DNA of 64,000 nucleotides from Thiotrichales bacterium. GTDB lineage: Bacteria > Pseudomonadota > Gammaproteobacteria > HK1. A program made the translations under genes and the position numbers. Where the stretch lies: the NCBI GenBank assembly GCA_026709935.1, contig JAPOSC010000034.1, positions 62,001 through 126,000 on the forward strand, given 5' to 3'. The notes beneath the pieces were generated by a model that searched no databases, was not told the DNA's origin, and saw only the letters and a program-made list of their open reading frames with translations. Below, in pieces: positions 1-64,000 of this stretch (positions within the stretch are counted from its first letter, which is position 1; every line of letters starts with the position of its first letter).

Positions 1-58
1 TCCGATCCTACCTCGCACTGCCTGGACATTGCGGCGCGCCGCGTGCGATCGTCGCCCC

Positions 59-976
59 ATGTCCGGCACTGTGGAACCACGACGCGACGGGCGCGATGCC
101 CTGCACCGCTTCCTGCTCGAAGGTCTGGGGATTCGCGGCGAGCTCGTGCATCTGGACGCCACCTGGAGGAGCGTGCTGGCGCGCAGGAGTTACCCCGAGC
201 CGCTGCGCAGCGTGCTCGGCGAATGCCTCGGCGCGACGGCCCTGCTCGCCGCGACCATCAAGTTCGACGGCACCCTCACCTTGCAGGCGCGCGGGGGGAA
301 AGGTCCGGTCAGCCTGCTCGTGGTCGAAGCCACCGGCGCCCGCACCCTGCGGGGCCTCGCACGTTTCGGAGATCTCGGCGAGGCGTCGGTCCTGCCGGAG
401 CTCATCGGCGATGCGTGTCTCGCGATCACTGTCGACTCGGGGGCGGATGCGAACCGCTATCAGGGTATCGTGGAGGTGGGGGAGACGACGCTCTCCGGGG
501 TCATCGAGCAGTACTTCGCGCGCTCGGAGCAGCTCCCCACGAAACTCTGGCTGGCCTGCGATGGTGCCGCGGTCGCGGGCCTTCTGCTCCAGAAGCTGCC
601 CGGGGACGGCGCGGTCGTGGTCGACGACGCCGAGCGCGCCGAAGCCTGGGAGCGCAGCATCATGCTCGCGGACACGGTGACCGAGCGCGAGCTGCTCGAT
701 CTCGATGCCCACACGCTGCTGCGGCGCCTGTTCGTGACCGAGGGGTGCCGGGTGTTTCAGCCCGAACGCTGGGGCTTTGCGTGCACCTGCTCGCGCGAGC
801 GGGTTCGCACCATGCTCCGGTCCCTCGGTCGGGGCGAGTGCGAATCGATCCTCGAAGATGAGGGCGCCGTCGATGTCACCTGCGAGTTCTGCGGGGCGCG
901 CCATGCCTTCGATACCGTCGACGTGGCGGGACTGTTCATGGCCGGCGCGGTGGCGGGGCCCACGTGCACGATGTAG
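59..976 (+). CDS. hslO: Hsp33 redox-regulated holdase chaperone
   Basis: This is the cytoplasmic redox-switched holdase Hsp33, which protects unfolding proteins during oxidative stress. The protein is 305 residues, close to the usual 290-300. The zinc switch is visible at the C-terminus as C242-T-C244 and C275-E-F-C278, the CxC plus CxxC arrangement that releases zinc on disulfide formation. The N-terminal body carries the conserved stretch around ATIKFDGTLTLQARGGKGP (about residues 65-83). An in-frame ATG 30 bases further upstream would add ten Arg-rich residues with no family similarity, so the start beginning MSGTVEP is preferred. The gene stands alone and converges on the malate synthase gene. 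Confidence 0.95.
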   Translation: MSGTVEPRRDGRDALHRFLLEGLGIRGELVHLDATWRSVLARRSYPEPLRSVLGECLGATALLAATIKFDGTLTLQARGGKGPVSLLVVEATGARTLRGLARFGDLGEASVLPELIGDACLAITVDSGADANRYQGIVEVGETTLSGVIEQYFARSEQLPTKLWLACDGAAVAGLLLQKLPGDGAVVVDDAERAEAWERSIMLADTVTERELLDLDAHTLLRRLFVTEGCRVFQPERWGFACTCSRERVRTMLRSLGRGECESILEDEGAVDVTCEFCGARHAFDTVDVAGLFMAGAVAGPTCTM

Positions 977-1142
977 CGTGGCGCCACTCCCGCCGCACCT
1001 GTGCGGTGCGAGTTTTCCGAAACACTTGCTCGCATCTCGCCGATTCCGATGCATGGCACCGGCAAGGACACGGCCGCAGGATGACGATCGCGATCATCGC
1101 TTGCCCCGACGCCGGCAGCCCCTCCACCTTCGTCGCGAAGAC

Positions 1143-1183
1143 GGAGGTGCGAGGACCTCCGCTGCACCGGCGGCCCCGCCGGT
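1143..1183. terminator. paired hairpins between convergent genes
   Basis: The gap between hslO and the convergent glcB holds two small inverted repeats. GGAGGT pairs with ACCTCC across a 6-nt loop (1143-1160), and ACCGGCGG pairs with CCGCCGGT with almost no loop (1166-1183). Neither has a T tract, so a role as a bidirectional terminator is only a guess from position. The rest of the gap shows nothing recognisable. Confidence 0.3.
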
Positions 1184-1204
1184 CGAGAGGCTCCGCTTTC
1201 GGGC

Positions 1205-3400
1205 TCAGGCCGCTTTCGCCTCTCGCCGCCGGCGGTGCAGGATCCACTCTGTGTACCCGTTCGGCTGTGCGCGACCGGTGAGTACGAGGTCCAGCGCGGC
1301 CTGGAACTCGATGCTCGCCTCCGGGTCGGGCGCCATGGGCCGATAGTTCGGATCACCCGCGTTCTGCCGGTCCACCACCGCCGCCATCCGCTCGAAAGTG
1401 GCGCGCACCTGCGCTTCCCCGACCACACCGTGCCGGAGCCAGTTCGCGATATGCTGGCTCGAGATGCGCAGTGTCGCCCGATCCTCCATCAGGGCGATGT
1501 CGTCGATGTCGGGCACCTTCGAGCACCCCACGCCCTGGCCGACCCATCGCACCACGTAGCCGAGAATCCCCTGCGCGTTGTTGTCGAGTTCGTTCTGAAC
1601 CTCCTCCGGCGCAAGATTCCGGCCGGCGAGAAGCGGGATGGAAAGAATGTCGTCGAGCGATGCGCACGCGCGCCGGGCGATTTCCTGCTGGCGCTCCGCC
1701 ACGCTCACGCGATGGTAGTGCACCGCGTGCAAGGTGGCGGCGGTGGGGGAGGGGACCCAGGCGGTGTTCGCGCCGGCCTGCGGATGGCCAATCTTCTGTT
1801 CCATCATGTCCGCCATCGCATCGGGCGCCGCCCACATCCCCTTGCCGATCTGGGCGCGACCGGCGAGCCCCGCCGCGAGCCCGATGTCCACATTCCGGCC
1901 CTCGTACGCGGCGATCCAGCGTTCGGCCTTCATCTGCGTCTTCGGGACGACGGGTCCCGCCTCCATCGAGGTGTGGATCTCGTCGCCGGTGCGGTCGAGG
2001 AAGCCGGTGTTGATGAAGATGACGCGGGACTTCGCGGCGCGGATGCATTCGCCGAGGTTGACAGTGGTGCGCCGTTCTTCATCCATGACGCCGATCTTCA
2101 GGGTGTCGCGCGCGATTCCCAGCGCGTCCTCGACCCGCTCGAACAGTTCCACGGTGGCGGCGACCTCCTCCGGGCCGTGGAGCTTGGGCTTGACGATGTA
2201 GACGCTGCCGGCGCGGCTGTTCGCGAACGCGCTGCGGCCGTCGAGGTCGTGCTTCGCGGCCAGCACCGTGACCATCGCGTCGAGGAAGCCCTCCGGGATC
2301 TCGTCGCCGTTCGCGTCGAGGACCGCGTCGGTGTACATGTGGATACTGACGTTGCGCACCAGCATGAGGCTGCGTCCGGGGAGCGTCACGGAGCCGCCGT
2401 GCGGGGCGCGGTAGGTGCGGTCGGGCGCGAGACGCCGGGTGATCGTCCGATCTCCCTTGGCGAATGACGTTTCGAGGTCGCCCTTCATCATCCCCAGCCA
2501 GTTGCGGTAGACCCGGGTCTTGTCCTCGGCGTCGACGGCGGATACCGAGTCCTCGCAGTCCTCGATGGTGGTGATCGCCGATTCGAGCACGATGTCCCGG
2601 ACTCCGGCGCGGCTCAGGGCGCCAGTCGGGTGTTCGCGGTCGATGTGCAGCTCGACGTGGAGCCGGTGGTTCCTCAGCAGCACGCAGGAGAGTTGCTCGT
2701 CGCGCCCGCCGGAGTGTTCCCGGTATCCGGCGAATTGTTCGGGGTCCGCGAGCCCGGTCCGGCCGCCGCCGAGGGCGGCTTCGAGCTCGACCCCCTCACC
2801 GCCGTCACGCTCGCGCAGGGTGTAGCTGGTCACCTCGGCGTGCGAGCCGTGCGCGAGTGGAGTCGTCTCGTCGAGGAAGGCGTTCGTCCACGCAATGACC
2901 CGCCCCGCCCGCTCGGAGTCGAACCCTCCGGACCCTGTATCGCCCCCGTCGCGGGCGATGACATCGGTGCCGTACAGCGCGTCGTAGAGGCTGCCCCAGC
3001 GGGCATTGGCGGCGTTGAGCGCGTAGCGGGCGTTGTCGATCGGAACCACGAGCTGGGGGCCGGCGATGAGCGCGATCTCGTCGTCGACGTTGTCCGTCTC
3101 GATCCGGAAGTCGTCGCCGGCCGGGAGCAGGTAGCCGATGGATTCCAGGAACGCTCGATACTCGTCGGGATCGAGGGGCTGCGCCGCGCGTTCCGCATGC
3201 CAGGCGTCGATCTGTGCCTGCAACTCGTTGCGCCGTTCGAGCAGCGCGCGGTTCTTCGGCCCGAGGTCCTGCACGATCTCCGCGAGCGAGCACCAGAACG
3301 CTTCGGGGTCCGTCCCGGTCCCCGGGGCAATCTCGTTCTCGATCAGGTCATGCAGGCATCTCGCGACGCCGAGACCGCCAATTTCCACTCTGTCTGTCAT
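1205..3400 (-). CDS. glcB: malate synthase G
   Basis: Malate synthase G condenses glyoxylate with acetyl-CoA to give malate. At 731 residues it has the length of the monomeric G isoform rather than the roughly 530-residue A form. The conserved core is visible, including the [19 protein letters not shown] block and the [18 protein letters not shown] block typical of isoform G. No isocitrate lyase gene lies nearby, so the glyoxylate probably comes from another source such as glycolate or the 3-hydroxyaspartate-type aldolase encoded divergently. The start codon ATG (3398-3400) is 170 bp from the start of that aldolase gene, so the two share a promoter region. Confidence 0.96.
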
Positions 3401-3433
3401 CGGTTCCTCGCTTGCCTTGATGTACTCTCGATT

Positions 3434-3453
3434 GCTCCGCCCGACGGCGGAGC
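3434..3453 (-). promoter_or_regulatory. hairpin in the glcB leader
   Basis: A perfect 8-bp inverted repeat (GCTCCGCC, loop CGAC, GGCGGAGC) lies 34-53 nt upstream of the glcB start, in the divergent glcB/aldolase promoter region. It could be an operator or an RNA structure in the leader. It resembles no known riboswitch, and its function is unknown. Confidence 0.35.
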
Positions 3454-3570
3454 CCGATGATAATCGATAGACGCGTCAATCGAGGCTGAAAGCGTTTCGG
3501 ATGCGCTTTGTGATTCGATGCGCGATACCATCCCGCCCGATCCCCGACGAACGAACGCGACGGAGGGAAG

Positions 3571-4764
3571 ATGGACGCGACACGCATCGGCGTCGGCGGT
3601 GCCGGGACGATGGGGCGGGGCATCGCGCAAGGGATGTCTGCGATGTGCGACCCCGCGGCTGAAATCGGCCTGCCGCTCACCGACGTCGACACCCCGGCCC
3701 TGGTCATCGATCTCGACGCCTTCGAGCGCAACCTCGCCGAGATGGCGAAACGCGTCTCCGCCGCCGGCGTACGGATTCGCCCGCACGCCAAGACCCACAA
3801 GTGCGCGGTGATCGCGCGTCAACAGATGGCCCTCGGCGCGGTGGGAGTGTGCTGCCAGAAGGTGAGCGAGGCGGAAGCGCTCGTCCGAGCCGGGGTGCCC
3901 GACGTGCTGGTGAGCAATCAGGTCGTGGGCCGGCGCAAGATTGACCGTCTGGTGGCTCTCGCCCGCGAGGCGAGGATGGGCGTGTGTGTGGATGACGCCG
4001 GCAATGCGGTCGCGCTCGGCGAAGCCGCATCTGCGGCGGGCATCACCCTGGACGTGCTGGTGGAGATCGATGTCGGGGCCGGCCGTTGCGGCGTCGCCCC
4101 CGGCGACGAGGCGCTCGCGCTCGCCCGTGGCGTGGCGTCGATCGACGGATTGCGGTTCGCCGGCCTTCAGGCGTACCACGGCCGCGCGCAGCACATCCGT
4201 GACTACGCCGAGCGGGAACGGGCGATCGAGTCCGCGGCATCCATGACGCGCGCCACCGTCGCCGCGCTCGCGCGGACCGGCATCGAGTGCGAGACGGTGG
4301 CCGGGGCGGGCACCGGCACCTGGCAGTTCGAGGCGGCGAGTGGCATATACAACGAGCTGCAGGCCGGTTCGTACGTCTTCATGGACGTGGACTATGCGAA
4401 GAACCTCGACGCGGCGGGCGGCCCCTTCGCCGACTTCGAGCACTCCCTGTTCGTCTACTCGACGGTGATGAGCCGGCCGGCGCGCGAGCGTGCGGTGCTC
4501 GATGCCGGATTGAAGGCGTTCGCCACGGATTGCGGCATGCCGAGAATGGCCGACCTCGAATCGGTCGTCGTGCTCAATGCATCCGACGAGCACGCGGTGG
4601 TGGATCTGACCGCCTCGAATGCGAATCTCGGGGTCGGCGACAAGGTGCGACTCATCCCCGGCCACTGCGATCCGACTGTGAATCTCCACGACTGGTACGT
4701 TTGCGTGCGCGACAACCGGGTGGAGGCGCTGTGGCCGATCGTGGCGCGCGGTTGCGTGTGGTAA
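3571..4764 (+). CDS. DSD1-family PLP aldolase, probably D-3-hydroxyaspartate or D-threonine aldolase
   Basis: This is a 397-residue PLP enzyme of the alanine-racemase-fold (DSD1) family. Characteristic segments are RPHAKTHKC with the PLP lysine, GVCCQKVSEAEAL, EIDVGAGRCGV, SGIYNELQAGSYVFMD and PGHCDPTVNLHDWYV, the last carrying the metal-binding His and Cys. The pattern resembles the D-3-hydroxyaspartate aldolase of the beta-hydroxyaspartate cycle, which interconverts 3-hydroxyaspartate with glycine plus glyoxylate; D-threonine aldolase is the main alternative. A GGAGG site ends 4 nt before the ATG. The first 21 residues (IGVGGAGTMGRGIAQG) look like a Rossmann GxGxxG motif of 3-hydroxyacyl-CoA dehydrogenases and are foreign to this family. 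An internal ATG at 3634 would remove them. Divergent from glcB, which consumes glyoxylate. Confidence 0.85.
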   Translation: MDATRIGVGGAGTMGRGIAQGMSAMCDPAAEIGLPLTDVDTPALVIDLDAFERNLAEMAKRVSAAGVRIRPHAKTHKCAVIARQQMALGAVGVCCQKVSEAEALVRAGVPDVLVSNQVVGRRKIDRLVALAREARMGVCVDDAGNAVALGEAASAAGITLDVLVEIDVGAGRCGVAPGDEALALARGVASIDGLRFAGLQAYHGRAQHIRDYAERERAIESAASMTRATVAALARTGIECETVAGAGTGTWQFEAASGIYNELQAGSYVFMDVDYAKNLDAAGGPFADFEHSLFVYSTVMSRPARERAVLDAGLKAFATDCGMPRMADLESVVVLNASDEHAVVDLTASNANLGVGDKVRLIPGHCDPTVNLHDWYVCVRDNRVEALWPIVARGCVW

Positions 4765-4806
4765 TCCCCCTGTATTCACCATCCCCAAATCAGGAGTTTG
4801 TGTGCC

Positions 4807-5211
4807 ATGCCACTTCTACCTCTCATCGAATACGAAGACGCCCCTCCCGAAGTCCGCGCCGTCTACGACGACATCATGCGCACCCGCGGCACCGACTGGA
4901 TCAACAATTTCTGGAAGGTGCTGGCCAATCATCCGGAAACACTCGCGCGGGTGTGGGAGGATGTGAAGAGCGTGATGCGGCCGGGTGCGCTCGATCCGCT
5001 GGTCAAGGAGATGATCTACGTGGCGGTGAGCGCGACCAACAACTGCGAATACTGTATCCACAGCCATACCGCCGGCGCGAGGGCCAGGGGCATGACCGAC
5101 GAGATGTTCGCTGAACTGATGGCGGTCACCGCGCTCGCGAACGAGACCAATCGGCTCGCCAACGGGTATCGCGTCCCGGTCGACGATGCGTTCCGGGGCT
5201 TCCCCGACTGA
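4807..5211 (+). CDS. carboxymuconolactone decarboxylase/AhpD-like protein
   Basis: A 134-residue protein of the carboxymuconolactone decarboxylase/AhpD superfamily. It carries the helix with the redox pair in NNCEYCIHSHTAGARARG (about residues 78-95), that is CxxC followed by xxxH as in AhpD-type disulfide reductases. Such proteins act in peroxide detoxification or as small decarboxylases, and the exact substrate is not readable here. The ATG at 4807 has an AGGAG 11 nt upstream; an in-frame TTG at 4798 is too close to that site. It follows the aldolase gene by about 40 bp and may be co-transcribed. It converges on the LysR gene. Confidence 0.85.
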   Translation: MPLLPLIEYEDAPPEVRAVYDDIMRTRGTDWINNFWKVLANHPETLARVWEDVKSVMRPGALDPLVKEMIYVAVSATNNCEYCIHSHTAGARARGMTDEMFAELMAVTALANETNRLANGYRVPVDDAFRGFPD

Positions 5212-5264
5212 GGCGCTGCCCCGGTCGCGGTCGGTTCACGGGGGGTATGCAGGGCCCGCAGGCA

Positions 5265-6158
5265 TCAGGCGGGCGCGCTGCCGGTCGCGAAGCGCAGCAG
5301 TTCCTCGACGGCGGGGACCCGAAACTTCTGCTTCTGGTGCACGAACGAGAACGGCCGCTCGACCGGGGGATCGAGGTCCACGACCCGCAGCGTACCGAGC
5401 TCGATCTCCTTGCGCAGGGTTGCGACGGAGATGACGGTGACGCCAAGGCCGGCCCCGACCGCGCCCTTGATCGCTTCGGGGCTCCCGAGCTCCATCACCA
5501 CGTCGAAGTCTTCGAGGGACAGGCCGGCGGCGTGCGCATGTTCGAGAAATACCTCGCGGGTGCCGGAGCCCTCTTCCCGCAGGATGAGCGGGACGCCACA
5601 CAATGCCCTGAACGAGATACGGGATTCATCCGCGAGCGCATGGCCGGGAGGCAGCGCGACCACGAGCCGATCGATGTCGTAACGCCGCACCGCGAGGTTG
5701 CGGTTGTGCACCGGACCTTCCACGAGCCCGAGATCGATCCGGTTCTCCACCACCATCTGCACGATGCCGTCGGTGTTGGCCATCAGCAGGTTGATGTCGA
5801 CCTCCGGGAACCGTTGCTTGAACCGCACCAGCAACCGCGGCAGATCGTACTCCGCGATGGTCATGCTCGCGCCGAGCATCAGCGTACCGGCCATGTCGTC
5901 GGTCAGCTCCCGGAGCGCGCCCTCCATCTCGGCGTACAGCGCCAGGATGCGGCGGGCATATTTCTCCACCCGCCGTCCCGCCGCGGTCAGCTCGATCTGG
6001 TTGTGTTCCCGGTCGAACAGTCTGGTGTTGAAATGCTCCTCGAGCTGGCGGATCTGAAAGGTCACGGCCGGCTGGGTCATGTGCAGCCGCTTGCCGGCGC
6101 GAGTGAAGCTCTTGAGCTCCGCGACCGCGTGAAACACCTGAAGGCGACGGTCGATCAC
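5265..6158 (-). CDS. LysR-family transcriptional regulator
   Basis: A 297-residue LysR-type regulator. The N-terminal winged HTH is clear (LQVFHAVAELKSFTRAGK, then MTQPAVTFQIRQLEE, residues 7-45), followed by a periplasmic-binding-like effector domain from about residue 90. The HTH sequence is closest in style to CbbR/CysL-like regulators. The gene is divergent from sat with a 332-bp gap, the standard arrangement for a LysR protein and its target, so control of ATP sulfurylase or sulfur metabolism is likely but not shown. A candidate binding site lies in the gap at 6268-6282. Confidence 0.9.
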   Translation of the reverse strand: MIDRRLQVFHAVAELKSFTRAGKRLHMTQPAVTFQIRQLEEHFNTRLFDREHNQIELTAAGRRVEKYARRILALYAEMEGALRELTDDMAGTLMLGASMTIAEYDLPRLLVRFKQRFPEVDINLLMANTDGIVQMVVENRIDLGLVEGPVHNRNLAVRRYDIDRLVVALPPGHALADESRISFRALCGVPLILREEGSGTREVFLEHAHAAGLSLEDFDVVMELGSPEAIKGAVGAGLGVTVISVATLRKEIELGTLRVVDLDPPVERPFSFVHQKQKFRVPAVEELLRFATGSAPA

Positions 6159-6267
6159 GGCGCGCGCTCCGGAAAGGAACTTGCGGCGCCGCGCCGCGGC
6201 GAGATGACTCCGGTAACGGCGACTGAAAGTCTCATGGGCCGAACGCCCTCCCGGCTCCTGCCCGACG

Positions 6268-6282
6268 ATAAGCCTAGTTTAT
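6268..6282. promoter_or_regulatory. candidate LysR box between lysR and sat
   Basis: ATAA-GCCTAGT-TTAT is a 15-bp inverted repeat of the T-N11-A type in an otherwise GC-rich gap of 332 bp (6159-6490). It is followed by a short AT-rich run (CTTAAGAGAAAAC) that could hold a promoter. Position and form fit the divergently encoded LysR regulator. No other structure was seen in the gap. Confidence 0.4.
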
Positions 6283-6490
6283 GCCGACTTAAGAGAAAAC
6301 TGCTTGCCCTCGCCGAACATCGATCTAAGGTGGCGATGGTCGATGGCAGAGTCGGCCCGAAGGGTCCTACCCGCCGGACGCTCGCACCGGTCGGCGAATT
6401 CCGATACGGCTTGCGGCAAGCGTGCTCCGCCCGCCAGACGAGGTGGGCTCGTTCGATGGTCCGCGCGATCGCGGTCAGGAGGTTGTTTCG

Positions 6491-7708
6491 ATGGCGAATC
6501 TTGTCCGTCCGCACGGCGCGGCGTCCCTGCGGCCCCTGATGCCCGAAGGCGAGGCGCTGGCCGCCGCCCGCGAACGGGCAGATCGGCTGCCCGCAGTGCA
6601 GGTCACTTCCCGCGAGGCGGGGGATATCGTGATGCTCGGCATCGGCGGCTTTACGCCGCTCGCGGGCTTCATGGGCGAGGCGGACTGGCACGGCGTGTGC
6701 GACGAGATGCGCACCGCGGACGGCCTGTTCTGGCCCATCCCGATCACCGCGTCGGTCGATGCCGGTACCGCCGGCGGGATCGGAATCGGTGACGAGGTCG
6801 CGCTCACCGGCCCCGGTGATGCGGCACCGATGGCGATCCTGGAAGTCTCGGAGAAGTACACCATCAACAAGGCCCACGAATGCCGCTCGGTGTTCCGCAC
6901 CACGGACGCCGAGCACCCGGGGGTGAGGATGGTGATGGAGCAGGGCGAGGTGAACCTCGCGGGTCGGCTCACGGTGCTCTCCGCCGGAGGTTTCCCGGAA
7001 GAGTTCGGCGCACTGTTCCTGACTCCGGCCGAGACCCGGGCCCGGTTCGAAGCGAACGGCTGGAGCACCGTCGCCGCGTTCCAGACCCGCAACCCGATGC
7101 ACCGCTCGCACGAGTACCTGGCCAAGATCGCAGTCGAGACCTGCGACGGGGTGCTCATCCACTCGCTGCTCGGCAACCTGAAACCCGGCGACATCACGGC
7201 CTCGGTGCGCGCCCACGCCATCGACACCCTCATCGAACGCTACTTCGTCGCCAACACCGTCATGCACGCCGGCTATCCCCTCGACATGCGCTACGCAGGA
7301 CCGAGGGAGGCGCTGCTGCACGCGCTGTTTCGCCAGAACTACGGCTGCTCGCACCTGCTCGTCGGGCGCGATCACGCGGGGGTCGGGGACTACTACGGAC
7401 CGTTCGACGCCCACCGCATCTTCGACGAGATCGATGCCGGGGCGTTGGAGACGAAGCCGATCCGGATCGACTGGACCTTCTGGTGCGCCCGCTGCGGGCA
7501 GATGGCGTCGATGCGCACTTGTCCGCACACCCCGGAGGATCGGCTCCTGCTCTCGGGGACGAAGCTGCGCAAGATGCTCTCCGAGGGCGAAGAGGTGCCG
7601 GACACCTTCAGTCGCCCCGAGGTGCTCGCCATCCTGCGCGAGTACTACGAGGGCCTGTCGGCGGAGGAGAACGTGAAAGTGGAGCTCAAGGGCCACTCGG
7701 GCGCATGA
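6491..7708 (+). CDS. sat: sulfate adenylyltransferase (ATP sulfurylase)
   Basis: ATP sulfurylase of the homo-oligomeric Sat type, 405 residues. The nucleotide-binding motifs are present: [14 protein letters not shown] (QxRN and HxxH) and [17 protein letters not shown]. There is also a Cys cluster, [16 protein letters not shown], as in bacterial and archaeal Sat proteins. There is no fused APS kinase. In sulfur oxidisers this enzyme runs in reverse, converting APS and pyrophosphate to ATP and sulfate, which matches aprMBA 10 kb downstream. AGGAGG at 6477-6482 is 8 nt before the ATG at 6491, which settles the start; an upstream in-frame ATG is unsupported. Confidence 0.95.
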
Positions 7709-7915
7709 GGGTGCTCCGGTGCGTCCGCCGCCATCCCGCGCGGGCCCCGTCTACCCGTCTATCCGGCCCCCGGAGGCCGGCAGAAAGTCGAATGGACGGA
7801 CGACCCGACCCCGGCAGGAGTCCGGTCTCCGGAGTGTGCGGGCGGAGCGATTTCGGGCGCATGTTCCATGCCCGGCCGGAATGGCTGGACATGGCCCGGG
7901 GGACTGGTCGTTCTC

Positions 7916-8593
7916 TTACAAACAGGACTTCATTTGTTCGATATGCGCGAGTGCCGCCTCCCTCGTGGCGAAGAAATCCCGGGAGAACTCCCCGGAGCCC
8001 CCGGCATCCCCGTCGGTGGACTCGTCGTACCGCGCGGTGCCGAGTGAAAACGTCACGTTGAGCTGTTTGCCGCGATGCGCGAACGCGATCCAGGCTTCCG
8101 GCCAGATGCTGTACCCGCCGTAGTTCACCAGGAAGTACCAGCGGCGGCCCGTGTCCTCCACCCGCCGCTCGACCGCGTCGAAGAAGTCGTTGACGCCCGT
8201 CGAGCTCTTGAACACGAGCCCCGCGAAGTCGATCTCCACGATGCCCGAGTCGTCGAAGAAGCGGACGTGGCCGGCGAATCCGTCGCCGCCGCCGGCGATC
8301 GGGGCGTCTTCGCCGGGCGCCGGTGATCGGGCCTGCTGACCGGCTTCGTAGACCGTACGCCCCAGCTCGTCCACCCCCTTTTGCAGCCGGGCGCACCCGC
8401 GCAGCGCCGTCTCGACGAAGCGCAGCCTTTCGTCCGCGTCGAGGTCGGAGAAGTCGCGCAGGATTTCGAGCGCCCCGCGCACCGAGGCCAGCGGCGCGAC
8501 AAAGTCCTCTTCCACCTTCGTGTTCAGCGCGAGGGTCGGGGACGAGGGCGTGTCTTCCCGGGACACCGCGGTGGTCTCTTCGGCCACTGTCAT
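7916..8593 (-). CDS. hypothetical protein with HisKA-like helices and a possible STAS-like domain
   Basis: Not recognised as a named family. The protein is 225 residues from the ATG (a TTG eight codons upstream is possible). Residues about 30-85 (FVAPLASVRGALEIL, then RFVETALRGCARLQKGVDEL) have the two-helix pattern of histidine-kinase dimerisation domains but no phosphorylatable His at the usual place. The C-terminal half (FFDDSGIVEIDFAGLVFKS, then WYFLVNYGGYSIWPEAW) is an alpha/beta stretch resembling STAS or SpoIIAA-like proteins. No signal peptide or membrane segment is seen. It sits alone between sat and the liv operon and may be a signalling adaptor. Confidence 0.65.
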   Translation of the reverse strand: MTVAEETTAVSREDTPSSPTLALNTKVEEDFVAPLASVRGALEILRDFSDLDADERLRFVETALRGCARLQKGVDELGRTVYEAGQQARSPAPGEDAPIAGGGDGFAGHVRFFDDSGIVEIDFAGLVFKSSTGVNDFFDAVERRVEDTGRRWYFLVNYGGYSIWPEAWIAFAHRGKQLNVTFSLGTARYDESTDGDAGGSGEFSRDFFATREAALAHIEQMKSCL

Positions 8594-8716
8594 TTCGCGT
8601 CCAGTCTCGCGTTTCAAGTTCGAGTCAGGCGCCAGCCCGGATGCCCCACCAGCTTGCGGTTGCCCGCCCTGTCTCGCGTTCGCCTTGCCAAGCCGGGGAA
8701 AAGCGAGAAATGCGCG

Positions 8717-9550
8717 CTAGATCGCCAGGTACTGCTGGCGCAGGTCCGCGTCATCAAGCACGTCCTGCGACTTGCCGTCGAACACGATCCGGCCCATGTC
8801 GAGGATGATGGCGCGATCGGCGAGATGCAGGGCTGCGATGGCGTTCTGCTCGACGATGATGGTGGTCATGCCGAGATCCTTGATCTGCGCGAGAGTCCGC
8901 TCGATCTCCTGCACGATGACCGGGGCGAGGCCCTCGTAGGGTTCGTCGAGGAGCAGCAGCTTCACGTCGCGCGCGAGCGTGCGGCCGATCGAGAGCATCT
9001 GCTGCTCGCCGCCGGAGAGCGTCGTGCCCTCCTGCTGCCGGCGCTCGCCGAGTCGCGGGAAGAGGTTGTAGATGCGTTCGACCGTCCAGCCGTGCGGCGG
9101 GGCGATCTGCGCCAGCTCGATATTCTCCTGCACGGTGAGTCCCGAGATGATCCGCCGATCCTCCGGCACCAGCCCGACCCCGGTGCGCGATGCCTGATAC
9201 GCCTTCATCTCGTGCAACGGCTGGTGATCGAGCCACAGCTCGCCCTGCCTGAGCTCGGGATTGTCCAGCCGGGCGATGGCGCGCAGGGTCGAGGTCTTGC
9301 CGGCGCCGTTGCGTCCGAGCAGCGCGACGATCTCGCCTTCGCGCACATCGAAGCTGACCCCCTGAACGATGTAGCTCTCGCCGTAGTAGGCGTGGATGTC
9401 CCAGCAGGAGAAGAAGGCAGGCTGGCCGCCGGTGGTCAGCGCGGGCTTCTTGCCGGGCACCTTGCCCTCGAAGCCGTCGTCATCAAGCAGCGTGTGGGGC
9501 CGCGTCTCGCGATCCGGGGCGGCAGCTTGCGGGGGTCTCGGCTCGGTCAT
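8717..9550 (-). CDS. livF: branched-chain amino acid-type ABC transporter ATP-binding protein LivF
   Basis: Second ATPase of a Liv-type (HAAT) importer, 277 residues. Walker A is LLGRNGAGKTSTL, the signature is LSGGEQQML, Walker B is LLLLDEPYEGLAP, and the switch His is replaced in IIVEQN as usual for LivF. A 45-residue hydrophilic N-terminal extension precedes the ABC domain and is longer than normal. The start ATG overlaps the livG stop by 4 nt (ATGA), showing translational coupling. It is the last gene of the five-gene operon running down from 13936. Confidence 0.93.
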   Translation of the reverse strand: MTEPRPPQAAAPDRETRPHTLLDDDGFEGKVPGKKPALTTGGQPAFFSCWDIHAYYGESYIVQGVSFDVREGEIVALLGRNGAGKTSTLRAIARLDNPELRQGELWLDHQPLHEMKAYQASRTGVGLVPEDRRIISGLTVQENIELAQIAPPHGWTVERIYNLFPRLGERRQQEGTTLSGGEQQMLSIGRTLARDVKLLLLDEPYEGLAPVIVQEIERTLAQIKDLGMTTIIVEQNAIAALHLADRAIILDMGRIVFDGKSQDVLDDADLRQQYLAI

Positions 9551-10302
9551 AGCTGGGCGCCTCCGAGGTACGCCTCCTGAACGCGGTGGTTGCCCTTGAT
9601 CTTCTCCGGCTTGTCCTCGGCGATGACCGCCCCCTGGGCCAGGACGGTGATCTTCTCGGCGAGCGAGAACACGACGTGCATGTCGTGCTCGATCACCACC
9701 ATGGTGACCCCACGCCCGGCGATCCGCTTCATCAGCTCGATCGCGTTGTTGGTGTCGGCGCGGGCCATGCCGGCGGTGGGTTCGTCGAGCAGGAGGAGCT
9801 TGGGGTTCTGCACCAGGCAAATGGCGAGTTCCAGGCGCCGCTTGTCGCCCCGCGAGAGCTGGCCGGCGGGGCGCTCCGCCTGGTCTGCGAGACCGACATC
9901 GGTCAGCATCGCCAGCGCTCGCGCGCGGATCTCGCCGTGCGTGGTCACCAGCCCCCAGGCGTTCAGCGTGAAGGCCCCGTCGCGGGCGGCGAAGGCCGGA
10001 ATCATCACGTTCTCGATCAACGTGAGGTCGCCGAAGATCTCGGGGGTCTGAAAGACCCGGCTGACCCCCGCCTGGTTGATCTCGTGCGGCTTGATCCCGA
10101 GCAGCGACATGCCGTCGAAGGTGACGCTGCCGCTGTCGGGCTCCAGCCTTCCGACGAAGCAGTTGAGCAGGGTCGATTTTCCCGCTCCGTTCGGCCCGAT
10201 GATGGCATGAACGGTGCCGGCCTCGACCTCCAGATTGACGTCGTCCAGCGCCTTCAGGCCGCCGAACCGCTTGTTGACGTTCCTGACCGAGAGAATGCCC
10301 AT
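9547..10302 (-). CDS. livG: branched-chain amino acid-type ABC transporter ATP-binding protein LivG
   Basis: First ATPase of the Liv-type importer, 251 residues, the typical LivG length. Walker A is IIGPNGAGKSTLL, the signature is the slightly atypical LSRGDKRRL, Walker B is LLLLDEPTAGM, and the switch is VVIEHDMHVVFSLAEKI, the characteristic LivG ending of the switch region. It lies 42 bp after livM and overlaps livF by 4 nt. Confidence 0.94.
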   Translation of the reverse strand: MGILSVRNVNKRFGGLKALDDVNLEVEAGTVHAIIGPNGAGKSTLLNCFVGRLEPDSGSVTFDGMSLLGIKPHEINQAGVSRVFQTPEIFGDLTLIENVMIPAFAARDGAFTLNAWGLVTTHGEIRARALAMLTDVGLADQAERPAGQLSRGDKRRLELAICLVQNPKLLLLDEPTAGMARADTNNAIELMKRIAGRGVTMVVIEHDMHVVFSLAEKITVLAQGAVIAEDKPEKIKGNHRVQEAYLGGAQL

Positions 10303-10344
10303 TGTGTCCTCGCTCCTCCTCGAGCCTCCTCGAGCTTGGGGCTG

Positions 10345-11487
10345 TCACGCGCCGCGGGCGGAAGCGCCGTCCCTGCGGCCGCGGACGATGCCGGCGACGA
10401 GGGCGCTCAGCCGGTTGAAACCTTCCATCAACCCGCCCGGCAGGAAGATGACGATCACCATGAACAGCGCCCCGAGGGTCAGGTGCCACCCCTCGCCGAC
10501 GAACAGCGACGTGACGTTCACCATGAGGTGCTGGATCGGTTCCGGAAGGAAGTCGAAGGCCGCCATCAGGATGCCCTCGTTGAAGGCCGAGAAGATGTTC
10601 TCGAAGTACTTGATGACGCCGGCCCCGATGACCGGCCCGAGCAGGGTCCCGGCGCCGCCGAGGATGGTCATCAGCACCACCTCGCCCGACGCCGTCCACT
10701 GCATGCGCTCGGCGCCGGCCAGCGGGTCCACGACCGCCAGCAGGCCGCCCGCGAGCCCGGCGTACATGCCGGAGACGACGAACGCCGCCAGGGCGTAGGG
10801 CTGCGTGTTCAGTCCGGTGTAGTTCAGACGGTTCTGGTTCGACTTGATCGCACGCAGCATCAGGCCGAACGGAGAGCGGAAGATCCGGATGGCGAGGTAG
10901 AAGCACACGATCGACACCACCCCGCAGAAGTAGAAGCCCGGATAGCCGTTCATGGGGATGCCGAACAGGTCGGAGGACGGGAGGACCGCCCCGTAGTCGC
11001 GTCCCGCCGCCGCGTCCAGAATGCGCGGGTCCGACTGCACGAGTTGCAGCCCGGTTTCGCCGTTGGTGATCGGGGTGAGCACCGAGTAGGCCAGGTTGTA
11101 GCTCATCTGCGCGAAGGCGAGGGTCAGAATCGAGAAGTAGATGCCGGTCCGGCGCAGGCAGATGTACCCGATCACGGCGGCGAACAGGCCGCCGAGCAGG
11201 GTGGCCAGCACGATCGCGGGCAGGGGGTTCATGGTGAGCAGCTTGAAGCTCCAGACCGCGGTGTAGGAGCCGATGCCGAGAAACGCGGCATGTCCGAACG
11301 AGAGGTAGCCCGTCAGCCCGAACAGGATGTTGAAGCCGACGGCAAAGATTCCGAAGATCACGAACTTCTGCAGCAGGTCGGGATAGCCGGCGCCCAGAGG
11401 CGCCATGATGATCGGTCCGCCGAGCACCACGAGCGTGTAGCCGGCGAGCAGGATCAGATCGTTGCGGCTCAGGGTGAGAGTCCTCAT
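10345..11487 (-). CDS. livM: branched-chain amino acid-type ABC transporter permease LivM
   Basis: Inner-membrane permease of the LivM family, 380 residues with about eight to ten hydrophobic helices. The cytoplasmic EAA-like loop is recognisable around [21 protein letters not shown], and [16 protein letters not shown] is the conserved C-terminal motif. It starts 3 bp after the livH stop, so the two permeases are made together. The C-terminal tail is short and Arg-rich. Confidence 0.92.
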
Positions 11488-11490
11488 GGC

Positions 11491-12519
11491 TCAGTGCTCC
11501 ATCACGCCCTTGCGGCCCATCAGGCCCCGCGGGCGAACCAGCAGGATGATCACGGCGATCAGGTAGATGATGATCTGATCGATGCCGGGGAGGATGCTCT
11601 TCACCTCGTTCATCGAGGCGAAGCTCTGCAGGATCCCGAGCAGGAATCCGGCCGCAACCGCGCCGGGGAGCGAGCCCATGCCGCCGACGACGACCACCAC
11701 GAAGCTCAGGACCAGGAAGTCCATGCCCATGTGGTAGTCCGGGCTGAGAATGGGCGTGTACATCAGCCCCGCAAGACCGGCCACCATGGCGGCGATGCCG
11801 AACACGATGGTGAAGCGGCGGTCGACATCGATTCCGAGCAGTCCCACCGTCTCGCGGTCGGCCATGCCCGCGCGGACCACCATCCCGAACGTCGTGAACT
11901 GGAGGAAGGCGAACACCCCGGCGATCACCGCCACCGAGAACAGGAAGTAGACCAGGCGCCACATGGGGTAGACGACGTTGCCCGCGTCCATGCCCACGGC
12001 GACTCCGAAGTCGATCATGCCCTTGGCCACGTCCGGGGCGGGCTGCGGAATCGGGTTCGCCCCGAAGGCGCCCTTGACGATCTCCTGCAGGACGATCGCC
12101 AGGCCGAAGGTGACGAGAATCTGGTCCGCGTGCGGGCGCTTGTAGAAGAAACGGATCAGACCGCGCTCCATGACCACGCCGATAAGCAACATTACAGGGA
12201 TTGCAACCAGGATGGAGACCGGCACCGAGTAGTCGAGAAGCACGGTGCCGAAGTCGCCGAACCACGATTCGACGTACGGCACCCGCACCTCCAGGGGCGT
12301 GCCCCACGCCGTCAACTGGGTGGCGTCCTCGGTGACCTGTTCCAGGCTGAGCAGTGCCTTGACGGACACCGCGCAGAACGCCCCGAGCATGAACAGCGCC
12401 CCGTGGGCGAAGTTCACCACGCCCAGCGTGCCGAAGGTGATGGTGAGCCCGAGGGCGATCAGCGCGTACGCGCCGCCCTTGTCGAGCCCGTTCAGTATCT
12501 GGAGAAGAATGGCGTCCAT
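11491..12519 (-). CDS. livH: branched-chain amino acid-type ABC transporter permease LivH
   Basis: Inner-membrane permease of the LivH family, 342 residues, longer than the usual 290-310 because of an extra loop between the first helices (about residues 50-85). Conserved LivH motifs are present: LNGLDKGGAYALIALGLT near the N-terminus, ILVTFGLAIVLQEI, and GGMGSLPGAVAAGFLLGILQ near the C-terminus. It lies between the binding-protein gene and livM in a tight operon. Confidence 0.92.
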   Translation of the reverse strand: MDAILLQILNGLDKGGAYALIALGLTITFGTLGVVNFAHGALFMLGAFCAVSVKALLSLEQVTEDATQLTAWGTPLEVRVPYVESWFGDFGTVLLDYSVPVSILVAIPVMLLIGVVMERGLIRFFYKRPHADQILVTFGLAIVLQEIVKGAFGANPIPQPAPDVAKGMIDFGVAVGMDAGNVVYPMWRLVYFLFSVAVIAGVFAFLQFTTFGMVVRAGMADRETVGLLGIDVDRRFTIVFGIAAMVAGLAGLMYTPILSPDYHMGMDFLVLSFVVVVVGGMGSLPGAVAAGFLLGILQSFASMNEVKSILPGIDQIIIYLIAVIILLVRPRGLMGRKGVMEH

Positions 12520-12598
12520 CGTTCTCGCCCGCGTGTACGACCGGCCGCCCCGGGGAGCTCAGCCCCGGGGTGACCGGCGGTGGGTGGTCCGACGACGA

Positions 12599-13936
12599 TC
12601 AGGCGGTGCCGTCGTTGTAGGGACCGAGCTCCCCGCCGAGCATCTCGGCCGGATACTCGACCTGGGCACGCGGCGTGACCTCGACCACTTCGAGGACGTC
12701 GAACTTCGAGGTCGGCGCCTCCTTGCCCTTCACCACCAGCACATCCTTGAAGCACTGGTGATCCGAGGCACGGTACTCGGTCGGGCCGTTGCCGAGCCCG
12801 TCGAACTTGAAGCCCTCGAGGGCCGGGCCGACCACGGACGGCCGGAAGGTGCCCGCCCGCTCGCAGGCGTCCGCATAGAGGATCGCTTGGCAGTAGCAGG
12901 TGTGCGCGGCCTGGCTCGGCGGGAAGCCGTACTTCTGGCCGAACGAACGCACGAACGCCTTGGAGCCTTCGTCCTGCAGCGACCAGTGCCAGTTCGTGGA
13001 GCCGAAGATCCCCTTGACGTTCTCGCCCGCACCCTGGGCCATCAGGCGGCTGTAGAGCGGCACCACGATCGCGAAGTCCTTGCCGTTGACCTGCTTGTCC
13101 CGCAGCCCGAACTGCACCGCCTGGGTCAGCGAGTTGACCATGTCGCGGCCGTAGTGGTTGAGCACCAGGACGTCGGCGCCGGAGGTGAGCACCGGGGTGA
13201 TGTACTGCGAGAAGTCGCCGGCGCCGAGGGGGGTGCGGACCGTTTCGTAGGTCTGCCAGCCGAGCTGCTCGGTGTACTTCTTGATCGAGCCTTCCTGGCT
13301 CCAGCCCCAGGTGTAGTCGGCGGTCAGGTGGTAGGCGACGCGGTCGGAGCCGAAGGCGTTCTTCAGCACCGGACCGAGGGCCGCGCCGGACATCTCGGTG
13401 TTGAAGAAGTGGCGGAAGCCGTTGGCCCGCTTGTCCTTGCCGGTGGTGTCGTTCGAGTGGGTGAGTCCGGCCATGAAGATGACGCCGGCCTCCTGGCACA
13501 GGCCCTGAACCGCGATCGCGGTGCTCGACGAGGACCCGCCGGTGATCATGACCGCGCCATCCTTCTCGATCATTCGCTTGGCGCTCGCGCGGGCCGCGTC
13601 CGCCTTGGTCTGGGTGTCGCCGGTCACGTAGATGACCTGCTTGCCGTTGATGCCATTGCCCTTCAACGCCTTCGAGGAGAAGGTGTTCAGCATGCCGCCG
13701 TCGCCCTCGCCGTTGATGTGCTCGGCGGCAAGCTCGTAGGCCCGCAGCTCGTCGGCGCCTTCGTCGGCGTAGGCGCCGGTCTGCGGAACATTGAAGCCGA
13801 GAGTCACCGTCGCGCCCTTGGGCTCGTTGGTGTAGGCGTAGGCGCGCGGGACGAACACCATCGGGGCGGCGAAGCCGGCTCCGACGACAGCCGTGGTCTT
13901 CAGCATGTCGCGCCGGCCAATCTTGCGTTTGCTCAT
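12599..13936 (-). CDS. Tat-exported periplasmic binding protein of the Liv-type ABC importer
   Basis: Periplasmic substrate-binding protein of the peripla_BP_6 (Leu/Ile/Val-BP, amide and urea-type) family, about 445 residues. The N-terminus MSKRKIGRRDMLKTT followed by a hydrophobic stretch ending AYA is a twin-arginine signal, unlike the Sec signal of E. coli LivJ/K. The substrate cannot be read: amino acids, amides, urea or an organic acid are all possible. The ATG at 13936 is preceded by GGAG 9 nt upstream, so it is preferred over a GTG five codons earlier. It heads the livH-livM-livG-livF operon and is divergent from the sensor-kinase locus. Confidence 0.9.
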   Translation of the reverse strand: MSKRKIGRRDMLKTTAVVGAGFAAPMVFVPRAYAYTNEPKGATVTLGFNVPQTGAYADEGADELRAYELAAEHINGEGDGGMLNTFSSKALKGNGINGKQVIYVTGDTQTKADAARASAKRMIEKDGAVMITGGSSSSTAIAVQGLCQEAGVIFMAGLTHSNDTTGKDKRANGFRHFFNTEMSGAALGPVLKNAFGSDRVAYHLTADYTWGWSQEGSIKKYTEQLGWQTYETVRTPLGAGDFSQYITPVLTSGADVLVLNHYGRDMVNSLTQAVQFGLRDKQVNGKDFAIVVPLYSRLMAQGAGENVKGIFGSTNWHWSLQDEGSKAFVRSFGQKYGFPPSQAAHTCYCQAILYADACERAGTFRPSVVGPALEGFKFDGLGNGPTEYRASDHQCFKDVLVVKGKEAPTSKFDVLEVVEVTPRAQVEYPAEMLGGELGPYNDGTA

Positions 13937-14259
13937 CGTTCTGTTCTCCACTGTTGTGCTGTTTCACTTGTCGCTGAGTGCGGAACATGCGCAGGCGGCG
14001 AATTCCGCCCTGACGATCCCCAAACAGTCCGGAGGAATGATAGGGCAAACCGGCCGGCCATTTCGAACCGCTGTTGATGCTGCCGACAGCTTCTGCGCCA
14101 GGTCCGGGCCCATCGGATCGAAGATCCGGCGGCGCAAGTGGCGGCGGTGACTCACACGCTCGCCGGGGGGACGCAGGCCCGGCAACTTGCGGGGATGCGC
14201 AAAATCGAGGTAAATGCGAAGCGAACGGCACGCCGACAATGACGCAAGGAACCTCGGGA
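13937..14259. promoter_or_regulatory. divergent promoter region between the ABC importer and the sensor-kinase operon
   Basis: This 323-bp gap carries the promoters for the liv-type operon (leftward) and for the receiver/sensor-kinase operon (rightward). A small inverted repeat CGGATC-GAA-GATCCG lies at 14114-14128. No gene was found in it. The receiver gene has an AAGGA site at 14246-14250. Confidence 0.5.
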
Positions 14260-14637
14260 ATGGCGAAGCGGGTGCTCCTGGCCGAGGATGAGACCAATAT
14301 CGCGGTGTCCATCGCGTTCCTTCTCGAACGGGCCGGTTTCGAGGTGACGGTCGAGAACGATGGCCGCAAGGCGCTCGACTCGGTGATGGCGAACGCTCCC
14401 GATGTCGTCGTGCTCGATGTGATGCTGCCCGGGCTCGACGGATACGAGATCCTGCACAGGCTGCGGGCGGACCGGCGCGGCGCATCGCTTCCGGTGCTGA
14501 TGCTCACGGCCAAGGGTCAGCGCGAGGACCGCGAGATGGCGCTGAAGTGCGGCGCCGACCTGTTCATGACCAAGCCGTTCTCCAACGCGGAAATTGTTTC
14601 CGCCGTGCGCAGGCTCGCGGACGGAGCCCCGGATTGA
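14260..14637 (+). CDS. single-domain response regulator (CheY-like receiver)
   Basis: A 125-residue receiver domain with no output domain. Acidic pocket residues are in LLAEDE (DE pair), the phospho-acceptor Asp is in DVVVLDVMLPGLDGYE, Thr is in VLMLTAKGQ and Lys is in MTKPFSNAE. Such proteins signal by protein contacts or phosphotransfer rather than DNA binding. The ATG at 14260 has AAGGA 9 nt upstream; an earlier ATG at 14239 lacks a site. It is followed 20 bp later by a small membrane protein and then the SSF-type kinase, so it is very likely the kinase's partner. Confidence 0.88.
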   Translation: MAKRVLLAEDETNIAVSIAFLLERAGFEVTVENDGRKALDSVMANAPDVVVLDVMLPGLDGYEILHRLRADRRGASLPVLMLTAKGQREDREMALKCGADLFMTKPFSNAEIVSAVRRLADGAPD

Positions 14638-14656
14638 CCCCCGCGGGCGCAGCCAC

Positions 14657-14923
14657 TTGACCGCTCCCGCCGAGATCGGGCCGGCCTCCGGCAAGGCCCG
14701 CGATCGGTCGATTGCCCTGGTCGTGGTCGGAGTCGTGCTTCTCATGCCGCCGCTCGTCGGCGTATCGCTGGTCGACGGCAGCATCGCCGGCATGCCGATT
14801 CCACTGGTATACGTCCTTGTCGTCTGGGTGGGGCTCATCGCGGCGGCCGCGGCGCTTGCCCGGCCGCTGCGCAGCGGCGAGACCATCGACTCGTCCGAGA
14901 GCGCGAACGACGCCACCGGCTGA
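14657..14923 (+). CDS. small two-helix membrane protein, possible symporter small subunit
   Basis: An 88-residue protein from a TTG start beginning MTAPAEIG. The start codon is inferred, since no ATG lies at a suitable place. It has two predicted membrane helices (ALVVVGVVLLMPPLVGVSL and PLVYVLVVWVGLIAAAAAL) and an acidic tail. Layout and position directly before an SSF-domain gene recall the small subunits (DUF4212/DUF485-like) that accompany sodium:solute symporters. Its stop overlaps the start of the kinase by 1 nt (TGATG), so the two are translationally coupled. Confidence 0.7.
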   Translation: MTAPAEIGPASGKARDRSIALVVVGVVLLMPPLVGVSLVDGSIAGMPIPLVYVLVVWVGLIAAAAALARPLRSGETIDSSESANDATG

Positions 14924-17592
14924 TGCTGTCGGTCAACACGGTCCTCGCCGTCTGTCTCGGGTACGTGGTGCTGCTGTTCGCGGTCGCCTTCATCGTGGAC
15001 CGGCGCACCCGGACCCGCCGGCTCGGGTGGCTCAACTCTCCGGTCGTCTACACCCTTTCCATCTCCATCTACTGCACGTCGTGGACGTTCTACGGCGCGG
15101 TGGGGTCGGCGGCGCGCAACGGTCTCGAATTCGTCGCGATCTACCTCGGCCCCACGCTCGTGTTCGTCGGCTGGTGGTGGTGTCTGCGCAAGCTGGTGCG
15201 CATCGGGCGCGCCCACCGGATCACCTCGATCGCGGATCTGATCTCGTCGCGTTACGGCAAGAGTTCGAGCCTCGCGGTCCTGGTCACCGTGATTGCGCTG
15301 ATCGCGACCACTCCGTACATCGCCTTGCAGCTCCAGTCGCTGACCCGCAGCTATCAGGTCATCGCCGGGGAAAGCGACGGTGTGGCGACGGCGTTCTGGA
15401 TCGCGGCCGGCATGGCGCTGTTCACGATCCTGTTCGGCACCCGGAACCTGGACGCGAACGAGCGTCACCAGGGCGTCGTCGCCGCCATCGCTGTGGAGGC
15501 GGTGGTCAAGCTCTTCGCGCTGCTCGCGGTGGGGGTGTTCGCCGCCTGGTCTCTGGCGGACGGCTTCACCGATATCTTCGCGGACGTTCCCGCCGAGGTC
15601 GTCGTCGGCGCCGGCGAGGTCTTCGGCGCGCGCTGGGTGGTGCTCACGTTTCTGTCCGCGACCGCCATCATCTGCCTCCCGCGGCAGTTCCAGGTGACGG
15701 TGGTGGAGAACATCGACGAACGTCACCTCTCCACCGCTTCGTGGCTGTTTCCCCTGTACCTGTTCGGCATGACGCTGTTCATCATGCCGATCGCGATCGT
15801 CGGGCTGAAGGTCATGCCGGCGGGGGCCAATCCTGACCTCTTCGTGCTCACGCTGCCGCTCTCCGCCGAACGCCACGAGCTGGCGCTGCTTGCCTTCCTC
15901 GGCGGCTTCTCGTCCGCCACCTCGATGGTGATCGTGGCGACGATCGCGGTATCGACGATGCTCTCGAACCACATCGTGATGCCGATCGCGTTGCGGGTGC
16001 TGGCGGCCGGACGGGCGGTGAGCGGGGACGTCCGCGCCCTTCTGCTGGTGTCCCGGCGCGTGTGCATCGGCGTCATCCTCGGCCTGGGATTCCTCTACTT
16101 CCGGTTGAGCGGCGGCTCGGATGCGCTTGCCGCGATCGGTTTGATCGCCTTCGTGGGCGTCGCGCAGTTCCTGCCGAGCCTCCTTGGCGGCATCTTCTGG
16201 CGCGGAGGGACGCGCACCGGCGCGGCCTGCGGCCTGCTGGCGGGCTTCGCGCTATGGGCCTATACATTGTTCCTGCCGAGCTTCGGGGGGGACGTGATTC
16301 TGAGCCCCGAGGTACTGCGCGACGGTCCGGCGGGGATCGCTGCGCTGCGCCCGCAGGCGCTGCTGGGCCTCGACGGACTCGATCCGCTGGTGCACGCGGT
16401 GGTGTGGAGCGTCGGGGTCAACGCGCTCGCGTTCGTCGTTGTTTCAAGCCTGACCCGGCCCGGCGCTCTGGAGCGACTCCAGGCGACCGTTTTCGTGGAC
16501 GTGTACCGCGCCGCCGGCGGCGCCCCGTCGAGCGTCCTCGTCGGTACCGCCGCCTCCGAGGATCTCTTTCTCCTCGCCCGCCGCATTCTCGGCGACGGCT
16601 TCGCGCGTTCCCTGTTCGACGAGATGGCGGCGGCCCAAGGGCGCTCCGGGGGGCTGCCGGATCCGACCGACGCGGTCATCGGCCGACTCGAGCGCGAGCT
16701 CTCCGGCTCGATCGGGGCGGCCTCCGCGCACGCGCTGGTCAACCGGATCGCGGACCGGCAGTCACTCGGCATGACCGAGCTGATCGACATCGCCGACGAG
16801 TCCCAGCAGATGATCGAGGCCGCGCACGAGTTCGCCGAGAAGTCGGCGGAGCTCGAGCGCACCGCGGTGCAGCTTCGCGCCGCCAATGAGCGGCTTCGGG
16901 CGCTCGATGCGCAGAAGGACGAGTTTCTGGGCCAGCTCAGCCACGAGCTGCGCACTCCGATGACCTCCATCCGGTCGTTCTCGGAAATCCTGATGGATGA
17001 AGAGGGAGTGCCCGATCAGGAGCGCCGGCGCTTCGTGTCCATCATCAACGAGGAGAGCCAGCGCCTGACCCGGTTGCTCGACGAGCTGCTCGACATCAGC
17101 CGGCTCGAGGGTGGCTCGATCGACCTTCGCCTCGAAACGATCGGGGTGCCCGAGGCAATCGGCAAGGCGCTCGATGCGATCGCCGGCACGACGCGGGACG
17201 CGGGGGTGACGGTCACGGCGGACCCCGGGCGCGCCGGCCTGCGGGTGGAGTCCAACCCCGATCGCCTTCGGCAGGTGTTGATCAATCTGCTGTCGAACGC
17301 GGTGAAGTACAACCCGGCGCCACAGCCCGAGATTCGAGTGAGCGTGAACGAGAACGGATCGATGGTCGATATCGACGTCGCGGACAACGGCGGCGGCGTG
17401 ACGCACGCCGAGGCGGCCATGATCTTCGAGAAGTTCGCGCGCGGAGACCGTTCCGACCGCAGCTACGGGGTCGGACTCGGGCTGCCCATCAGCCGGGCCA
17501 TCATGCGGGCGATGAACGGCGACCTGACGGTGGAGTTCGCCCCCGACGGCACGAGCTTCTTCCGTATTCGCATGCCGCGGGCCGACCCATGA
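14923..17592 (+). CDS. SSF-STAC sensor histidine kinase (CrbS-like)
   Basis: An 889-residue fusion of a sodium:solute symporter domain (residues about 1-500, some 13 membrane helices, opening with LAVCLGYVVLLFAVAFI), a STAC-like linker (about 540-635, with LARRILGDGFARSLFDEM and GAASAHALVNRI), a coiled coil and a histidine kinase. The phosphorylated His is in SHELRTP, the N box in NLLSNAVKYN, and ATP lid motifs in DNGGG and GVGLGLPI. CrbS-type proteins sense or transport small carboxylates such as acetate. The output is probably the receiver encoded two genes upstream. It converges on aprA. Confidence 0.9.
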   Translation: MLSVNTVLAVCLGYVVLLFAVAFIVDRRTRTRRLGWLNSPVVYTLSISIYCTSWTFYGAVGSAARNGLEFVAIYLGPTLVFVGWWWCLRKLVRIGRAHRITSIADLISSRYGKSSSLAVLVTVIALIATTPYIALQLQSLTRSYQVIAGESDGVATAFWIAAGMALFTILFGTRNLDANERHQGVVAAIAVEAVVKLFALLAVGVFAAWSLADGFTDIFADVPAEVVVGAGEVFGARWVVLTFLSATAIICLPRQFQVTVVENIDERHLSTASWLFPLYLFGMTLFIMPIAIVGLKVMPAGANPDLFVLTLPLSAERHELALLAFLGGFSSATSMVIVATIAVSTMLSNHIVMPIALRVLAAGRAVSGDVRALLLVSRRVCIGVILGLGFLYFRLSGGSDALAAIGLIAFVGVAQFLPSLLGGIFWRGGTRTGAACGLLAGFALWAYTLFLPSFGGDVILSPEVLRDGPAGIAALRPQALLGLDGLDPLVHAVVWSVGVNALAFVVVSSLTRPGALERLQATVFVDVYRAAGGAPSSVLVGTAASEDLFLLARRILGDGFARSLFDEMAAAQGRSGGLPDPTDAVIGRLERELSGSIGAASAHALVNRIADRQSLGMTELIDIADESQQMIEAAHEFAEKSAELERTAVQLRAANERLRALDAQKDEFLGQLSHELRTPMTSIRSFSEILMDEEGVPDQERRRFVSIINEESQRLTRLLDELLDISRLEGGSIDLRLETIGVPEAIGKALDAIAGTTRDAGVTVTADPGRAGLRVESNPDRLRQVLINLLSNAVKYNPAPQPEIRVSVNENGSMVDIDVADNGGGVTHAEAAMIFEKFARGDRSDRSYGVGLGLPISRAIMRAMNGDLTVEFAPDGTSFFRIRMPRADP

Positions 17593-17593
17593 G

Positions 17594-17643
17594 GCCAGGG
17601 CCGAGGGATCGGCCGAGAAATCGACCAAGAAATCGGCCCTGGC
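17594..17643. repeat. 12-bp tandem repeat inside a long-loop hairpin
   Basis: Between the kinase stop and the end of aprA, GCCAGGGCCG (17594-17603) pairs perfectly with CGGCCCTGGC (17634-17643). The loop holds three degenerate copies of a 12-bp unit (GAGGGATCGGCC, GAGAAATCGACC, AAGAAATCGGCC). It may serve as a terminator for the convergent genes, but there is no T tract. Confidence 0.5.
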
Positions 17644-17679
17644 AATTCGGCGCTCCGCGCAAGGCGCCGGAACTTCGGA

Positions 17680-19524
17680 TCAGTCTACGATGTGATAGAC
17701 GGGAGCCTTCTCCATCTCCCACTCGCCCGAGTTCCGGTCGTAGCGGGACACCGTGAAGCAGTGCCAGTCGGTGTCGTCCAGCCTGGGATGATCGGCCCGG
17801 TAGTAGTAGCCCGGCCACCGTGTTTCAGTGCGGAACATCGTGTGCTGGGCCACCGACTCCGAGGCCAGGACGCGGTGGTGGAGCTCCCAGGCGCGCTGGA
17901 GCTGATGGAGGTCTTCGGCCGCGAGATGCTCCAGATCTTCCTTCAGCATGCCCAGCAGCTCGAGCCCCCGGGTGAGCAACGGCTCGTTGGTGGTGTAGTG
18001 GGCACTGATGCCGCCGACGTACTCGTCCATCAGCTTCTCGAGCCGCTGGAGTCCGTTGATGGGCAGGATGTAGCTCGGTGAGACGGTTCCCGCCACGATC
18101 TCGTTGCGTCCCACCCGGTAGTTCTCCAGAGGCTGGTAGATCACCTTGCGCAGTTCGTCGTACTGCCGCTCGCTGACCCGGGGCTGCTCGTTGCGCAGAT
18201 CCATCACGTAGTTGACGGCCGCCTTGGCCGCGATCCGCCCTTCGGTGAATGACCCGGACGAGAACTTGTGGGCGGTCCCGCCGATGGTGTCGCCGGCGCC
18301 GAACAGCCCGTCCACGGTCATCATCCGGTTGTATCCCCACTGGTACTCGTCGGGCGCGTAGTCCGACGGGCCGCTCGCCCAGGCACCGGAGCACGTGGCG
18401 TGCGAACCCATGACATATGGCTCCGAGGTGGTCAGCTCGGGATTGATGTGCTTGGGATCGATGTTCTGGGATGCCCAGACCACCGCCTGTCCGATGGTCA
18501 TGCCGAGGAAGTTCTCCCAGCCCACGGTTTCCTTGTGCGGGTCCTGGAAGGCTTCCTTCGTCACCATGCGAATCGGACCGTTCCCCGCCTTCACTTCCTC
18601 GAGGAATGCATGGTTGCGCAGACAGGTCGGTACCGGGTGCCGGTCGATGTAGTCACCGACCAGCGCCTTGGTGTGGTCGTACCACCGGGATTCGTACTCC
18701 TGGCCGTACGCGTTCTCGGTGTAGGTCTTCAGATGCAGGAAGTAGGCGCCGACCGGGCCGTAGCCGTCCTTGAATCGGGTGAGGACGATCCGGTTTTCCA
18801 TCTGCGTCATCTTGGCGCCGGCGAGTATGGGCAGTGCGTAGGCGGAGGCGCTGCTCCACGGGGCGTACCAGGTTCGGCCCATGCCCTCGCCCACCGCGCG
18901 AGGTTTGTAGATGTGCGAGGCGCCGCCGGCGCAGACGATGACCGCTTTCGCCCGGAAGACATGAAAGTCGCCGGTGCGCACGTTGAAGCCGACGGCTCCG
19001 GCGACCCGGTTGGAATTGCCCTCGTCCATCAGCAGGTGGGTCACCATGATCCGGTTGTAGATCTCGGTGGCGGCCTTGCGGGCGGCCTCGGCCACGATCG
19101 GCTTGTAGCTCTCGCCGTGGATCATGATCTGCCACTTGCCTTCGCGCTGATAACGCCCGGTCTCGGGATCCCGCATGATGGGCAAGCCCCACTCCTCGAA
19201 CTTGTGCACGGTGGAGTCGACGTGGCGCGCGATGTCGTAACCGAGGTCTTCGCGCACGAGTCCCATGAGGTCGTTGCGCGCATAGCGGACGTGATCCTCG
19301 GGCTGGTTCTCGTCCCACTGCATGCCCATGTAGCAGTTGATGGCGTACAGGCCCTGCGCGACCGCGCCGCTGCGCTCGATGTTCGCCTTCTCCACGCACA
19401 CGACCTTCAGATCGCGCCCCCAGTACCGGGATTCGTAGGTGGCGCCGCAGCCGGCCATGCCGCCGCCGACCACGAGAATGTCGGAGTCCACGAATACCGT
19501 CTTTCGCCGGTTGAAGAGTCCCAT
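17680..19524 (-). CDS. aprA: adenylylsulfate reductase alpha subunit
   Basis: FAD-containing catalytic subunit of APS reductase, 614 residues, the family length. The FAD-binding motif is ILVVGGGMAGCGATYESRYW (about residues 17-36). The dinucleotide and substrate regions are recognisable in ERSGAVAQGLYAINCYMG, CAGGASHIYKPRAVGEGMGR and DGLFGAGDTIGGTAHKFSSGSFTEGR. In sulfur oxidisers the enzyme forms APS from sulfite and AMP in the cytoplasm. The ATG overlaps the aprB stop by 1 nt (TGATG). The presence of aprM rather than qmoABC fits the oxidative lineage of Allochromatium-type APS reductases. Confidence 0.97.
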   Translation of the reverse strand: MGLFNRRKTVFVDSDILVVGGGMAGCGATYESRYWGRDLKVVCVEKANIERSGAVAQGLYAINCYMGMQWDENQPEDHVRYARNDLMGLVREDLGYDIARHVDSTVHKFEEWGLPIMRDPETGRYQREGKWQIMIHGESYKPIVAEAARKAATEIYNRIMVTHLLMDEGNSNRVAGAVGFNVRTGDFHVFRAKAVIVCAGGASHIYKPRAVGEGMGRTWYAPWSSASAYALPILAGAKMTQMENRIVLTRFKDGYGPVGAYFLHLKTYTENAYGQEYESRWYDHTKALVGDYIDRHPVPTCLRNHAFLEEVKAGNGPIRMVTKEAFQDPHKETVGWENFLGMTIGQAVVWASQNIDPKHINPELTTSEPYVMGSHATCSGAWASGPSDYAPDEYQWGYNRMMTVDGLFGAGDTIGGTAHKFSSGSFTEGRIAAKAAVNYVMDLRNEQPRVSERQYDELRKVIYQPLENYRVGRNEIVAGTVSPSYILPINGLQRLEKLMDEYVGGISAHYTTNEPLLTRGLELLGMLKEDLEHLAAEDLHQLQRAWELHHRVLASESVAQHTMFRTETRWPGYYYRADHPRLDDTDWHCFTVSRYDRNSGEWEMEKAPVYHIVD

Positions 19525-19988
19525 CAGACCACCCCCTGCTTGAGCTGGTCCGGCGCCAACGCCGGCAGGCCGCTCGCGATGTTGAGGGCGTCCGGCTCGT
19601 GCGCGAGTTCCTGGGACTGCATGGCATCGCCACTCGGCGGGGGCAGATCGGCCGGTGACGGGATCGAGCCCCAGGGCGTGGTCCGGATCGGAGAGACGAA
19701 GTTCTTTACCCGTCCGTCCCGGAATTCGATACGCCAGGAAATCGTGCCCTTTGCTTCCTCGCGCAGCGCTCGCACGCTGTGGCCGAGCGGAGCGAAGTCC
19801 GCGTAGCCGCGCGCGTCAATGGCGTTCTGGGGGCAGGCCTTGACGCAGGAGTAGCACTCCCAGCACATGTTGGGCTCGATGTTGTAAGCGCGGCGGTAGG
19901 TCTTGTCGATGTGCATGATGTCCGAAGGACAGACATCCACGCAGTGACCACAACCGTCGCAGCGCGTCATGTAGACGAATGTCGGCAT
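19524..19988 (-). CDS. aprB: adenylylsulfate reductase beta subunit
   Basis: Iron-sulfur subunit of APS reductase, 154 residues. Two [4Fe-4S] ligand sets are visible: CDGCGHCVDVCP (about residues 9-20) and CWECYSCVKACP (about 42-53). A C-terminal tail of about 80 residues wraps AprA in known structures. It transfers electrons between the AprA flavin and the membrane partner AprM. It is followed directly by aprA with a 1-nt overlap and preceded by aprM by 72 bp. Confidence 0.97.
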   Translation of the reverse strand: MPTFVYMTRCDGCGHCVDVCPSDIMHIDKTYRRAYNIEPNMCWECYSCVKACPQNAIDARGYADFAPLGHSVRALREEAKGTISWRIEFRDGRVKNFVSPIRTTPWGSIPSPADLPPPSGDAMQSQELAHEPDALNIASGLPALAPDQLKQGVV

Positions 19989-20060
19989 GGGATTCGACCA
20001 GTTGTCGGGTTGATAGGGAGGTGGCCCGGGTGTGGCTCGGGTTGGTTCGGGGTGGCTCGG

Positions 20061-20849
20061 TCAGTAGTTCTGGGGCGCTCTGCGCGCACTGCCGAACTCC
20101 TCCGGCCGGTCGGCCGGCGGGGGCAGCTTGCTTCGCGACCCGTCCGCTTCCGATACACGCTTCTGCAACGCCGCGGCGGGCTTGAAGAACATGTGCGCGA
20201 ACTTCGACCAGGGCACCGATGCGAACAGCAAGGTGGTGGTGAGGACATAGAGGGCGAAGAACACCCCGGCCCCCCATGACGCTCCCGCCCCTTGCAGGAA
20301 CGACCACACGAGACCCAGGGTCACGCTTGCGAGAAGCGACAGGATGAAGAGGTCCGCGTGCATGACCCGGAATGGCGAGTTGCCCTCGGCCGAGACGTCG
20401 GCGCGGATGAAGAACCAGAACCAGTACCCGCCGACGCAGACCATCAGCGCCCCGACATGCCACAGGATCGGCAGAACATCGGGGGCCGGGGTGTCGGGGG
20501 TCGGGTATCCGAAGACCATGATCGCGGTGGTGACGATGTAGGCCAGAAAGCCGTACATCGTCAGGAGATGAGCGATTCGCCGCCGCGCATTGCAGAATTC
20601 TCCGGAGGTCAGCACCTCCACGCAGAGCGTCCGGAGCGCAAGCGATACAAGCTCTCCGCTGCCGACCTGTCTCGCCCCTCTGCTTGCCGCGCTGCGCCAG
20701 TTGTCGAAGAAGTATCTGGCGCTTCCCTTGTGAATGACGTCGTACAGGGTGCCGGCCACCACCAGGACCACCATCACGATGACATATGCCTGCACGATGG
20801 CCGGTCCGATGGATGCCGAAAGCTCGACGAAGGGGTTGTGGGTAAACAT
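20061..20849 (-). CDS. aprM: APS reductase membrane anchor AprM
   Basis: A 262-residue integral membrane protein with about five to six helices (first one AYVIVMVVLVVAGTLYDVI). Its resemblance to the membrane half of QmoC/heterodisulfide-reductase-type subunits, together with its place directly before aprBA, identifies it as AprM, the proposed electron link from AprBA to the quinone pool. His residues in helices (RRIAHLL, ILWHVGAL, VMHADL) could ligate heme. The C-terminal 35 residues are hydrophilic. The promoter of aprMBA must lie in the 193-bp gap shared with the divergent nitroreductase gene. Confidence 0.88.
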   Translation of the reverse strand: MFTHNPFVELSASIGPAIVQAYVIVMVVLVVAGTLYDVIHKGSARYFFDNWRSAASRGARQVGSGELVSLALRTLCVEVLTSGEFCNARRRIAHLLTMYGFLAYIVTTAIMVFGYPTPDTPAPDVLPILWHVGALMVCVGGYWFWFFIRADVSAEGNSPFRVMHADLFILSLLASVTLGLVWSFLQGAGASWGAGVFFALYVLTTTLLFASVPWSKFAHMFFKPAAALQKRVSEADGSRSKLPPPADRPEEFGSARRAPQNY

Positions 20850-21042
20850 GGCTCTCGTTCTCCGGGTCGCTGCCGTTCGCCGCGAAGACTTCCGTATGAC
20901 GACCGATTATGTTCAATCCGAGGCCGAAATGCCCCCAAGGATTCCTTATGCCGCAATAACGTCCACTGCCGGGCGTTCCGTTTTGCGGGGTAAGCGGGCA
21001 ACATTCATTCGACACTCCCCAGCCCTGCGAGGACTCTCTACC

Positions 21043-21687
21043 ATGGAAATGATCCGTCTCGAGGCGCCGCCCGAGCTCGACATGCCGATCGGCGAAGCAA
21101 TGTTCACCCAGCGCGCGATCCGTCGGCTCGATCCAATGCGGCCAATTTCCGACGTGCACCTGAAAATCCTTCTCGACGCCGCTTCCAAGGCACCGAGTGG
21201 TGGCAACCGCCAGCCGGCCCGGTTCCTCGTCGTGCGGAACCGGGACCGCATCCGGGAATTCGGGAAGCTCTACCACGAGGCGTGGTGGGCGAAGCGCCGG
21301 GACGACTACGGATGGACGGGCAAGGAAGATATCCCGCCTGGCTCCGTCTACGAAATGCCGTCACGGCTTGCCGACGAGATGGCGGATGCTCCGGTGATCG
21401 TGCTCGCGCTATCGACGGGTGTTCAGCAGTTCGCGCACTCGGTTTTCCCGCCGGTGCAGAACCTTCTGCTCGCGGCGCGGGCGCTTGGAATCGGATCGGT
21501 GCTGACGACGCTGCACCCGCAGGTGATGGAGCGGGTGTACGCGATGTTCGGGATTCCGGCGGAGGCCGAGTTTCACTGCTGCATTCCCCTCGGGTATCCG
21601 AGAGGCAGGTTCGGATCGACGAGGAGGCTGCCATCGTCGGAGACGACGAGTTGGGAGCGCTGGAATGAAAGACCTCCGTGGGCGTGA
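21043..21687 (+). CDS. nitroreductase-family flavoprotein
   Basis: A 214-residue FMN-dependent nitroreductase-fold protein. The N-terminal flavin-binding pattern is TQRAIRRLDP, then AASKAPSGGNRQPARFLVVR, and the C-terminal half has the GIGSVLTTLHP segment and CCIPLGYPRGRFG. Substrates in this family range from nitroaromatics to quinones and flavins and cannot be told from the sequence. The ATG at 21043 fits the family N-terminus; an ATG two codons later is possible. It is divergent from aprM. Its last five codons and stop lie inside a 15-bp hairpin. Confidence 0.9.
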   Translation: MEMIRLEAPPELDMPIGEAMFTQRAIRRLDPMRPISDVHLKILLDAASKAPSGGNRQPARFLVVRNRDRIREFGKLYHEAWWAKRRDDYGWTGKEDIPPGSVYEMPSRLADEMADAPVIVLALSTGVQQFAHSVFPPVQNLLLAARALGIGSVLTTLHPQVMERVYAMFGIPAEAEFHCCIPLGYPRGRFGSTRRLPSSETTSWERWNERPPWA

Positions 21688-21702
21688 CGCCCACGGAGGT
21701 CT
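21670..21702. terminator. 15-bp perfect hairpin over the nitroreductase stop codon
   Basis: AGACCTCCGTGGGCG (21670-21684) pairs perfectly with CGCCCACGGAGGTCT (21688-21702). The 3-nt loop is the TGA stop codon itself. There is no T tract on the + side; on the - side it is followed by TTTCATT. Convergent genes lie on both sides, so it probably acts as a shared terminator or mRNA 3' end. Confidence 0.65.
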
Positions 21703-21790
21703 CGTGCGGTTGCCAAAGCGAGGGCGCTGAAGTCGATTATTGCGTCCGGCCCTGTACCGGCGGCCGTACGACTTCGGTGCTCAGCTCTCC

Positions 21791-22432
21791 TTATCCGTCC
21801 TTTTTTTCGGACTGCGCCTTGGCCTTCTTGGTCGGGCGATTCGCCTGCACCTTCGCCTTCGCCTTCACCTTCTTCTTGGCCGTCGGTGTCGCCTTGGTCT
21901 TGGCTGTTGTCTTGGCCTTGGCTTTCGGCGTTGCAGGTTCGCCGAGTCGGCTGGCGGCTTCGCGTTTGCCGAGTCCCCTGATCGACGCCAATGCCGCGAT
22001 GCTGCTCTCCCGGGGACGCGCCTTTTCCTGTTCCCAGTTGTAGATCGACAGCCCCGATACTCCGACGAGCTTGCCGTAGCTGTCGGCCGAGAGCCCGAGT
22101 TGTTCACGGTGCGTCTTCAGGCCCTTTGCGGAAAAGCGCGAGCGCTTGGAACCGGAATCGGATTCGGCCCCAGTCCTGGCAGTGGCCGCGGGTTCCGTCG
22201 CCTTCGCAGCAACCTTCTTTTTGCCCGTCTTCTTGCGGGCAGTCGGTTCGGGCGCACTCGGTTTGCGTTGCGGGGACAGCATGCGTTGAAGTCCGCCGAT
22301 CTGGCGTTTCAATGCGGCAATTTCGCGCTCGCACTGCGCTACCGTCCTGATCGTTCCCGCCGTTTGCTGGCGGATTTCCTTGCGTGCGACTCGGCTGATT
22401 TCTTCCTTTAAAGCACTTGCAAGATTTGCCAT
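21791..22432 (-). CDS. HTH DNA-binding protein with histone-H1-like lysine-rich tail
   Basis: A 213-residue protein of three parts. Residues 1-50 are a predicted coiled coil (EREIAALKRQIGGLQRML). A basic linker follows, then an XRE-like helix-turn-helix at about 100-160 (LKTHREQLGLSADSYGKLVG, then LSIYNWEQEKARPRESSI). The C-terminal 45 residues are almost only Lys, Ala, Thr and Pro (KAKAKTTAKTKATPTAKKKV), as in bacterial H1-like proteins such as AlgP or Hc1. Nucleoid organisation or global regulation is plausible. ATG at 22432 is preferred over a TTG four codons upstream that abuts the GGGAG site. Confidence 0.75.
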   Translation of the reverse strand: MANLASALKEEISRVARKEIRQQTAGTIRTVAQCEREIAALKRQIGGLQRMLSPQRKPSAPEPTARKKTGKKKVAAKATEPAATARTGAESDSGSKRSRFSAKGLKTHREQLGLSADSYGKLVGVSGLSIYNWEQEKARPRESSIAALASIRGLGKREAASRLGEPATPKAKAKTTAKTKATPTAKKKVKAKAKVQANRPTKKAKAQSEKKDG

Positions 22433-22830
22433 TGGATGAGTCAACTCCCTGGGTGTTCTCTAGTCACAATGCGTATCTGCACGGGGGGAACCACGCCGGC
22501 AAGGCACCTGTCCTGTCGACATCTCCAGGGTGCCGCGCACGCGGCGGATCCAATCGGTTTCTTTCGTTTTCCCGCGCCGTGCTTGCGCAGTACGCAAGAC
22601 TACTACATTTCCGGCCGCAATCAATGCTCGACCAATGCGTACGTGAAGAAGATCAGCATCCGGCCGCGTTTCTCACAAGTCCCTGAGCTGGAGTCACTGC
22701 CCCGTGACTGCATCTCGATCCTTGCCGAGAGCTGGCGAGAAATGCGATCCGGGGAGCCGTCTGTCGATGACCCGGCGCATGCCGCGCATCGAATACTTGC
22801 GAGAGCGCGACGGGCGTCTTCCAGGCGGGG
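22433..22830. other. 398-bp gap between rho and the HTH/H1-like gene
   Basis: This stretch must hold the end of the rho transcript and the promoter of the HTH/H1-like gene. No conserved coding pattern, strong hairpin or repeat was seen. The open frames crossing it have no family features. Confidence 0.5.
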
Positions 22831-24090
22831 TTATTGCCGTCGCATGGCGGCGAAGAATTCGGCATTCGTCTTCGTCGCCTTGAGTCGGTCGATCAGGAAC
22901 TCGATCGCCGCCACTTCCTCCATGGGTGCGAGGAGCTTTCGCAGAATCCAGGCTTTCTGAAGGTCCGCCGCCTTGACCAGCAAGTCTTCGCGCCGGGTGC
23001 CCGACCGGTCGATATTGATCGACGGGAAGATGCGACGTTCGGCGATCTTGCGTTCCATTTGGATTTCGCTGTTGCCGGTGCCCTTGAACTCTTCGTAGAT
23101 GACGTCGTCCATCCGCGACCCGGTATCGACGAGAGCGGTGGCGACGATGGTGAGACTGCCGCCTTCCTCGATGTTGCGCGCCGCACCGAAGAACCGTTTC
23201 GGCCGCTGCAGTGCGTTGGCGTCGACCCCGCCGGTGAGAACCTTGCCCGAGGAGGGCATCACGGTGTTGTACGCGCGCGCGAGGCGGGTGATGGAATCCA
23301 GCAGGATCACGACGTCACGCTTGTGTTCGGCAAGACGCTTGGCCTTCTCGATCACCATCTCCGCCACCTGCACATGACGGCTGGCCGGTTCGTCGAAAGT
23401 GCTGGATACGACTTCGCCGCGTACCGAGCGCGCCATCTCCGTGACTTCTTCGGGCCGCTCGTCGATGAGGAGCACGATGAGATAGCACTCTTCGTGGTTC
23501 GACATGATCGAATGGGCGACGCTTTGCAGCATCATCGTCTTGCCGGCTTTCGGAGGAGAGACCACGAGCGCGCGCTGGCCCTTGCCGATCGGCGCGATCA
23601 GGTCGATCACCCTCGGCGTGAGATCTTCGGTGCTGCCGTTGCCCCGTTCGAGATGAAGGCGCTCGTTCGGAAAGAGCGGGGTCAGATTCTCGAACAGCAT
23701 CTTGTTCTTCGACGCATCGGGGCTGTCGTAGTTGATGCGGTCGACCTTGAGCAGCGCGAAGTAGCGTTCTCCTTCCTTCGGGGGTCGGATCTTGCCCGCT
23801 ATGGTGTCGCCGGTGCGCAGACTGAATCGCCGGATCTGGCTCGGGCTGACGTAGATGTCGTCGGGGCCGGCGAGGTAGGAGCTGTCGGCCGAGCGCAGGA
23901 ATCCGAATCCGTCCTGCAGGATCTCCAGCACCCCGTCTCCGTAGATGTCTTCACCTCGCCTCGCGTGGCCTTTGAGGATGGTGAAAATGATGTCCTGCTT
24001 GCGTTGCCGAGCCACGCCGTCGATGCCCATCTGCTGCGAGAGCTTGAGAAGCTCCGGCGCGGGCATCTGCTTCAGTTCGGTAAGGTTCAT
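22831..24090 (-). CDS. rho: transcription termination factor Rho
   Basis: Hexameric RNA-dependent ATPase helicase that terminates transcription, 419 residues, the same length as in E. coli. The N-terminus begins [17 protein letters not shown] (Rho_N), followed by the cold-shock-like RNA-binding domain ([20 protein letters not shown]) and the ATPase core with Walker [12 protein letters not shown] and Walker [16 protein letters not shown]. The start at 24090 matches the family; upstream in-frame codons do not. It follows trxA in the conserved order rhlB / trxA-rho. Confidence 0.97.
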
Positions 24091-24361
24091 GTTTCGCGTT
24101 GCTTGCGTCGCGCTGATGCAGCGCCTGGGGAATGGATCGATGCGCACGAACTCCACCGCGCGGGATGCGCGGAGAACGGCGCCGGACTATGGACTTTGAG
24201 GCTTGTTCGGAGTGTGTGAAGCGATGGGCGGTCTTGCTTGAGCCGCCTTTGAACACCAACGCTATCACGGTGTTTCGGCAGCGTCCACCCGGATCGTGCA
24301 GTTTCCCCCGGCGATTGCAGCAAAAGGGAGCAGGGCCGAGGGCAGGCCCTCTGCGTTGGAC

Positions 24362-24394
24362 GCCGATGACGCACCCGGGGAGTGCGTCATCGGC
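24362..24394 (-). terminator. 13-bp perfect hairpin between trxA and rho
   Basis: GCCGATGACGCAC (24362-24374) pairs perfectly with GTGCGTCATCGGC (24382-24394) across a 7-nt loop, 10 nt beyond the trxA stop. It may end trxA transcripts or attenuate read-through into rho. There is no T tract. The rest of the 313-bp trxA-rho gap shows no gene. Confidence 0.55.
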
Positions 24395-24403
24395 TTCCCC
24401 GAT

Positions 24404-24730
24404 TCAAATGTTGCTGTCGAGAAACGCCGCAAGCTGGGACTTCGAGAGGGCACCGACCTTCGTCGCCTCGACGTTGCCATCCTTGAAGAGCATCAGGGTC
24501 GGGATTCCCCGGATACCGTACTTCGGCGGAGTCGAGGGATTCTCGTCGATGTTCAGCTTTGCGATCTTGAGCCGTCCTGCGTATTCTTCCGCGATCTCGC
24601 CCAGGACCGGTGCGATCGCCTTGCACGGGCCGCACCACTCGGCCCAGTAGTCGACGAGCACGGGGTCCTCGGCTTTGAGGACATCTTCCTCAAAGCTCCC
24701 GTCGGTGACATGAACGATCTTGTCGCTCAC
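24404..24730 (-). CDS. trxA: thioredoxin 1
   Basis: Cytoplasmic thiol-disulfide reductase, 108 residues. The active site is WAEWCGPCK (about residues 28-36) and the cis-Pro loop is [18 protein letters not shown] at 24730 with GGAGG 8 nt upstream gives the usual N-terminus [13 protein letters not shown], so the upstream in-frame ATG (five codons) is not needed. It is divergent from rhlB and precedes rho, as in Gammaproteobacteria. Confidence 0.96.
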
Positions 24731-24878
24731 TGCAGTTGCCTCCAAGTGTCGAGGGTGAGCGATTGTGAGCGGATCCGAATCTGCAATTCAAGCGTCTCCG
24801 TCTCACTCGTCCGTGGCGTGCCCCCCCGCTGGAGCGGCCCCGCCGGACAAAACCTGCCTGGAGCTCAACGAGTTACTC

Positions 24879-26315
24879 ATGGAACATCAAATGCGAATCG
24901 CCACGCTTCCCCGAATGAATTCTTCTCCCCCGGACTTGCAGCCCGACGACAATGCGGGCGCTATCCCTCCTGAACCCGAACCACCACCGCCGCTCCCCGG
25001 TGACGGCTCGGCTCCCGAACGGTTGCGCACCGGCGTGAAGTTCGCGAGTTTCGACCTCGAACCGACCATCCTGCGCGGCCTCGACGACGCCGGTTTCGAA
25101 TACTGCACGCCCATTCAGGCCCAGTCGCTGCCGGCAATGCTGGCCGGCCGGGACGTCGAAGGACAGGCCCAGACCGGCACCGGAAAGACCGCCGCGTTCC
25201 TGGTCGGGATCATGAACCGGCTGCTGCGCGAGCCGCCGCCGGCGGAGGCCGAGGGCAGCCAGCCCCGGGCCGTGGTCATTGCGCCTACCCGCGAGCTGGC
25301 GGTGCAGATCCACGCCGACGCCGAGCAGCTTGGCCGGCATACCGGCCTGCGGTTCGGCGTGGTCTTCGGCGGGACTGGCTACGAGTCCCAGCGCCGCATG
25401 CTCGCCGACGGTCTCGATGTGCTGATCGGCACTCCGGGGCGGCTCATCGACTACTTCAAGCAGAAGGTCTATCACCTGAAGGCGGTGCGGGTGGCGGTGC
25501 TCGACGAGGCGGACCGGATGTTCGACCTGGGGTTCATCCGCGACATCCGCTACCTGCTGAGGCGCATGCCGCCCCCGCAGCAGCGGCTGAGCCTCCTGTT
25601 CTCGGCCACGCTCTCGATGCGGGTCCGCGAGCTCGCGTACGAACACATGCATTCCCCGACGATGGTCGACGCGACCCCGGAGAACAACGTCACCGTCGCC
25701 TCCGTCACCCAGCGGCTCTTTCACGTTGGCGAGCACGAGAAGATTCCGCTGCTCATCGGGCTGCTCCGGCGCATGGATGTCACGCGCACGATCATCTTCT
25801 TCAACACCAAGCGTGAAGCGGAGAAGGTTGATGCGTGGCTGGCCGGCAACGGTTTCATCGCCGGCATGCTGACCGGTGACGTGCCGCAGAAGAAGCGCCT
25901 TGCCCTGCTCGACCAGTTCAAGCGCGGCGAGCTGCCGATTCTCCTCGCCACGGACGTGGCCGCACGGGGGCTGCACATTCCGGACGTGAGTCATGTCTTC
26001 AACTACGACCTGCCGCAGGACGCCGAGGACTACGTGCACCGTGTCGGGCGAACCGCCCGCGCCGGCGCGAAGGGCGACGCGGTGAGTTTCTCGTGCGAAC
26101 GGTTCTGCTATTCGCTGACCGAGATCGAAGCCTTCATCGGACAGTCGATCCCGGCCGAGGTGGCGAGCGCGGAGCTGCTGGCGGACCTGGACCCCCCGGA
26201 CCGGCGTCGGCATCCGCGGCTGCCGGGCCAGCGCCGGGGCCATGGCCAGGGTCGTAGCTCTTCCGGCGGCCCGCGCCGCGGCCCGCGGCGCCGGCCCCGG
26301 GAGACCCGATCGTGA
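24879..26315 (+). CDS. rhlB: ATP-dependent RNA helicase RhlB
   Basis: DEAD-box RNA helicase, about 478 residues from the ATG at 24879; other in-frame ATGs at 24891 and 24915 are possible because no clear ribosome site is seen. Motifs are Q (F-x17-CTPIQ), Walker A AQTGTGKT, PTRELAVQIHADAEQL (identical in style to RhlB), DEAD in VLDEADRMFDLGF, SAT in FSATLSMRVREL, and HRVGRTARAG. The N-terminal 50 residues are Pro-rich, and the C-terminus is a long Arg/Gly tail as in RhlB. It unwinds RNA in the degradosome. The stop overlaps the next gene by 4 nt. Confidence 0.92.
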   Translation: MEHQMRIATLPRMNSSPPDLQPDDNAGAIPPEPEPPPPLPGDGSAPERLRTGVKFASFDLEPTILRGLDDAGFEYCTPIQAQSLPAMLAGRDVEGQAQTGTGKTAAFLVGIMNRLLREPPPAEAEGSQPRAVVIAPTRELAVQIHADAEQLGRHTGLRFGVVFGGTGYESQRRMLADGLDVLIGTPGRLIDYFKQKVYHLKAVRVAVLDEADRMFDLGFIRDIRYLLRRMPPPQQRLSLLFSATLSMRVRELAYEHMHSPTMVDATPENNVTVASVTQRLFHVGEHEKIPLLIGLLRRMDVTRTIIFFNTKREAEKVDAWLAGNGFIAGMLTGDVPQKKRLALLDQFKRGELPILLATDVAARGLHIPDVSHVFNYDLPQDAEDYVHRVGRTARAGAKGDAVSFSCERFCYSLTEIEAFIGQSIPAEVASAELLADLDPPDRRRHPRLPGQRRGHGQGRSSSGGPRRGPRRRPRETRS

Positions 26316-26995
26316 ATGCGGCGATGCCCGAGGAACTTGACCCTCCCGTCGTTGCCGAGCCGCCGGAGCCCGCGACCGCGGCCGTGGTATGGCTCCATGG
26401 TCTCGGCGCCGACGGACACGACTTCGAACCCGTCGCGGCGGAGCTCGGCCGGGCCGGGCTGCATGGCGTGCGCTACGTGTTCCCCCATGCGCCGGTACGC
26501 CCGGTCACCATCAACGGCGGGATGGCGATGCGCGCCTGGTACGACATCACGGAATCCGAGCTCGACCGCCGTGCCGACGAGGCGGGGGTGCGGGCGTCGG
26601 CCGGCATTGCTCGGGCGCTGGTGGACGAGCAGATCGCGCACGGCATCGCCGCGGAACGCATCGTGCTCGCGGGGTTCTCCCAGGGCGGCGCTATCGCGCT
26701 CTTCGCGGGTCTGCGCCTTCCGTTCCGGATCGCGGGCATCCTCGCCCTTTCGACCTACCTGCCGGTGGCGGAGACGCTGGCGACGGAAGCGCATCAGGTG
26801 AGCCGCGACGTGCCGATCTTCCTCGCCCACGGCAGCCAGGACCCGGTGATCGCGCTCTCGCTATCGGAGCGTTCCGGGTCCACGATGGCGGGCCTCGGAT
26901 ACAGCGTCGAGGTCCACACCTATCCCATGCCTCATTCGGTCTGTGCGGAGGAGATCAGAGACATCGGACACTGGCTGCAACGGGTACTCGCATAA
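26312..26995 (+). CDS. alpha/beta-hydrolase carboxylesterase (phospholipase/carboxylesterase family)
   Basis: A 227-residue serine esterase of the phospholipase/carboxylesterase (EstB/YpfH-like) family. The oxyanion segment is VVWLHGLGADGHDFEPVA, the nucleophile Ser is in GFSQGGAIAL, and Asp and His are expected in GSQDPVI and YPMPHSVCAEE. The GTG start overlaps the rhlB stop (GTGA), implying coupled translation; an ATG four codons later is possible. Substrates are short-chain esters or acyl-lysophospholipids. A terminator-like hairpin follows. Confidence 0.88.
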   Translation: MNAAMPEELDPPVVAEPPEPATAAVVWLHGLGADGHDFEPVAAELGRAGLHGVRYVFPHAPVRPVTINGGMAMRAWYDITESELDRRADEAGVRASAGIARALVDEQIAHGIAAERIVLAGFSQGGAIALFAGLRLPFRIAGILALSTYLPVAETLATEAHQVSRDVPIFLAHGSQDPVIALSLSERSGSTMAGLGYSVEVHTYPMPHSVCAEEIRDIGHWLQRVLA

Positions 26996-27076
26996 GCCCC
27001 CGGTCCTGCCCGCTGTTCCACCCGGCGAGCGGTGACGAAGGGCGGTTCGGGGTCGATGCCTGTCTGCCTTGCGTGC

Positions 27077-27104
27077 GCGCTGCCTGAGCGGCAGCGCCGG
27101 TTTT
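27077..27104 (+). terminator. intrinsic-terminator-like hairpin after the esterase gene
   Basis: GCGCTGCC (27077-27084) pairs with GGCAGCGC (27090-27097) across a 5-nt loop. It is followed by CGGTTTT, a short T run on the + strand. It lies between the esterase gene and the convergent hemB. Confidence 0.5.
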
Positions 27105-27138
27105 CCGGCGAAGGATCCGGCCAGTCACAGGCCGGTCG

Positions 27139-28164
27139 TCAGCGGGACTTCAGCCAGCCCGCCGCCTCGAGTGCGTGGTAGGTGATGATCAGATCGGCGC
27201 CGGCCCGTTTGATGGCGGTGAGGTTTTCGAGGGTGATCGAGCGTTCGTCGAGCCACCCGCGCTCGCCGGCCGCCTTGACCATCGAGTACTCCCCGCTCAC
27301 GTTGTACGCAACCATCGGCACTTCGGGGTGCGCATCGTGCACCCGGCGGATGACATCGAGGTAGGCGAGGGCGGGCTTGACCATGAGGAAGTCCGCCCCT
27401 TCCTCGATGTCGAGCGCTGCCTCCCGGAGTGCCTCCCGCACGTTCGCGGGGTCCATCTGGTGGGTGCGGCGGTCGCCGAACTTCGGCGTGCCCTGCGCGG
27501 CGTCCCGGAACGGCCCGTAGAACGCCGAGGCATACTTGACGGCGTACGACATGACGGGCACGTGATCGTATCCGTCTTCGTCGAGCCCCTCGCGGATGGC
27601 GGCGACCATGCCGTCGAGCATGCCGCTCGGCGCGACGATGTCGACGCCGGCCCGCGCGTGGCTCGTCGCGACGCGGGCAAGGATGTCGAGAGTCTCGTCG
27701 TTCAGCACATAGCCGGTCGGGAGCGCCGGATTCTCGTGGTTCAACAGCCCGCAGTGGCCGTGGTCGGTGTACTCGCACAGGCACACATCGGTGACGACCA
27801 GAAGTTCGGGCAGGGCTTCCTTCAACCCGCGGATGGCGCGCTGGATGATGCCGTCGTCGTCGAAGTTCTCTTCGCCGACCGGATCCTTGGCGGCGGGGAT
27901 GCCGAAGAGCAGCACCGCGCGGATACCGGCCGTCGCCGCCCTCTGCGCTTCTTCGATCGCCCGGTCGATGGAGAGCTGATGGATCCCCGGCATCGACGGG
28001 ATCGGATCGCGCACATTCTCGCCGTGGACGATGAACAGCGGATAGATGAAGTCGGCCGGCGAAAGCTCCGTCTCCCGCACGATGGTGCGGAGGGCGCTGG
28101 TATGGCGCAGGCGGCGGGGTCGGGTGCGAAGAGGGCGGGCCGCGAGTCTCGTTCCGGCGTCCAT
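27139..28164 (-). CDS. hemB: delta-aminolevulinic acid dehydratase (porphobilinogen synthase)
   Basis: Condenses two 5-aminolevulinate molecules to porphobilinogen in heme synthesis, 341 residues. The active-site lysines lie in [15 protein letters not shown] and [13 protein letters not shown]. The metal site is [16 protein letters not shown], with the Cys residues of the zinc-type enzyme. GGAG sits 6 nt before the ATG at 28164, so this start is chosen over upstream in-frame ATGs. Confidence 0.96.
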
Positions 28165-28305
28165 GGTGTCTCCGGATCGCTCTCCGGGTCGAAGAACCGA
28201 CATGATAACCCCCGTGGCGAGCGCCACGGCGGGTCGTGCGTTACGACGTGATGATCAACTGGCGCTTGCGGGACGACATGCAAGCGTGTTTGCGGAGAGC
28301 CTCAA

Positions 28306-28337
28306 GGCCACGGGGCGACTGCGGTCGCCCCGTGGCC
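28306..28337 (-). terminator. 14-bp perfect hairpin after the Calx-beta gene
   Basis: GGCCACGGGGCGAC (28306-28319) pairs perfectly with GTCGCCCCGTGGCC (28324-28337) around the tetraloop TGCG, starting 23 nt after the end of the Calx-beta gene. Only TT follows on the - strand. A terminator or 3' stabiliser is likely. The rest of the 195-bp gap before hemB shows nothing. Confidence 0.6.
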
Positions 28338-28359
28338 CGTCTCAGGCCCGATCGACAAT

Positions 28360-28839
28360 TCAGTTCGGGAAGATGAAGCCTAAGGCCTCGAAACCCCACA
28401 GCGGATCCATCTCCACCCCCTCATTCACCTGGCCGTCCCCTCCCGAACCATCAAGAGAGATCCGGACCACGAACACTTCAAGCCCTTCCGTCACATCCGC
28501 GTCGGCAATCGTCTGCACGGTGATGGTTTTCTCGGTGTCATCCGCCGCGAAGAACAGCGTTCCGCTTGATGCCACATAGTCTTCGCCCGCACTCGCCGCG
28601 TCGATGTTGGGATCGTCGGAGGTCGTCCAGCGGATCCGGGCTTCGGCGGGGCCCTTCTTCGCGACCCTGAACTCGATGGTCTGGCCTTCGAGCCCGAAAA
28701 ATGCCGACTGGCTGAACTCGATCAGTGTCAGGTTATCGTCCTGCGCCGTCGTCAGGCTGTCGTGCTGCGCCGTCGCGATGGCGGGGAGCAAGGGGACGGC
28801 GCCGACCAGGGTCAACGCTGCGATCTTGAGCATCTTCAT
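28360..28839 (-). CDS. secreted single Calx-beta domain protein
   Basis: A 159-residue exported protein. Residues 1-25 (MKMLKIAALTLVGAVPLLPA, then ATA) are a Sec signal peptide. The mature part is one Calx-beta-like domain: EGQTIEFRVAKKGPAEA, then SAGEDYVASSGTLFFAADDTEKTITV, then DVTEGLEVFVVRIS, the usual calcium-binding beta-sandwich pattern. Such domains normally occur as repeats in large adhesins; here one stands alone. AAGGAG lies 9 nt before the ATG. It is divergent from the DyP peroxidase gene. The partner or ligand is unknown. Confidence 0.8.
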   Translation of the reverse strand: MKMLKIAALTLVGAVPLLPAIATAQHDSLTTAQDDNLTLIEFSQSAFFGLEGQTIEFRVAKKGPAEARIRWTTSDDPNIDAASAGEDYVASSGTLFFAADDTEKTITVQTIADADVTEGLEVFVVRISLDGSGGDGQVNEGVEMDPLWGFEALGFIFPN

Positions 28840-29053
28840 GACAGTTTTCTCCTTTGTATGGCGGTTTGCCTGACAACCCGGGGGGGCTGATGGGACGGAA
28901 TGCTTGCAGAGGCTTCCCGTCCGGTCCAGAACTGTTTTCCTATCGGGTCGATAGGACAATACTATGCGAGCATCACGGTCACCCGTTGTGCACCGGGCAA
29001 CGCCCGAACCGAGTGTCTGAACCGCTTGATATCGACCCGAGGACTGCACCCCC

Positions 29054-29989
29054 ATGACCGCCGACCCCCCCCAGCGCGCCATCTTCGACGAGTCCGCGCG
29101 CTACCACCGATTCCTGGAGTATCGTGCCGGCGACGCAATCGACCCCCGCCGGGCGGCCCGCGCCGTCGCGGCGGCACTGGCGGCGGCGCGGGACGGCGTC
29201 CACCGTCCGGCCCGCATCGTCGTCGCGTTCGGCCGCCGGCTGTGGTCGGCGCTCGCGCCGGACGCGGTACCGTCCGATCTGCACGACTTCGAGACCATCC
29301 GCGGGGTCGATGGCCACGTCGCCCCCGCCACTCAGTGCGACCTGTGGTTCTGGCTCCAGAGCGACGGCGAGGATGAGAACGTCGCCCGCACCCTCGCGCT
29401 TCATGCGGCGTTGCGCGACGACTTCGCACTCTCGCTGGAGCAGCCGGGGTTCACCTACTTCGCCTCGCGCGACCTCATCGACTTCGAGGACGGTACCGCC
29501 AACCCCAAGGACGACGAGGCGCGTACCGAAGCCGCCGTGGTGCCCGATGGCTCGGGCGCCGGCGGCAGCATCGTGCTCGTCCAGCGCTGGGTGCACGATC
29601 TCGACAAGTTCGCGGCGCTCGATGTCGCTGCCCAGGAAGCGGTCATCGGCCGGACCAAGGCCGACAGCATCGAGCTTGAAGGCGACGACATGCCCCCCGA
29701 CTCCCACGTCTCGCGCACCGACGTGAAGAAGGATGGCGTGGCGCTGAAGGTTTACCGGCGCAGCGCTCCCTACGCGACGCTCGCCCGGCACGGGCTCTAC
29801 TTCCTCGCGTTCGCGCGAGCACGGGAGCGACACCAGATCCAGCTTGAGCGGATGTTCGGAGTCTCCGGCGACGGGCTCCACGACCGGCTCATCGAATTCT
29901 CCCGCGCCGACACCGGAAGCTATCTGTTCGCCCCGGGCGAACGTGCGCTGGCGGAGGTGATCGAGGGAGGTCGAGCTTCCGGGGCCTGA
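29054..29989 (+). CDS. DyP-type heme peroxidase
   Basis: A 311-residue dye-decolourising peroxidase family protein. The distal motif is DFEDGTANP (family GxxDG region with the catalytic Asp), and the proximal heme His is likely in DSHVSRTDV, followed by LKVYRRSAPY. No signal peptide is present, so it is cytoplasmic, or encapsulin cargo, although no encapsulin gene is near. It uses hydrogen peroxide to oxidise unknown substrates. It is followed by a VOC protein gene 39 bp later. Confidence 0.9.
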   Translation: MTADPPQRAIFDESARYHRFLEYRAGDAIDPRRAARAVAAALAAARDGVHRPARIVVAFGRRLWSALAPDAVPSDLHDFETIRGVDGHVAPATQCDLWFWLQSDGEDENVARTLALHAALRDDFALSLEQPGFTYFASRDLIDFEDGTANPKDDEARTEAAVVPDGSGAGGSIVLVQRWVHDLDKFAALDVAAQEAVIGRTKADSIELEGDDMPPDSHVSRTDVKKDGVALKVYRRSAPYATLARHGLYFLAFARARERHQIQLERMFGVSGDGLHDRLIEFSRADTGSYLFAPGERALAEVIEGGRASGA

Positions 29990-30028
29990 TCAGCCCCCTG
30001 GATCCTGCCCGCCACGAAACGCAAGCTC

Positions 30029-30439
30029 ATGAAAGATCCCGCCCTGTTCGCGATCAGCGTGGTCACCCTCGGCGTCGCCGACATCGCACGTTCGGAGCGC
30101 TTCTATATGGACGGGCTCGGGCTCGAGCATGCCCGGCCGCCCGGCGGGGTCATCTACTTCAAGCTCGCGGGGACACGCCTCGCGCTCTTCCCGCGCGATG
30201 CGCTGGCCCGCTACGCGGGGGTGGCGCCGATGGCGCCCGGAGGCTTCGGCGGCATGACGCTTTCGTGCAATGTCGCGGCGCGCGCGGAGGTCGACGCCCT
30301 CGTCCGCCGCGCCGAAGCGGCGGGGGCGACGGTGATCAGGCCGCCGGAGACCGTGGAGTGGGGCGGCTACTGCGCCTGGATCACCGACCCCGACGGCCAT
30401 CCGTGGGAGATCGTGTGGAATCCGAAGTGGGACGGATGA
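30029..30439 (+). CDS. VOC-superfamily (glyoxalase/bleomycin-resistance fold) protein
   Basis: A 136-residue vicinal-oxygen-chelate protein with two beta-alpha-beta-beta-beta units. The start is VTLGVADIARSERFYMDGLGL and the end is GGYCAWITDPDGHPWEIVWNP, the typical second-half motif with a metal-ligand Glu. The substrate is unknown. It is probably co-transcribed with the DyP peroxidase gene. The 225 bp downstream hold no recognisable gene. Confidence 0.85.
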   Translation: MKDPALFAISVVTLGVADIARSERFYMDGLGLEHARPPGGVIYFKLAGTRLALFPRDALARYAGVAPMAPGGFGGMTLSCNVAARAEVDALVRRAEAAGATVIRPPETVEWGGYCAWITDPDGHPWEIVWNPKWDG

Positions 30440-30664
30440 GGCCGGCGCGTCGCACGCGACCCCGGCGACAGGAAATCCCATCGGCAACATCGGGGGCTCA
30501 CGGAGGCTGGGACCGGAGTCGTGCCTGGCAGACATTGTCGGCACGGGTAAACAGCGATTTCCGCCAGTACCCTGGGAGGCCGTCAAGGGCTTCGACTCCG
30601 GCCTGACGGGAATCACCGGGCCCACGCGGCACTCGATGGCCTCGTCGTCGCCGATGGGGTAACA

Positions 30665-30997
30665 ATGCGACCCATGCGCAAGGTCTATGCCTCCGACAAC
30701 TACGCCATCGTCGGGCTCGTGCGTCAGGTGATCGAGGACGACGCCATCCCCTGCGTCGTCCGCAATGACTTCCTCGGCGGCGGCGCGGGCGATCTGCCCG
30801 TCAACGAGACCTGGCCGGAGATCTGGGTGCTCGAAGACCGGGACTTCAATCGCGCGCGCGCCCTTGTCGATGCGGTTCTCGCGGCCGACCACACGGACGA
30901 GTCCGCATGGCGCTGCGCCTCGTGCGATGAACCGATGGAAGGCCAGTTCACCCACTGCTGGCGCTGCGGCGCGGCCCGACCGCGGCCGGATTGCTGA
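30665..30997 (+). CDS. DUF2007-type protein with C-terminal zinc ribbon
   Basis: A 110-residue protein. The first 75 residues (RKVYASDNYAIVGLVRQVIE, then PEIWVLEDRDFNRARALVD) match the DUF2007 putative signal-transducer pattern. The C-terminus adds a zinc ribbon, CASCDEPMEGQFTHCWRCG, with two CxxC pairs. A start three codons later is equally possible. The function of the family is unknown. Confidence 0.8.
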   Translation: MRPMRKVYASDNYAIVGLVRQVIEDDAIPCVVRNDFLGGGAGDLPVNETWPEIWVLEDRDFNRARALVDAVLAADHTDESAWRCASCDEPMEGQFTHCWRCGAARPRPDC

Positions 30998-31205
30998 GCG
31001 CGCACATCCGATTCAACCCGCACCGTGCCCGAGGCGAAGCCACGACTGCGGGGGGGCATGGCGGCGACGGGTGTGTCGGGGTGCGCCACTCGATACCAGC
31101 AACGCCGCGGGCGCTGTCGTAACACCCCGGCGTACGCGCATCGGCGTGATGGTGCGGTGGCATAATGCACCGCGGCATCGGACACGCATGGCGGAGGACT
31201 CACTC

Positions 31206-31709
31206 ATGGCCTACACCCTCGAACAGTTCGCCGACGACTGCCGCGCTGCGCTCCGCGAGCGGGAGGCAAAGGACGCGCGCGAGACCATTCGGGCGTGCTG
31301 CAGCCGGGCCTGCAACGACGACGCATTCGTCGCGGCCCACTTCGGTCCGGACAACACCTCGCCCCGGCGGATCCTCTACGAAGACCCCGACCTCGGTTTC
31401 TGCATCCTGTCCCACGTGAACACGGGCGCCAGCGAGAGCCGCCCGCACGATCACGGGCCGAGCTGGGCGGTCTATTCGCAGGTCGAAGGTCGCACGGAGA
31501 TGACGGACTGGCGGGTGGTCAAGGCATATGATGGCGACACGCCCGGAGTGGTGGAGGCGGCCCGCACCTACACTCTGGACCGGGGCGATGCGCACATCTA
31601 CCACGAAGGCGACATCCACTCCCCGCGCCGCGAGGGCACGACGAAACTCCTCCGAATCGAGGGCATGAAGCTCGATGGCGTGCCGCGCGGCTACTTCGAT
31701 CCGGCCTGA
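31206..31709 (+). CDS. cupin thiol-dioxygenase-like protein (cysteine dioxygenase type)
   Basis: A 167-residue cupin. The iron-binding HxH is in ESRPHDHGPSWAVYSQVEG and the third His is expected in HIYHEGDIHSPRR. Overall length and layout fit the cysteine/3-mercaptopropionate dioxygenase family, which would make sulfinates from thiols and suit a sulfur-metabolising host. GGAGG sits 8 nt before ATG 31206, better than the ATG at 31188. It stands alone. Confidence 0.75.
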   Translation: MAYTLEQFADDCRAALREREAKDARETIRACCSRACNDDAFVAAHFGPDNTSPRRILYEDPDLGFCILSHVNTGASESRPHDHGPSWAVYSQVEGRTEMTDWRVVKAYDGDTPGVVEAARTYTLDRGDAHIYHEGDIHSPRREGTTKLLRIEGMKLDGVPRGYFDPA

Positions 31710-31826
31710 CCGCCCGGCGTCGCGGCGGGCGACAGCCACCGCGCGCCCCGGTAAAGGCGGAGCGCCTGCGGGCCGGTTCTCCTGATCGGGTCCCCCGTGG
31801 CGGTGTGCGCCGCCCTCCCTCCGCGC

Positions 31827-31913
31827 AACCCCGGCAACTCCCCGGCAACTCCAATTCCCCGGACAACTCCCCGGACAACTCCCCGGACAACTCCTCAGAC
31901 AGCCCCTCAGACG
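31827..31913. repeat. 12-bp tandem repeat array upstream of gcdH
   Basis: The gap before gcdH contains about seven units of a degenerate 11-12 bp repeat. Three consecutive copies of TCCCCGGACAAC are identical, flanked by TCCCCGGCAAC and by the diverged TCCTCAGACAGC. It ends 13 bp before the gcdH start codon and so forms much of its 5' leader. Copy number could affect translation or promoter spacing. Confidence 0.85.
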
Positions 31914-31926
31914 ACGAGACACGACC

Positions 31927-33135
31927 ATGCCTCAGCCCGCCGAGTATCTCCGGACCGCCCCGCTACCGCGCTTCGACTGGACCGATCCGCTTCTGCTGGA
32001 GAGCGCCCTCACCGAGGAGGAGCGCCTGGTCCGGGACACCGCCCGCGACTACGCGCAGAGCGCGCTGATGTCGCGCATCCTGGACGCGCACCGCACCGAG
32101 CACTTCGACCCCGCGATCATGCGGGAGATGGGGGAACTCGGGCTGCTCGGTGCCACCATCGACGGATACGGCTGCGCCGGCGCCGGATACGTGAGCTACG
32201 GGCTCGTCGCCCGGGAGATCGAGCGGGTCGATTCCGGCTACCGCTCGGCGATCAGCGTGCAGTCGAGCCTGGTCATGCACCCCATTCATGCCTACGGAGA
32301 CGAGACGCAGCGCGAGAAGTACCTGCCGCGCCTCGCGACCGGGGAGCTGATCGGCTGCTTCGGGCTCACCGAGCCCGACGCCGGCTCGGACCCCGGCGCG
32401 ATGACCACCCGGGCCCGTGCGGTTGATGGCGGCTACCTGCTGACGGGAACGAAGACCTGGATCAGCAACGCTCCGGTTGCCGACCTCTTCGTGGTCTGGG
32501 CGAAGAACGACGCGGGCGTCATCCGCGGATTCATCCTGGAGCGGGGCATGCGGGGCCTGTCCACCCCGAAGATCGACGGCAAGTTCTCGCTACGGGCGTC
32601 GGTCACCGGTCAGGTCGTGATGGACGGCGTCTTCGTCCCCGCCGGGAACGAGCTGCCCGACGCCTCCGGGCTCAAGGGGCCGTTCGGGTGTCTCACCCGC
32701 GCCCGCTACGGTATCGCCTGGGGGGCGCTGGGGGCGGCGGAGTTCTGCTGGCACGCGGCGCGCGACTACGTGCTGGAACGCCGGCAGTTCGGCCGGCCCC
32801 TCGCCGCCAATCAGCTCGTGCAGAAGAAGCTCGCCGACATGCAGACCGAGATCGCGATCGGTCTGGCCGCGAGCCTGCGGCTCGGGCGGCTGTTCGACGA
32901 AGGCGCCGCGCCGCACGAGGCGGTGTCGATGCTCAAGCGCAACTCCGCCGGCAAGGCGCTCGATATCGCGCGCGCCGCCCGCGACATGCACGGCGCGAAC
33001 GGCATCTCCGACGAGTACCACGTCATCCGCCACCTGATGAACCTGGAGACGGTCAACACCTACGAGGGAACCCACGACGTGCACGCCCTGATCCTCGGCC
33101 GCGCACAGACCGGAATCGCGGCGTTCGGGGGGTAG
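31927..33135 (+). CDS. gcdH: glutaryl-CoA dehydrogenase
   Basis: FAD enzyme of the acyl-CoA dehydrogenase family that oxidises and decarboxylates glutaryl-CoA to crotonyl-CoA, in lysine, tryptophan and benzoyl-CoA breakdown. It is 402 residues. Diagnostic segments are [35 protein letters not shown] and the C-terminal [20 protein letters not shown], where the Glu of YEGT is the catalytic base. It converges on parB with a 14-bp gap. No other pathway genes are nearby. Confidence 0.93.
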
Positions 33136-33149
33136 GGATGGCAGTTCGG

Positions 33150-34034
<885 letters not shown>

Positions 34035-34210
34035 TTCGGGCCATGTTGATCTCTACGGTCGAGCCGGGTTTGCCGGAAGGGATGTCCCGCGGGAAAGGTC
34101 GAGGCGAGGACGGGTGCGGGTAGAGGGCGCTCGGCGGGCTCGCGCCGGGAACGAGCGCCGGGCATGCCTCGTCGGTCCGGGGCGCGGCTTCGCCAGCCAT
34201 GCGCGAGCGC

Positions 34211-34999
34211 TCACTGGTTCGCGGCCCGGAGGTGGGCTCCGTCGCGCCGGAGCATCTCGCCCGCCAGCGCCAGATAGGCGAGGGCGCCGCTCGAGTTCTT
34301 GTCGTAGAGCAGGGCCGGAAGGCCGTGGCTCGGCGCTTCGGCGAGGCGGACGTTGCGCGGGATGACGGTACTGTAGACCTTGTCTCCGAAGTGCTTGATG
34401 AGTTGCTGCGACACCTGGCCGGAGAGGTTGTTGCGCGCGTCGTACATGGTCCTGAGCAACCCGTCGACCTCCAGGTTCCGGTTGAGGATCCGGCGGATCT
34501 TCTCGACGGTGTCGAGCAGCGCGGACAGGCCTTCCAGCGCATAGTACTCGCACTGGACCGGGACCATCACCGAATCGGCGGCGGCCAGCGCGTTCACCGT
34601 GAGCATGTTCAGCGCCGGCGGACAGTCGATGACGACGTAGTCGTAGCGATCGCGGACCGCTTCGAGCGCTTGACGCATGCGGAGTTCACGTCCGATCTCG
34701 TCGAGCAGCCCCACTTCCGCGCCGGTGAGGTCCGCATTGCTGGGGGCGAGGGTGTAATTGCTGTGCTCGACGCTGATCGAGATCTCGTCGAGCGTCGCTT
34801 CCTCCATCAGCACGTCGTAGTTCGACAGGGCGAGCGCGCTCTTGTCGATGCCGCTCCCCATCGTCGCGTTGCCCTGCGGATCGAGATCGACCAGCAGCAC
34901 CCGGCGCCTTGCCGCCGCCAGCGACACCGCGAGGTTGATGCTGGTCGTCGTCTTGCCGACGCCGCCCTTCTGGTTGGCTACCGCGATGACCCTGGCCAT
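34211..34999 (-). CDS. parA: chromosome-partitioning ATPase ParA
   Basis: A 262-residue ParA/Soj ATPase. The deviant Walker A is ANQKGGVGKTTTSINLA near the N-terminus, Walker A' is VLLVDLDPQGNAT, and Walker B is YDYVVIDCPPAL. The start at 34999 (MARVIAVANQ) matches the family; the upstream in-frame ATG adds an Arg-rich stretch with no support. The order mnmG-rsmG-parA-parB is the classic origin-proximal cluster. Confidence 0.96.
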   Translation of the reverse strand: MARVIAVANQKGGVGKTTTSINLAVSLAAARRRVLLVDLDPQGNATMGSGIDKSALALSNYDVLMEEATLDEISISVEHSNYTLAPSNADLTGAEVGLLDEIGRELRMRQALEAVRDRYDYVVIDCPPALNMLTVNALAAADSVMVPVQCEYYALEGLSALLDTVEKIRRILNRNLEVDGLLRTMYDARNNLSGQVSQQLIKHFGDKVYSTVIPRNVRLAEAPSHGLPALLYDKNSSGALAYLALAGEMLRRDGAHLRAANQ

Positions 35000-35136
35000 G
35001 GCTCGTCCCGTGCCGGCGTCGGTTCGTCCGCGTGATCCCGGGGTCCACGCCCTCGCTCGCAACCTGGCGAGAAATGCGAACCAGCCGAATCAGGGCCCGC
35101 AAGAGCGGGCGAGACGCCGGCCGGTGCGCACGAAAG

Positions 35137-35919
35137 CTACCGAGTCGAATGCGGTCGGATTGTGACATTCTCCCGCATCGGAACGCCATCGACGCCATCC
35201 GGGCGGTCGAGGACGACGAGCGTGGTGGGCGGCCCGACGCCGGCTTTGATTCCGGCCCCGGCCGGTTCGACGCGGATCTCCAGTCCTTCGCGATCACCCG
35301 GTTCGAGCGCATCGATCTCGGCCTCCGGCCGCGGCCCCTTCATCGCGATGATGCGTCCCGGCGCATCGAGCAGCGGCCGTGCGCCCGCCACCAGCGCCGC
35401 CACGGAGAGCGTGGCGCGGCTGATCACCGTCGAGTAACGATGCGGCGGCCGGTGCCTATCGAGCCGCTCCGAGGCCACCTCGACGTTGCCGAGCCCCAGA
35501 GTCATCGCGGCATGGGCGCAGAACCGGGTCTTCTTCCGCACCGGATCGAGCAGCGTGCAGCACACGTCCGGGCGCACGATGGCGAGCACCAGACCGGGCA
35601 GCCCCGCCCCGGTGCCGACATCCAGCAGCCGCGAGCCGGCGAGAAAGTCGAGGGCGGTGAGGGAGTCGAGCACGTGCCGGTCGATCATCGCGAACGGGTC
35701 CCGGACCGCGGTCAGGTTGTACGCCCGGTTCCACTGTGCAAGCAACGCGACATACTCGGCGAGCGCGCGGCGATGAGTCGCGGCGATGGGAAGGTTCGAG
35801 CGATCGAATGCCGAGTCGAGGCGGGATTCGATCGCCGGGATGTCCGCGGGGGCGGCGAGTTCCTTCGCGGATTGGGCATCGGTCGTCCGCCGGAGGTCCA
35901 ACTTCGAGGTCCTGATCAT
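35137..35919 (-). CDS. rsmG: 16S rRNA m7G527 methyltransferase RsmG
   Basis: SAM-dependent methyltransferase that modifies G527 of 16S rRNA, 260 residues, slightly longer than usual because of a 30-residue N-terminal extension. The SAM motif is LLDVGTGAGLPGLVLAIVRP, preceded by WNRAYNLTAVRDP and followed by DPVRKKTRFCAHAA. It follows mnmG by 44 bp and precedes parA, as in many Proteobacteria. Confidence 0.94.
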   Translation of the reverse strand: MIRTSKLDLRRTTDAQSAKELAAPADIPAIESRLDSAFDRSNLPIAATHRRALAEYVALLAQWNRAYNLTAVRDPFAMIDRHVLDSLTALDFLAGSRLLDVGTGAGLPGLVLAIVRPDVCCTLLDPVRKKTRFCAHAAMTLGLGNVEVASERLDRHRPPHRYSTVISRATLSVAALVAGARPLLDAPGRIIAMKGPRPEAEIDALEPGDREGLEIRVEPAGAGIKAGVGPPTTLVVLDRPDGVDGVPMRENVTIRPHSTR

Positions 35920-35963
35920 GATTCGGGCGATGATGGCTCTGCCTCGTCAGGGGACACGGCCGA

Positions 35964-37889
35964 TCATGCGGTGCGCCTTGCTCCCCCGGACGGCGCCAAT
36001 CCGACGCCCCCCGACAGCGTCCGCTTCTTCAGATGCACGAGCAGCAAGGAGACCGCGGCCGGGGTCATCCCGTCGAGCCGGGCGGCCTGGCCCACCGAAG
36101 CGGGCCGGTGCCGTGCGAGCTTCTCGCGGACCTCGGCCGAGAGACCGCGCACCGCCGCGTAGTCGAGGTCGTCGGGAATCGCCCGGTCTTCGTGCTGGAG
36201 CGCCCGTTCGATCTCGTCGCGCTGGCGCCGGATGTAGCCGTCGTAGCGGGCCTGGATCTCCATCTGCTGTGCGACCGCCTCGTCGCCGACCCCGGGACCG
36301 AGCCCGTCCACCGCGACGAGCGCCCGATACGACGCCTCCGGCCGCTTGAGCAGATCGAAGACGCTGCCGTCACGCGTCAGTGGCGCGCCCAGCACGCCGG
36401 CGAGCGCCTCCGCGCACCGCGATGACGGGCCGACCCGCAACGACTCCAGGCGTTCGCGCTCACTTTCGATGCGTTCCCGCTTGGTGGAGAACGCCCGCCA
36501 GCGGGTGTCGTCCACCAGCCCGAGGCCGCGCCCGACCTCGGTGAGCCGCAGGTCCGCGTTGTCCTCGCGCAGCATCAGGCGATACTCGGCGCGGCTCGTG
36601 AACATGCGGTACGGCTCGCTCGTGCCGCGGGTGACGAGATCGTCGACGAGCACCCCGATGTAGGCTTCGTGGCGGCGCGGATACCAGGGCTCTCGGTCCT
36701 GCGTGCGGAGCGCGGCGTTCACTCCGGCCACGAGCCCCTGCGCGGCCGCCTCCTCGTAGCCGGTGGTGCCGTTGATCTGACCGGCGAAGAACAGGTTCCC
36801 GACCCGGCGCGTCTCCAGCCACGGCCGCAGCTCGCGCGGGTCGAAGTAGTCGTATTCGATGGCGTATCCCGGCCGCGTGATGTGTGCGTGCTCGAAGCCC
36901 GGGATGGTGCGCACGAACGCGATCTGCACGTCGAACGGCAAGCTCGTCGAGATGCCGTTCGGGTACACCTCGTCGGTATCGAGTCCTTCGGGTTCGACGA
37001 AGATCTGGTGCGTATCGCGCTCGGCGAACCGCACCACCTTGTCCTCCACCGACGGGCAGTACCGCGGCCCCGTTCCATCGATCACGCCCGTGTACATGGG
37101 CGAGCGGTCGAGAGCGGCGCGGATGATCGCGTGGGTCCGCTCGCCGGTGTGGGTGATGTGGCACGGCACCTGTGCGGGATGCTGGTCGCGGCGCCCGAGG
37201 TACGAGAACACCGGGCGCGGCTCGTCGCCGGGCTGGGGGGCGAGCCGGGAGAAGTCGATGGTGCGCCCGTCGATGCGCGGCGGAGTGCCGGTCTTGAGCC
37301 GCCCGACTGCGAACCCGCGCTCGCGGAGCTTGCGCGCCAGCGCATTCGAGGGCGGGTCTCCGGCGCGACCGCCCTCGTGGTGTTCGAGCCCCACGTGGAT
37401 GCGGCCGCCGAGAAAGGTGCCGACGGTCATCACCACGCAGGCGGCTTCGATGCGCACCCCGATGCCGGTTACCACCCCGCGCACGGTGTCGCCCTCGACC
37501 ACGAGATCGGAGACCGTCTGCTGGAGGAGCGCGAGCCGGGGGGTCCGCTCCAGCTCCCCGCGGATGTGACGGCGGTAAAGCGCGCGGTCGATCTGGGCGC
37601 GGGTCGCCCGCACCGCCGGGCCCTTGCGGGCGTTGAGGGTGCGGAAGTGGATCCCGCAGTGGTCCGCGCCCACCGCCATCGCCCCCCCGAGGGCGTCGAT
37701 CTCCCTGACGAGGTGCCCCTTGCCGATCCCCCCGATGGCCGGGTTGCAGCTCATTTGCCCGAGCGTCTCGATGCTCTGCGTGAGCAGCAGCGTCTCCGCT
37801 CCCGTCCGCGCCGCGGCGAGCGCCGCCTCGGTGCCGGCATGGCCGCCGCCGACGACGATGACGTCGAATGGTCGGTCGTAGCGCATCAT
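35964..37889 (-). CDS. mnmG: tRNA uridine-5-carboxymethylaminomethyl synthesis enzyme MnmG
   Basis: FAD enzyme that with MnmE modifies the wobble uridine of tRNAs, 641 residues. FAD site is [21 protein letters not shown], and signatures are [22 protein letters not shown] and [15 protein letters not shown]. The C-terminal MnmE-binding part is present, with a slightly extended end. GGGGAGG lies 8 nt before ATG 37889. The start overlaps the stop of an MFS gene (ATGATG), so its translation is coupled to that gene; mnmE, the usual upstream neighbour, is not here. Confidence 0.96.
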
Positions 37890-39103
37890 CGTATTCGCCT
37901 CCCCGGTAACGTGAGCGCAAGCCCCAGCGCACCGGCGCTCATTGCGGCAAGTGCGCCGAACGCGAAGTCGTAGCTGCCGGTGATGTCGAAGACCCTCCCC
38001 GCCATGACCGGACCGACCGCGGCGCCGAGGGTCCCGAAGAACACGATCCCCCCGAAGATCGCGCCGTGGGCGCGGATGCCGAAAAACTCGGCCACGGTGG
38101 GGGAGACGACCGTGAACAACCCGCCGTGGGCGAAACCGTACACCGTGACCACCGCGAACAGCGCCCAGGGCGTCCTGACCGTCAGCAAAAGGAGCAGAGC
38201 CGCCACCAGCAGCACAAGGCTGAGGATGTAGGCGTTCCTGCCGCCGATCCGGTCGGTGAAGGTACCGACCGACATCCGGCCCACCGCGCTTGCTCCGCCG
38301 ATCAACGTCAGCAGCGTCGCTGCCGCGGTGCGGGTCATGCCGAGATCGATGCCGTGCACCGCGATATGCAGGGGCACCGTCATCAGGGACGGAAAGAACA
38401 GGAACTGAATCAGGCACAGGGTCCAGAATGGGCGGCCGCGCCGCACGGCGGCGAACGTCGGCCCCCGGCGTTCGGAGGCCCGGGCAGTGGACTGAGCAGT
38501 GGCCCGAGCAGTTGCTTGGGCACTGGATTGGGCGGATATCCAGTTCTTCGGCGGCGCCGACACCGAGAAGGCGGCGATCAGCAGCAGTGCCGCTCCTCCG
38601 TAGCCGAGCGCCAGCGCCCCGTGGCGCCAGCCCACGGCCGCCATCAGCACCGCCGCCAGCAGTGGCAGCACCATTTGGCCGACCGCCGTACCGACCTTCA
38701 CCACCCCGGTCATCAGTCCGCGCCTCGGCCCGAACCAGCGCGCGATGGTCGAGAGCGTCACCACGTCATGGGTGGCAAGGCCCATCCCCAGGAAGATCCC
38801 GAACAGCGCGACGAGCTGCCAGGGCTCGCCGACGATCGAGATGAGCGCGAAGCCCACCCCGTACAGCAGGCCCGTGGTGGCAAGGACCACCGTCGGCCCG
38901 TACCGATCGCTCAGGCGCCCGCCGAAGTACGCGAGCACCCCCATGGACAGGAAGGCGAGCGAGGTACTCCCCGACAGGATGGTCCGCGACCAGCCGAACT
39001 CTTCCTCGAACACATCGAAGAACAGGCCGACCGTGAACAGCAGGCCGACGATCGTGAACTGCGTCAGACAGGCGCCGAAGACGACGGGATAGCGTGGGTC
39101 CAT
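37886..39103 (-). CDS. MFS transporter (monocarboxylate/oxalate-formate antiporter-like)
   Basis: A 405-residue major-facilitator protein with twelve predicted helices. The N-terminus ([20 protein letters not shown]) and the loop after helix 2 ([14 protein letters not shown]) resemble monocarboxylate or oxalate:formate antiporter-like carriers. The central cytoplasmic loop carries a repetitive Ala/Gln/Thr/Ser stretch encoded by 12-bp tandem repeats. An upstream in-frame ATG at 39160 would add 19 residues that are actually a remnant of a DUF4143 ATPase, so the start at 39103 is chosen. The stop overlaps mnmG. The substrate is unknown. Confidence 0.85.
38482..38529. repeat. four 12-bp tandem repeats inside the MFS gene
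   Basis: Four degenerate 12-bp units (GGGCAGTGGACT, GAGCAGTGGCCC, GAGCAGTTGCTT, GGGCACTGGATT on the + strand) encode a four-residue periodicity of the Ala-Gln-Ser/Ala-Arg-Ala-Thr type in the central loop of the transporter. The length keeps frame, so changes in copy number would lengthen or shorten the loop. Confidence 0.8.
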
Positions 39104-39165
39104 TTCGCTCTCGATCACGAAGTCGACTTCACAGGACGGATCCCGGAAGCACCGGACCATCGATT
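39104..39165 (-). pseudogene. C-terminal remnant of a DUF4143 ATPase fused ahead of the MFS gene
   Basis: On the - strand this stretch reads VRCFRDPSCEVDFVIESE, clearly homologous to VRFYRDQSREVDFVIEKD near the end of the intact DUF4143 ATPase 340 bp away. The DNA at 39109-39157 matches 39451-39499 at about 44 of 49 positions. It is open into the MFS gene, so a fused start is formally possible. It is a relic of a second ATPase copy or of a local duplication. Confidence 0.75.
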
Positions 39166-39250
39166 CACATACATCGACTCGTCCGATCCGCTCGGGCCGA
39201 CCAGGGTCAGCTCACCGGCACCGTCCGTGCCTCCGGCAATCATCCCGGCT

Positions 39251-40447
39251 TCACACATGCTCGCGCATTCGCAGACCGTTGACCGCGAGCATGTCTTTTC
39301 CCACGGGAAAACTCTGGCCGGTCCGGCACAGCACCATCGCCGGCAACCGTGCAGCCCGCAGGAGGGGTTGAACCGCCAGCAGCACCCGGAAATCCCTCCG
39401 CGACGGAAGCTCCTTCCACTTCGCTTCGGCCAGAGTCGTTCGGGCATCCTTCTCGATCACGAAGTCGACTTCGCGGGACTGATCCCGGTAGAACCGGACC
39501 GTGGCCTCGGGGGCGGCCACCGACAGGTACTTGCGCAGCTCGGAGAGCAGGAAAGTCTCCCAGATGGAGTCGACGAGGTAGCTGTCGTTCACCGAGCGCT
39601 CGTTCAGCCCCAGCAGGAAGCACAGCAGTCCGACGTCATTGAAGTAGAGCTTGGGCGTCTTGACGAGACGCTTGCCCACGTTGGTGAAGTGCGGCTCGAG
39701 CAACGTGATCTGGTTGGACGCCTGGAGCACGCTCAACCACTCGGTGACGGTCCGGTTGCTGATCCCCACCTCTTTCGACAGCTCGGTCTTGTTCAGAAGA
39801 TGTCCGCTGCGTACTGCGGCTGCACGCATGAACCGGTCGAAGTCCCGGAGTGACGACACGTTCAGAAGCTGCCGGACGTCGCGCTCCAGATAGGTGGCCT
39901 GATAGCTGCCGAAGTAGTCCACCGGCCGCAGACCGGGATCCTTCCACAACTGCGGCATGAAACCTCGAACCAGGACGCTGGCAATGCCTTCGCGCCGTTC
40001 GTAGTCGTGAAATGTGTCGCCGAGCTCTTCGATCGAGAGGCCCTCCAGCTCCAGTACCCCGCACCGCCCCGCCAGCGAGTCGGACACCTCCTTCATGAGA
40101 CTGAACTTCTGCGAGCCGGTGAGAATGAATTGTCCGTTCGCGCTCCGATGGGCGTCGATCTCGATCTTCAGGTACCGGAAGAGCCCGGGGGTATACTGCA
40201 CTTCGTCGACCACGAGCGGCGGCGGATGCCGCAGGAGGAACGTCTGCGGGTCTTCCTCGGCAAGCTGCGCCTCGGCGGGATGGTCCAGGCTGACATAGTG
40301 ATGCGCCGGAAACAGACGGGTGAGCAGGGTGGTCTTTCCGGTCTGGCGCGCCCCGGTGACCACGACCGCAGGAAAGTGCGCCGCAAAGCGCCGCACCGCG
40401 GCCGAGGTTTCCCTGGGGAATTCTGCTTGACTGGTATTTTTCGACAA
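39251..40447 (-). CDS. AAA+ ATPase with DUF4143 domain
   Basis: A 398-residue protein of the DUF4143 ATPase family. Walker A is VVVTGARQTGKTTLLTRLFP (residues about 28-47), Walker B is PPLVVDEVQYTPGLF, and the sensor is ILTGSQKFSLMKEVSDSLAGR. The C-terminal DUF4143 half has a winged-helix region (NKTELSKEVGISNRTVTEWL) and a nuclease-like patch (REVDFVIEKDARTTLAEAKW) of the D-x-E-x-K type. Found widely in mobile and accessory regions; its role is unknown. The start appears to be TTG with no visible ribosome site. Lower GC at the upstream end suggests transfer. Confidence 0.85.
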   Translation of the reverse strand: MSKNTSQAEFPRETSAAVRRFAAHFPAVVVTGARQTGKTTLLTRLFPAHHYVSLDHPAEAQLAEEDPQTFLLRHPPPLVVDEVQYTPGLFRYLKIEIDAHRSANGQFILTGSQKFSLMKEVSDSLAGRCGVLELEGLSIEELGDTFHDYERREGIASVLVRGFMPQLWKDPGLRPVDYFGSYQATYLERDVRQLLNVSSLRDFDRFMRAAAVRSGHLLNKTELSKEVGISNRTVTEWLSVLQASNQITLLEPHFTNVGKRLVKTPKLYFNDVGLLCFLLGLNERSVNDSYLVDSIWETFLLSELRKYLSVAAPEATVRFYRDQSREVDFVIEKDARTTLAEAKWKELPSRRDFRVLLAVQPLLRAARLPAMVLCRTGQSFPVGKDMLAVNGLRMREHV

Positions 40448-40465
40448 TTCAGGAAGTCAGGGTAT

Positions 40466-40506
40466 CAATTTTCTGAATGTAAATTGTCTGAATTTCTGAA
40501 TTGTAA
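40466..40506. promoter_or_regulatory. AT-rich inverted repeat upstream of the DUF4143 ATPase
   Basis: CAATTT (40466-40471) and AAATTG (40481-40486) form an inverted repeat 19 bp upstream of the ATPase start. The octamer TTCTGAAT/TCTGAATT recurs three times through 40506. The patch is far richer in A+T than its surroundings. It is a candidate promoter-operator, perhaps bound by the ATPase's own winged-helix part. Confidence 0.4.
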
Positions 40507-40567
40507 TGCAGGCACATGCCGACTCGTCCACCCATTCCCGCCAGCGTTCCGGGAGATGAACGAGCAA

Positions 40568-40723
40568 TCACCGAAGGACAAGGATTTCGCCCGCCCACAA
40601 CCGCTTCAGATCGTAGGTGGCCGTGTCGGGAAAGCGATCACGAATCCAGGTGGATTTGCCGGTGCCGCGCGGGCCGAACAGGAAGATCGAGCGGTTCGGC
40701 GTAGGCAGTAATCTTGTGTACAT
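40568..40723 (-). pseudogene. N-terminal fragment of another DUF4143-type ATPase
   Basis: A 51-codon open frame on the - strand begins MYTRLLPTPNRSIFLFG and continues PRGTGKSTWIRDRFPD. This is the N-terminus and Walker A (GPRGTGKST) of the DUF4143 family subtype whose intact members have about 380-400 residues. It stops at 40568 shortly after the P-loop, and the rest is missing. The sequence differs from the intact ATPase next to it, so it comes from a different family member. Confidence 0.75.
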
Positions 40724-40936
40724 GAATACCTATATTACCGAGAAAAATACACATGATATGTACATTTTTCCGGAATCTTGGTCAGCGCCGGATCGAGATC
40801 AGGAAGGTACACGGGACGTTCGGGATTGAGCGATGGAGACCTTCTCCCAGGGATGGTTCGCGAGGATGGCTCGCGCCACATCCGGCGCAATCGCAGGCAC
40901 AATCGCGCCATCGGAATTCCCGGGGAGCCTCAGACG

Positions 40937-41870
40937 ATGGAGTACCGCACGATTACCGATGGCCTGCTCTTTCCCGAAGGACCGATCGCGATGCCGGACG
41001 GCACGGTGCTCGTGGTCGAAATCGGCCGCGGCACCCTGACGCGCGTGTATCCCGACGGCCGCAAGGAGGTGGTGGCCGAGACCGGCGGCGGCCCCAACGG
41101 CGCGGCCATCGGCCCCGACGGCAAGTGCTATGTCTGTAACAACGGCGGCTTCAAGTGGCGGGTGGAGCCGAACGGCAACCGGCGCTCCATCGGACAGTCC
41201 GACGACTATGTGAGTGGGCGCATCGAGCGGGTGGATCTCGACACCGGAGTGGTCGAGGTGCTCTATGACGCTTGCGACGGCCGTCCGCTCAAGGGTCCGA
41301 ACGACATCGTCTTTGATCGCAGCGGCGGCTTCTGGTTCACCGATCTCGGCAAGGTACGCGAGCGCGAGATCGATCGGGGCGGCGTCTACTACGCTCGTCC
41401 CGACGGCAGCCTCATCCGGGAAGCGGTGTATCCGTTCCTGACCGCCAACGGCATCGGGCTCTCGCCGGACGAGAAGACCCTCTACGTGGCGGAGACCGAG
41501 GGCGGTCGGCTGTGGTCGTATCCCATCGTCGGGGAAGGCGCACTGGCGAAGGCGCCGTTCCCGCCTTCGCTCAACGGCGGCCGGCTGGTCACCTGCGATG
41601 GCGGCTGGCGGCTGGCGGCGCTTCGACTCCCTTGCCCTCGAAGCCGGCGGCAACATCTGCGTGGCGACCCTGATGACCGGCGGGATCACGGTGGCGAGCC
41701 CGGACGGCGGCACGGTGGAGTTCGTCGAGTGTGACGACCCCTACACCACCAACATCTGTTTCGGAGGGCCCGATCTGCGGACCGCGTTCGTGACCCTGTC
41801 GTGGGAGGGACGACTCGTCGCGATGGACTGGCCCCGGCCCGGTCTGCCGCTCAACTTCCTCAACCCCTGA
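40937..41870 (+). pseudogene. SMP-30/gluconolactonase-like protein, frameshifted
   Basis: A six-bladed beta-propeller hydrolase of the SMP-30/gluconolactonase/LRE family. The first frame covers 40937 to about 41615 (LFPEGPIAMPDGTVLVVEIG, then GGPNGAAIGPDGKCYVCNN, then GPNDIVFDRSGGFWFTDLG, then ANGIGLSPDEKTLYVAET). The rest continues in another frame (RFDSLALEAGGNICVATL, then YTTNICFGGPDLRTAFVT) to 41870. The break coincides with a 7-bp tandem duplication, CGGCTGG CGGCTGG at 41602-41615. Removing one copy restores one frame of about 308 residues. It is a recent inactivation or a sequencing error. Confidence 0.85.
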
Positions 41871-41976
41871 GCGCGTTGCAACCGGGGCGCCGGCTCCCGT
41901 TACCCCCCCGGCCCGCGCTCCCGCCGGAGCGTGAATCGCTATACTCCCGCGCTCGTTCGCGACGGGGAACGCGAGA

Positions 41977-42897
<921 letters not shown>

Positions 42898-42965
42898 GTG
42901 CGATGCGCCCGCGAGCAGCGGAGCCTCGGCAAGTCGTACGAGCATCCGGGGGCAGGATTCGAATC

Positions 42966-45350
42966 ATGACGGACGTGAACGACCTGCTGGTGGAGATCGG
43001 CACCGAGGAACTGCCACCGAAGGCGCTGCGCGCGCTTTCGGATGCGTTCGTGGCTGAACTCGTCACTGAACTCGATGGCGCCGGACTGGCCCATGGCGCG
43101 GCCACGCCCTACGCCACCCCGCGGCGGCTCGCGGTGCTCGTCCCCAATGTGCCGGGCACCCAGCCGGACCGGAACGTGGAGCGGCGCGGTCCGCCGCTCG
43201 CCCGCGCGTTCGACGAGCACGGCGCCCCGACGAAGGCGGCGCTGGGCTTTGCGCGATCGGTGGGGGTCGAGCTTGATACGCGGCGTTGGCAACTCGAAGG
43301 ATCCACGTCGGACGCCGGGGGCGACGAGGTGGACGGGCTGCTGCAGATCGAGACGGAGCACGGCAAGTGGCTCGGGTATCGATCCACGCAGCCGGGCGCG
43401 GCCCTCGCCTCTCTGTTGCCCGGAATGGTCGAGCGGGTGCTGGCCAGGCTGCCGGTGCCGCGGCGGATGCGGTGGTCGGACCGCGACACCGAGTTCGTCC
43501 GCCCCGTGCACCGGGTGGTGCTGATGCACGGCCCGGCGGTCATCGAGGCGGAGATTCTCGGAGTGTCCTCCGGGCGCGCGACCCGTGGACACCGGTTCCA
43601 CCATCCGGGCGACATCGGGCTGGAGGATGCGGCCGGATACGAAGCGGCGCTGCGGGACCGGGGCCACGTCGTGGCGAGGCTGGACGAACGCATGGAGACG
43701 ATCCGCGCGCAGGTCGAACGGGCGGCCCGGAACGTCGGAGGCCGGGCGCTTATCGACCCCGCCCTGCTGGAGGAGAACGCCGCCCTCGTCGAGTGGCCGG
43801 TGGCCATCACCGGGCACTTCGACCCCGGGTTTCTCGATCTCCCGGATGCGGTGCTCGTCGCCACCATGCAGGGGCACCAGCGCTACTTTCCGGTCGCCGG
43901 CCCCGACGGCGCGTTGATGCCGCACTTCATCGGGGTGAGCAACATCGAGAGCCGCAACCCCGCCACCGTGCGCGAAGGCAACGAGCGGGTCATCCGGCCC
44001 CGGCTGAGCGATGCCGCCTACTTCTTCCGCACCGACCGCGCGCGCCGCCTGCATTCGAGGCTCGAAGCGCTCGAGGCCGTTGTCTTCCAGCGCAAGCTCG
44101 GTTCGCTGCGCGCGAAGTCCGGGCGGGTGGCGGCGCTCGCCGGCCGGGTGGCGCGGGCGATGGGCGGGTCCGGCGAGGCCGTCGCGCACGCGGCGCGCTC
44201 CGGCCGGCTCTCGAAGTGCGACCTCCTCACCGAGATGGTCGGGGAGTTTCCCGAACTACAAGGCGAAATGGGTCGCGAGTACGCGAGGCTCGACGGGGAA
44301 CCGGACGAGGTGGCCGACGCGCTGGGAGAAGTCTACCTGCCGCGTTTTGCCGATGATGGCATTCCGGACACCGCCGCCGGGCGTGCGGTCGCGATGGCGG
44401 ACAAGCTCGACACCATCGTCGGATGCCTGAGCCTGGGCCAGGCCCCGACCGGGGACAAGGACCCCTTCGCGCTTCGCCGCGCCGCGCTGGGGACGCTGCG
44501 CATCATGATCGAGGGTGAGCTCGATCTCGACCTCGACGCGATGATCGAAGCCGCATTCGAGGGCTACGCGGAGTCCGGCGGTGACGATCTTGGCGGCGGC
44601 GCCCCTGGCGGCGACGACTCCAGCGGTGACGACCCTGGCGGGACGGGACGCGCGTTACGGATCGGTGAAACGGTGCAAGCGTTCGTCGAAGCTTCGTCCG
44701 ACGCCTCCTCCCGGGAAGCCCGGGACGGCCCGGCCGGCGCAACAGCGGACGCAGCCGCCGAGACTTCACCCGACGCCGCGGCCGTCGAGATTTCACCCGC
44801 CGCCGTGGCCGCCGAGGCTTCGTCCGGCGCCGTGGCGGACGTGCGCCGGTTCATGCTCGATCGGCTGCGCGCCTACTTCGCGGATCGGTCGATCCCCACC
44901 GACGTGTTCAATGCCGTGCTGGCGACGGCGCCGACGCGGCCGCTCGACTTCGCGATGCGGGTGCGGGCGGTGGAGGCGTTCCGCGCCCTGCCGGAGGCGG
45001 AGAGCCTCGCCGCCGCCAACAAGCGCATTCGCAACATCTTGCGTCAGGCGGAGCAGGGGGCGATCGGTGTTCCCGGCGCGGTCGACGATGCGCTCCTGCA
45101 CGCGGACGCGGAGCGCAGCCTCTCCGGCACGCTCGACGGAATCGAGCCGCGGGTCCGTGCGATGCTCGACGCCGGCGAATACACCGGTGCCCTCGCGCAC
45201 CTCGCGGGGCTGCGCGACGATGTCGACCGCTTCTTCGACACCGTCAAGGTGATGGACGACGACGAGAATCTGCGCGGCAACCGCCTCGCCCTGCTCGCGC
45301 GGATCGGGGCGCTGTTCATGGAAACGGCGGACATCTCGCTGCTGTCGTGA
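42966..45350 (+). CDS. glyS: glycyl-tRNA synthetase beta subunit with low-complexity insertion
   Basis: Beta subunit needed for tRNA recognition, 794 residues versus about 690 in E. coli. The N-terminus is MTDVNDLLVEIGTEELPPKALR, with later signatures MQGHQRYFPV, GRLSKCDLLTEMVGEFPELQG, LGQAPTGDKDPFALRRAALG and the anticodon-binding-like C-terminus. The extra length is an insertion at residues about 536-623 of Gly/Asp/Ser/Ala-rich sequence, including three 9-residue repeats, between two conserved helices of the HD/anticodon region. The insertion stays in frame. The stop overlaps the next gene (GTGA). Confidence 0.94.
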   Translation: MTDVNDLLVEIGTEELPPKALRALSDAFVAELVTELDGAGLAHGAATPYATPRRLAVLVPNVPGTQPDRNVERRGPPLARAFDEHGAPTKAALGFARSVGVELDTRRWQLEGSTSDAGGDEVDGLLQIETEHGKWLGYRSTQPGAALASLLPGMVERVLARLPVPRRMRWSDRDTEFVRPVHRVVLMHGPAVIEAEILGVSSGRATRGHRFHHPGDIGLEDAAGYEAALRDRGHVVARLDERMETIRAQVERAARNVGGRALIDPALLEENAALVEWPVAITGHFDPGFLDLPDAVLVATMQGHQRYFPVAGPDGALMPHFIGVSNIESRNPATVREGNERVIRPRLSDAAYFFRTDRARRLHSRLEALEAVVFQRKLGSLRAKSGRVAALAGRVARAMGGSGEAVAHAARSGRLSKCDLLTEMVGEFPELQGEMGREYARLDGEPDEVADALGEVYLPRFADDGIPDTAAGRAVAMADKLDTIVGCLSLGQAPTGDKDPFALRRAALGTLRIMIEGELDLDLDAMIEAAFEGYAESGGDDLGGGAPGGDDSSGDDPGGTGRALRIGETVQAFVEASSDASSREARDGPAGATADAAAETSPDAAAVEISPAAVAAEASSGAVADVRRFMLDRLRAYFADRSIPTDVFNAVLATAPTRPLDFAMRVRAVEAFRALPEAESLAAANKRIRNILRQAEQGAIGVPGAVDDALLHADAERSLSGTLDGIEPRVRAMLDAGEYTGALAHLAGLRDDVDRFFDTVKVMDDDENLRGNRLALLARIGALFMETADISLLS
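44757..44837. repeat. 27-bp tandem repeat (three copies) inside glyS
   Basis: Three imperfect 27-bp units encode AETSPDAAA, VEISPAAVA and AEASSGAVA within the low-complexity insertion of GlyS. Just upstream (44577-44645) GGCGG and GACGA/GATC motifs also recur at irregular spacing. This points to in-frame slippage or unequal exchange as the source of the insertion. Confidence 0.8.
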
Positions 45351-46627
45351 GCCGGCCGACATCCCGCCGTCGCGACCTCGTCGCGCAGCTCGTCTCCAGG
45401 CGGCGGATGCTCACGGCGCTTGCTGCCTCGGCGGCGGTCGTCCCCACGAGTGCGAGCGCACTGCGGTTCTTCAACCCCTGCCTCGATGCCACTCTCCCCG
45501 AATCGCTTGCCGCGCACGAGCTCGTCGCCCGCGCGTTCGACGGCATCGATCCGGCGAAGGTCGTCGACGCTCACGTCCACCTGCTCGGCCTGGGGGGAGG
45601 GCCGAACGGCGCTTGGGTCGGCAAGCAGATGCTGCGCCCGACCAACCCGCTCCAGTACGCACGCTACCGCTTCTTCCTCAACGCGAGCTGCGTGCCTTCG
45701 GACGCGGAGCCGAACCGCGCCTACCTCGACCGCCTGCTCGCCTGCCACCGAGCCACCATGCCGGGCGCACGCCTGATGCTCCTCGCCTTCGACCAGGTCC
45801 ACGACGAGGATGGTCGCCCCCGGCCGGAAACCTCCGCCTTTCACGTGTCGAACGCCTATGCCCGGGCGGTGGCGGAGCGTCACCCCGGCGAGCTGGAGTG
45901 GGCCGCATCGGTGCATCCGTATCGTCAGGACGCGGTGGAGGCGCTGGACGCGGCGGTCGGCGGTGGGGCGCGGGCGGTGAAGTGGCTCCCCAACGCGATG
46001 GGGATCGACCCCGGATCGCCGCGCTGCGATCCCTTCTACGAGGCCCTCGCCCGCCACCGCATCCCGCTGCTCACGCACGGCGGCCGCGAGCGCGCGGTCA
46101 GGGGCGCCGGCATCGACGCGTTCGGCAATCCGCTCAGGCTGCGGCGCGCCCTCGACCACGGGGTGCGCGTGATCATCGCCCACTGCGCGTCGTTCGGCGC
46201 CGGCGTCGACCTCGACATCGGCCCCCGCGGCCCGGTGGTGCCGAACGTCGATCTCTTTGCCCGGCTGATGGACGAACCCCGCTACGAGCCCATCCTCATG
46301 GGCGACATCTCCGCTCTCATGCAGTCGAACCGCACCGCCGCCGCGCTCGGGAAGGTGCTGGAACGTACGGAGTGGCACGCCCGGTTGCTGAACGGCTCCG
46401 ACTATCCCCTGCCTGGGGTGCCGGCGCTGTTCGACCTCGACGACCTGGCCGGGCACGGCTTCCTGCCCGCGCCCGCGGTGCCGGTGCTGGAGCGCATTCA
46501 GGATCACAATCCGCTCATGTTCGACTTCGTGCTCAAGCGCACCGTGGGCAGGAACGGCGCCCGATTCGCCCCGCGCGTGTTCGAAACCGCACGGCACCTG
46601 GAACGACCGGTCGCGACCGATGGCTGA
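45347..46627 (+). CDS. Tat-exported metal-dependent amidohydrolase
   Basis: A 426-residue amidohydrolase-2 family protein. The N-terminus has a twin-arginine motif in SRRRMLTALAASAAV followed by SASA, so it is exported folded. The metal-binding start is VVDAHVHLLG, with further ligands in LLTHGGRERAV, IIAHCASFGAG and LLNGSDYPLPGVP. The family includes decarboxylases and lactonases, and the substrate here is unknown. The GTG start overlaps the glyS stop by 4 nt, so it is translated as part of the glyQS operon, an unusual partner for a tRNA synthetase. Confidence 0.85.
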   Translation: MSRPTSRRRDLVAQLVSRRRMLTALAASAAVVPTSASALRFFNPCLDATLPESLAAHELVARAFDGIDPAKVVDAHVHLLGLGGGPNGAWVGKQMLRPTNPLQYARYRFFLNASCVPSDAEPNRAYLDRLLACHRATMPGARLMLLAFDQVHDEDGRPRPETSAFHVSNAYARAVAERHPGELEWAASVHPYRQDAVEALDAAVGGGARAVKWLPNAMGIDPGSPRCDPFYEALARHRIPLLTHGGRERAVRGAGIDAFGNPLRLRRALDHGVRVIIAHCASFGAGVDLDIGPRGPVVPNVDLFARLMDEPRYEPILMGDISALMQSNRTAAALGKVLERTEWHARLLNGSDYPLPGVPALFDLDDLAGHGFLPAPAVPVLERIQDHNPLMFDFVLKRTVGRNGARFAPRVFETARHLERPVATDG

Positions 46628-46693
46628 CACGGCGCAGCGGCCTCCCGCGGAACCCAGCGGATCGGAGCGTGGAGCATCCAGGGAGGCTATCCA

Positions 46694-47458
46694 TTGACGA
46701 CCGGAAGTGCGCCGGAGCCTGCCGCCGCCCCGAAGGTGACCTTCGGGGTGTTCATCGGCTCCACGCTGTTCGCGCTCGGCCTGGTGTGCTCCACCCTCGT
46801 GTTCACGCCGATCGCCCTGGCCTCGACGCTGTTGCCCTACCGCCTGCGATGGCGGGTGGTCACCCGGTGGAGCCGCTTCAACCTGTTCTGGCTCTCGGTG
46901 ACCTGCGGCGTGAAATCCGAGGTGGCCGGACTCGAGCACATTCCCGCCGAGCCCACCGTCATCCTCTCCCGGCACGAGTCGGCGTGGGAAACGCTCGCGC
47001 TCCAGCGCTGGTTCGCCCCCCAGGTCTGGGTGCTCAAGCGCGAGTTGCTCCGCATCCCCTTCTTCGGATGGGGGCTCGCCACCCTGCGCCCCATCGCGAT
47101 CGATCGAAGCGCCGGCCGCAACGCCTTCGCGCAGATGTTGCAGCAGGGCGAAGAGCGGCTCGCGCACGGATGCTGGGTGGTGGTCTTCCCCGAAGGCACC
47201 CGCGTGCCTCCCGGCGTCAGAGCCCGGTTCAAGCAAGGGGGGGCCCGGCTCGCGGTCCACACTGGCCGCCCGGTCGTTCCGGTCGCGCACAACGCCGGAG
47301 ACTGCTGGCCGAGGAACAGCTTCTACAAGTACCCCGGTACGATTCGCACGGTCATCGGCGCCCCGATCGAGACGGCCGGGCGCAGCGTGGCGGAGGTCAA
47401 CCGAACCGCCGAGCAGTGGATCCACGACACCCTGGACCGCATGCGGGCCGGAGACTGA
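46694..47458 (+). CDS. plsC: 1-acyl-sn-glycerol-3-phosphate acyltransferase
   Basis: A 254-residue inner-membrane acyltransferase that makes phosphatidic acid. There is an N-terminal hydrophobic helix (FGVFIGSTLFALGLVCSTLV). Motif I is ILSRHESAWETLALQ, with Glu where many enzymes have Asp in HxxxxD. Motif III is VVFPEGTRVPPG and motif IV is PVVPVAHNAG. A plsC-type gene downstream of glyQS is common in Gammaproteobacteria, though gmhB is missing here. The start is TTG (46694). Confidence 0.92.
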   Translation: MTTGSAPEPAAAPKVTFGVFIGSTLFALGLVCSTLVFTPIALASTLLPYRLRWRVVTRWSRFNLFWLSVTCGVKSEVAGLEHIPAEPTVILSRHESAWETLALQRWFAPQVWVLKRELLRIPFFGWGLATLRPIAIDRSAGRNAFAQMLQQGEERLAHGCWVVVFPEGTRVPPGVRARFKQGGARLAVHTGRPVVPVAHNAGDCWPRNSFYKYPGTIRTVIGAPIETAGRSVAEVNRTAEQWIHDTLDRMRAGD

Positions 47459-47779
47459 TGGGCGAAGGGGCGAAGGGGCGAAGGGGCGACCCGACCATGG
47501 AACCAGGGCCGCCGCCGCGCATGTACCATCGCGGCGTGGTATCCGGAATCGTCCGGGAGTCATCCTTCAGTTGTCGGGTGACGGAGGGGGTGAAGGGCGC
47601 GGAGCGAAGATGGGGATGATTGCGAAGAGCGTGGAATTGCTGCCCGCTCCGACATGCCTGTTTCCCGAGAACGGAAGAGTTACGTTCGGGAAGTCGCCCC
47701 TCGCGCGAAGGCGCGACCGAATCCGACAACGGGTTGTGAGCCACCACCGCGGAGCGGTCCTGCACGCGAGGATGCAACA
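47459..47779. other. 321-bp gap with 8-bp tandem repeat
   Basis: The gap begins with three and a half perfect copies of the 8-bp unit GGCGAAGG (47461-47490) directly after the plsC stop. The rest contains the leader of the L,D-transpeptidase gene, with GAGG at 47768-47771. A 70-codon open frame (47571-47783) in it has no family features and is not taken as a gene. Confidence 0.6.
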
Positions 47780-48922
47780 TTGACGGCTCCCCACCGACGC
47801 GAAACTTGCTCGAGATGTCTGCGCAAGGCCGCTTTCGCGGTGGCGCTGTGCATGTTGGCCGCCGGTCCGGCGCTCGGCATGGAAATGCGGGAGGAGGCGC
47901 TCTTTCAGGCGCTCGACCGGTTCGCGGCCGGAGATCGCGCTGACGCGCTGGAAGCGCTGGCCCATGTCGCCGGGAACTACCCCGACTTTCGCGCCGCCCG
48001 CCTCATCAAGGAATCCCTCCACGAGACCGGGAGCCTCCGCGCAAGTCTGGCCGATCTGGTTCCGCCCGACGTGTTCACCCTGCTGGAAGATCCGACGGAC
48101 GAGGCGCACTCCCGGCTCACCTACTGGTTCGAGCGACCGCTGCGCGGCCATCTGCCCGATGTTCTGATCGAGCCCGCCCCGGACCGCCGGAAGGTCGTGG
48201 TCGCCGATACCGCGCACTCGCGCCTCTATCTCTTCGAATGGTCCGACGGTATGTGGGCGATGCGAGGTGACTGGTACGCCTCCATCGGCCGGGGCGGGTC
48301 GGCGAAGCGGCGCGAGGGAGACATGAAGACTCCGCTCGGAGTCTACTTCGTGACCATGTGGGTGGCGGGCCGCTTTCTGTCCGATCTCTACGGAGCCGGT
48401 GCCCTTGGGCTGAACTACCCGAACGACTGGGATCAGCGCCGACAGCGGGGCGGATTCGGCATCTGGATCCATGGCGAACCCCGCGGAACCAAGAGCCGCC
48501 CGCCCCGGTGGAGCCAGGGCTGCCTCATCGTCTCGAACCCGGTGATCGAGACCCTCGTGAACGCGCTCGGGGAGCGGAGCATCCCGGTCATCATCGGCGA
48601 GCGCCTGCGCTGGCTTCCACCGGGCGAGCATGAGCGTCACCGCAAGGCATGGCGGACCCGGATCGCATCGCTGAACGGCGGGAGCGCTGCGCGGCCCGAC
48701 CTCGGAATCTACGGCTATCCCGCCGGCGCCGCATCCAGCATGGTCCTCGCGGAGTTTCGCACCAAGTCGGGGCACGGCGCCCGCTGGTGGCAGTACTGGC
48801 GCGAGCACCACGACGGCGTGTGGCGCATCGCCCATGAGGGTCCCGCCCGGTTCGCCGACATCCACCTCAAAGGACTGCCGAAGCGGATGCCGGCCGGCGG
48901 CCTCAACCGCTATGCGCCCTGA
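47780..48922 (+). CDS. L,D-transpeptidase (YkuD domain) exported protein
   Basis: A 380-residue periplasmic protein. From the TTG start (GAGG 8 nt upstream) it has a signal peptide with the hydrophobic core AAFAVALCMLAAGPALG. The YkuD catalytic domain lies at about residues 135-280, with VVVADTAHSRLYLFEW at its start and the catalytic His and Cys in IWIHGEPRG and SQGCLIVSN. The C-terminal part (about 310-375) resembles an NTF2/SnoaL-like fold of some L,D-transpeptidases (WWQYWREHHDGVWRIAHEG). It cross-links peptidoglycan or anchors proteins. It is followed by a Pro-rich envelope protein. Confidence 0.9.
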   Translation: MTAPHRRETCSRCLRKAAFAVALCMLAAGPALGMEMREEALFQALDRFAAGDRADALEALAHVAGNYPDFRAARLIKESLHETGSLRASLADLVPPDVFTLLEDPTDEAHSRLTYWFERPLRGHLPDVLIEPAPDRRKVVVADTAHSRLYLFEWSDGMWAMRGDWYASIGRGGSAKRREGDMKTPLGVYFVTMWVAGRFLSDLYGAGALGLNYPNDWDQRRQRGGFGIWIHGEPRGTKSRPPRWSQGCLIVSNPVIETLVNALGERSIPVIIGERLRWLPPGEHERHRKAWRTRIASLNGGSAARPDLGIYGYPAGAASSMVLAEFRTKSGHGARWWQYWREHHDGVWRIAHEGPARFADIHLKGLPKRMPAGGLNRYAP

Positions 48923-49097
48923 CGCCGCTCCCCGCGCGGGGCGTTCGGGGTGCGCCGGGCGGCGTGGATACGCCGGGCGGGGATACGCATGGACATCAGC
49001 GTGCACATGCCTCGCGATCGAACATCCTGGCCTGAGCTCGCCCTGATCGGGCTATCATGAGGGCCGGCGAACATGCCGGCCGACATTCGACGACGCC

Positions 49098-50219
49098 ATG
49101 CAACGACTTCGCGGAATGCACCTTCTCGTAGTAAGTCTGGCCCTGTGGGCGCTTGCGGTGTGGGTGTTCGACGACGCTGCTTCACCTGCCACCGAGGCGG
49201 CGATGGCGGATACGACCATGGTGGTGTCCATGGAGGCCGCCCCGGAAGCCGGAACCACCGTAAGCGAATCGGCGCCGGCCAACCCATCGCCCGCTCCGGC
49301 GGCTTCGGGAGTTCCGGCGGTTCCGACCACTCCGGTGGCAACGGTGGCTCCGGCTGCACCGGCAATCTCCGCCGCATCGCCCACCCCAGCGCTCCCGGCC
49401 GCCCCGACCGCTTCGGCGGTTCCACCCGCTCCGGCAATCTCGGCCGCGCCGGCGGCCTCGGCAGTCCCAGCCCTCCCGCCTGACCCGGCGGCTCCAACCG
49501 CATCTCCCGCTCCGGCGGTCCCTCCCGCGCCCGCAAACCGGGAAACGATTGCGGCGGCACCTCCGGTTCCAGTCACCGAGACCGACGAATTTCGCCCGCA
49601 GACAGCGCCCGGAACCCCCGCCTTCGACACGGACCAGTCAATATTGGTCAGCGGGCCCCCGACAACGCCCAAGGCCAGGGCGCCCGCGACCGGTGCCGAA
49701 TCGATGGCAGGCCGCCCGATCGCCCCCGGGGTTCCGGCGGCAGGAAACGCCGGTGTCGGCGGGTGGAGCACGCCGCCCGCGCCAGCCGCGGCTTCGGTGT
49801 ACCCGAGGTACGAACCCGGATTGCCACAATTTACGCCCCGCCCCCCACCTCCAGTCTCATCCCCACCCCCACCCCGCTATCCGGCGGTAGACGACGATGC
49901 GATCGCCGGGCAGCTCAACGCGGCACGACGTGCGGCGTGGGAAAGACGATATATGGACGCGATCGCCCACTACCGCGCCGCGGCGCGCCTGCGGCCGGAC
50001 GATCATGTCGTGTGGGGAGAGATGGGTAACGTGCTGTGGACGATGCAGCGCTGGCCGGAGGCCGCGTACGCGCTCGAAGGCGCGGCCACCCTGCTCATCC
50101 GCGCCGGGGAGCTGCGGGCAGCAAACGAACTGGTACCGGCGGTGGGGCGCATCGACCGGCAGGCAGCATATCGGATCGAACGGCTCCTGTGGGACGCATC
50201 GCAACGCCAGCCCGGTTAG
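49098..50219 (+). CDS. membrane-anchored Pro/Ala-rich protein with C-terminal TPR-like domain
   Basis: A 373-residue protein with an N-terminal membrane anchor or signal (MHLLVVSLALWALAVWVF, residues 7-24). Then comes about 240 residues of Ala/Pro/Ser/Val spacer (such as APAISAAPAASAVPALPPDP) and a C-terminal helical domain of about 100 residues with TPR-like repeats (AWERRYMDAIAHYRAAARLR, then WGEMGNVLWTMQRWPEAAY). The layout suggests an inner-membrane protein whose spacer crosses the periplasm, near the L,D-transpeptidase. Not recognised as a named family. Confidence 0.7.
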   Translation: MQRLRGMHLLVVSLALWALAVWVFDDAASPATEAAMADTTMVVSMEAAPEAGTTVSESAPANPSPAPAASGVPAVPTTPVATVAPAAPAISAASPTPALPAAPTASAVPPAPAISAAPAASAVPALPPDPAAPTASPAPAVPPAPANRETIAAAPPVPVTETDEFRPQTAPGTPAFDTDQSILVSGPPTTPKARAPATGAESMAGRPIAPGVPAAGNAGVGGWSTPPAPAAASVYPRYEPGLPQFTPRPPPPVSSPPPPRYPAVDDDAIAGQLNAARRAAWERRYMDAIAHYRAAARLRPDDHVVWGEMGNVLWTMQRWPEAAYALEGAATLLIRAGELRAANELVPAVGRIDRQAAYRIERLLWDASQRQPG

Positions 50220-50267
50220 TCCGGTGTCATGATTGTCAACAGGCCATACACCAACGGTGGAAATCAG

Positions 50268-50783
50268 ATGAAAAATAAAACTCTCGCGACATCTGTCGTA
50301 GCGGTCGGGCTGTTCTCTTTGCAGGTTCAGGCCGATCAACCAAGTGTGCCGGACGGTAACTGGTTTGGAGACATTACCTCCCAATGCACGATGGGCGATA
50401 CTTTTATCGATGATCTGAATCTTCGAAATCCGAATCTTGAAGTCACGTGCTCATCAGGCCGCTGCTTTGCACAGCTCAGCTACGAGGTCAATAATGAAGA
50501 TGTTATTGATCAGCTTGAGAATTCAATTCCGGGCTGGGGGGAAACGGGGCATCGCATGACAGTTGTAGGCTGGGGTCCGATTCGCAGCAGACATATTGAG
50601 GATGGAAATGTTGTAAGCAGTGACGACCAGATCTCTCCCGATGATTCCCGGGAACAGGAAAATGTCGAAGCCTATCTGGATGGCTTGACCCTGGTATTTT
50701 TGCCGAATGACGACTTGAGTATCAGTATTGACCACTCCCACTACAACATCAGATGTACCGGGATTTTTCTGCCAAAACTGTAG
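50268..50783 (+). CDS. small secreted protein of unknown function, atypical AT-rich composition
   Basis: A 171-residue protein from the ATG at 50268, after an upstream ATG in the same frame. The N-terminus MKNKTLATSVVAVGLFSLQVQA is a Sec signal peptide. The mature part has four Cys (SQCTM, TCSSGRCF, IRCTG), suggesting two disulfides, and is acidic. Base composition and codon choice (AAA, AAT, GAT, ATT) differ strongly from the neighbours, which indicates recent transfer. No family was recognised. It is followed by a related-looking broken gene. Confidence 0.7.
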   Translation: MKNKTLATSVVAVGLFSLQVQADQPSVPDGNWFGDITSQCTMGDTFIDDLNLRNPNLEVTCSSGRCFAQLSYEVNNEDVIDQLENSIPGWGETGHRMTVVGWGPIRSRHIEDGNVVSSDDQISPDDSREQENVEAYLDGLTLVFLPNDDLSISIDHSHYNIRCTGIFLPKL

Positions 50784-50788
50784 ATCTA

Positions 50789-50809
50789 CTGGAACGGGAT
50801 CGACCGCTG
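50789..50809. repeat. 21-bp direct repeat, copy 1
   Basis: CTGGAACGGGATCGACCGCTG lacks only two matches to CTGGAACGGGATCGATCGTTG at 51198-51218. The copies lie just downstream of the secreted-protein gene and of the broken lipoprotein gene respectively, so they bracket about 390 bp of AT-rich DNA. Confidence 0.6.
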
Positions 50810-50892
50810 CAAGGTTGAAGTCGGATGAAAAGGTACTCGGCGGATAGTTGAATTGTCGTCTGTGCAACCATGCAATCAATCAGGAGATATCA

Positions 50893-51118
50893 ATGAATAC
50901 TCGAAAGAAACTCACTATGAGGATTGCCGTTCTGATCTTGCCCCTTAGCCTTCGGATAACCGGTTTTGGCGTTCGTGCTTGGATCGAGCGCTTGCAGGTC
51001 ATGGGATGAAGGCGTAACCATTGTGGAATCCAACTATAAAAACTGCGAAAAGTGTTATGTCATCACCAAGATTTATGGCCCCAGCACTGTGAGTATCCGG
51101 GTAATGATGAAAAATTAG
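50893..51118 (+). pseudogene. frameshifted small secreted protein or lipoprotein
   Basis: AGGAG 6 nt before the ATG at 50893 starts a 38-codon frame with a signal peptide (MNTRKKLTMRIAVLILPLSL), ending at 51009. A second frame, open from 50960 to 51118, reads VLAFVLGSSACRSWDEG and then NYKNCEKCYVITKIYGPS. Joining the frames near 50958 gives a protein of about 73 residues with a lipobox-like LGSSAC. It has the AT-rich composition of the preceding gene. It is likely a decayed paralogue or a small toxin-like peptide gene. Confidence 0.55.
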
Positions 51119-51197
51119 GGATGCTCCGATTCATGTCTGTGTTATCGCGCATATAATCCCCCTTTGATTGGGCTTTCTCGTCAAATCCGATCTTCCG

Positions 51198-51218
51198 CTG
51201 GAACGGGATCGATCGTTG
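51198..51218. repeat. 21-bp direct repeat, copy 2
   Basis: The second copy of the repeat at 50789-50809 (19 of 21 identical), placed between the broken secreted-protein gene and the end of the gamma-glutamyltransferase gene. It marks the right edge of the AT-rich islet. Confidence 0.6.
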
Positions 51219-51244
51219 TCACGTCAACGAGTTCGTGAATACGA

Positions 51245-52825
51245 TCAGGGTGCGTCGGCCGCCAGCGCCCAGGGCGAGGTGACGCAGGCCGCTCCCACTG
51301 TCACCCCTCCGGCCTCGCGGCCGGCCAGGTTCGGGTTGGCGTAGAACCCTGGGTAGACCCCGTGCTGGGCTACCTGCACCTCGTGGTGCTCGGTCAGCGC
51401 GTCGATCACTCCGGCGGGCAGCATCGGATCCGCGGTGATGAGTGGCCCGCCGCTCACGTCGATCCGGGGCGTGTGCATCGCGTCGTTCATGGACATCTCG
51501 TAGTCCACGAGGAACGACACGAGCTGGAAGACGGCCGGCAGGATGCGCCGCCCGCCCGACGCACCGGCCGCAATCCGCAAGCCGTCGGCGCGCTCCACCA
51601 CGGTCGGACACATGTTCGACAGCGGCCGCTTGCCGGGCGCGATCGAGTTCGGATGGCCGGGGCGCGGGTCGAACCACATCATGCCGTTGTTCATCAGGAT
51701 CCCGGTGCCCGGCAGCACGACTCTGGAGCCGAAGATGGAAAGCAGGGTCTGGGTCAGCGCGACCACGTTGCCGTCGCGGTCCGCGACGCTCAGATGCGTG
51801 GTGCAGCCCGGTGCGGCCGAGTCGTCGGTGTCGCCTATCGTCGCCAGCCGATGCTGCCAAGCCTCGAGCAGGCACGACGCGTAGGCGAGGTAGGCGCTGG
51901 TATCGGGAGTCCCTTCGGTCGGGGCGAATCGTTCGGTGAGCAGAGCCAGCGCGTGGCGGAGCGTCGGGCCGGATGAAAGTCCGGGCGCAGTATGAACAAG
52001 CGCGTCGCGGTACTGGTGCCGGTCCGCATCCCCGATGCGCGCGGCATACCCGGCGAGATCGGCTTCCGAGAGCGGAGAGCCGGCGTCGTTGCAGTCGCGG
52101 ACAAGCCGCCGTGCGATCTCCCCCTCGTAGAAGTCGCGCGGGCCGGCGTCGCGAAGCCGTGCAAGAGTCTCGGCAAGAGCGCCGAGCTGCATCACCGGCG
52201 CCGGGCCGCCCCAGCCCGGGGTCGGGACGTGGCCCCCGGGGAGGTACACCCGGGCGGTCTCGGGGAACCGGGCGAGGGACGCCGCCTCGCTCGCGATCTT
52301 CAGCGTCGCGTACCAGTCGACGGTCATTCCCCGCTCCGCGAGCTCGACCGCCGGGGTGATCGCGTCGCGCCAGGACCGCGTGCCGAAACGTTCGAGCGCC
52401 GCCGCGTGACCGGCGACCAGGCCGGGGGTCGCGATCGAGAGCGGACCGAGGACGTTCCGGTTCCCGACCACGGTCGGCCACCCGAAGAGATCCGCATCCA
52501 CGCCGTCCGCGAGCGGATACGCGGCGGGGTCGATCCCGTGCGAGGCGCGCATGCCGAAATCCACCGTGTACGCCCGGCGCTCCGCCGCGAGGTGGACGAC
52601 CATCATCCCCCCGCCGCCCAGTCCGCTCATCCACGGCTCCACCGCGCCGATGGCGAGGCCCGCCGTCACCGCCGCGTCGATCGCGTTGCCGCCCGCCTCC
52701 AGTACCCCGGCGCCGATCCGGGACGCAAGATGGTGCTGGCTGGCAACGACTCCCCCGGCGGCGCGAACCGTCGGCTTGCGAATGGTCCAGCTCTCGAACG
52801 CAGGGTGGACGTCGGGTGGGGTCAT
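51245..52825 (-). CDS. gamma-glutamyltransferase family protein
   Basis: An N-terminal-nucleophile hydrolase of the gamma-glutamyltransferase family, 526 residues. The catalytic Thr is in CTTHLSVADRDGNVVALTQT, preceded by the autocleavage region. Other signatures are GGNAIDAAVTAGLAIGAVEP, the Gly loop GLGGGGMMVV, PGTGILMNNGMMWFDPRPG and LSNMCPTVV. No signal peptide is seen at the ATG 52825, so it is cytoplasmic, or the start lies elsewhere. The start codon overlaps on the opposite strand with that of the ribbon-helix-helix gene, and a 13-bp homopolymer lies 25 bp upstream. Confidence 0.9.
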   Translation of the reverse strand: MTPPDVHPAFESWTIRKPTVRAAGGVVASQHHLASRIGAGVLEAGGNAIDAAVTAGLAIGAVEPWMSGLGGGGMMVVHLAAERRAYTVDFGMRASHGIDPAAYPLADGVDADLFGWPTVVGNRNVLGPLSIATPGLVAGHAAALERFGTRSWRDAITPAVELAERGMTVDWYATLKIASEAASLARFPETARVYLPGGHVPTPGWGGPAPVMQLGALAETLARLRDAGPRDFYEGEIARRLVRDCNDAGSPLSEADLAGYAARIGDADRHQYRDALVHTAPGLSSGPTLRHALALLTERFAPTEGTPDTSAYLAYASCLLEAWQHRLATIGDTDDSAAPGCTTHLSVADRDGNVVALTQTLLSIFGSRVVLPGTGILMNNGMMWFDPRPGHPNSIAPGKRPLSNMCPTVVERADGLRIAAGASGGRRILPAVFQLVSFLVDYEMSMNDAMHTPRIDVSGGPLITADPMLPAGVIDALTEHHEVQVAQHGVYPGFYANPNLAGREAGGVTVGAACVTSPWALAADAP

Positions 52826-53141
52826 GATGGTGCTCGCTGAAGTCGGATCGGGGGGGGGGGGGCACTTTGATGCTCGACAGAGCGCAAACCATGATGCCTG
52901 CACGCGCACCACACTGACAATCGACGACGATGTCGCAGTCGCCCTCAAGGCCCTCGCATGTAATGACGGCAAGACATTCGGGGCCGTTGTCGACGCGATG
53001 CTGCGCAAGGGCCTGATGACCCCGTCTCCGCCCGCCTCGGCGGCGTTCCGGCCTTCGGAGGTGGGGACTGATGCGGAATCTCGGTCGGCTCCGATAGCCT
53101 CGCTCCGAGGGTGGAGACTCTCCGAGGCCGTGAGAAAGTAG
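52824..53141 (+). CDS. ribbon-helix-helix (antitoxin-like) protein read through a 13-G run
   Basis: Residues about 29-65 (TRTTLTIDDDVAVALKALAC, then GKTFGAVVDAMLRKGLM) are a typical ribbon-helix-helix domain of VapB/CopG-type antitoxins. The C-terminal 35 residues are unlike the family. In this sequence no ATG or GTG lies in frame between the G run and the domain, so the only in-frame starts are at 52824/52827, and the G13 tract (52850-52862) would be translated as Gly. A change of one or two G would disconnect the domain from any start. No PIN or RelE-type toxin follows. Confidence 0.6.
   Translation: MMVLAEVGSGGGGHFDARQSANHDACTRTTLTIDDDVAVALKALACNDGKTFGAVVDAMLRKGLMTPSPPASAAFRPSEVGTDAESRSAPIASLRGWRLSEAVRK
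52850..52862. repeat. 13-base poly-G tract
   Basis: An uninterrupted run of 13 G between the divergent starts of the gamma-glutamyltransferase gene and the ribbon-helix-helix domain. Such tracts slip in replication and are classic phase-variation sites, and they are also a common source of sequencing error. Confidence 0.95.
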
Positions 53142-53142
53142 A

Positions 53143-53286
53143 ATGAGCGCACTACCGACCGGCGAGAAACCGGCCACGGTTCAAGAGGCGTTCAAGGTGG
53201 CGTCGGCTTCTCGCGGCCTTCTGCCGGGAATCGATCCCCATTCCCGCATTCAGGCAGCGCGCACAGGAGACCTGGAGGCATCGTGA
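53143..53286 (+). CDS. 47-residue hypothetical protein between the antitoxin-like gene and nudF
   Basis: A 47-codon frame beginning MSALPTGEKPATVQEAFKVA. It starts 1 bp after the ribbon-helix-helix stop, and its TGA overlaps the GTG start of the NUDIX gene (GTGA). The tight linkage on both sides supports translation. It is too short and unlike any known toxin; it may be a truncated gene or a linker peptide that couples translation. No upstream ribosome site is obvious. Confidence 0.45.
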   Translation: MSALPTGEKPATVQEAFKVASASRGLLPGIDPHSRIQAARTGDLEAS

Positions 53287-53900
53287 CCCGAACAGACGTC
53301 GAGCAGATCAGCCGGGAGGTCGTTTACGACGGATTCTTCCGCCTCGACCGCTACCGCCTGCGGCACCGGCAGTTCGCGGGCGGCTTGGGGCCGGTGCTCA
53401 CGCGCGAGATCCTGGAGCGCGGCCGGGTTGCCGCAGTGCTTCCGGTGGACCCCGAGCGCGACCGGGTGGTGCTCATCGAGCAGTTCCGTCCCGGCGCGTG
53501 GGCCGCGGATTGGGAACCGTGGCTTCTGGAGTGCGTCGCGGGGGTGATCGAGCCGGGAGAGACTCCGGAGGCGATGGCGCGGCGCGAAGCACGGGAGGAA
53601 ATGGGCTGCACGGTGACTGATCTGGTCCCCATCGCGACGTTCCTCACGAGCCCCGGCGCGACCACCGAGACGGTGCGCATGTTCTGCGGGCGGGTGGACA
53701 GCGACGGAGTCGGCGGTTTGCACGGCCTGGCCGAAGAGGGCGAGGACATCCGGGTCTCCGTGGTGTCGATCGAAGACGCGGTGGCGTTGCTCGACGCCGG
53801 CCGGATCGTCAACGCCAAGGCCATCATCGCGCTCCAGTGGATTGCGCGTCACTACGACGCCCTGAAGGCACGGTGGATGACGGCCCGCCGCGATGAGTGA
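53283..53900 (+). CDS. nudF: ADP-ribose pyrophosphatase (NUDIX hydrolase)
   Basis: A 205-residue NUDIX enzyme. The NUDIX box is GVIEPGETPEAMARREAREE followed by MG (about residues 84-106), preceded by VVLIEQFRPGAWAADWEPWLLE, typical of ADP-ribose pyrophosphatases such as NudF/TrgB. It hydrolyses ADP-ribose to AMP and ribose-5-phosphate. The GTG start overlaps the preceding small frame. It converges on hipA. Confidence 0.9.
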   Translation: MTRTDVEQISREVVYDGFFRLDRYRLRHRQFAGGLGPVLTREILERGRVAAVLPVDPERDRVVLIEQFRPGAWAADWEPWLLECVAGVIEPGETPEAMARREAREEMGCTVTDLVPIATFLTSPGATTETVRMFCGRVDSDGVGGLHGLAEEGEDIRVSVVSIEDAVALLDAGRIVNAKAIIALQWIARHYDALKARWMTARRDE

Positions 53901-54180
53901 GATCGGCCCGAACGCAGCGGTGTCCACCGCACTTCGGCCGGGCGCGGGTCGCCACCGCCATTAGCGCCAAATCCGAACATGTGCTCGACACGGCCCCGAA
54001 TGGATGCTCCAGAGGTTGAAATCATGTCGGAATCCGCGCCGCCTGGCGGTCTGTTGAAACATCATTTGTGGCCGCTGTGCGGCCAGCCGCAGGTATCACC
54101 TTGCTTCATGAGTCCGAGTTTTCTGACCACGGGACACGCCGGGTGCGGGACATCGCGTCCAGTGTCGCCGTAGCCGTCGT
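53901..54180. other. gap between convergent nudF and hipA
   Basis: The 280-bp convergent gap contains a small hairpin TGGCCG-CTGTG-CGGCCA at 54069-54085 that could act as a terminator in either direction. No coding pattern was seen. Confidence 0.4.
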
Positions 54181-55404
54181 TCAGGCCGTCCACTCACAGG
54201 CTTGATCACAGCGGTCCATCGCGCCGGTGCTTTCCACAACAGTCGTGTCCCAACCTTCCTTGCGAAGCGCCGCCACCGCGCCTCGCACCCGCTTGGCGAG
54301 CGCATGTGTGCGTTGGGCCGCCTCGTCCGGATCGAGTCCGCACCGCTCGGCCTGATTTCGAATCGCTCCCTCGTTGACGCCCCGTATGTGGTAGGTGTGT
54401 CCGATTCGCATCGCCATCCCCCGATCGAGATCCGGGTATGCGAGCGTACACACTGCGTCGTAGATCGGCGCGAGTCGGGGGGGATGTCCCTTTGCGTACA
54501 TGATCGAGCAGTTCTTCGCGTGTTTGTCTTCGTCGCCGATGATCCACGCGAAAATGACCTGGTTCCACAGCGCCCAGCCGTCGACGTCGGTCTTTTCAAA
54601 GCAGTCCTTCAGACTCGGGCCGCCGTGCTGTTGGTACTTGCCCGGGGTGCCGAGCGCCTGAGCGAAGTCTTCCTGGTGGATGCGCGTACCGTGTGACGTG
54701 CGGTCATAGCGTTCGACGACGAGCGTGGGGTAGTCCCCGAACCGTTCGATTTCGACCCTTGCTGCGGGGAGCCCCGCCCGCATCGCGATGGTCATGCACA
54801 GGTGCTCGTTCTCCACCAGTCCCGGGAATCGTTTCATTTCCGGTTTGAGAATGTGCGTTGACGCCGCCCCGTTGATCGGCCACGCCCAATAGCCGTTCGA
54901 CCGTCGTGCGAGCACGAGCTTTTCCTGCGCACCGGCGATGCTGAGCCGTGCCCCGCGATCGAAAGCGCCGATCGGCCGGCTGGCGATTTCGTCGAAGGCG
55001 CGAGCGATTTCCTCGGTGCTCGTCTCTTCGTATCTCGGGGTTCCGATCCTGCTCCCTGCGGGGACGATTTGGACCGCACCCGCGCAGTCGAGACCGATTT
55101 CCCGGATCAGGCTCATGGTCGACATTCGGTGTTGGCCGACTTGTTCGGCCAAGTGTGCCCGACGCTCGCCTTCAGGCAGGAGCCCGTCGATCCAGCGCAG
55201 GATCGTGGAGCTTTCGGATGCGGCTTCCTGCAGCGGCAGTCGCCTGCCGAGTGCTAGGGCCCCCGGGCGCGTTCGGTACGCTTCGGTATACCGGAACGAT
55301 GGGCCCTGGGCCGGTGTCTGCTGCACCACCGTGCCGATCCGTTCACCGTGCAGGTACACGTCGAGCGAGCGTATCTCGTTCTCCTCGACTCTTCGTTTTG
55401 CCAC
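54181..55404 (-). CDS. HipA-family serine/threonine kinase toxin without adjacent HipB
   Basis: A 407-residue HipA-like kinase. The couple_hipA N-terminal domain is at about residues 10-110. The kinase part has the P-loop-like LSIAGAQEKLVL, the catalytic Asp and Asn in GDEDKHAKNCSI, and the metal-binding Asp in APIYDAV, so the active site is complete. In E. coli HipA inactivates GltX. The start is GTG 55404 with AAGGAG 8 nt upstream. The cognate antitoxin HipB, normally overlapping just upstream, is missing; a broken ATPase gene lies there instead. Confidence 0.88.
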   Translation of the reverse strand: MAKRRVEENEIRSLDVYLHGERIGTVVQQTPAQGPSFRYTEAYRTRPGALALGRRLPLQEAASESSTILRWIDGLLPEGERRAHLAEQVGQHRMSTMSLIREIGLDCAGAVQIVPAGSRIGTPRYEETSTEEIARAFDEIASRPIGAFDRGARLSIAGAQEKLVLARRSNGYWAWPINGAASTHILKPEMKRFPGLVENEHLCMTIAMRAGLPAARVEIERFGDYPTLVVERYDRTSHGTRIHQEDFAQALGTPGKYQQHGGPSLKDCFEKTDVDGWALWNQVIFAWIIGDEDKHAKNCSIMYAKGHPPRLAPIYDAVCTLAYPDLDRGMAMRIGHTYHIRGVNEGAIRNQAERCGLDPDEAAQRTHALAKRVRGAVAALRKEGWDTTVVESTGAMDRCDQACEWTA

Positions 55405-55496
55405 GGTCTCTGCTCCTTGCGAGTCATGGCCGAGCAGCGGGACGAAAAACCGATCAGAGTCCTTACCGCCTCGGTACACATGCAGGCTCCAGCCGC

Positions 55497-56810
55497 TCAA
55501 GCACGTTCCACCTCGAACGTTGTCACGTTGCGGGTCTCCCGGCTGAACTCCACCGCCACGAGGTGAATCGGCGCGTCCGCGCCGCGATACTTGTCCGCAT
55601 AGCGCCGGGTCTTGAGCTGTGCCATCGCCGCCCCTTCCCCCGCAAGCTCCACCACCTTGAATTCGAACAGATACACCTGCCCGTCGAACCGCACCGCCAT
55701 GTCGAGCCGCCCGTGATTCGTGCTGTCCTCGACCGTGATATCGAGCCCGAGTGCCGCGAAATAGGAATAGAACACGCTTGCGTAGAAGCCCTCGAAGCGT
55801 GCGATGTCGTTGTTGGTGTACCACTCGTATGGAATGCTCGCGTAGAACGCATGAAACAGCGTTTTCAGTCCGTCGAAGTCGTTGGCCTGAAGCAGCCGGT
55901 AGAGTCGGATGCTGTTCGCGGCCTGGCGGGACCGATCGCGCACCAGGTAGCGCAGCAGACGATCGTTCAGGCTCTGCCTCACCTCTCGGTTGGGATAGCC
56001 CAGGCGATAGAGGATGTTTCCCCCGAGATTCTCTTCGCCGGTAATCGTCAGATATCCGGTCTGGAACAGCAGCGCCTCGGTCGCTATGTCGTCCACGTCG
56101 AAGGTGGAGAGCAGGTCATCGCCGCCAACCAAGCCGTCAAGGTCCAGAGGACCCACCCCGCGCTTGAACAGCGTCTCGACCAGGAACGTCGGCGTGCCGG
56201 TCTCGAACCACCAGGCGCCGAACTTGTGCTTGTCGAACAGCAGCAGGATATCGAAGGGATTGTAGACCCGCTCCTCGCCCAGCCAGCCGTAGCCGTTGTA
56301 CCACTCGCGCACTTCGTCGCGGTCCAGACCGCCCAGTTCCGGCGCGAACACCGTGTCCAGATCCGCCTCGGTGTAGCCGCAGATGGCCGAGTAGCGCGGG
56401 TCCAGCGTGATGTCGACGAGGTTGTTGAGCCCGGAGAACAGGCTCACCTTCGAGAACTTGCTCACTCCGGTGAGGAAGCTGAAACGGATATGGGCGTCGC
56501 TGTCCTTGATGACCGCGTACAGCCCGCGCAGGAAGTCGCGGCTCGCGCGGGCCACTTCCGGCACGTCCAGCGCATCGAGGATGGGCTTGTCGTACTCGTC
56601 GACAAGGACCACGACGGTCTGTCCGGCCTGTTCGTGCAGCGCTTCCACCACCGACGCAAGGCGACCCGAGGCCGTGGAATAGTGGGACACGACCCGGGCA
56701 CGGCGCTCGATGGCTGCGAGTTGCTCCATGAGGCTTGCCTCCACATGGCCGGGCTCCTTGAAGTTGCCACGGCCGAAGCTCAGCCGCACGACAGGGTGGC
56801 ACACTTCTTC
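55497..56810 (-). pseudogene. AAA-ATPase-like/PD-(D/E)XK protein lacking its N-terminal P-loop
   Basis: An open frame of about 437 codons matching the AAA-ATPase-like (PF09820-type) plus PD-(D/E)XK nuclease-like (PF08011-type) architecture. It has CHPVVRLSFGRGNFKEPG, VVVLVDEYDKPILDAL (Walker B), FSFLTGVSKFSKVSLFSGLN, and a C-terminal nuclease-like patch (GRLDMAVRFDGQVYLFEFKV). The first roughly 80 residues of the family, with the Walker A region, are absent; at 56810 the frame joins a truncated nucleotidyltransferase gene. It is probably inactive unless a GTG at 56804 starts a shorter protein. Confidence 0.8.
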
Positions 56811-56952
56811 CGATGAGGGCGATGTCCCAGTCGCTTCCGGGGCCTGCGGTCCCGCGTGCACGCGAGCCGAACAGCACTACCGCCTTGACCGCCGGCGCTC
56901 GTCGAATCACCTCCTGCGCGCGTTCGCGAAGGTGTTCGAGGGTCGTCTCCAT
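56811..56952 (-). pseudogene. truncated MNT-type nucleotidyltransferase
   Basis: From the ATG at 56952 the frame reads METTLEHLRERAQEVIRRAP and then AVVLFGSRARGTAGPGSDWD followed by IALI. This is the GSxAxG-x-DxD nucleotidyltransferase core of minimal (MNT) proteins found in HEPN-MNT toxin-antitoxin pairs. After 47 codons the similarity stops where the AAA-like ATPase begins in another frame. A deletion appears to have fused the two genes. Confidence 0.7.
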
Positions 56953-57140
56953 GGGCGTCGCTCCGCATGCCGCGCAGACGGGCCGGATGTCCGGTCGGTG
57001 GCAGGGCGGCCGATTTTGCCGGATTCATCATGGGGCGGCGCCACTGGTGTTGCAAGCCGGCAACGGCAGCCGGTGGCGCGAGATCATGCCGGCCGGAGTG
57101 AAGGCAGAGTCGTGTGATATGACTCGCGCGAAACGACTCC

Positions 57141-57497
57141 GAGGATCCGGGTTGCATCGGTGATGCCTTCCCGCGATGCGCGCGAATCACCGGCGCCGAT
57201 TTCCTGCCGATGCGATCCGGAGGGACCCTGACCGCAGGGATCATGAACGGCTCGCTGGAGCTGCGAATCACCGAACGCGAGCCGGAGGATCCGGGCCGTT
57301 CCGGTGATACCCTCCCGCGAAGCGCACGAATTACCGCCGCCATTTTCTGGGATGGTGGCTGGAACTGAAGCGGGGCGCATCGACCCCCGCGAAGCGCACG
57401 AGTCACCACCGCTATTTCTGTCGATGCGATCCGGAGGAACCATGACCGCGGGGATCATGAACGGCTCGCTGGAGCTGCGGATCACCGAACGCGGGCC
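57141..57497. repeat. partial duplications of the 5' region of the downstream hydrolase gene
   Basis: 57208-57283 repeats 57422-57497 (leader and first 18 codons of the hydrolase) at 71 of 76 positions, offset 214 bp. The start codon is changed from ATG to CTG in the upstream copy. A further motif, CCGCGAAGCGCACGA, recurs around 57171, 57316 and 57388, and the 57141 and 57285 segments are also alike. The array lies in the otherwise empty 489-bp gap between the nucleotidyltransferase relic and the hydrolase. Confidence 0.85.
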
Positions 57498-59469
57498 GTT
57501 CGCGGATGGCCACTCGTTCGAAGGCGGGGGGCCGTACGAGCGATTGGTCGGGCGGGTTCGCTTCGCCGTCGACCCCGAAGGCTCCGCGTACATGGATGTT
57601 GTGGACCTCGACCGGGTGCCGCGCAACGACCTCGCTCTCGTCGAGTATGCCTCCGATCTGTGCATCCTCAGGCCGGTCGGGCCGGGGAACCGCAGGCTCT
57701 TCTTCGGGTACGGCAACCGCGGGAACAAGCGCGAGTTGCAATTCTTCAACGATGCGCCGGCTTCGAACGATCCGCGCACCCTGTGCGACGCCGGCAACGG
57801 CTTCCTCATGCGGCGGGGGTACACGGTGGTGTGGGCGGCCTGGCAAGGAGATCTGTTGCCGGGCGATGGGCGCATGCTTCTGGATGTACCGGTGGCGCGC
57901 GACGGCGCCGAGCCCCTCACCGGTCTCGTGCGATCGGAGTTCATTGCCGACAGCCCCGGGGTCTCGACCTGCCCCCTGAGCGGGTGGGCGTCCACGCGCA
58001 GCTACCCGACCGTTTCCCTGGACCCGGCCCGCGCGCGCCTGACGCGGCGACGCTATCCCGGTGATGCGCGCGAACCGATCACGAGCGATGCTTGGGCGTT
58101 CGCGCGCACCGAGGGCGGGGTCGGGCTCGATGCGCAAGGGGCGGAGACCGCGCTCGTCGAGTCCGATACGCACATCCACGTCTTCGACGGTTTCGAGCCG
58201 GGCTGGATCTACGAGCTGGTCTACACCGCGCGCGACCCGCGCCCCTACGGGATCGGCCACGCGGTGGTGCGCGATCTCGTGAGCTTTCTTCGATACGAAG
58301 CGACTGACGGGTGCGGCGCCACGAACCCCCTCGCCGGGACCATCGACAAGGCGTATGCGTGGGGACGCTCCCAGACCGGGCGCTGTATCCGGGACTTCGT
58401 CTACCGCGGATACAACGCGGACGCGCAGGGACGGCGTGTGTTCGACGGAGTGATGCCGCACGTCTCGGGCGGGGGCCTGATGTGGATGAACCATCGCTTC
58501 GCCCGTGTCGTCAGTCCCGCGGGACAGCAGTACGAGGACCACGACAACTGCGCGGATCGCTTCCCGTTCGCATACGGACCGTCGGTCGATCACCTCACCG
58601 GCCGGGAGGATGCGATCCTGAAGCGTCCCGAGACCGACCCGCTGGTTCTGCACACCCAGAGCGCGACGGAGTACTGGCAAAGGCGCGGGTCGCTCGTCCA
58701 TACCGACACCGAGGGCCGCGACCTCGAACCCCCGGACAGCGTCCGTATCTATCTGTGGGCGAGTTCGCAGCACTTCGCCGACCCGAATGCGGTCCGGCCG
58801 ACCCGCGGCATCTGTCGGCACTACGCGAACATCGTTCAGACCTCGATGCTGTTTCGCGCGATGCTCGACGCCCTCGACGCCTGGGCCACGCACGGCACCG
58901 CGCCGCCGTCGAGCCGGATACCGCGCCGCGCGGACGGAACGCTGGTGGAGTACGAGGAGTGGAAATCCCGGTTTCCGAGTATCCCCGGGGTCATGATCCC
59001 GAGCGGTGCGAACACCCTGCCGCTCTACGACTTCGGTCCGGACATGGAGCGGGGGCTGCTCACCAGAGAGCCCCCGGAGGTCGCGGACGCCCGTGGCTAC
59101 GCAATCCTGGTCCCCGCGGTGGACGCCGACGGCAACGATGTCGCGGGGGTGCGGGCGCCGATGGTTCAGGCGCCGCTCGGCACCTGCACCGGCTGGAACC
59201 TGCGCGCCCGGGAATACGGTCACGGTGCCATGCACGAGTTCACTGGCAGCTATCTCCCGTTTCCGGACACCGACTCCGAAGCGGCGATGACCGGCGATCC
59301 CCGTGCCTCCGTGTTCGCGCGCTACCACAGTGCGGGCGGCTACGCGGAGGCCATCGAGGCGGCGGCGCGAAGGCTCGTGGACGAGCGGCTGATGCTCGAG
59401 GAGGACGTGGAGCAGGTGGTCGCGCGGGCGCGGGACTGGGGCCGACCGCGGCACGATGTGCGGCTGTGA
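57442..59469 (+). CDS. alpha/beta-hydrolase domain protein (Abhydrolase_10 type)
   Basis: A 675-residue protein similar to the large Abhydrolase_10-type proteins annotated only as alpha/beta hydrolase domain-containing. The likely nucleophile is in AYAWGRSQTGRCIRDFVYRG (GxSQxG, about residues 305-325), a catalytic His lies probably in one of the later His-rich segments, and ANTLPLYDFGPD is a conserved C-terminal feature. No signal peptide is seen. The ATG at 57442 has GGAGG 4 nt upstream. The substrate is unknown. A near copy of its first codons lies upstream with a mutated start. Confidence 0.8.
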   Translation: MTAGIMNGSLELRITERGPFADGHSFEGGGPYERLVGRVRFAVDPEGSAYMDVVDLDRVPRNDLALVEYASDLCILRPVGPGNRRLFFGYGNRGNKRELQFFNDAPASNDPRTLCDAGNGFLMRRGYTVVWAAWQGDLLPGDGRMLLDVPVARDGAEPLTGLVRSEFIADSPGVSTCPLSGWASTRSYPTVSLDPARARLTRRRYPGDAREPITSDAWAFARTEGGVGLDAQGAETALVESDTHIHVFDGFEPGWIYELVYTARDPRPYGIGHAVVRDLVSFLRYEATDGCGATNPLAGTIDKAYAWGRSQTGRCIRDFVYRGYNADAQGRRVFDGVMPHVSGGGLMWMNHRFARVVSPAGQQYEDHDNCADRFPFAYGPSVDHLTGREDAILKRPETDPLVLHTQSATEYWQRRGSLVHTDTEGRDLEPPDSVRIYLWASSQHFADPNAVRPTRGICRHYANIVQTSMLFRAMLDALDAWATHGTAPPSSRIPRRADGTLVEYEEWKSRFPSIPGVMIPSGANTLPLYDFGPDMERGLLTREPPEVADARGYAILVPAVDADGNDVAGVRAPMVQAPLGTCTGWNLRAREYGHGAMHEFTGSYLPFPDTDSEAAMTGDPRASVFARYHSAGGYAEAIEAAARRLVDERLMLEEDVEQVVARARDWGRPRHDVRL

Positions 59470-59557
59470 GTATCGTGGGGTGCTGCGGTTGATCTGACAG
59501 CAAGAATCGACGAACAATGACCGACCGTGTTGTGAATGCGGACAAGGAGAGAGATCG

Positions 59558-60682
59558 ATGAAGCAGACCAAAAAGCAGACCAGTCAGGGCATGAAGCGGC
59601 GGGGCTTTCTGAAAAAGGCCGCCGTGGGCACCGCCGGGGTCGCCGCCGCAACCGTCGCGGCGCCCGCGATCTCGCAGGGCCGCCAGGAAATCGTGATGGT
59701 GAGTACGTGGCCGCGGGATTTCCCGGGTCTCGGCACCGGGGCGCAACGCTTCGCCCAGATGCTGACCGACATGACCGACGGCCGGTTGAACGTCCAGTAC
59801 TTTGCCGGGGGCGAACGGGTCAAGCCGTTCGACTCGTTCGACGAAGTGGCCTCGGGCAACGCCCACATCTACCACGGGGCGGAGTACTACTGGAAAGGCA
59901 AGCATCCCGGCTTCTCCTACTTCGCCTCGGTGCCGTTCGGAATGACCGCGCTGGAGTCGTCATCCTGGATCCGCTGGATGGGCGGTCAGGAATTGTGGGA
60001 CGAGCTTGGAGCCGAATTCGGGGTGAAGTGCTTCGCGGCCGGCAACACCGGGGTGCAGATGGGCGGATGGTTCAGGAAGGAGATCAATTCCGCCGACGAC
60101 CTGAAGGGCCTCAAGTTCCGCATGCCTGGGCTTGGCGGCGACGTGCTGGCCAAACTCGGCGCCTCTCCGGTGTCGCTGCCGGGCTCTCAGATCTACGAGA
60201 ACCTGGTCTCCGGGGCCATCGACGGCACGGAGTGGGTGGGCCCCTGGAACGACAGCTTCCTCAAGTTCTACGAGGCCGCGAAGTACTACTACTACCCCGG
60301 CATGCACGAGTCCGGCACCATCACCGGTCTCGGCATCAACAAGGCCTGGTGGGACGGCCTCTCCAAGGGCGATCAGCTCCTGATCGACGCGGCGGCCACG
60401 TACGTGCACGAGAGCATGTACTCCGAGTACAACGCCAAGAACGGCGAATTCCTGGCCAAGCTCATCAACGAGCAGGGGGTCGAGCTCCGGAAATTCAGCG
60501 AGGACGTGGCGGATGCGTTCGGCGAAGCCTCCGAGGAGGTGTTCGAGGAGACCCGCCAGCACAGCGATCTCGCCAAGCGGATCGACGACAGTTACCAGAA
60601 GTCACTGCGTACCGTTGCCGCCTGGATGAACATCGCTGACGGCGAGTACGCGACTCAGCGCAACCGCGTTCTCGGCATCTGA
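59558..60682 (+). CDS. dctP: TRAP transporter substrate-binding protein (DctP family), Tat-exported
   Basis: A 374-residue extracytoplasmic binding protein. The twin-arginine signal is MKRRGFLKKAAVGTAGVAAA. The DctP fold follows (VMVSTWPRDFPGLGTGAQRF, then DMTDGRLNVQYFAGGERV), with the conserved Arg in KFRMPGLGGDVL and Trp in GTEWVGPWND that bind a carboxylate. It resembles the FcbT1/mannitol-chloroaromatic type of TRAP binding protein, so an organic acid is likely. AAGGAG precedes the ATG. It is followed by the two permease genes. Confidence 0.92.
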   Translation: MKQTKKQTSQGMKRRGFLKKAAVGTAGVAAATVAAPAISQGRQEIVMVSTWPRDFPGLGTGAQRFAQMLTDMTDGRLNVQYFAGGERVKPFDSFDEVASGNAHIYHGAEYYWKGKHPGFSYFASVPFGMTALESSSWIRWMGGQELWDELGAEFGVKCFAAGNTGVQMGGWFRKEINSADDLKGLKFRMPGLGGDVLAKLGASPVSLPGSQIYENLVSGAIDGTEWVGPWNDSFLKFYEAAKYYYYPGMHESGTITGLGINKAWWDGLSKGDQLLIDAAATYVHESMYSEYNAKNGEFLAKLINEQGVELRKFSEDVADAFGEASEEVFEETRQHSDLAKRIDDSYQKSLRTVAAWMNIADGEYATQRNRVLGI

Positions 60683-60814
60683 ACGGCTTGCTGAACCGAC
60701 GTCCCGGCGCGGCGGCAGACGACACCGTGAGCCGCCGCGCCAACTTCCCCGGCCGGATGTGGGCGACGCCCCGCCCCGGCGCCCCCGCTGTCTGTACCCG
60801 AGGTACCCACTCGG

Positions 60815-60850
60815 TGCGCCCCCCGATGCGCCCCCCGATGCGCCCCCAGA
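60815..60850. repeat. three 12-bp tandem repeats between dctP and dctQ
   Basis: The unit TGCGCCCCCCGA occurs three times in tandem (60815, 60827, 60839; the third copy differs at two positions). It lies in the 252-bp gap that separates the TRAP binding protein from the permease genes. A short palindrome, GTACC-CGA-GGTAC, precedes it. Confidence 0.85.
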
Positions 60851-60934
60851 TGCGCATGGGCCGCCGCCAGTCATGATCGCTCCCGGTGGCGCTCCGAAGA
60901 CCCGGCGCGCAACGAGGCGCCGCCGCGGATCGCC

Positions 60935-62011
60935 GTGACCGGGACGATGCCTTCCCCCGCGCCCCTGCCCGTCACCGCCTCGCCGGGGCCTGTCGAGCAA
61001 CTTTCCAGAATTCTCGCCGGCGTCACGGTGTGCATGACGGCGGCCTTCCTCGTGAATTTCGGGCTGACGTTCGTGGGCGGCTGGCCAGGGGTGCCGGCGC
61101 TGGCTGCGCATCTGGGGGTGGCTTGGGGCTGGTTCGATCCGCCGCCCGTCGCGAGCCCGCTTGATGCGGGGTCACTCGCCCGAGCGTGGGTGCAGTTCCT
61201 TCTCTACGCAGGGTCGGTTGCGGGTGTCGTGGGGTGGGTTGCGGCGACCCGCGGGCGAGCGCTCGAAGCCGATGCGCGAATCTACTCCGCGCTGGCCGCG
61301 TACATCGTGCAGGCGGGTTTCTGGTCGGTGTTCCTCGTGGGGCTGGCCGATGCGTTCATCTCATTCCTCCGGGTGGAGGGATTCCTGTCGGCGCTCGTGG
61401 GCAAGGCGCTCACGACGAAGCTCGGCCTGTCGCAATTCCGCGGGCAGTACGTTCACCTCCCGTTGATGGGAGTCGCCTGCATCCTGTCGCTTTTCACCCG
61501 ATCCGTGTCGGTCGTCTGGCTCGCCCTGCTCATCGTGCTCGCCGAATTCCTCATCGTGATCACGCGGTTCATCTTCTCCTACGAGCAGGCGTTCATGGGC
61601 GATCTGGTGCGGTTCTGGTACGCGGCGCTCTTTCTCCTGGCGAGCGCCTACAGCCTCGTCGAGGGGGGGCACGTCCGGGTCGATGTCTTCTACGCCCGCT
61701 TCGATCCGCGCGGAAAGGCGTGGACCAACGCGGTCGGATCGCTGCTGCTCGGAATCCCGCTGTGCTGGATCATCCTCTCGATGGGACTGTGGACCAAGGG
61801 GTCGAGCCTCGCGAGCCCCCTGCTGCACTTCGAGATCTCCCAGAGCGGGTTCGGCATGTACGTGAAGTACCTGATGGCGGGCTGCCTCGTGGTCTTCGCG
61901 GCCTCGATGACCGCCCAGTTCACAAGCTACTTCCTCGAGAGCGTGGCCACCCTGCGCCGGCCCGAGGCGCCCGAGCCGGCGACCTCGGCGAGCGGCGCCG
62001 GAACGGCCTGA
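60935..62011 (+). CDS. dctQ: TRAP transporter small permease subunit (DctQ), enlarged
   Basis: A 358-residue membrane protein, twice the usual 160-190 of DctQ. The C-terminal half (about residues 200-330) is the DctQ domain of four helices, with EQAFMGDLVRFWYAALFLLA and VEGGHVRVDVFY, the conserved HVRVD motif. The N-terminal half adds about four more hydrophobic segments. The start is GTG 60935 or ATG 60947. It is followed by dctM after 18 bp. Confidence 0.85.
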   Translation: MTGTMPSPAPLPVTASPGPVEQLSRILAGVTVCMTAAFLVNFGLTFVGGWPGVPALAAHLGVAWGWFDPPPVASPLDAGSLARAWVQFLLYAGSVAGVVGWVAATRGRALEADARIYSALAAYIVQAGFWSVFLVGLADAFISFLRVEGFLSALVGKALTTKLGLSQFRGQYVHLPLMGVACILSLFTRSVSVVWLALLIVLAEFLIVITRFIFSYEQAFMGDLVRFWYAALFLLASAYSLVEGGHVRVDVFYARFDPRGKAWTNAVGSLLLGIPLCWIILSMGLWTKGSSLASPLLHFEISQSGFGMYVKYLMAGCLVVFAASMTAQFTSYFLESVATLRRPEAPEPATSASGAGTA

Positions 62012-62029
62012 GCGGAGCCGCCGCACGCC

Positions 62030-64000
62030 ATGGAACTGGTCTTTCTCGCCCTGCTGATCGTTCTGATGATCGGCGCCCTCATGTCCGGCTTCCCGGTCGG
62101 TTTCGCCCTGCCCGGTTCAGCCATCGCCGCCATCGCGATTGCGGCACTGTGCGGGTGGCTCTTTGCGGGCGACGCGGACGCCTACTTCGCGCACGGCGGT
62201 CCGGTCGAGTGGCTGAGCGCCGGGGTCACCAACTTCCGCAGCCTCTACTGGGACGTGGAACGCGACACCCTCATCGCGATCCCCCTGTTCGTGTTCATGG
62301 GGATCATGCTGCAACGGTCGCGGATCGCGGAGGACCTGCTGGTGGCAATGGCCCAACTCTTCGGGCCGATCCCGGGGGGCCTCGGTATCTCGGTCGTGTT
62401 CGTCGGCGCCCTGCTCGCCGCCACCACCGGGATCGTCGGGGCGACGGTGATCGCCATGGGGCTCATCTCCCTCCCCGCGATGCTGCGCAACAACTACTCG
62501 AAGCCGCTCGCGACGGGGACCATCTGCGCCGCCGGCACGCTGGGCCAGATCATCCCACCGTCCGTGGTGCTCATCATTCTCGCCGATCAGCTCGCGAGCG
62601 CGGCCGACATCGCCAGCACCGCGCGCAAGGCGGAGTACCGCGAAGCCACCGGCGAGATCACCATGCCGGCGGAGTTCGATGTGGTCTCCGCGAGCGCGGG
62701 CGACATGTTCATGGGCGCCTTCATTCCGGGGCTCATCCTGGTCGCGATCTACATGATCTACATCCTCGGACAAGCGCTCCTGCGCCCGAGCACCGCGCCT
62801 CCGGTGCCGTACGAGGGCACTTACGACCTGCGATTCGCGGTGCGGGTGCTCCTCGCCCTCGTGCCGCCGCTCACCCTCATCTTCGCGGTGCTGGGGTCCA
62901 TCCTTGCCGGCATCGCAACCGTGAACCAGGCCGGGGCGATCGGGGCGATCGGCGCCCTCATCATGGGTGGATACCGCCTCACCGCCGGTCAGCGCAATGC
63001 GTTCGCACCTGCGATCGTGGCCGTGCTCTCCCTGCTCGTCCTGTTCGCGACGCTGACCGCCTACGACATCAACATCAAGAACATCACCGGACCCGAGGAT
63101 GTGCGGGGGATCGTGCTCGCATCGATCGGAACCGCCGGTCTCCTCGTGGCGATCGCCTGGAGCCTGTGGCGGACGTACCGGATCGACGACACCCTCAGGT
63201 CGGTGATGATCGAGACCACCAAGACCACGTCGATGGTGTTCATCATTCTGCTCGGCGCCGCCATGCTGACCTCGGCGTTTCGCGCTTTCGGCGGTGAGGA
63301 GCTCGTTCGGGAGCAGCTCACGAGCCTGCCCGGAGGCTTCTGGACGCAGTTCGCAGTGGTGATGCTGGTCATCTTCCTGCTCGGGTTCTTCCTCGACTTC
63401 ATCGAGATCGCGGTGGTGGTGGTGCCCATCGTCGCTCCCATCCTGCTCGCGGATCCGTCCGCGAACATCACCGCGGTGTGGCTGGGGGTGATGATCGGCA
63501 TCAACATCCAGACCTCGTTCCTGACCCCGCCATTCGGCTTTGCCCTGTTCTATCTGCGCGGCGTCGCTCCGGCGATCGTGAAGACTTTGCAGATCTATCG
63601 CGGAGCAGTGGTATTCATCGCCCTGCAGCTCCTCGGACTCGGCATCGCCGGCGCGTTCCCGAGCCTGGTCAACTACCTGCCGAACCGCGTGTACCTCGGC
63701 TCGGAAACCGCGCCGCCGCCGATGAACCCCAAGCTGCAGTACTGCCTGGAGGATTACGTCTTCGCCCGTTACGACGAGAACGGCGACGAGCTTCGCGCCC
63801 AGATCGATCGGGCCGCGGCGCTCGATGTCGGCTACCTGCCCGACCCCCTCCGTGAGAAGTACGAACGCAGCGTCGAGCTCGCCCGCGATGGTCTGGGTCT
63901 GGTGCAGGCGGTGCGCGAGGCGGATGCGCAAACGCAGGCATACCTGCCGGAGTACCAGCCCCTGCATGTCGAGGTGCGGCGCAAACAGTCCGACCTGCGC
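62030..64000 (+). CDS. dctM: TRAP transporter large permease subunit (DctM), truncated by the window
   Basis: The frame begins MELVFLALLIVLMIGALMSG and stays open for 657 codons to the end of the window, with no stop. DctM motifs are present: IPLFVFMGIMLQRSRIAEDL, GIVGATVIAMGLISLPAML, CAAGTLGQIIPPSVVLIILA and the C-terminal FLDFIEIAVVVVPIVAPILL. Usual DctM proteins have about 430 residues. Here there are extra hydrophilic loops (around residues 200-225) and a long tail after the last helix (about 545 onward). It is the ion-coupled translocation subunit of the system. Confidence 0.93.
   Translation, partial: MELVFLALLIVLMIGALMSGFPVGFALPGSAIAAIAIAALCGWLFAGDADAYFAHGGPVEWLSAGVTNFRSLYWDVERDTLIAIPLFVFMGIMLQRSRIAEDLLVAMAQLFGPIPGGLGISVVFVGALLAATTGIVGATVIAMGLISLPAMLRNNYSKPLATGTICAAGTLGQIIPPSVVLIILADQLASAADIASTARKAEYREATGEITMPAEFDVVSASAGDMFMGAFIPGLILVAIYMIYILGQALLRPSTAPPVPYEGTYDLRFAVRVLLALVPPLTLIFAVLGSILAGIATVNQAGAIGAIGALIMGGYRLTAGQRNAFAPAIVAVLSLLVLFATLTAYDINIKNITGPEDVRGIVLASIGTAGLLVAIAWSLWRTYRIDDTLRSVMIETTKTTSMVFIILLGAAMLTSAFRAFGGEELVREQLTSLPGGFWTQFAVVMLVIFLLGFFLDFIEIAVVVVPIVAPILLADPSANITAVWLGVMIGINIQTSFLTPPFGFALFYLRGVAPAIVKTLQIYRGAVVFIALQLLGLGIAGAFPSLVNYLPNRVYLGSETAPPPMNPKLQYCLEDYVFARYDENGDELRAQIDRAAALDVGYLPDPLREKYERSVELARDGLGLVQAVREADAQTQAYLPEYQPLHVEVRRKQSDLR

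Follow-up and report, generated by a model that had tools for sequence, protein, structure and literature searches.

The operon at 14260-17592 of the window, the whole 64,000-nucleotide stretch of a Thiotrichales bacterium contig analysed here, encodes a stand-alone receiver, a two-helix membrane peptide and an SSF-STAC histidine kinase, and probably (about 0.55) forms the sensory half of a conserved signalling module whose output, in relatives, would run through an XRE/ScfR-type regulator bearing an inserted DHp hairpin. The "three-part" transporter-sensor of the first-pass annotation stands as far as its three genes are concerned, all of which proved real, but it is a reduced form because the usual fourth member, the DHp-bearing ScfR regulator that the annotation had overlooked, is absent here. 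The operon and its divergent neighbours are arranged as follows:

8717-9496, minus strand: ABC ATPase 2 (UrtE/LivF-like; PF00005, E 2.1e-30)
9547-10302, minus strand: ABC ATPase 1 (UrtD/LivG-like; PF00005, E 5.1e-35)
10345-11487, minus strand: ABC permease 2 (PF02653, E 1.4e-35)
11491-12519, minus strand: ABC permease 1 (PF02653, E 3e-35)
12599-13951, minus strand: Tat-type substrate-binding protein of a HAAT (Urt/Liv-like) ABC importer (PF13458, E 1.1e-66)
13952-14259, no strand: divergent intergenic region, in relatives the site of the DHp-ScfR gene and of TTTGTAAAT boxes, both absent here (box and ScfR searches)
14260-14637, plus strand: stand-alone receiver (REC), 125 aa (PF00072, E 3.4e-27, residues 5-117)
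14657-14923, plus strand: CbrX-like two-helix membrane peptide, 88 aa (alignments A3 and A8; hhalign)
14923-17592, plus strand: SSF-STAC histidine kinase, 889 aa (HisKA, HATPase_c; 10ed_A; AF2/Foldseek)

Gene order and coupling recurred over 80 loci, the relatives retained by one scan, among which named strains belong for example to Leisingera, Ruegeria and Thalassospira, and this recurrence is more than chance. The receiver lay just 5' of the kinase in 75 of 76 testable relatives (three of 78 receiver readings being fragments of 5-17 aa), and the peptide, called by frame, position, length and hydrophobicity in a procedure that leans towards detection, was conserved 5' of the kinase in 70 of 76. 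Overlaps of 1 or 4 nt were found in 37 of the 73 loci with a peptide call. Because the gene caller chose antisense frames in high-GC loci, counts were based on tblastn. The conserved three-gene order that the annotation had left to a genome survey was thus borne out, with the small frame kept and the receiver not parted from the kinase in relatives; the original observation is confirmed and its first interpretation partly supported.

In 71 of 76 relatives an XRE/ScfR-type regulator gene preceded the receiver. A second histidine kinase, suggested for this fourth gene by a BLAST match to the kinase, was rejected, as Pfam shows HTH and ScfR: an XRE HTH and PF09856 were both present in all 49 members of alignment A4 (the structure alignment took in 49 of 76 located ScfRs), whose C-terminal domain has invariant cysteines. 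In an alignment with 17 ordinary ScfRs (prob 100, E 2e-105) these proteins differed by a single gap, an insertion of ~64 residues homologous to the kinase DHp hairpin; the hairpin profile alone reached prob 0.5 against the same 17 ScfRs and prob 97.7 (E 1.3e-12) by hhalign against the kinase, with His aligned on His. The hairpin His was kept in 75 of 78 aligned rows, loci L111 and L114, with no residue in that column, having been left out before counting and Asn replacing it in one row (L099); H+4 was Ser, Thr or Asn in 75. Pro at H+5, after the H-box, was lost, and Pfam HisKA matched only 6 of the 49 ScfRs (best E 0.0022). In the AF2 model of an ScfR the insertion forms helices at 136-161 and 167-199, the former containing His143, so that a helix pair, a conserved phospho-His and a polar H+4 identify it as a predicted DHp element. 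Residues 205-466 of the model aligned to 6cyy with a VIA-align Z of 25.7; the list held no histidine kinase, in a comparison that barely tests the hairpin.

Twelve genomes, chosen by us from the 80 loci, were searched with the hairpin. In all 12, the match ranking next after the ScfR or ScfRs was the DHp of an SSF kinase itself (E 1.7e-8 to 4.8e-4), and matches outside the cassette were no better than E 0.024; all 13 hairpin-bearing ScfRs lay within ~4 kb of the kinase, and 13 ordinary ScfRs of the same genomes were without the hairpin. Paired TTTGTAAAT boxes occurred at the promoter of the relatives' DHp-ScfR gene in 44 of 49 regions (3.7 in shuffled sequences), a count made in the same, mutually related sequences in which the boxes had been found. 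The ScfR box TTTGCAAA was not enriched (1 of 47 regions). Given the relatives' DHp-hairpin ScfR and promoter boxes, the free receiver probably mediates between kinase and regulator. We found no description of a DHp hairpin in an ScfR in the literature searched, whose coverage was short on subscription papers; the nearest published observation, in the portion of PMC10370305 available, is that Pden_1785 clusters with a two-component system.

The receiver might instead dock without phosphotransfer, the inserted hairpin being a decoy for the phospho-receiver that shifts the dimer/tetramer state of the regulator in a partner switch. We consider this rather unlikely, although no kinase (CA) domain was found among the Pfam matches of ScfR, the H+5 Pro is lost, and ordinary ScfRs are described as switching oligomer state upon ligand binding (PMC10370305, in part). 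Some other SSF-kinase clusters (L039, L028) also hold a PAS-pseudokinase-exonuclease protein in which the His is lost. Against a decoy, the retention of His and of a polar H+4 in nearly all rows is more than a pure decoy would need. As a parallel DHp partner these fusions (L039, L028, L030) were rejected, being similar to the kinase but with the His lost; none was seen in the window's genome, where the only matches were to a separate exonuclease-like protein, a PAS-kinase-like one and the SSF kinase itself.

The genome under study has, on sequence evidence, lost both the DHp-ScfR regulator and its operator boxes. PF09856 gave 0 matches in a genome 95.9% complete and no TTTGTAAAT box was present at 13931-14262, and the proposed ScfR output therefore cannot operate there. 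One might accordingly regard the module here as a decaying leftover, functionless since the regulator was lost: the three relatives closest to it in the tree carry the regulator, and the cassette is absent from four genomes of the same genus. Such decay seems unlikely, since all three frames are intact, the receiver keeps its key residues, and two class-mates (G030, G031) retain the receiver, peptide and kinase with no PF09856 protein. A 16S search of the window's genome gave no match; its Rho protein is 67-89% identical to those of six genomes sharing its genus, family or class (67% for G041, 78-89% for the other five), 66-69% to those of five genomes with alphaproteobacterial locus titles and 75% to that of the genome of L042, which weakly suggests, from one gene, a host outside the Alphaproteobacteria.

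The annotation had tied the operon to the divergent five-gene ABC importer, a link that the survey strengthened: ABC genes were within reach at 51 of 69 loci and missing at 18, and the substrate-binding protein occurred in 3 of 55 relatives, all three of which also carry the ABC-linked kinase. A urea (Urt) transporter was rejected, UrtA, B, C, D and E all falling below their equivalog cut-offs (UrtA 51.5 bits against 492.75 for the substrate-binding protein, UrtD 242.4 against 304.1 for ATPase 1, UrtE 199.1 against 285.8 for ATPase 2). An acetyl-CoA synthetase adjoined the ABC genes in 17 of 47 cases; none was found within the window.

In the kinase, which starts at ATG 14923, Pfam recognised only HisKA (664-731, E 8e-20) and HATPase_c (778-886, E 2.7e-24). 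It found no SSF domain at E<=1, and neither a PAS nor a fused C-terminal receiver, though these are present in known relatives. Despite the missing SSF match, profile and model comparisons indicate that the transporter reading of the N-terminus is right. A profile of the kinase and five relatives matched the solved chain 10ed_A over positions 6-624 (E 4.5e-108), and the AF2 model (mean pLDDT 78.8) matched SGLT2, NIS, CHT1 and SiaT in Foldseek (best E 1.5e-9). Chain 10ed_A is labelled 'histidine kinase' and we take it to be CbrA. For STAC, the match extends to residue 590 of the 606 in the chain and the model has four helices at 545-609; with its intact H-box (SHELRTP), the protein has by homology every part of an SLC5-STAC histidine kinase, namely an SSF/LeuT-type N-terminal transporter, STAC and DHp-CA.

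The peptide frame runs from TTG 14657, the start of our choice, to TGA 14923, beginning after a spacing of 19 nt from the receiver stop and overlapping the kinase start by exactly 1 nt (tgAtg). Its two hydrophobic stretches, from which two TM helices were judged, and the overlap with the kinase gene are those of CbrX peptides, and it aligned to peptides 5' of CbrA-like kinases by hhalign (prob 92.7, E 4.4e-7). No Pfam or NCBIfam family scored above cut-off; DUF4212 (PF13937), the small symporter subunit, was rejected as its family, with no match in the peptide or anywhere in the genome, and a sequence search of the PDB at E<=10 returned no CbrX chain. The proposal that the peptide is a likely symporter subunit gained weight from its known counterpart CbrX, seen docked on the transporter in the cryo-EM structure as presented in PMC13022988. 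It is improbable that the small frame is a mere translational leader for the kinase. Such a role would suit the overlaps in those 37 loci and the P. putida work, in which CbrA translation recovered with a modified CbrX of unaltered length and the authors took the CbrX sequence to be unimportant (PMC6591292, as far as its available text goes), but Pro32 and Trp57 are invariant in the 22 rows of alignment A8, and CbrX co-purifies bound to CbrA (PMC13022988).

The receiver frame runs from ATG 14260 to TGA 14637, with an alternative in-frame ATG possible at 14239. Asp53, Thr83 and Lys105 are intact, Asp53 being present in 76 of 79 aligned rows and the remaining rows being gaps. Pfam found PF00072 and no output domain; together with the DHp hairpin of the relatives' neighbouring regulator, this favours the protein-protein output first suggested for it. 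A conventional pair, in which the receiver would serve as adaptor or phosphate sink and output would come from a LuxR-type regulator elsewhere in the manner of CrbS/CrbR and RpuS/RpuR, is hardly probable, for while known SLC5-STAC systems use LuxR regulators (PMC9100948, in the part accessible), CrbS and RpuS have the receiver fused to them as hybrid kinases, and among the families searched around the 80 loci ScfR was the recurrent regulator.

What the sequence itself establishes is the order of the genes, their homologies, the conservation of residues, the hairpin insertion, the boxes and the missing regulator here; the signalling unit we favour would work as follows. The SSF domain would carry the docked CbrX-like hairpin and would sense and perhaps move a small carboxylate with protons, and STAC would relay the transporter state to the DHp-CA kinase, which would phosphorylate the receiver at Asp53. 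In most relatives the receiver would then dock on the inserted DHp hairpin of the XRE/ScfR regulator and probably hand the phosphate to its His. The same regulator has an acyl-CoA regulator domain with the invariant cysteines, and may control the divergent ABC importer promoter, which an acetyl-CoA synthetase often follows. In the window's genome, the receiver would act via another partner or only back on the kinase.

The known outputs of transporter-receptor kinases of the CbrA kind are a few DNA-binding partners, and the bare receiver now gains a specific candidate target in the form of a metabolic regulator's histidine hairpin. If the reading is true, a DNA-binding protein would itself receive phosphate, from Asp onto its His, and two-component signalling would be joined to direct acyl-CoA sensing in Rhodobacteraceae and relatives. 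With a chance we put slightly under even, this would be a widespread alphaproteobacterial phosphorelay, from transporter-kinase through free receiver to a His in a transcription factor, in which the kinase DHp was copied into an acyl-CoA-sensing ScfR and an outside substrate is weighed against internal acyl-CoA before the importer is switched on; the window would hold the relay minus its last member.

Novelty lies in the wiring of the free receiver to the DHp-hairpin ScfR and not, as the first-pass annotation had it, in the union of peptide and SSF-STAC kinase, a pair already known as CbrX-CbrA of Pseudomonas, for which translational coupling (PMC6591292) and the complex (PMC13022988) are described in the accessible parts of those papers. 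In both systems the gene of a two-helix peptide overlaps that of an SSF-STAC kinase; binding of the SSF domain at TM3/TM8 is a class feature of CbrX peptides, and P. putida with CbrX deleted still grows on histidine (PMC13022988). Of nine positions named in the available portion of PMC13022988 and compared by HMMER alignment, Lys196 at the Na2 site is shared, and the CbrA pocket residues Tyr51, Trp55, Phe71, Tyr75 and Phe406 are kept as Tyr50, Trp54, Phe70, Tyr74 and Phe410, whereas Ser53 is replaced by Thr (mild), Ala56 by Thr and Phe248 by Ser (marked). These three substitutions make histidine a doubtful ligand of the kinase. Unlike in CbrA, no PAS was found in the kinase, a bare receiver stands in place of CbrB with its AAA and HTH domains, and the CbrX-CbrA/CbrB operon as published has no ABC importer.

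CrbS/CrbR and RpuS/RpuR likewise have an SLC5-STAC kinase, one linked to the use of acetate or pyruvate, but theirs is a hybrid with a fused receiver, paired with a LuxR DNA-binding regulator (PMC9100948 and PMC5715377, in their accessible text). The contrast with CrbS/CrbR drawn earlier holds, the kinase here having no receiver domain and its adjacent partner being a bare receiver. Like RamB, PccR and MtPrpR as portrayed in the available parts of PMC10370305 and PMC6765138, the relatives' fourth gene encodes an XRE HTH and an ScfR C-terminal domain. It differs from them in the inserted DHp hairpin and in sharing an operon with a receiver and an SSF kinase. In the Spo0F-Spo0B relay and with ChpT, a receiver passes phosphate to a DHp-type histidine; here, in contrast, the DHp would sit inside a transcription factor, with no receiver after it.

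All three cassette frames of the first-pass annotation were confirmed in the sequence:

14260-14637, + strand: receiver (Pfam: bare REC)
14657-14923, + strand: peptide with a TTG start and two hydrophobic stretches
14923-17592, + strand: SSF-STAC histidine kinase

REC alone in Pfam agrees with the annotated lack of a DNA-binding output, and the proposed 1-nt peptide-kinase overlap is a kinase start inside the peptide stop codon, with a single A common to both. The peptide matched no known family in Pfam and NCBIfam searches. In the kinase Pfam recognized only the HisKA and HATPase parts, and a profile of the kinase and five relatives matched the solved chain 10ed_A across SSF and STAC (E 4.5e-108). 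With residues 1-650 modelled in AF2 (mean pLDDT 78.8), a structure search retrieved SGLT2, NIS, CHT1 and SiaT, in line with a sensor that is a whole symporter, as annotated. The divergent ABC importer was also found, a five-gene Urt/Liv-type set on the opposite strand with a Tat-type binding protein; none of its genes reached urea-specific cut-offs.

The suggested survey of the three-gene order used the best 80 of 586 kinase relatives from one scan of genome contigs, 76 of which, with more than 2.3 kb upstream, were testable for upstream genes. The receiver lay within 1.5 kb of the kinase on the same strand in 75 of the 76 (at the exception, L042, 3.8 kb downstream) and the peptide was present in 70 (73 of all 80; the overlap of its stop with the kinase start was 1 nt at 22 loci and 4 nt at 15). 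An ScfR-like gene accompanied 73 of the 76, upstream on the same strand in 71. From the same best 80, the ABC binding protein was seen in 51 of 69 loci having at least 4.6 kb upstream; of 47 loci testable for acetyl-CoA synthetase, 17 had it on the far side of the ABC genes. Acetyl-CoA-synthetase-like genes, judged by eye from translations, also occur near SSF-STAC kinases of the window's class-mates (L027:5114-7051, L030:12978-14942, L037:13868-15808, L039:3553-5493). Receiver residues Asp53 (76/79; three gaps), Lys105 (76/79; two gaps, one Glu) and Thr83 (74/79, plus two Ser; three gaps) were conserved. At L025:14216-14593 (-) and L026:13616-13993 (-), another stand-alone receiver, with 44% BLAST identity to that of the window, follows the kinase at a distance of a few genes.

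The relatives' gene between importer and receiver encoded an XRE HTH and an ScfR C-terminal domain (PF09856) in 49 of 49 tested, which ruled out our initial BLAST reading of it as a kinase. The middle of the protein aligned with the kinase's dimerization/phospho-His helix pair (DHp), His to His (hhalign probability 97.7, E 1.3e-12), and Pfam HisKA matched in 6 of the 49. Twelve of these hairpin ScfRs aligned end to end with 17 ordinary ScfRs from the same genomes (probability 100, E 2e-105), the sole gap, of about 64 residues, being the hairpin; the hairpin profile alone did not match the 17 (probability 0.5). In an AF2 model (mean pLDDT 88.5) two long helices spanned 136-161, with His143, and 167-199; VIA-align covered 205-466 with MtPrpR and the N terminus with HTH proteins, leaving the hairpin uncovered. 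PAS-pseudokinase-exonuclease fusions beside SSF-STAC kinases (L039:913-3042 (-), L028:11485-13722 (+), L030:408-2405 (-)) have a DHp-CA similar to the kinase's with the phospho-His missing.

Hairpin searches of 12 genomes, a selection from the 80 surveyed, ranked ScfRs first, then the SSF kinase DHp (E 1.7e-8 to 4.8e-4), all remaining matches having E of 0.024 or worse. Of the 26 PF09856 genes there, 13 encoded the hairpin, each no more than about 4 kb from an SSF kinase, and the other 13 lacked it. At the four loci lacking an adjacent ScfR (L075, L076, L092, L102) a hairpin ScfR occurred elsewhere in each assembly. The L118 genome (G061) carries two separate hairpin-ScfR and SSF-kinase sets (C1:662135-664211 and C2:537046-541110).

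In most relatives the protein next to the free receiver carries a histidine of the kind that receivers recognise. The natural reading is a His-Asp-His relay from kinase through receiver to hairpin ScfR, to which, as a whole, we give a probability of about 0.45. The substrate state of the SSF domain would set the kinase, the kinase would act on the free receiver, the receiver on the regulator, and the regulator on the promoter of the importer and acetate-activating genes; the early steps follow from family knowledge, and we infer the last from homology, conservation and gene order. The main rival would have the receiver dock on the hairpin without phosphotransfer. Among 78 aligned rows the histidine was kept in 75 (one Asn, two without a residue), H+1 was Glu/Asp in 59 and H+4 Ser/Thr/Asn in 75. 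The single Asn variant, L099:7982-9286 from Yoonia sediminilitoris, offers a natural test case.

Of 49 regions upstream of hairpin ScfRs, 44 contained TTTGTAAAT (at most one mismatch) and 24 contained it at least twice; 100 mononucleotide shuffles gave means of 3.7 and 0.23. These figures overstate the evidence because the motif was derived from these same, mutually related sequences. Seventeen pairs were spaced at 32 bp; two near-identical boxes are likewise usual at ScfR sites, according to PMC10370305.

The window's genome contained no PF09856 protein, a hairpin ScfR query matched there only the kinase's own DHp and two short HTH-like stretches, and the window's intergenic region held no TTTGTAAAT box. 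The single near-match in 64 kb, at 18904, falls inside aprA (0.55 expected). This aprA (TIGR02061, 971 bits), with aprB (TIGR02060, 195 bits) and then a QmoC-like membrane protein below cut-off (17680-20849, - strand), points to dissimilatory sulfur metabolism. In a 39-row tree the nearest neighbour of the window's kinase was L041 (100/99), followed by L042 and L043, and the surrounding group consisted mostly of alphaproteobacterial records, whereas Rho suggests a non-alphaproteobacterial host; the cassette was probably acquired. Given this tree, the simplest reading is that regulator and operator were both lost. A functioning three-part form without ScfR is possible, since two class-mates without any PF09856 protein have all three genes, G030 in the order receiver-peptide-kinase and G031 in the order peptide-kinase-receiver. 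Among 55 genomes of the window's own relatives, 16 gave kinase matches at E<=0.001, of which the weakest were to ordinary symporters, and three gave the binding protein at E<=1e-60: the window's own, G010 and G016, the last two with the same partners in a layout unlike the window's (ABC-receiver-peptide-kinase, single strand). Neither kinase nor binding protein was found in the four same-genus genomes.

The kinase-peptide pairing was not supported as new. According to PMC6591292, the small frame cbrX overlaps cbrA, whose translation requires CbrX; in a 2026 preprint (PMC13022988) CbrX forms a helical hairpin that packs against TM3 and TM8 of CbrA, with both ends inside, and growth on histidine is reported to proceed without it. 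A symporter-kinase with a hairpin is therefore an already known kind. Peptides upstream of further CbrA-like kinases in three genomes aligned with the window's peptide family (hhalign probability 92.7, E 4.4e-7), which supports kinship short of proof, as hydrophobic hairpins can align by composition. We read 10ed_A, entered as 'histidine kinase', as CbrA from its name, length and Lys196 match. Nine CbrA positions that line the pocket or lie close to it were mapped through the alignment to 10ed_A; six were identical in the window's kinase (Tyr50, Trp54, Phe70, Tyr74, Lys196, Phe410), whereas Ser53, Ala56 and Phe248 were replaced by Thr, Thr and Ser; the ligand is probably not histidine, and the lysine in sodium's place suggests proton coupling. 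In CrbS and RpuS, hybrid relatives described in PMC9100948, the receiver is fused to the kinase, whereas the window's is free. The peptide-kinase pair is known, and what is new is the hairpin-bearing regulator with a free receiver.
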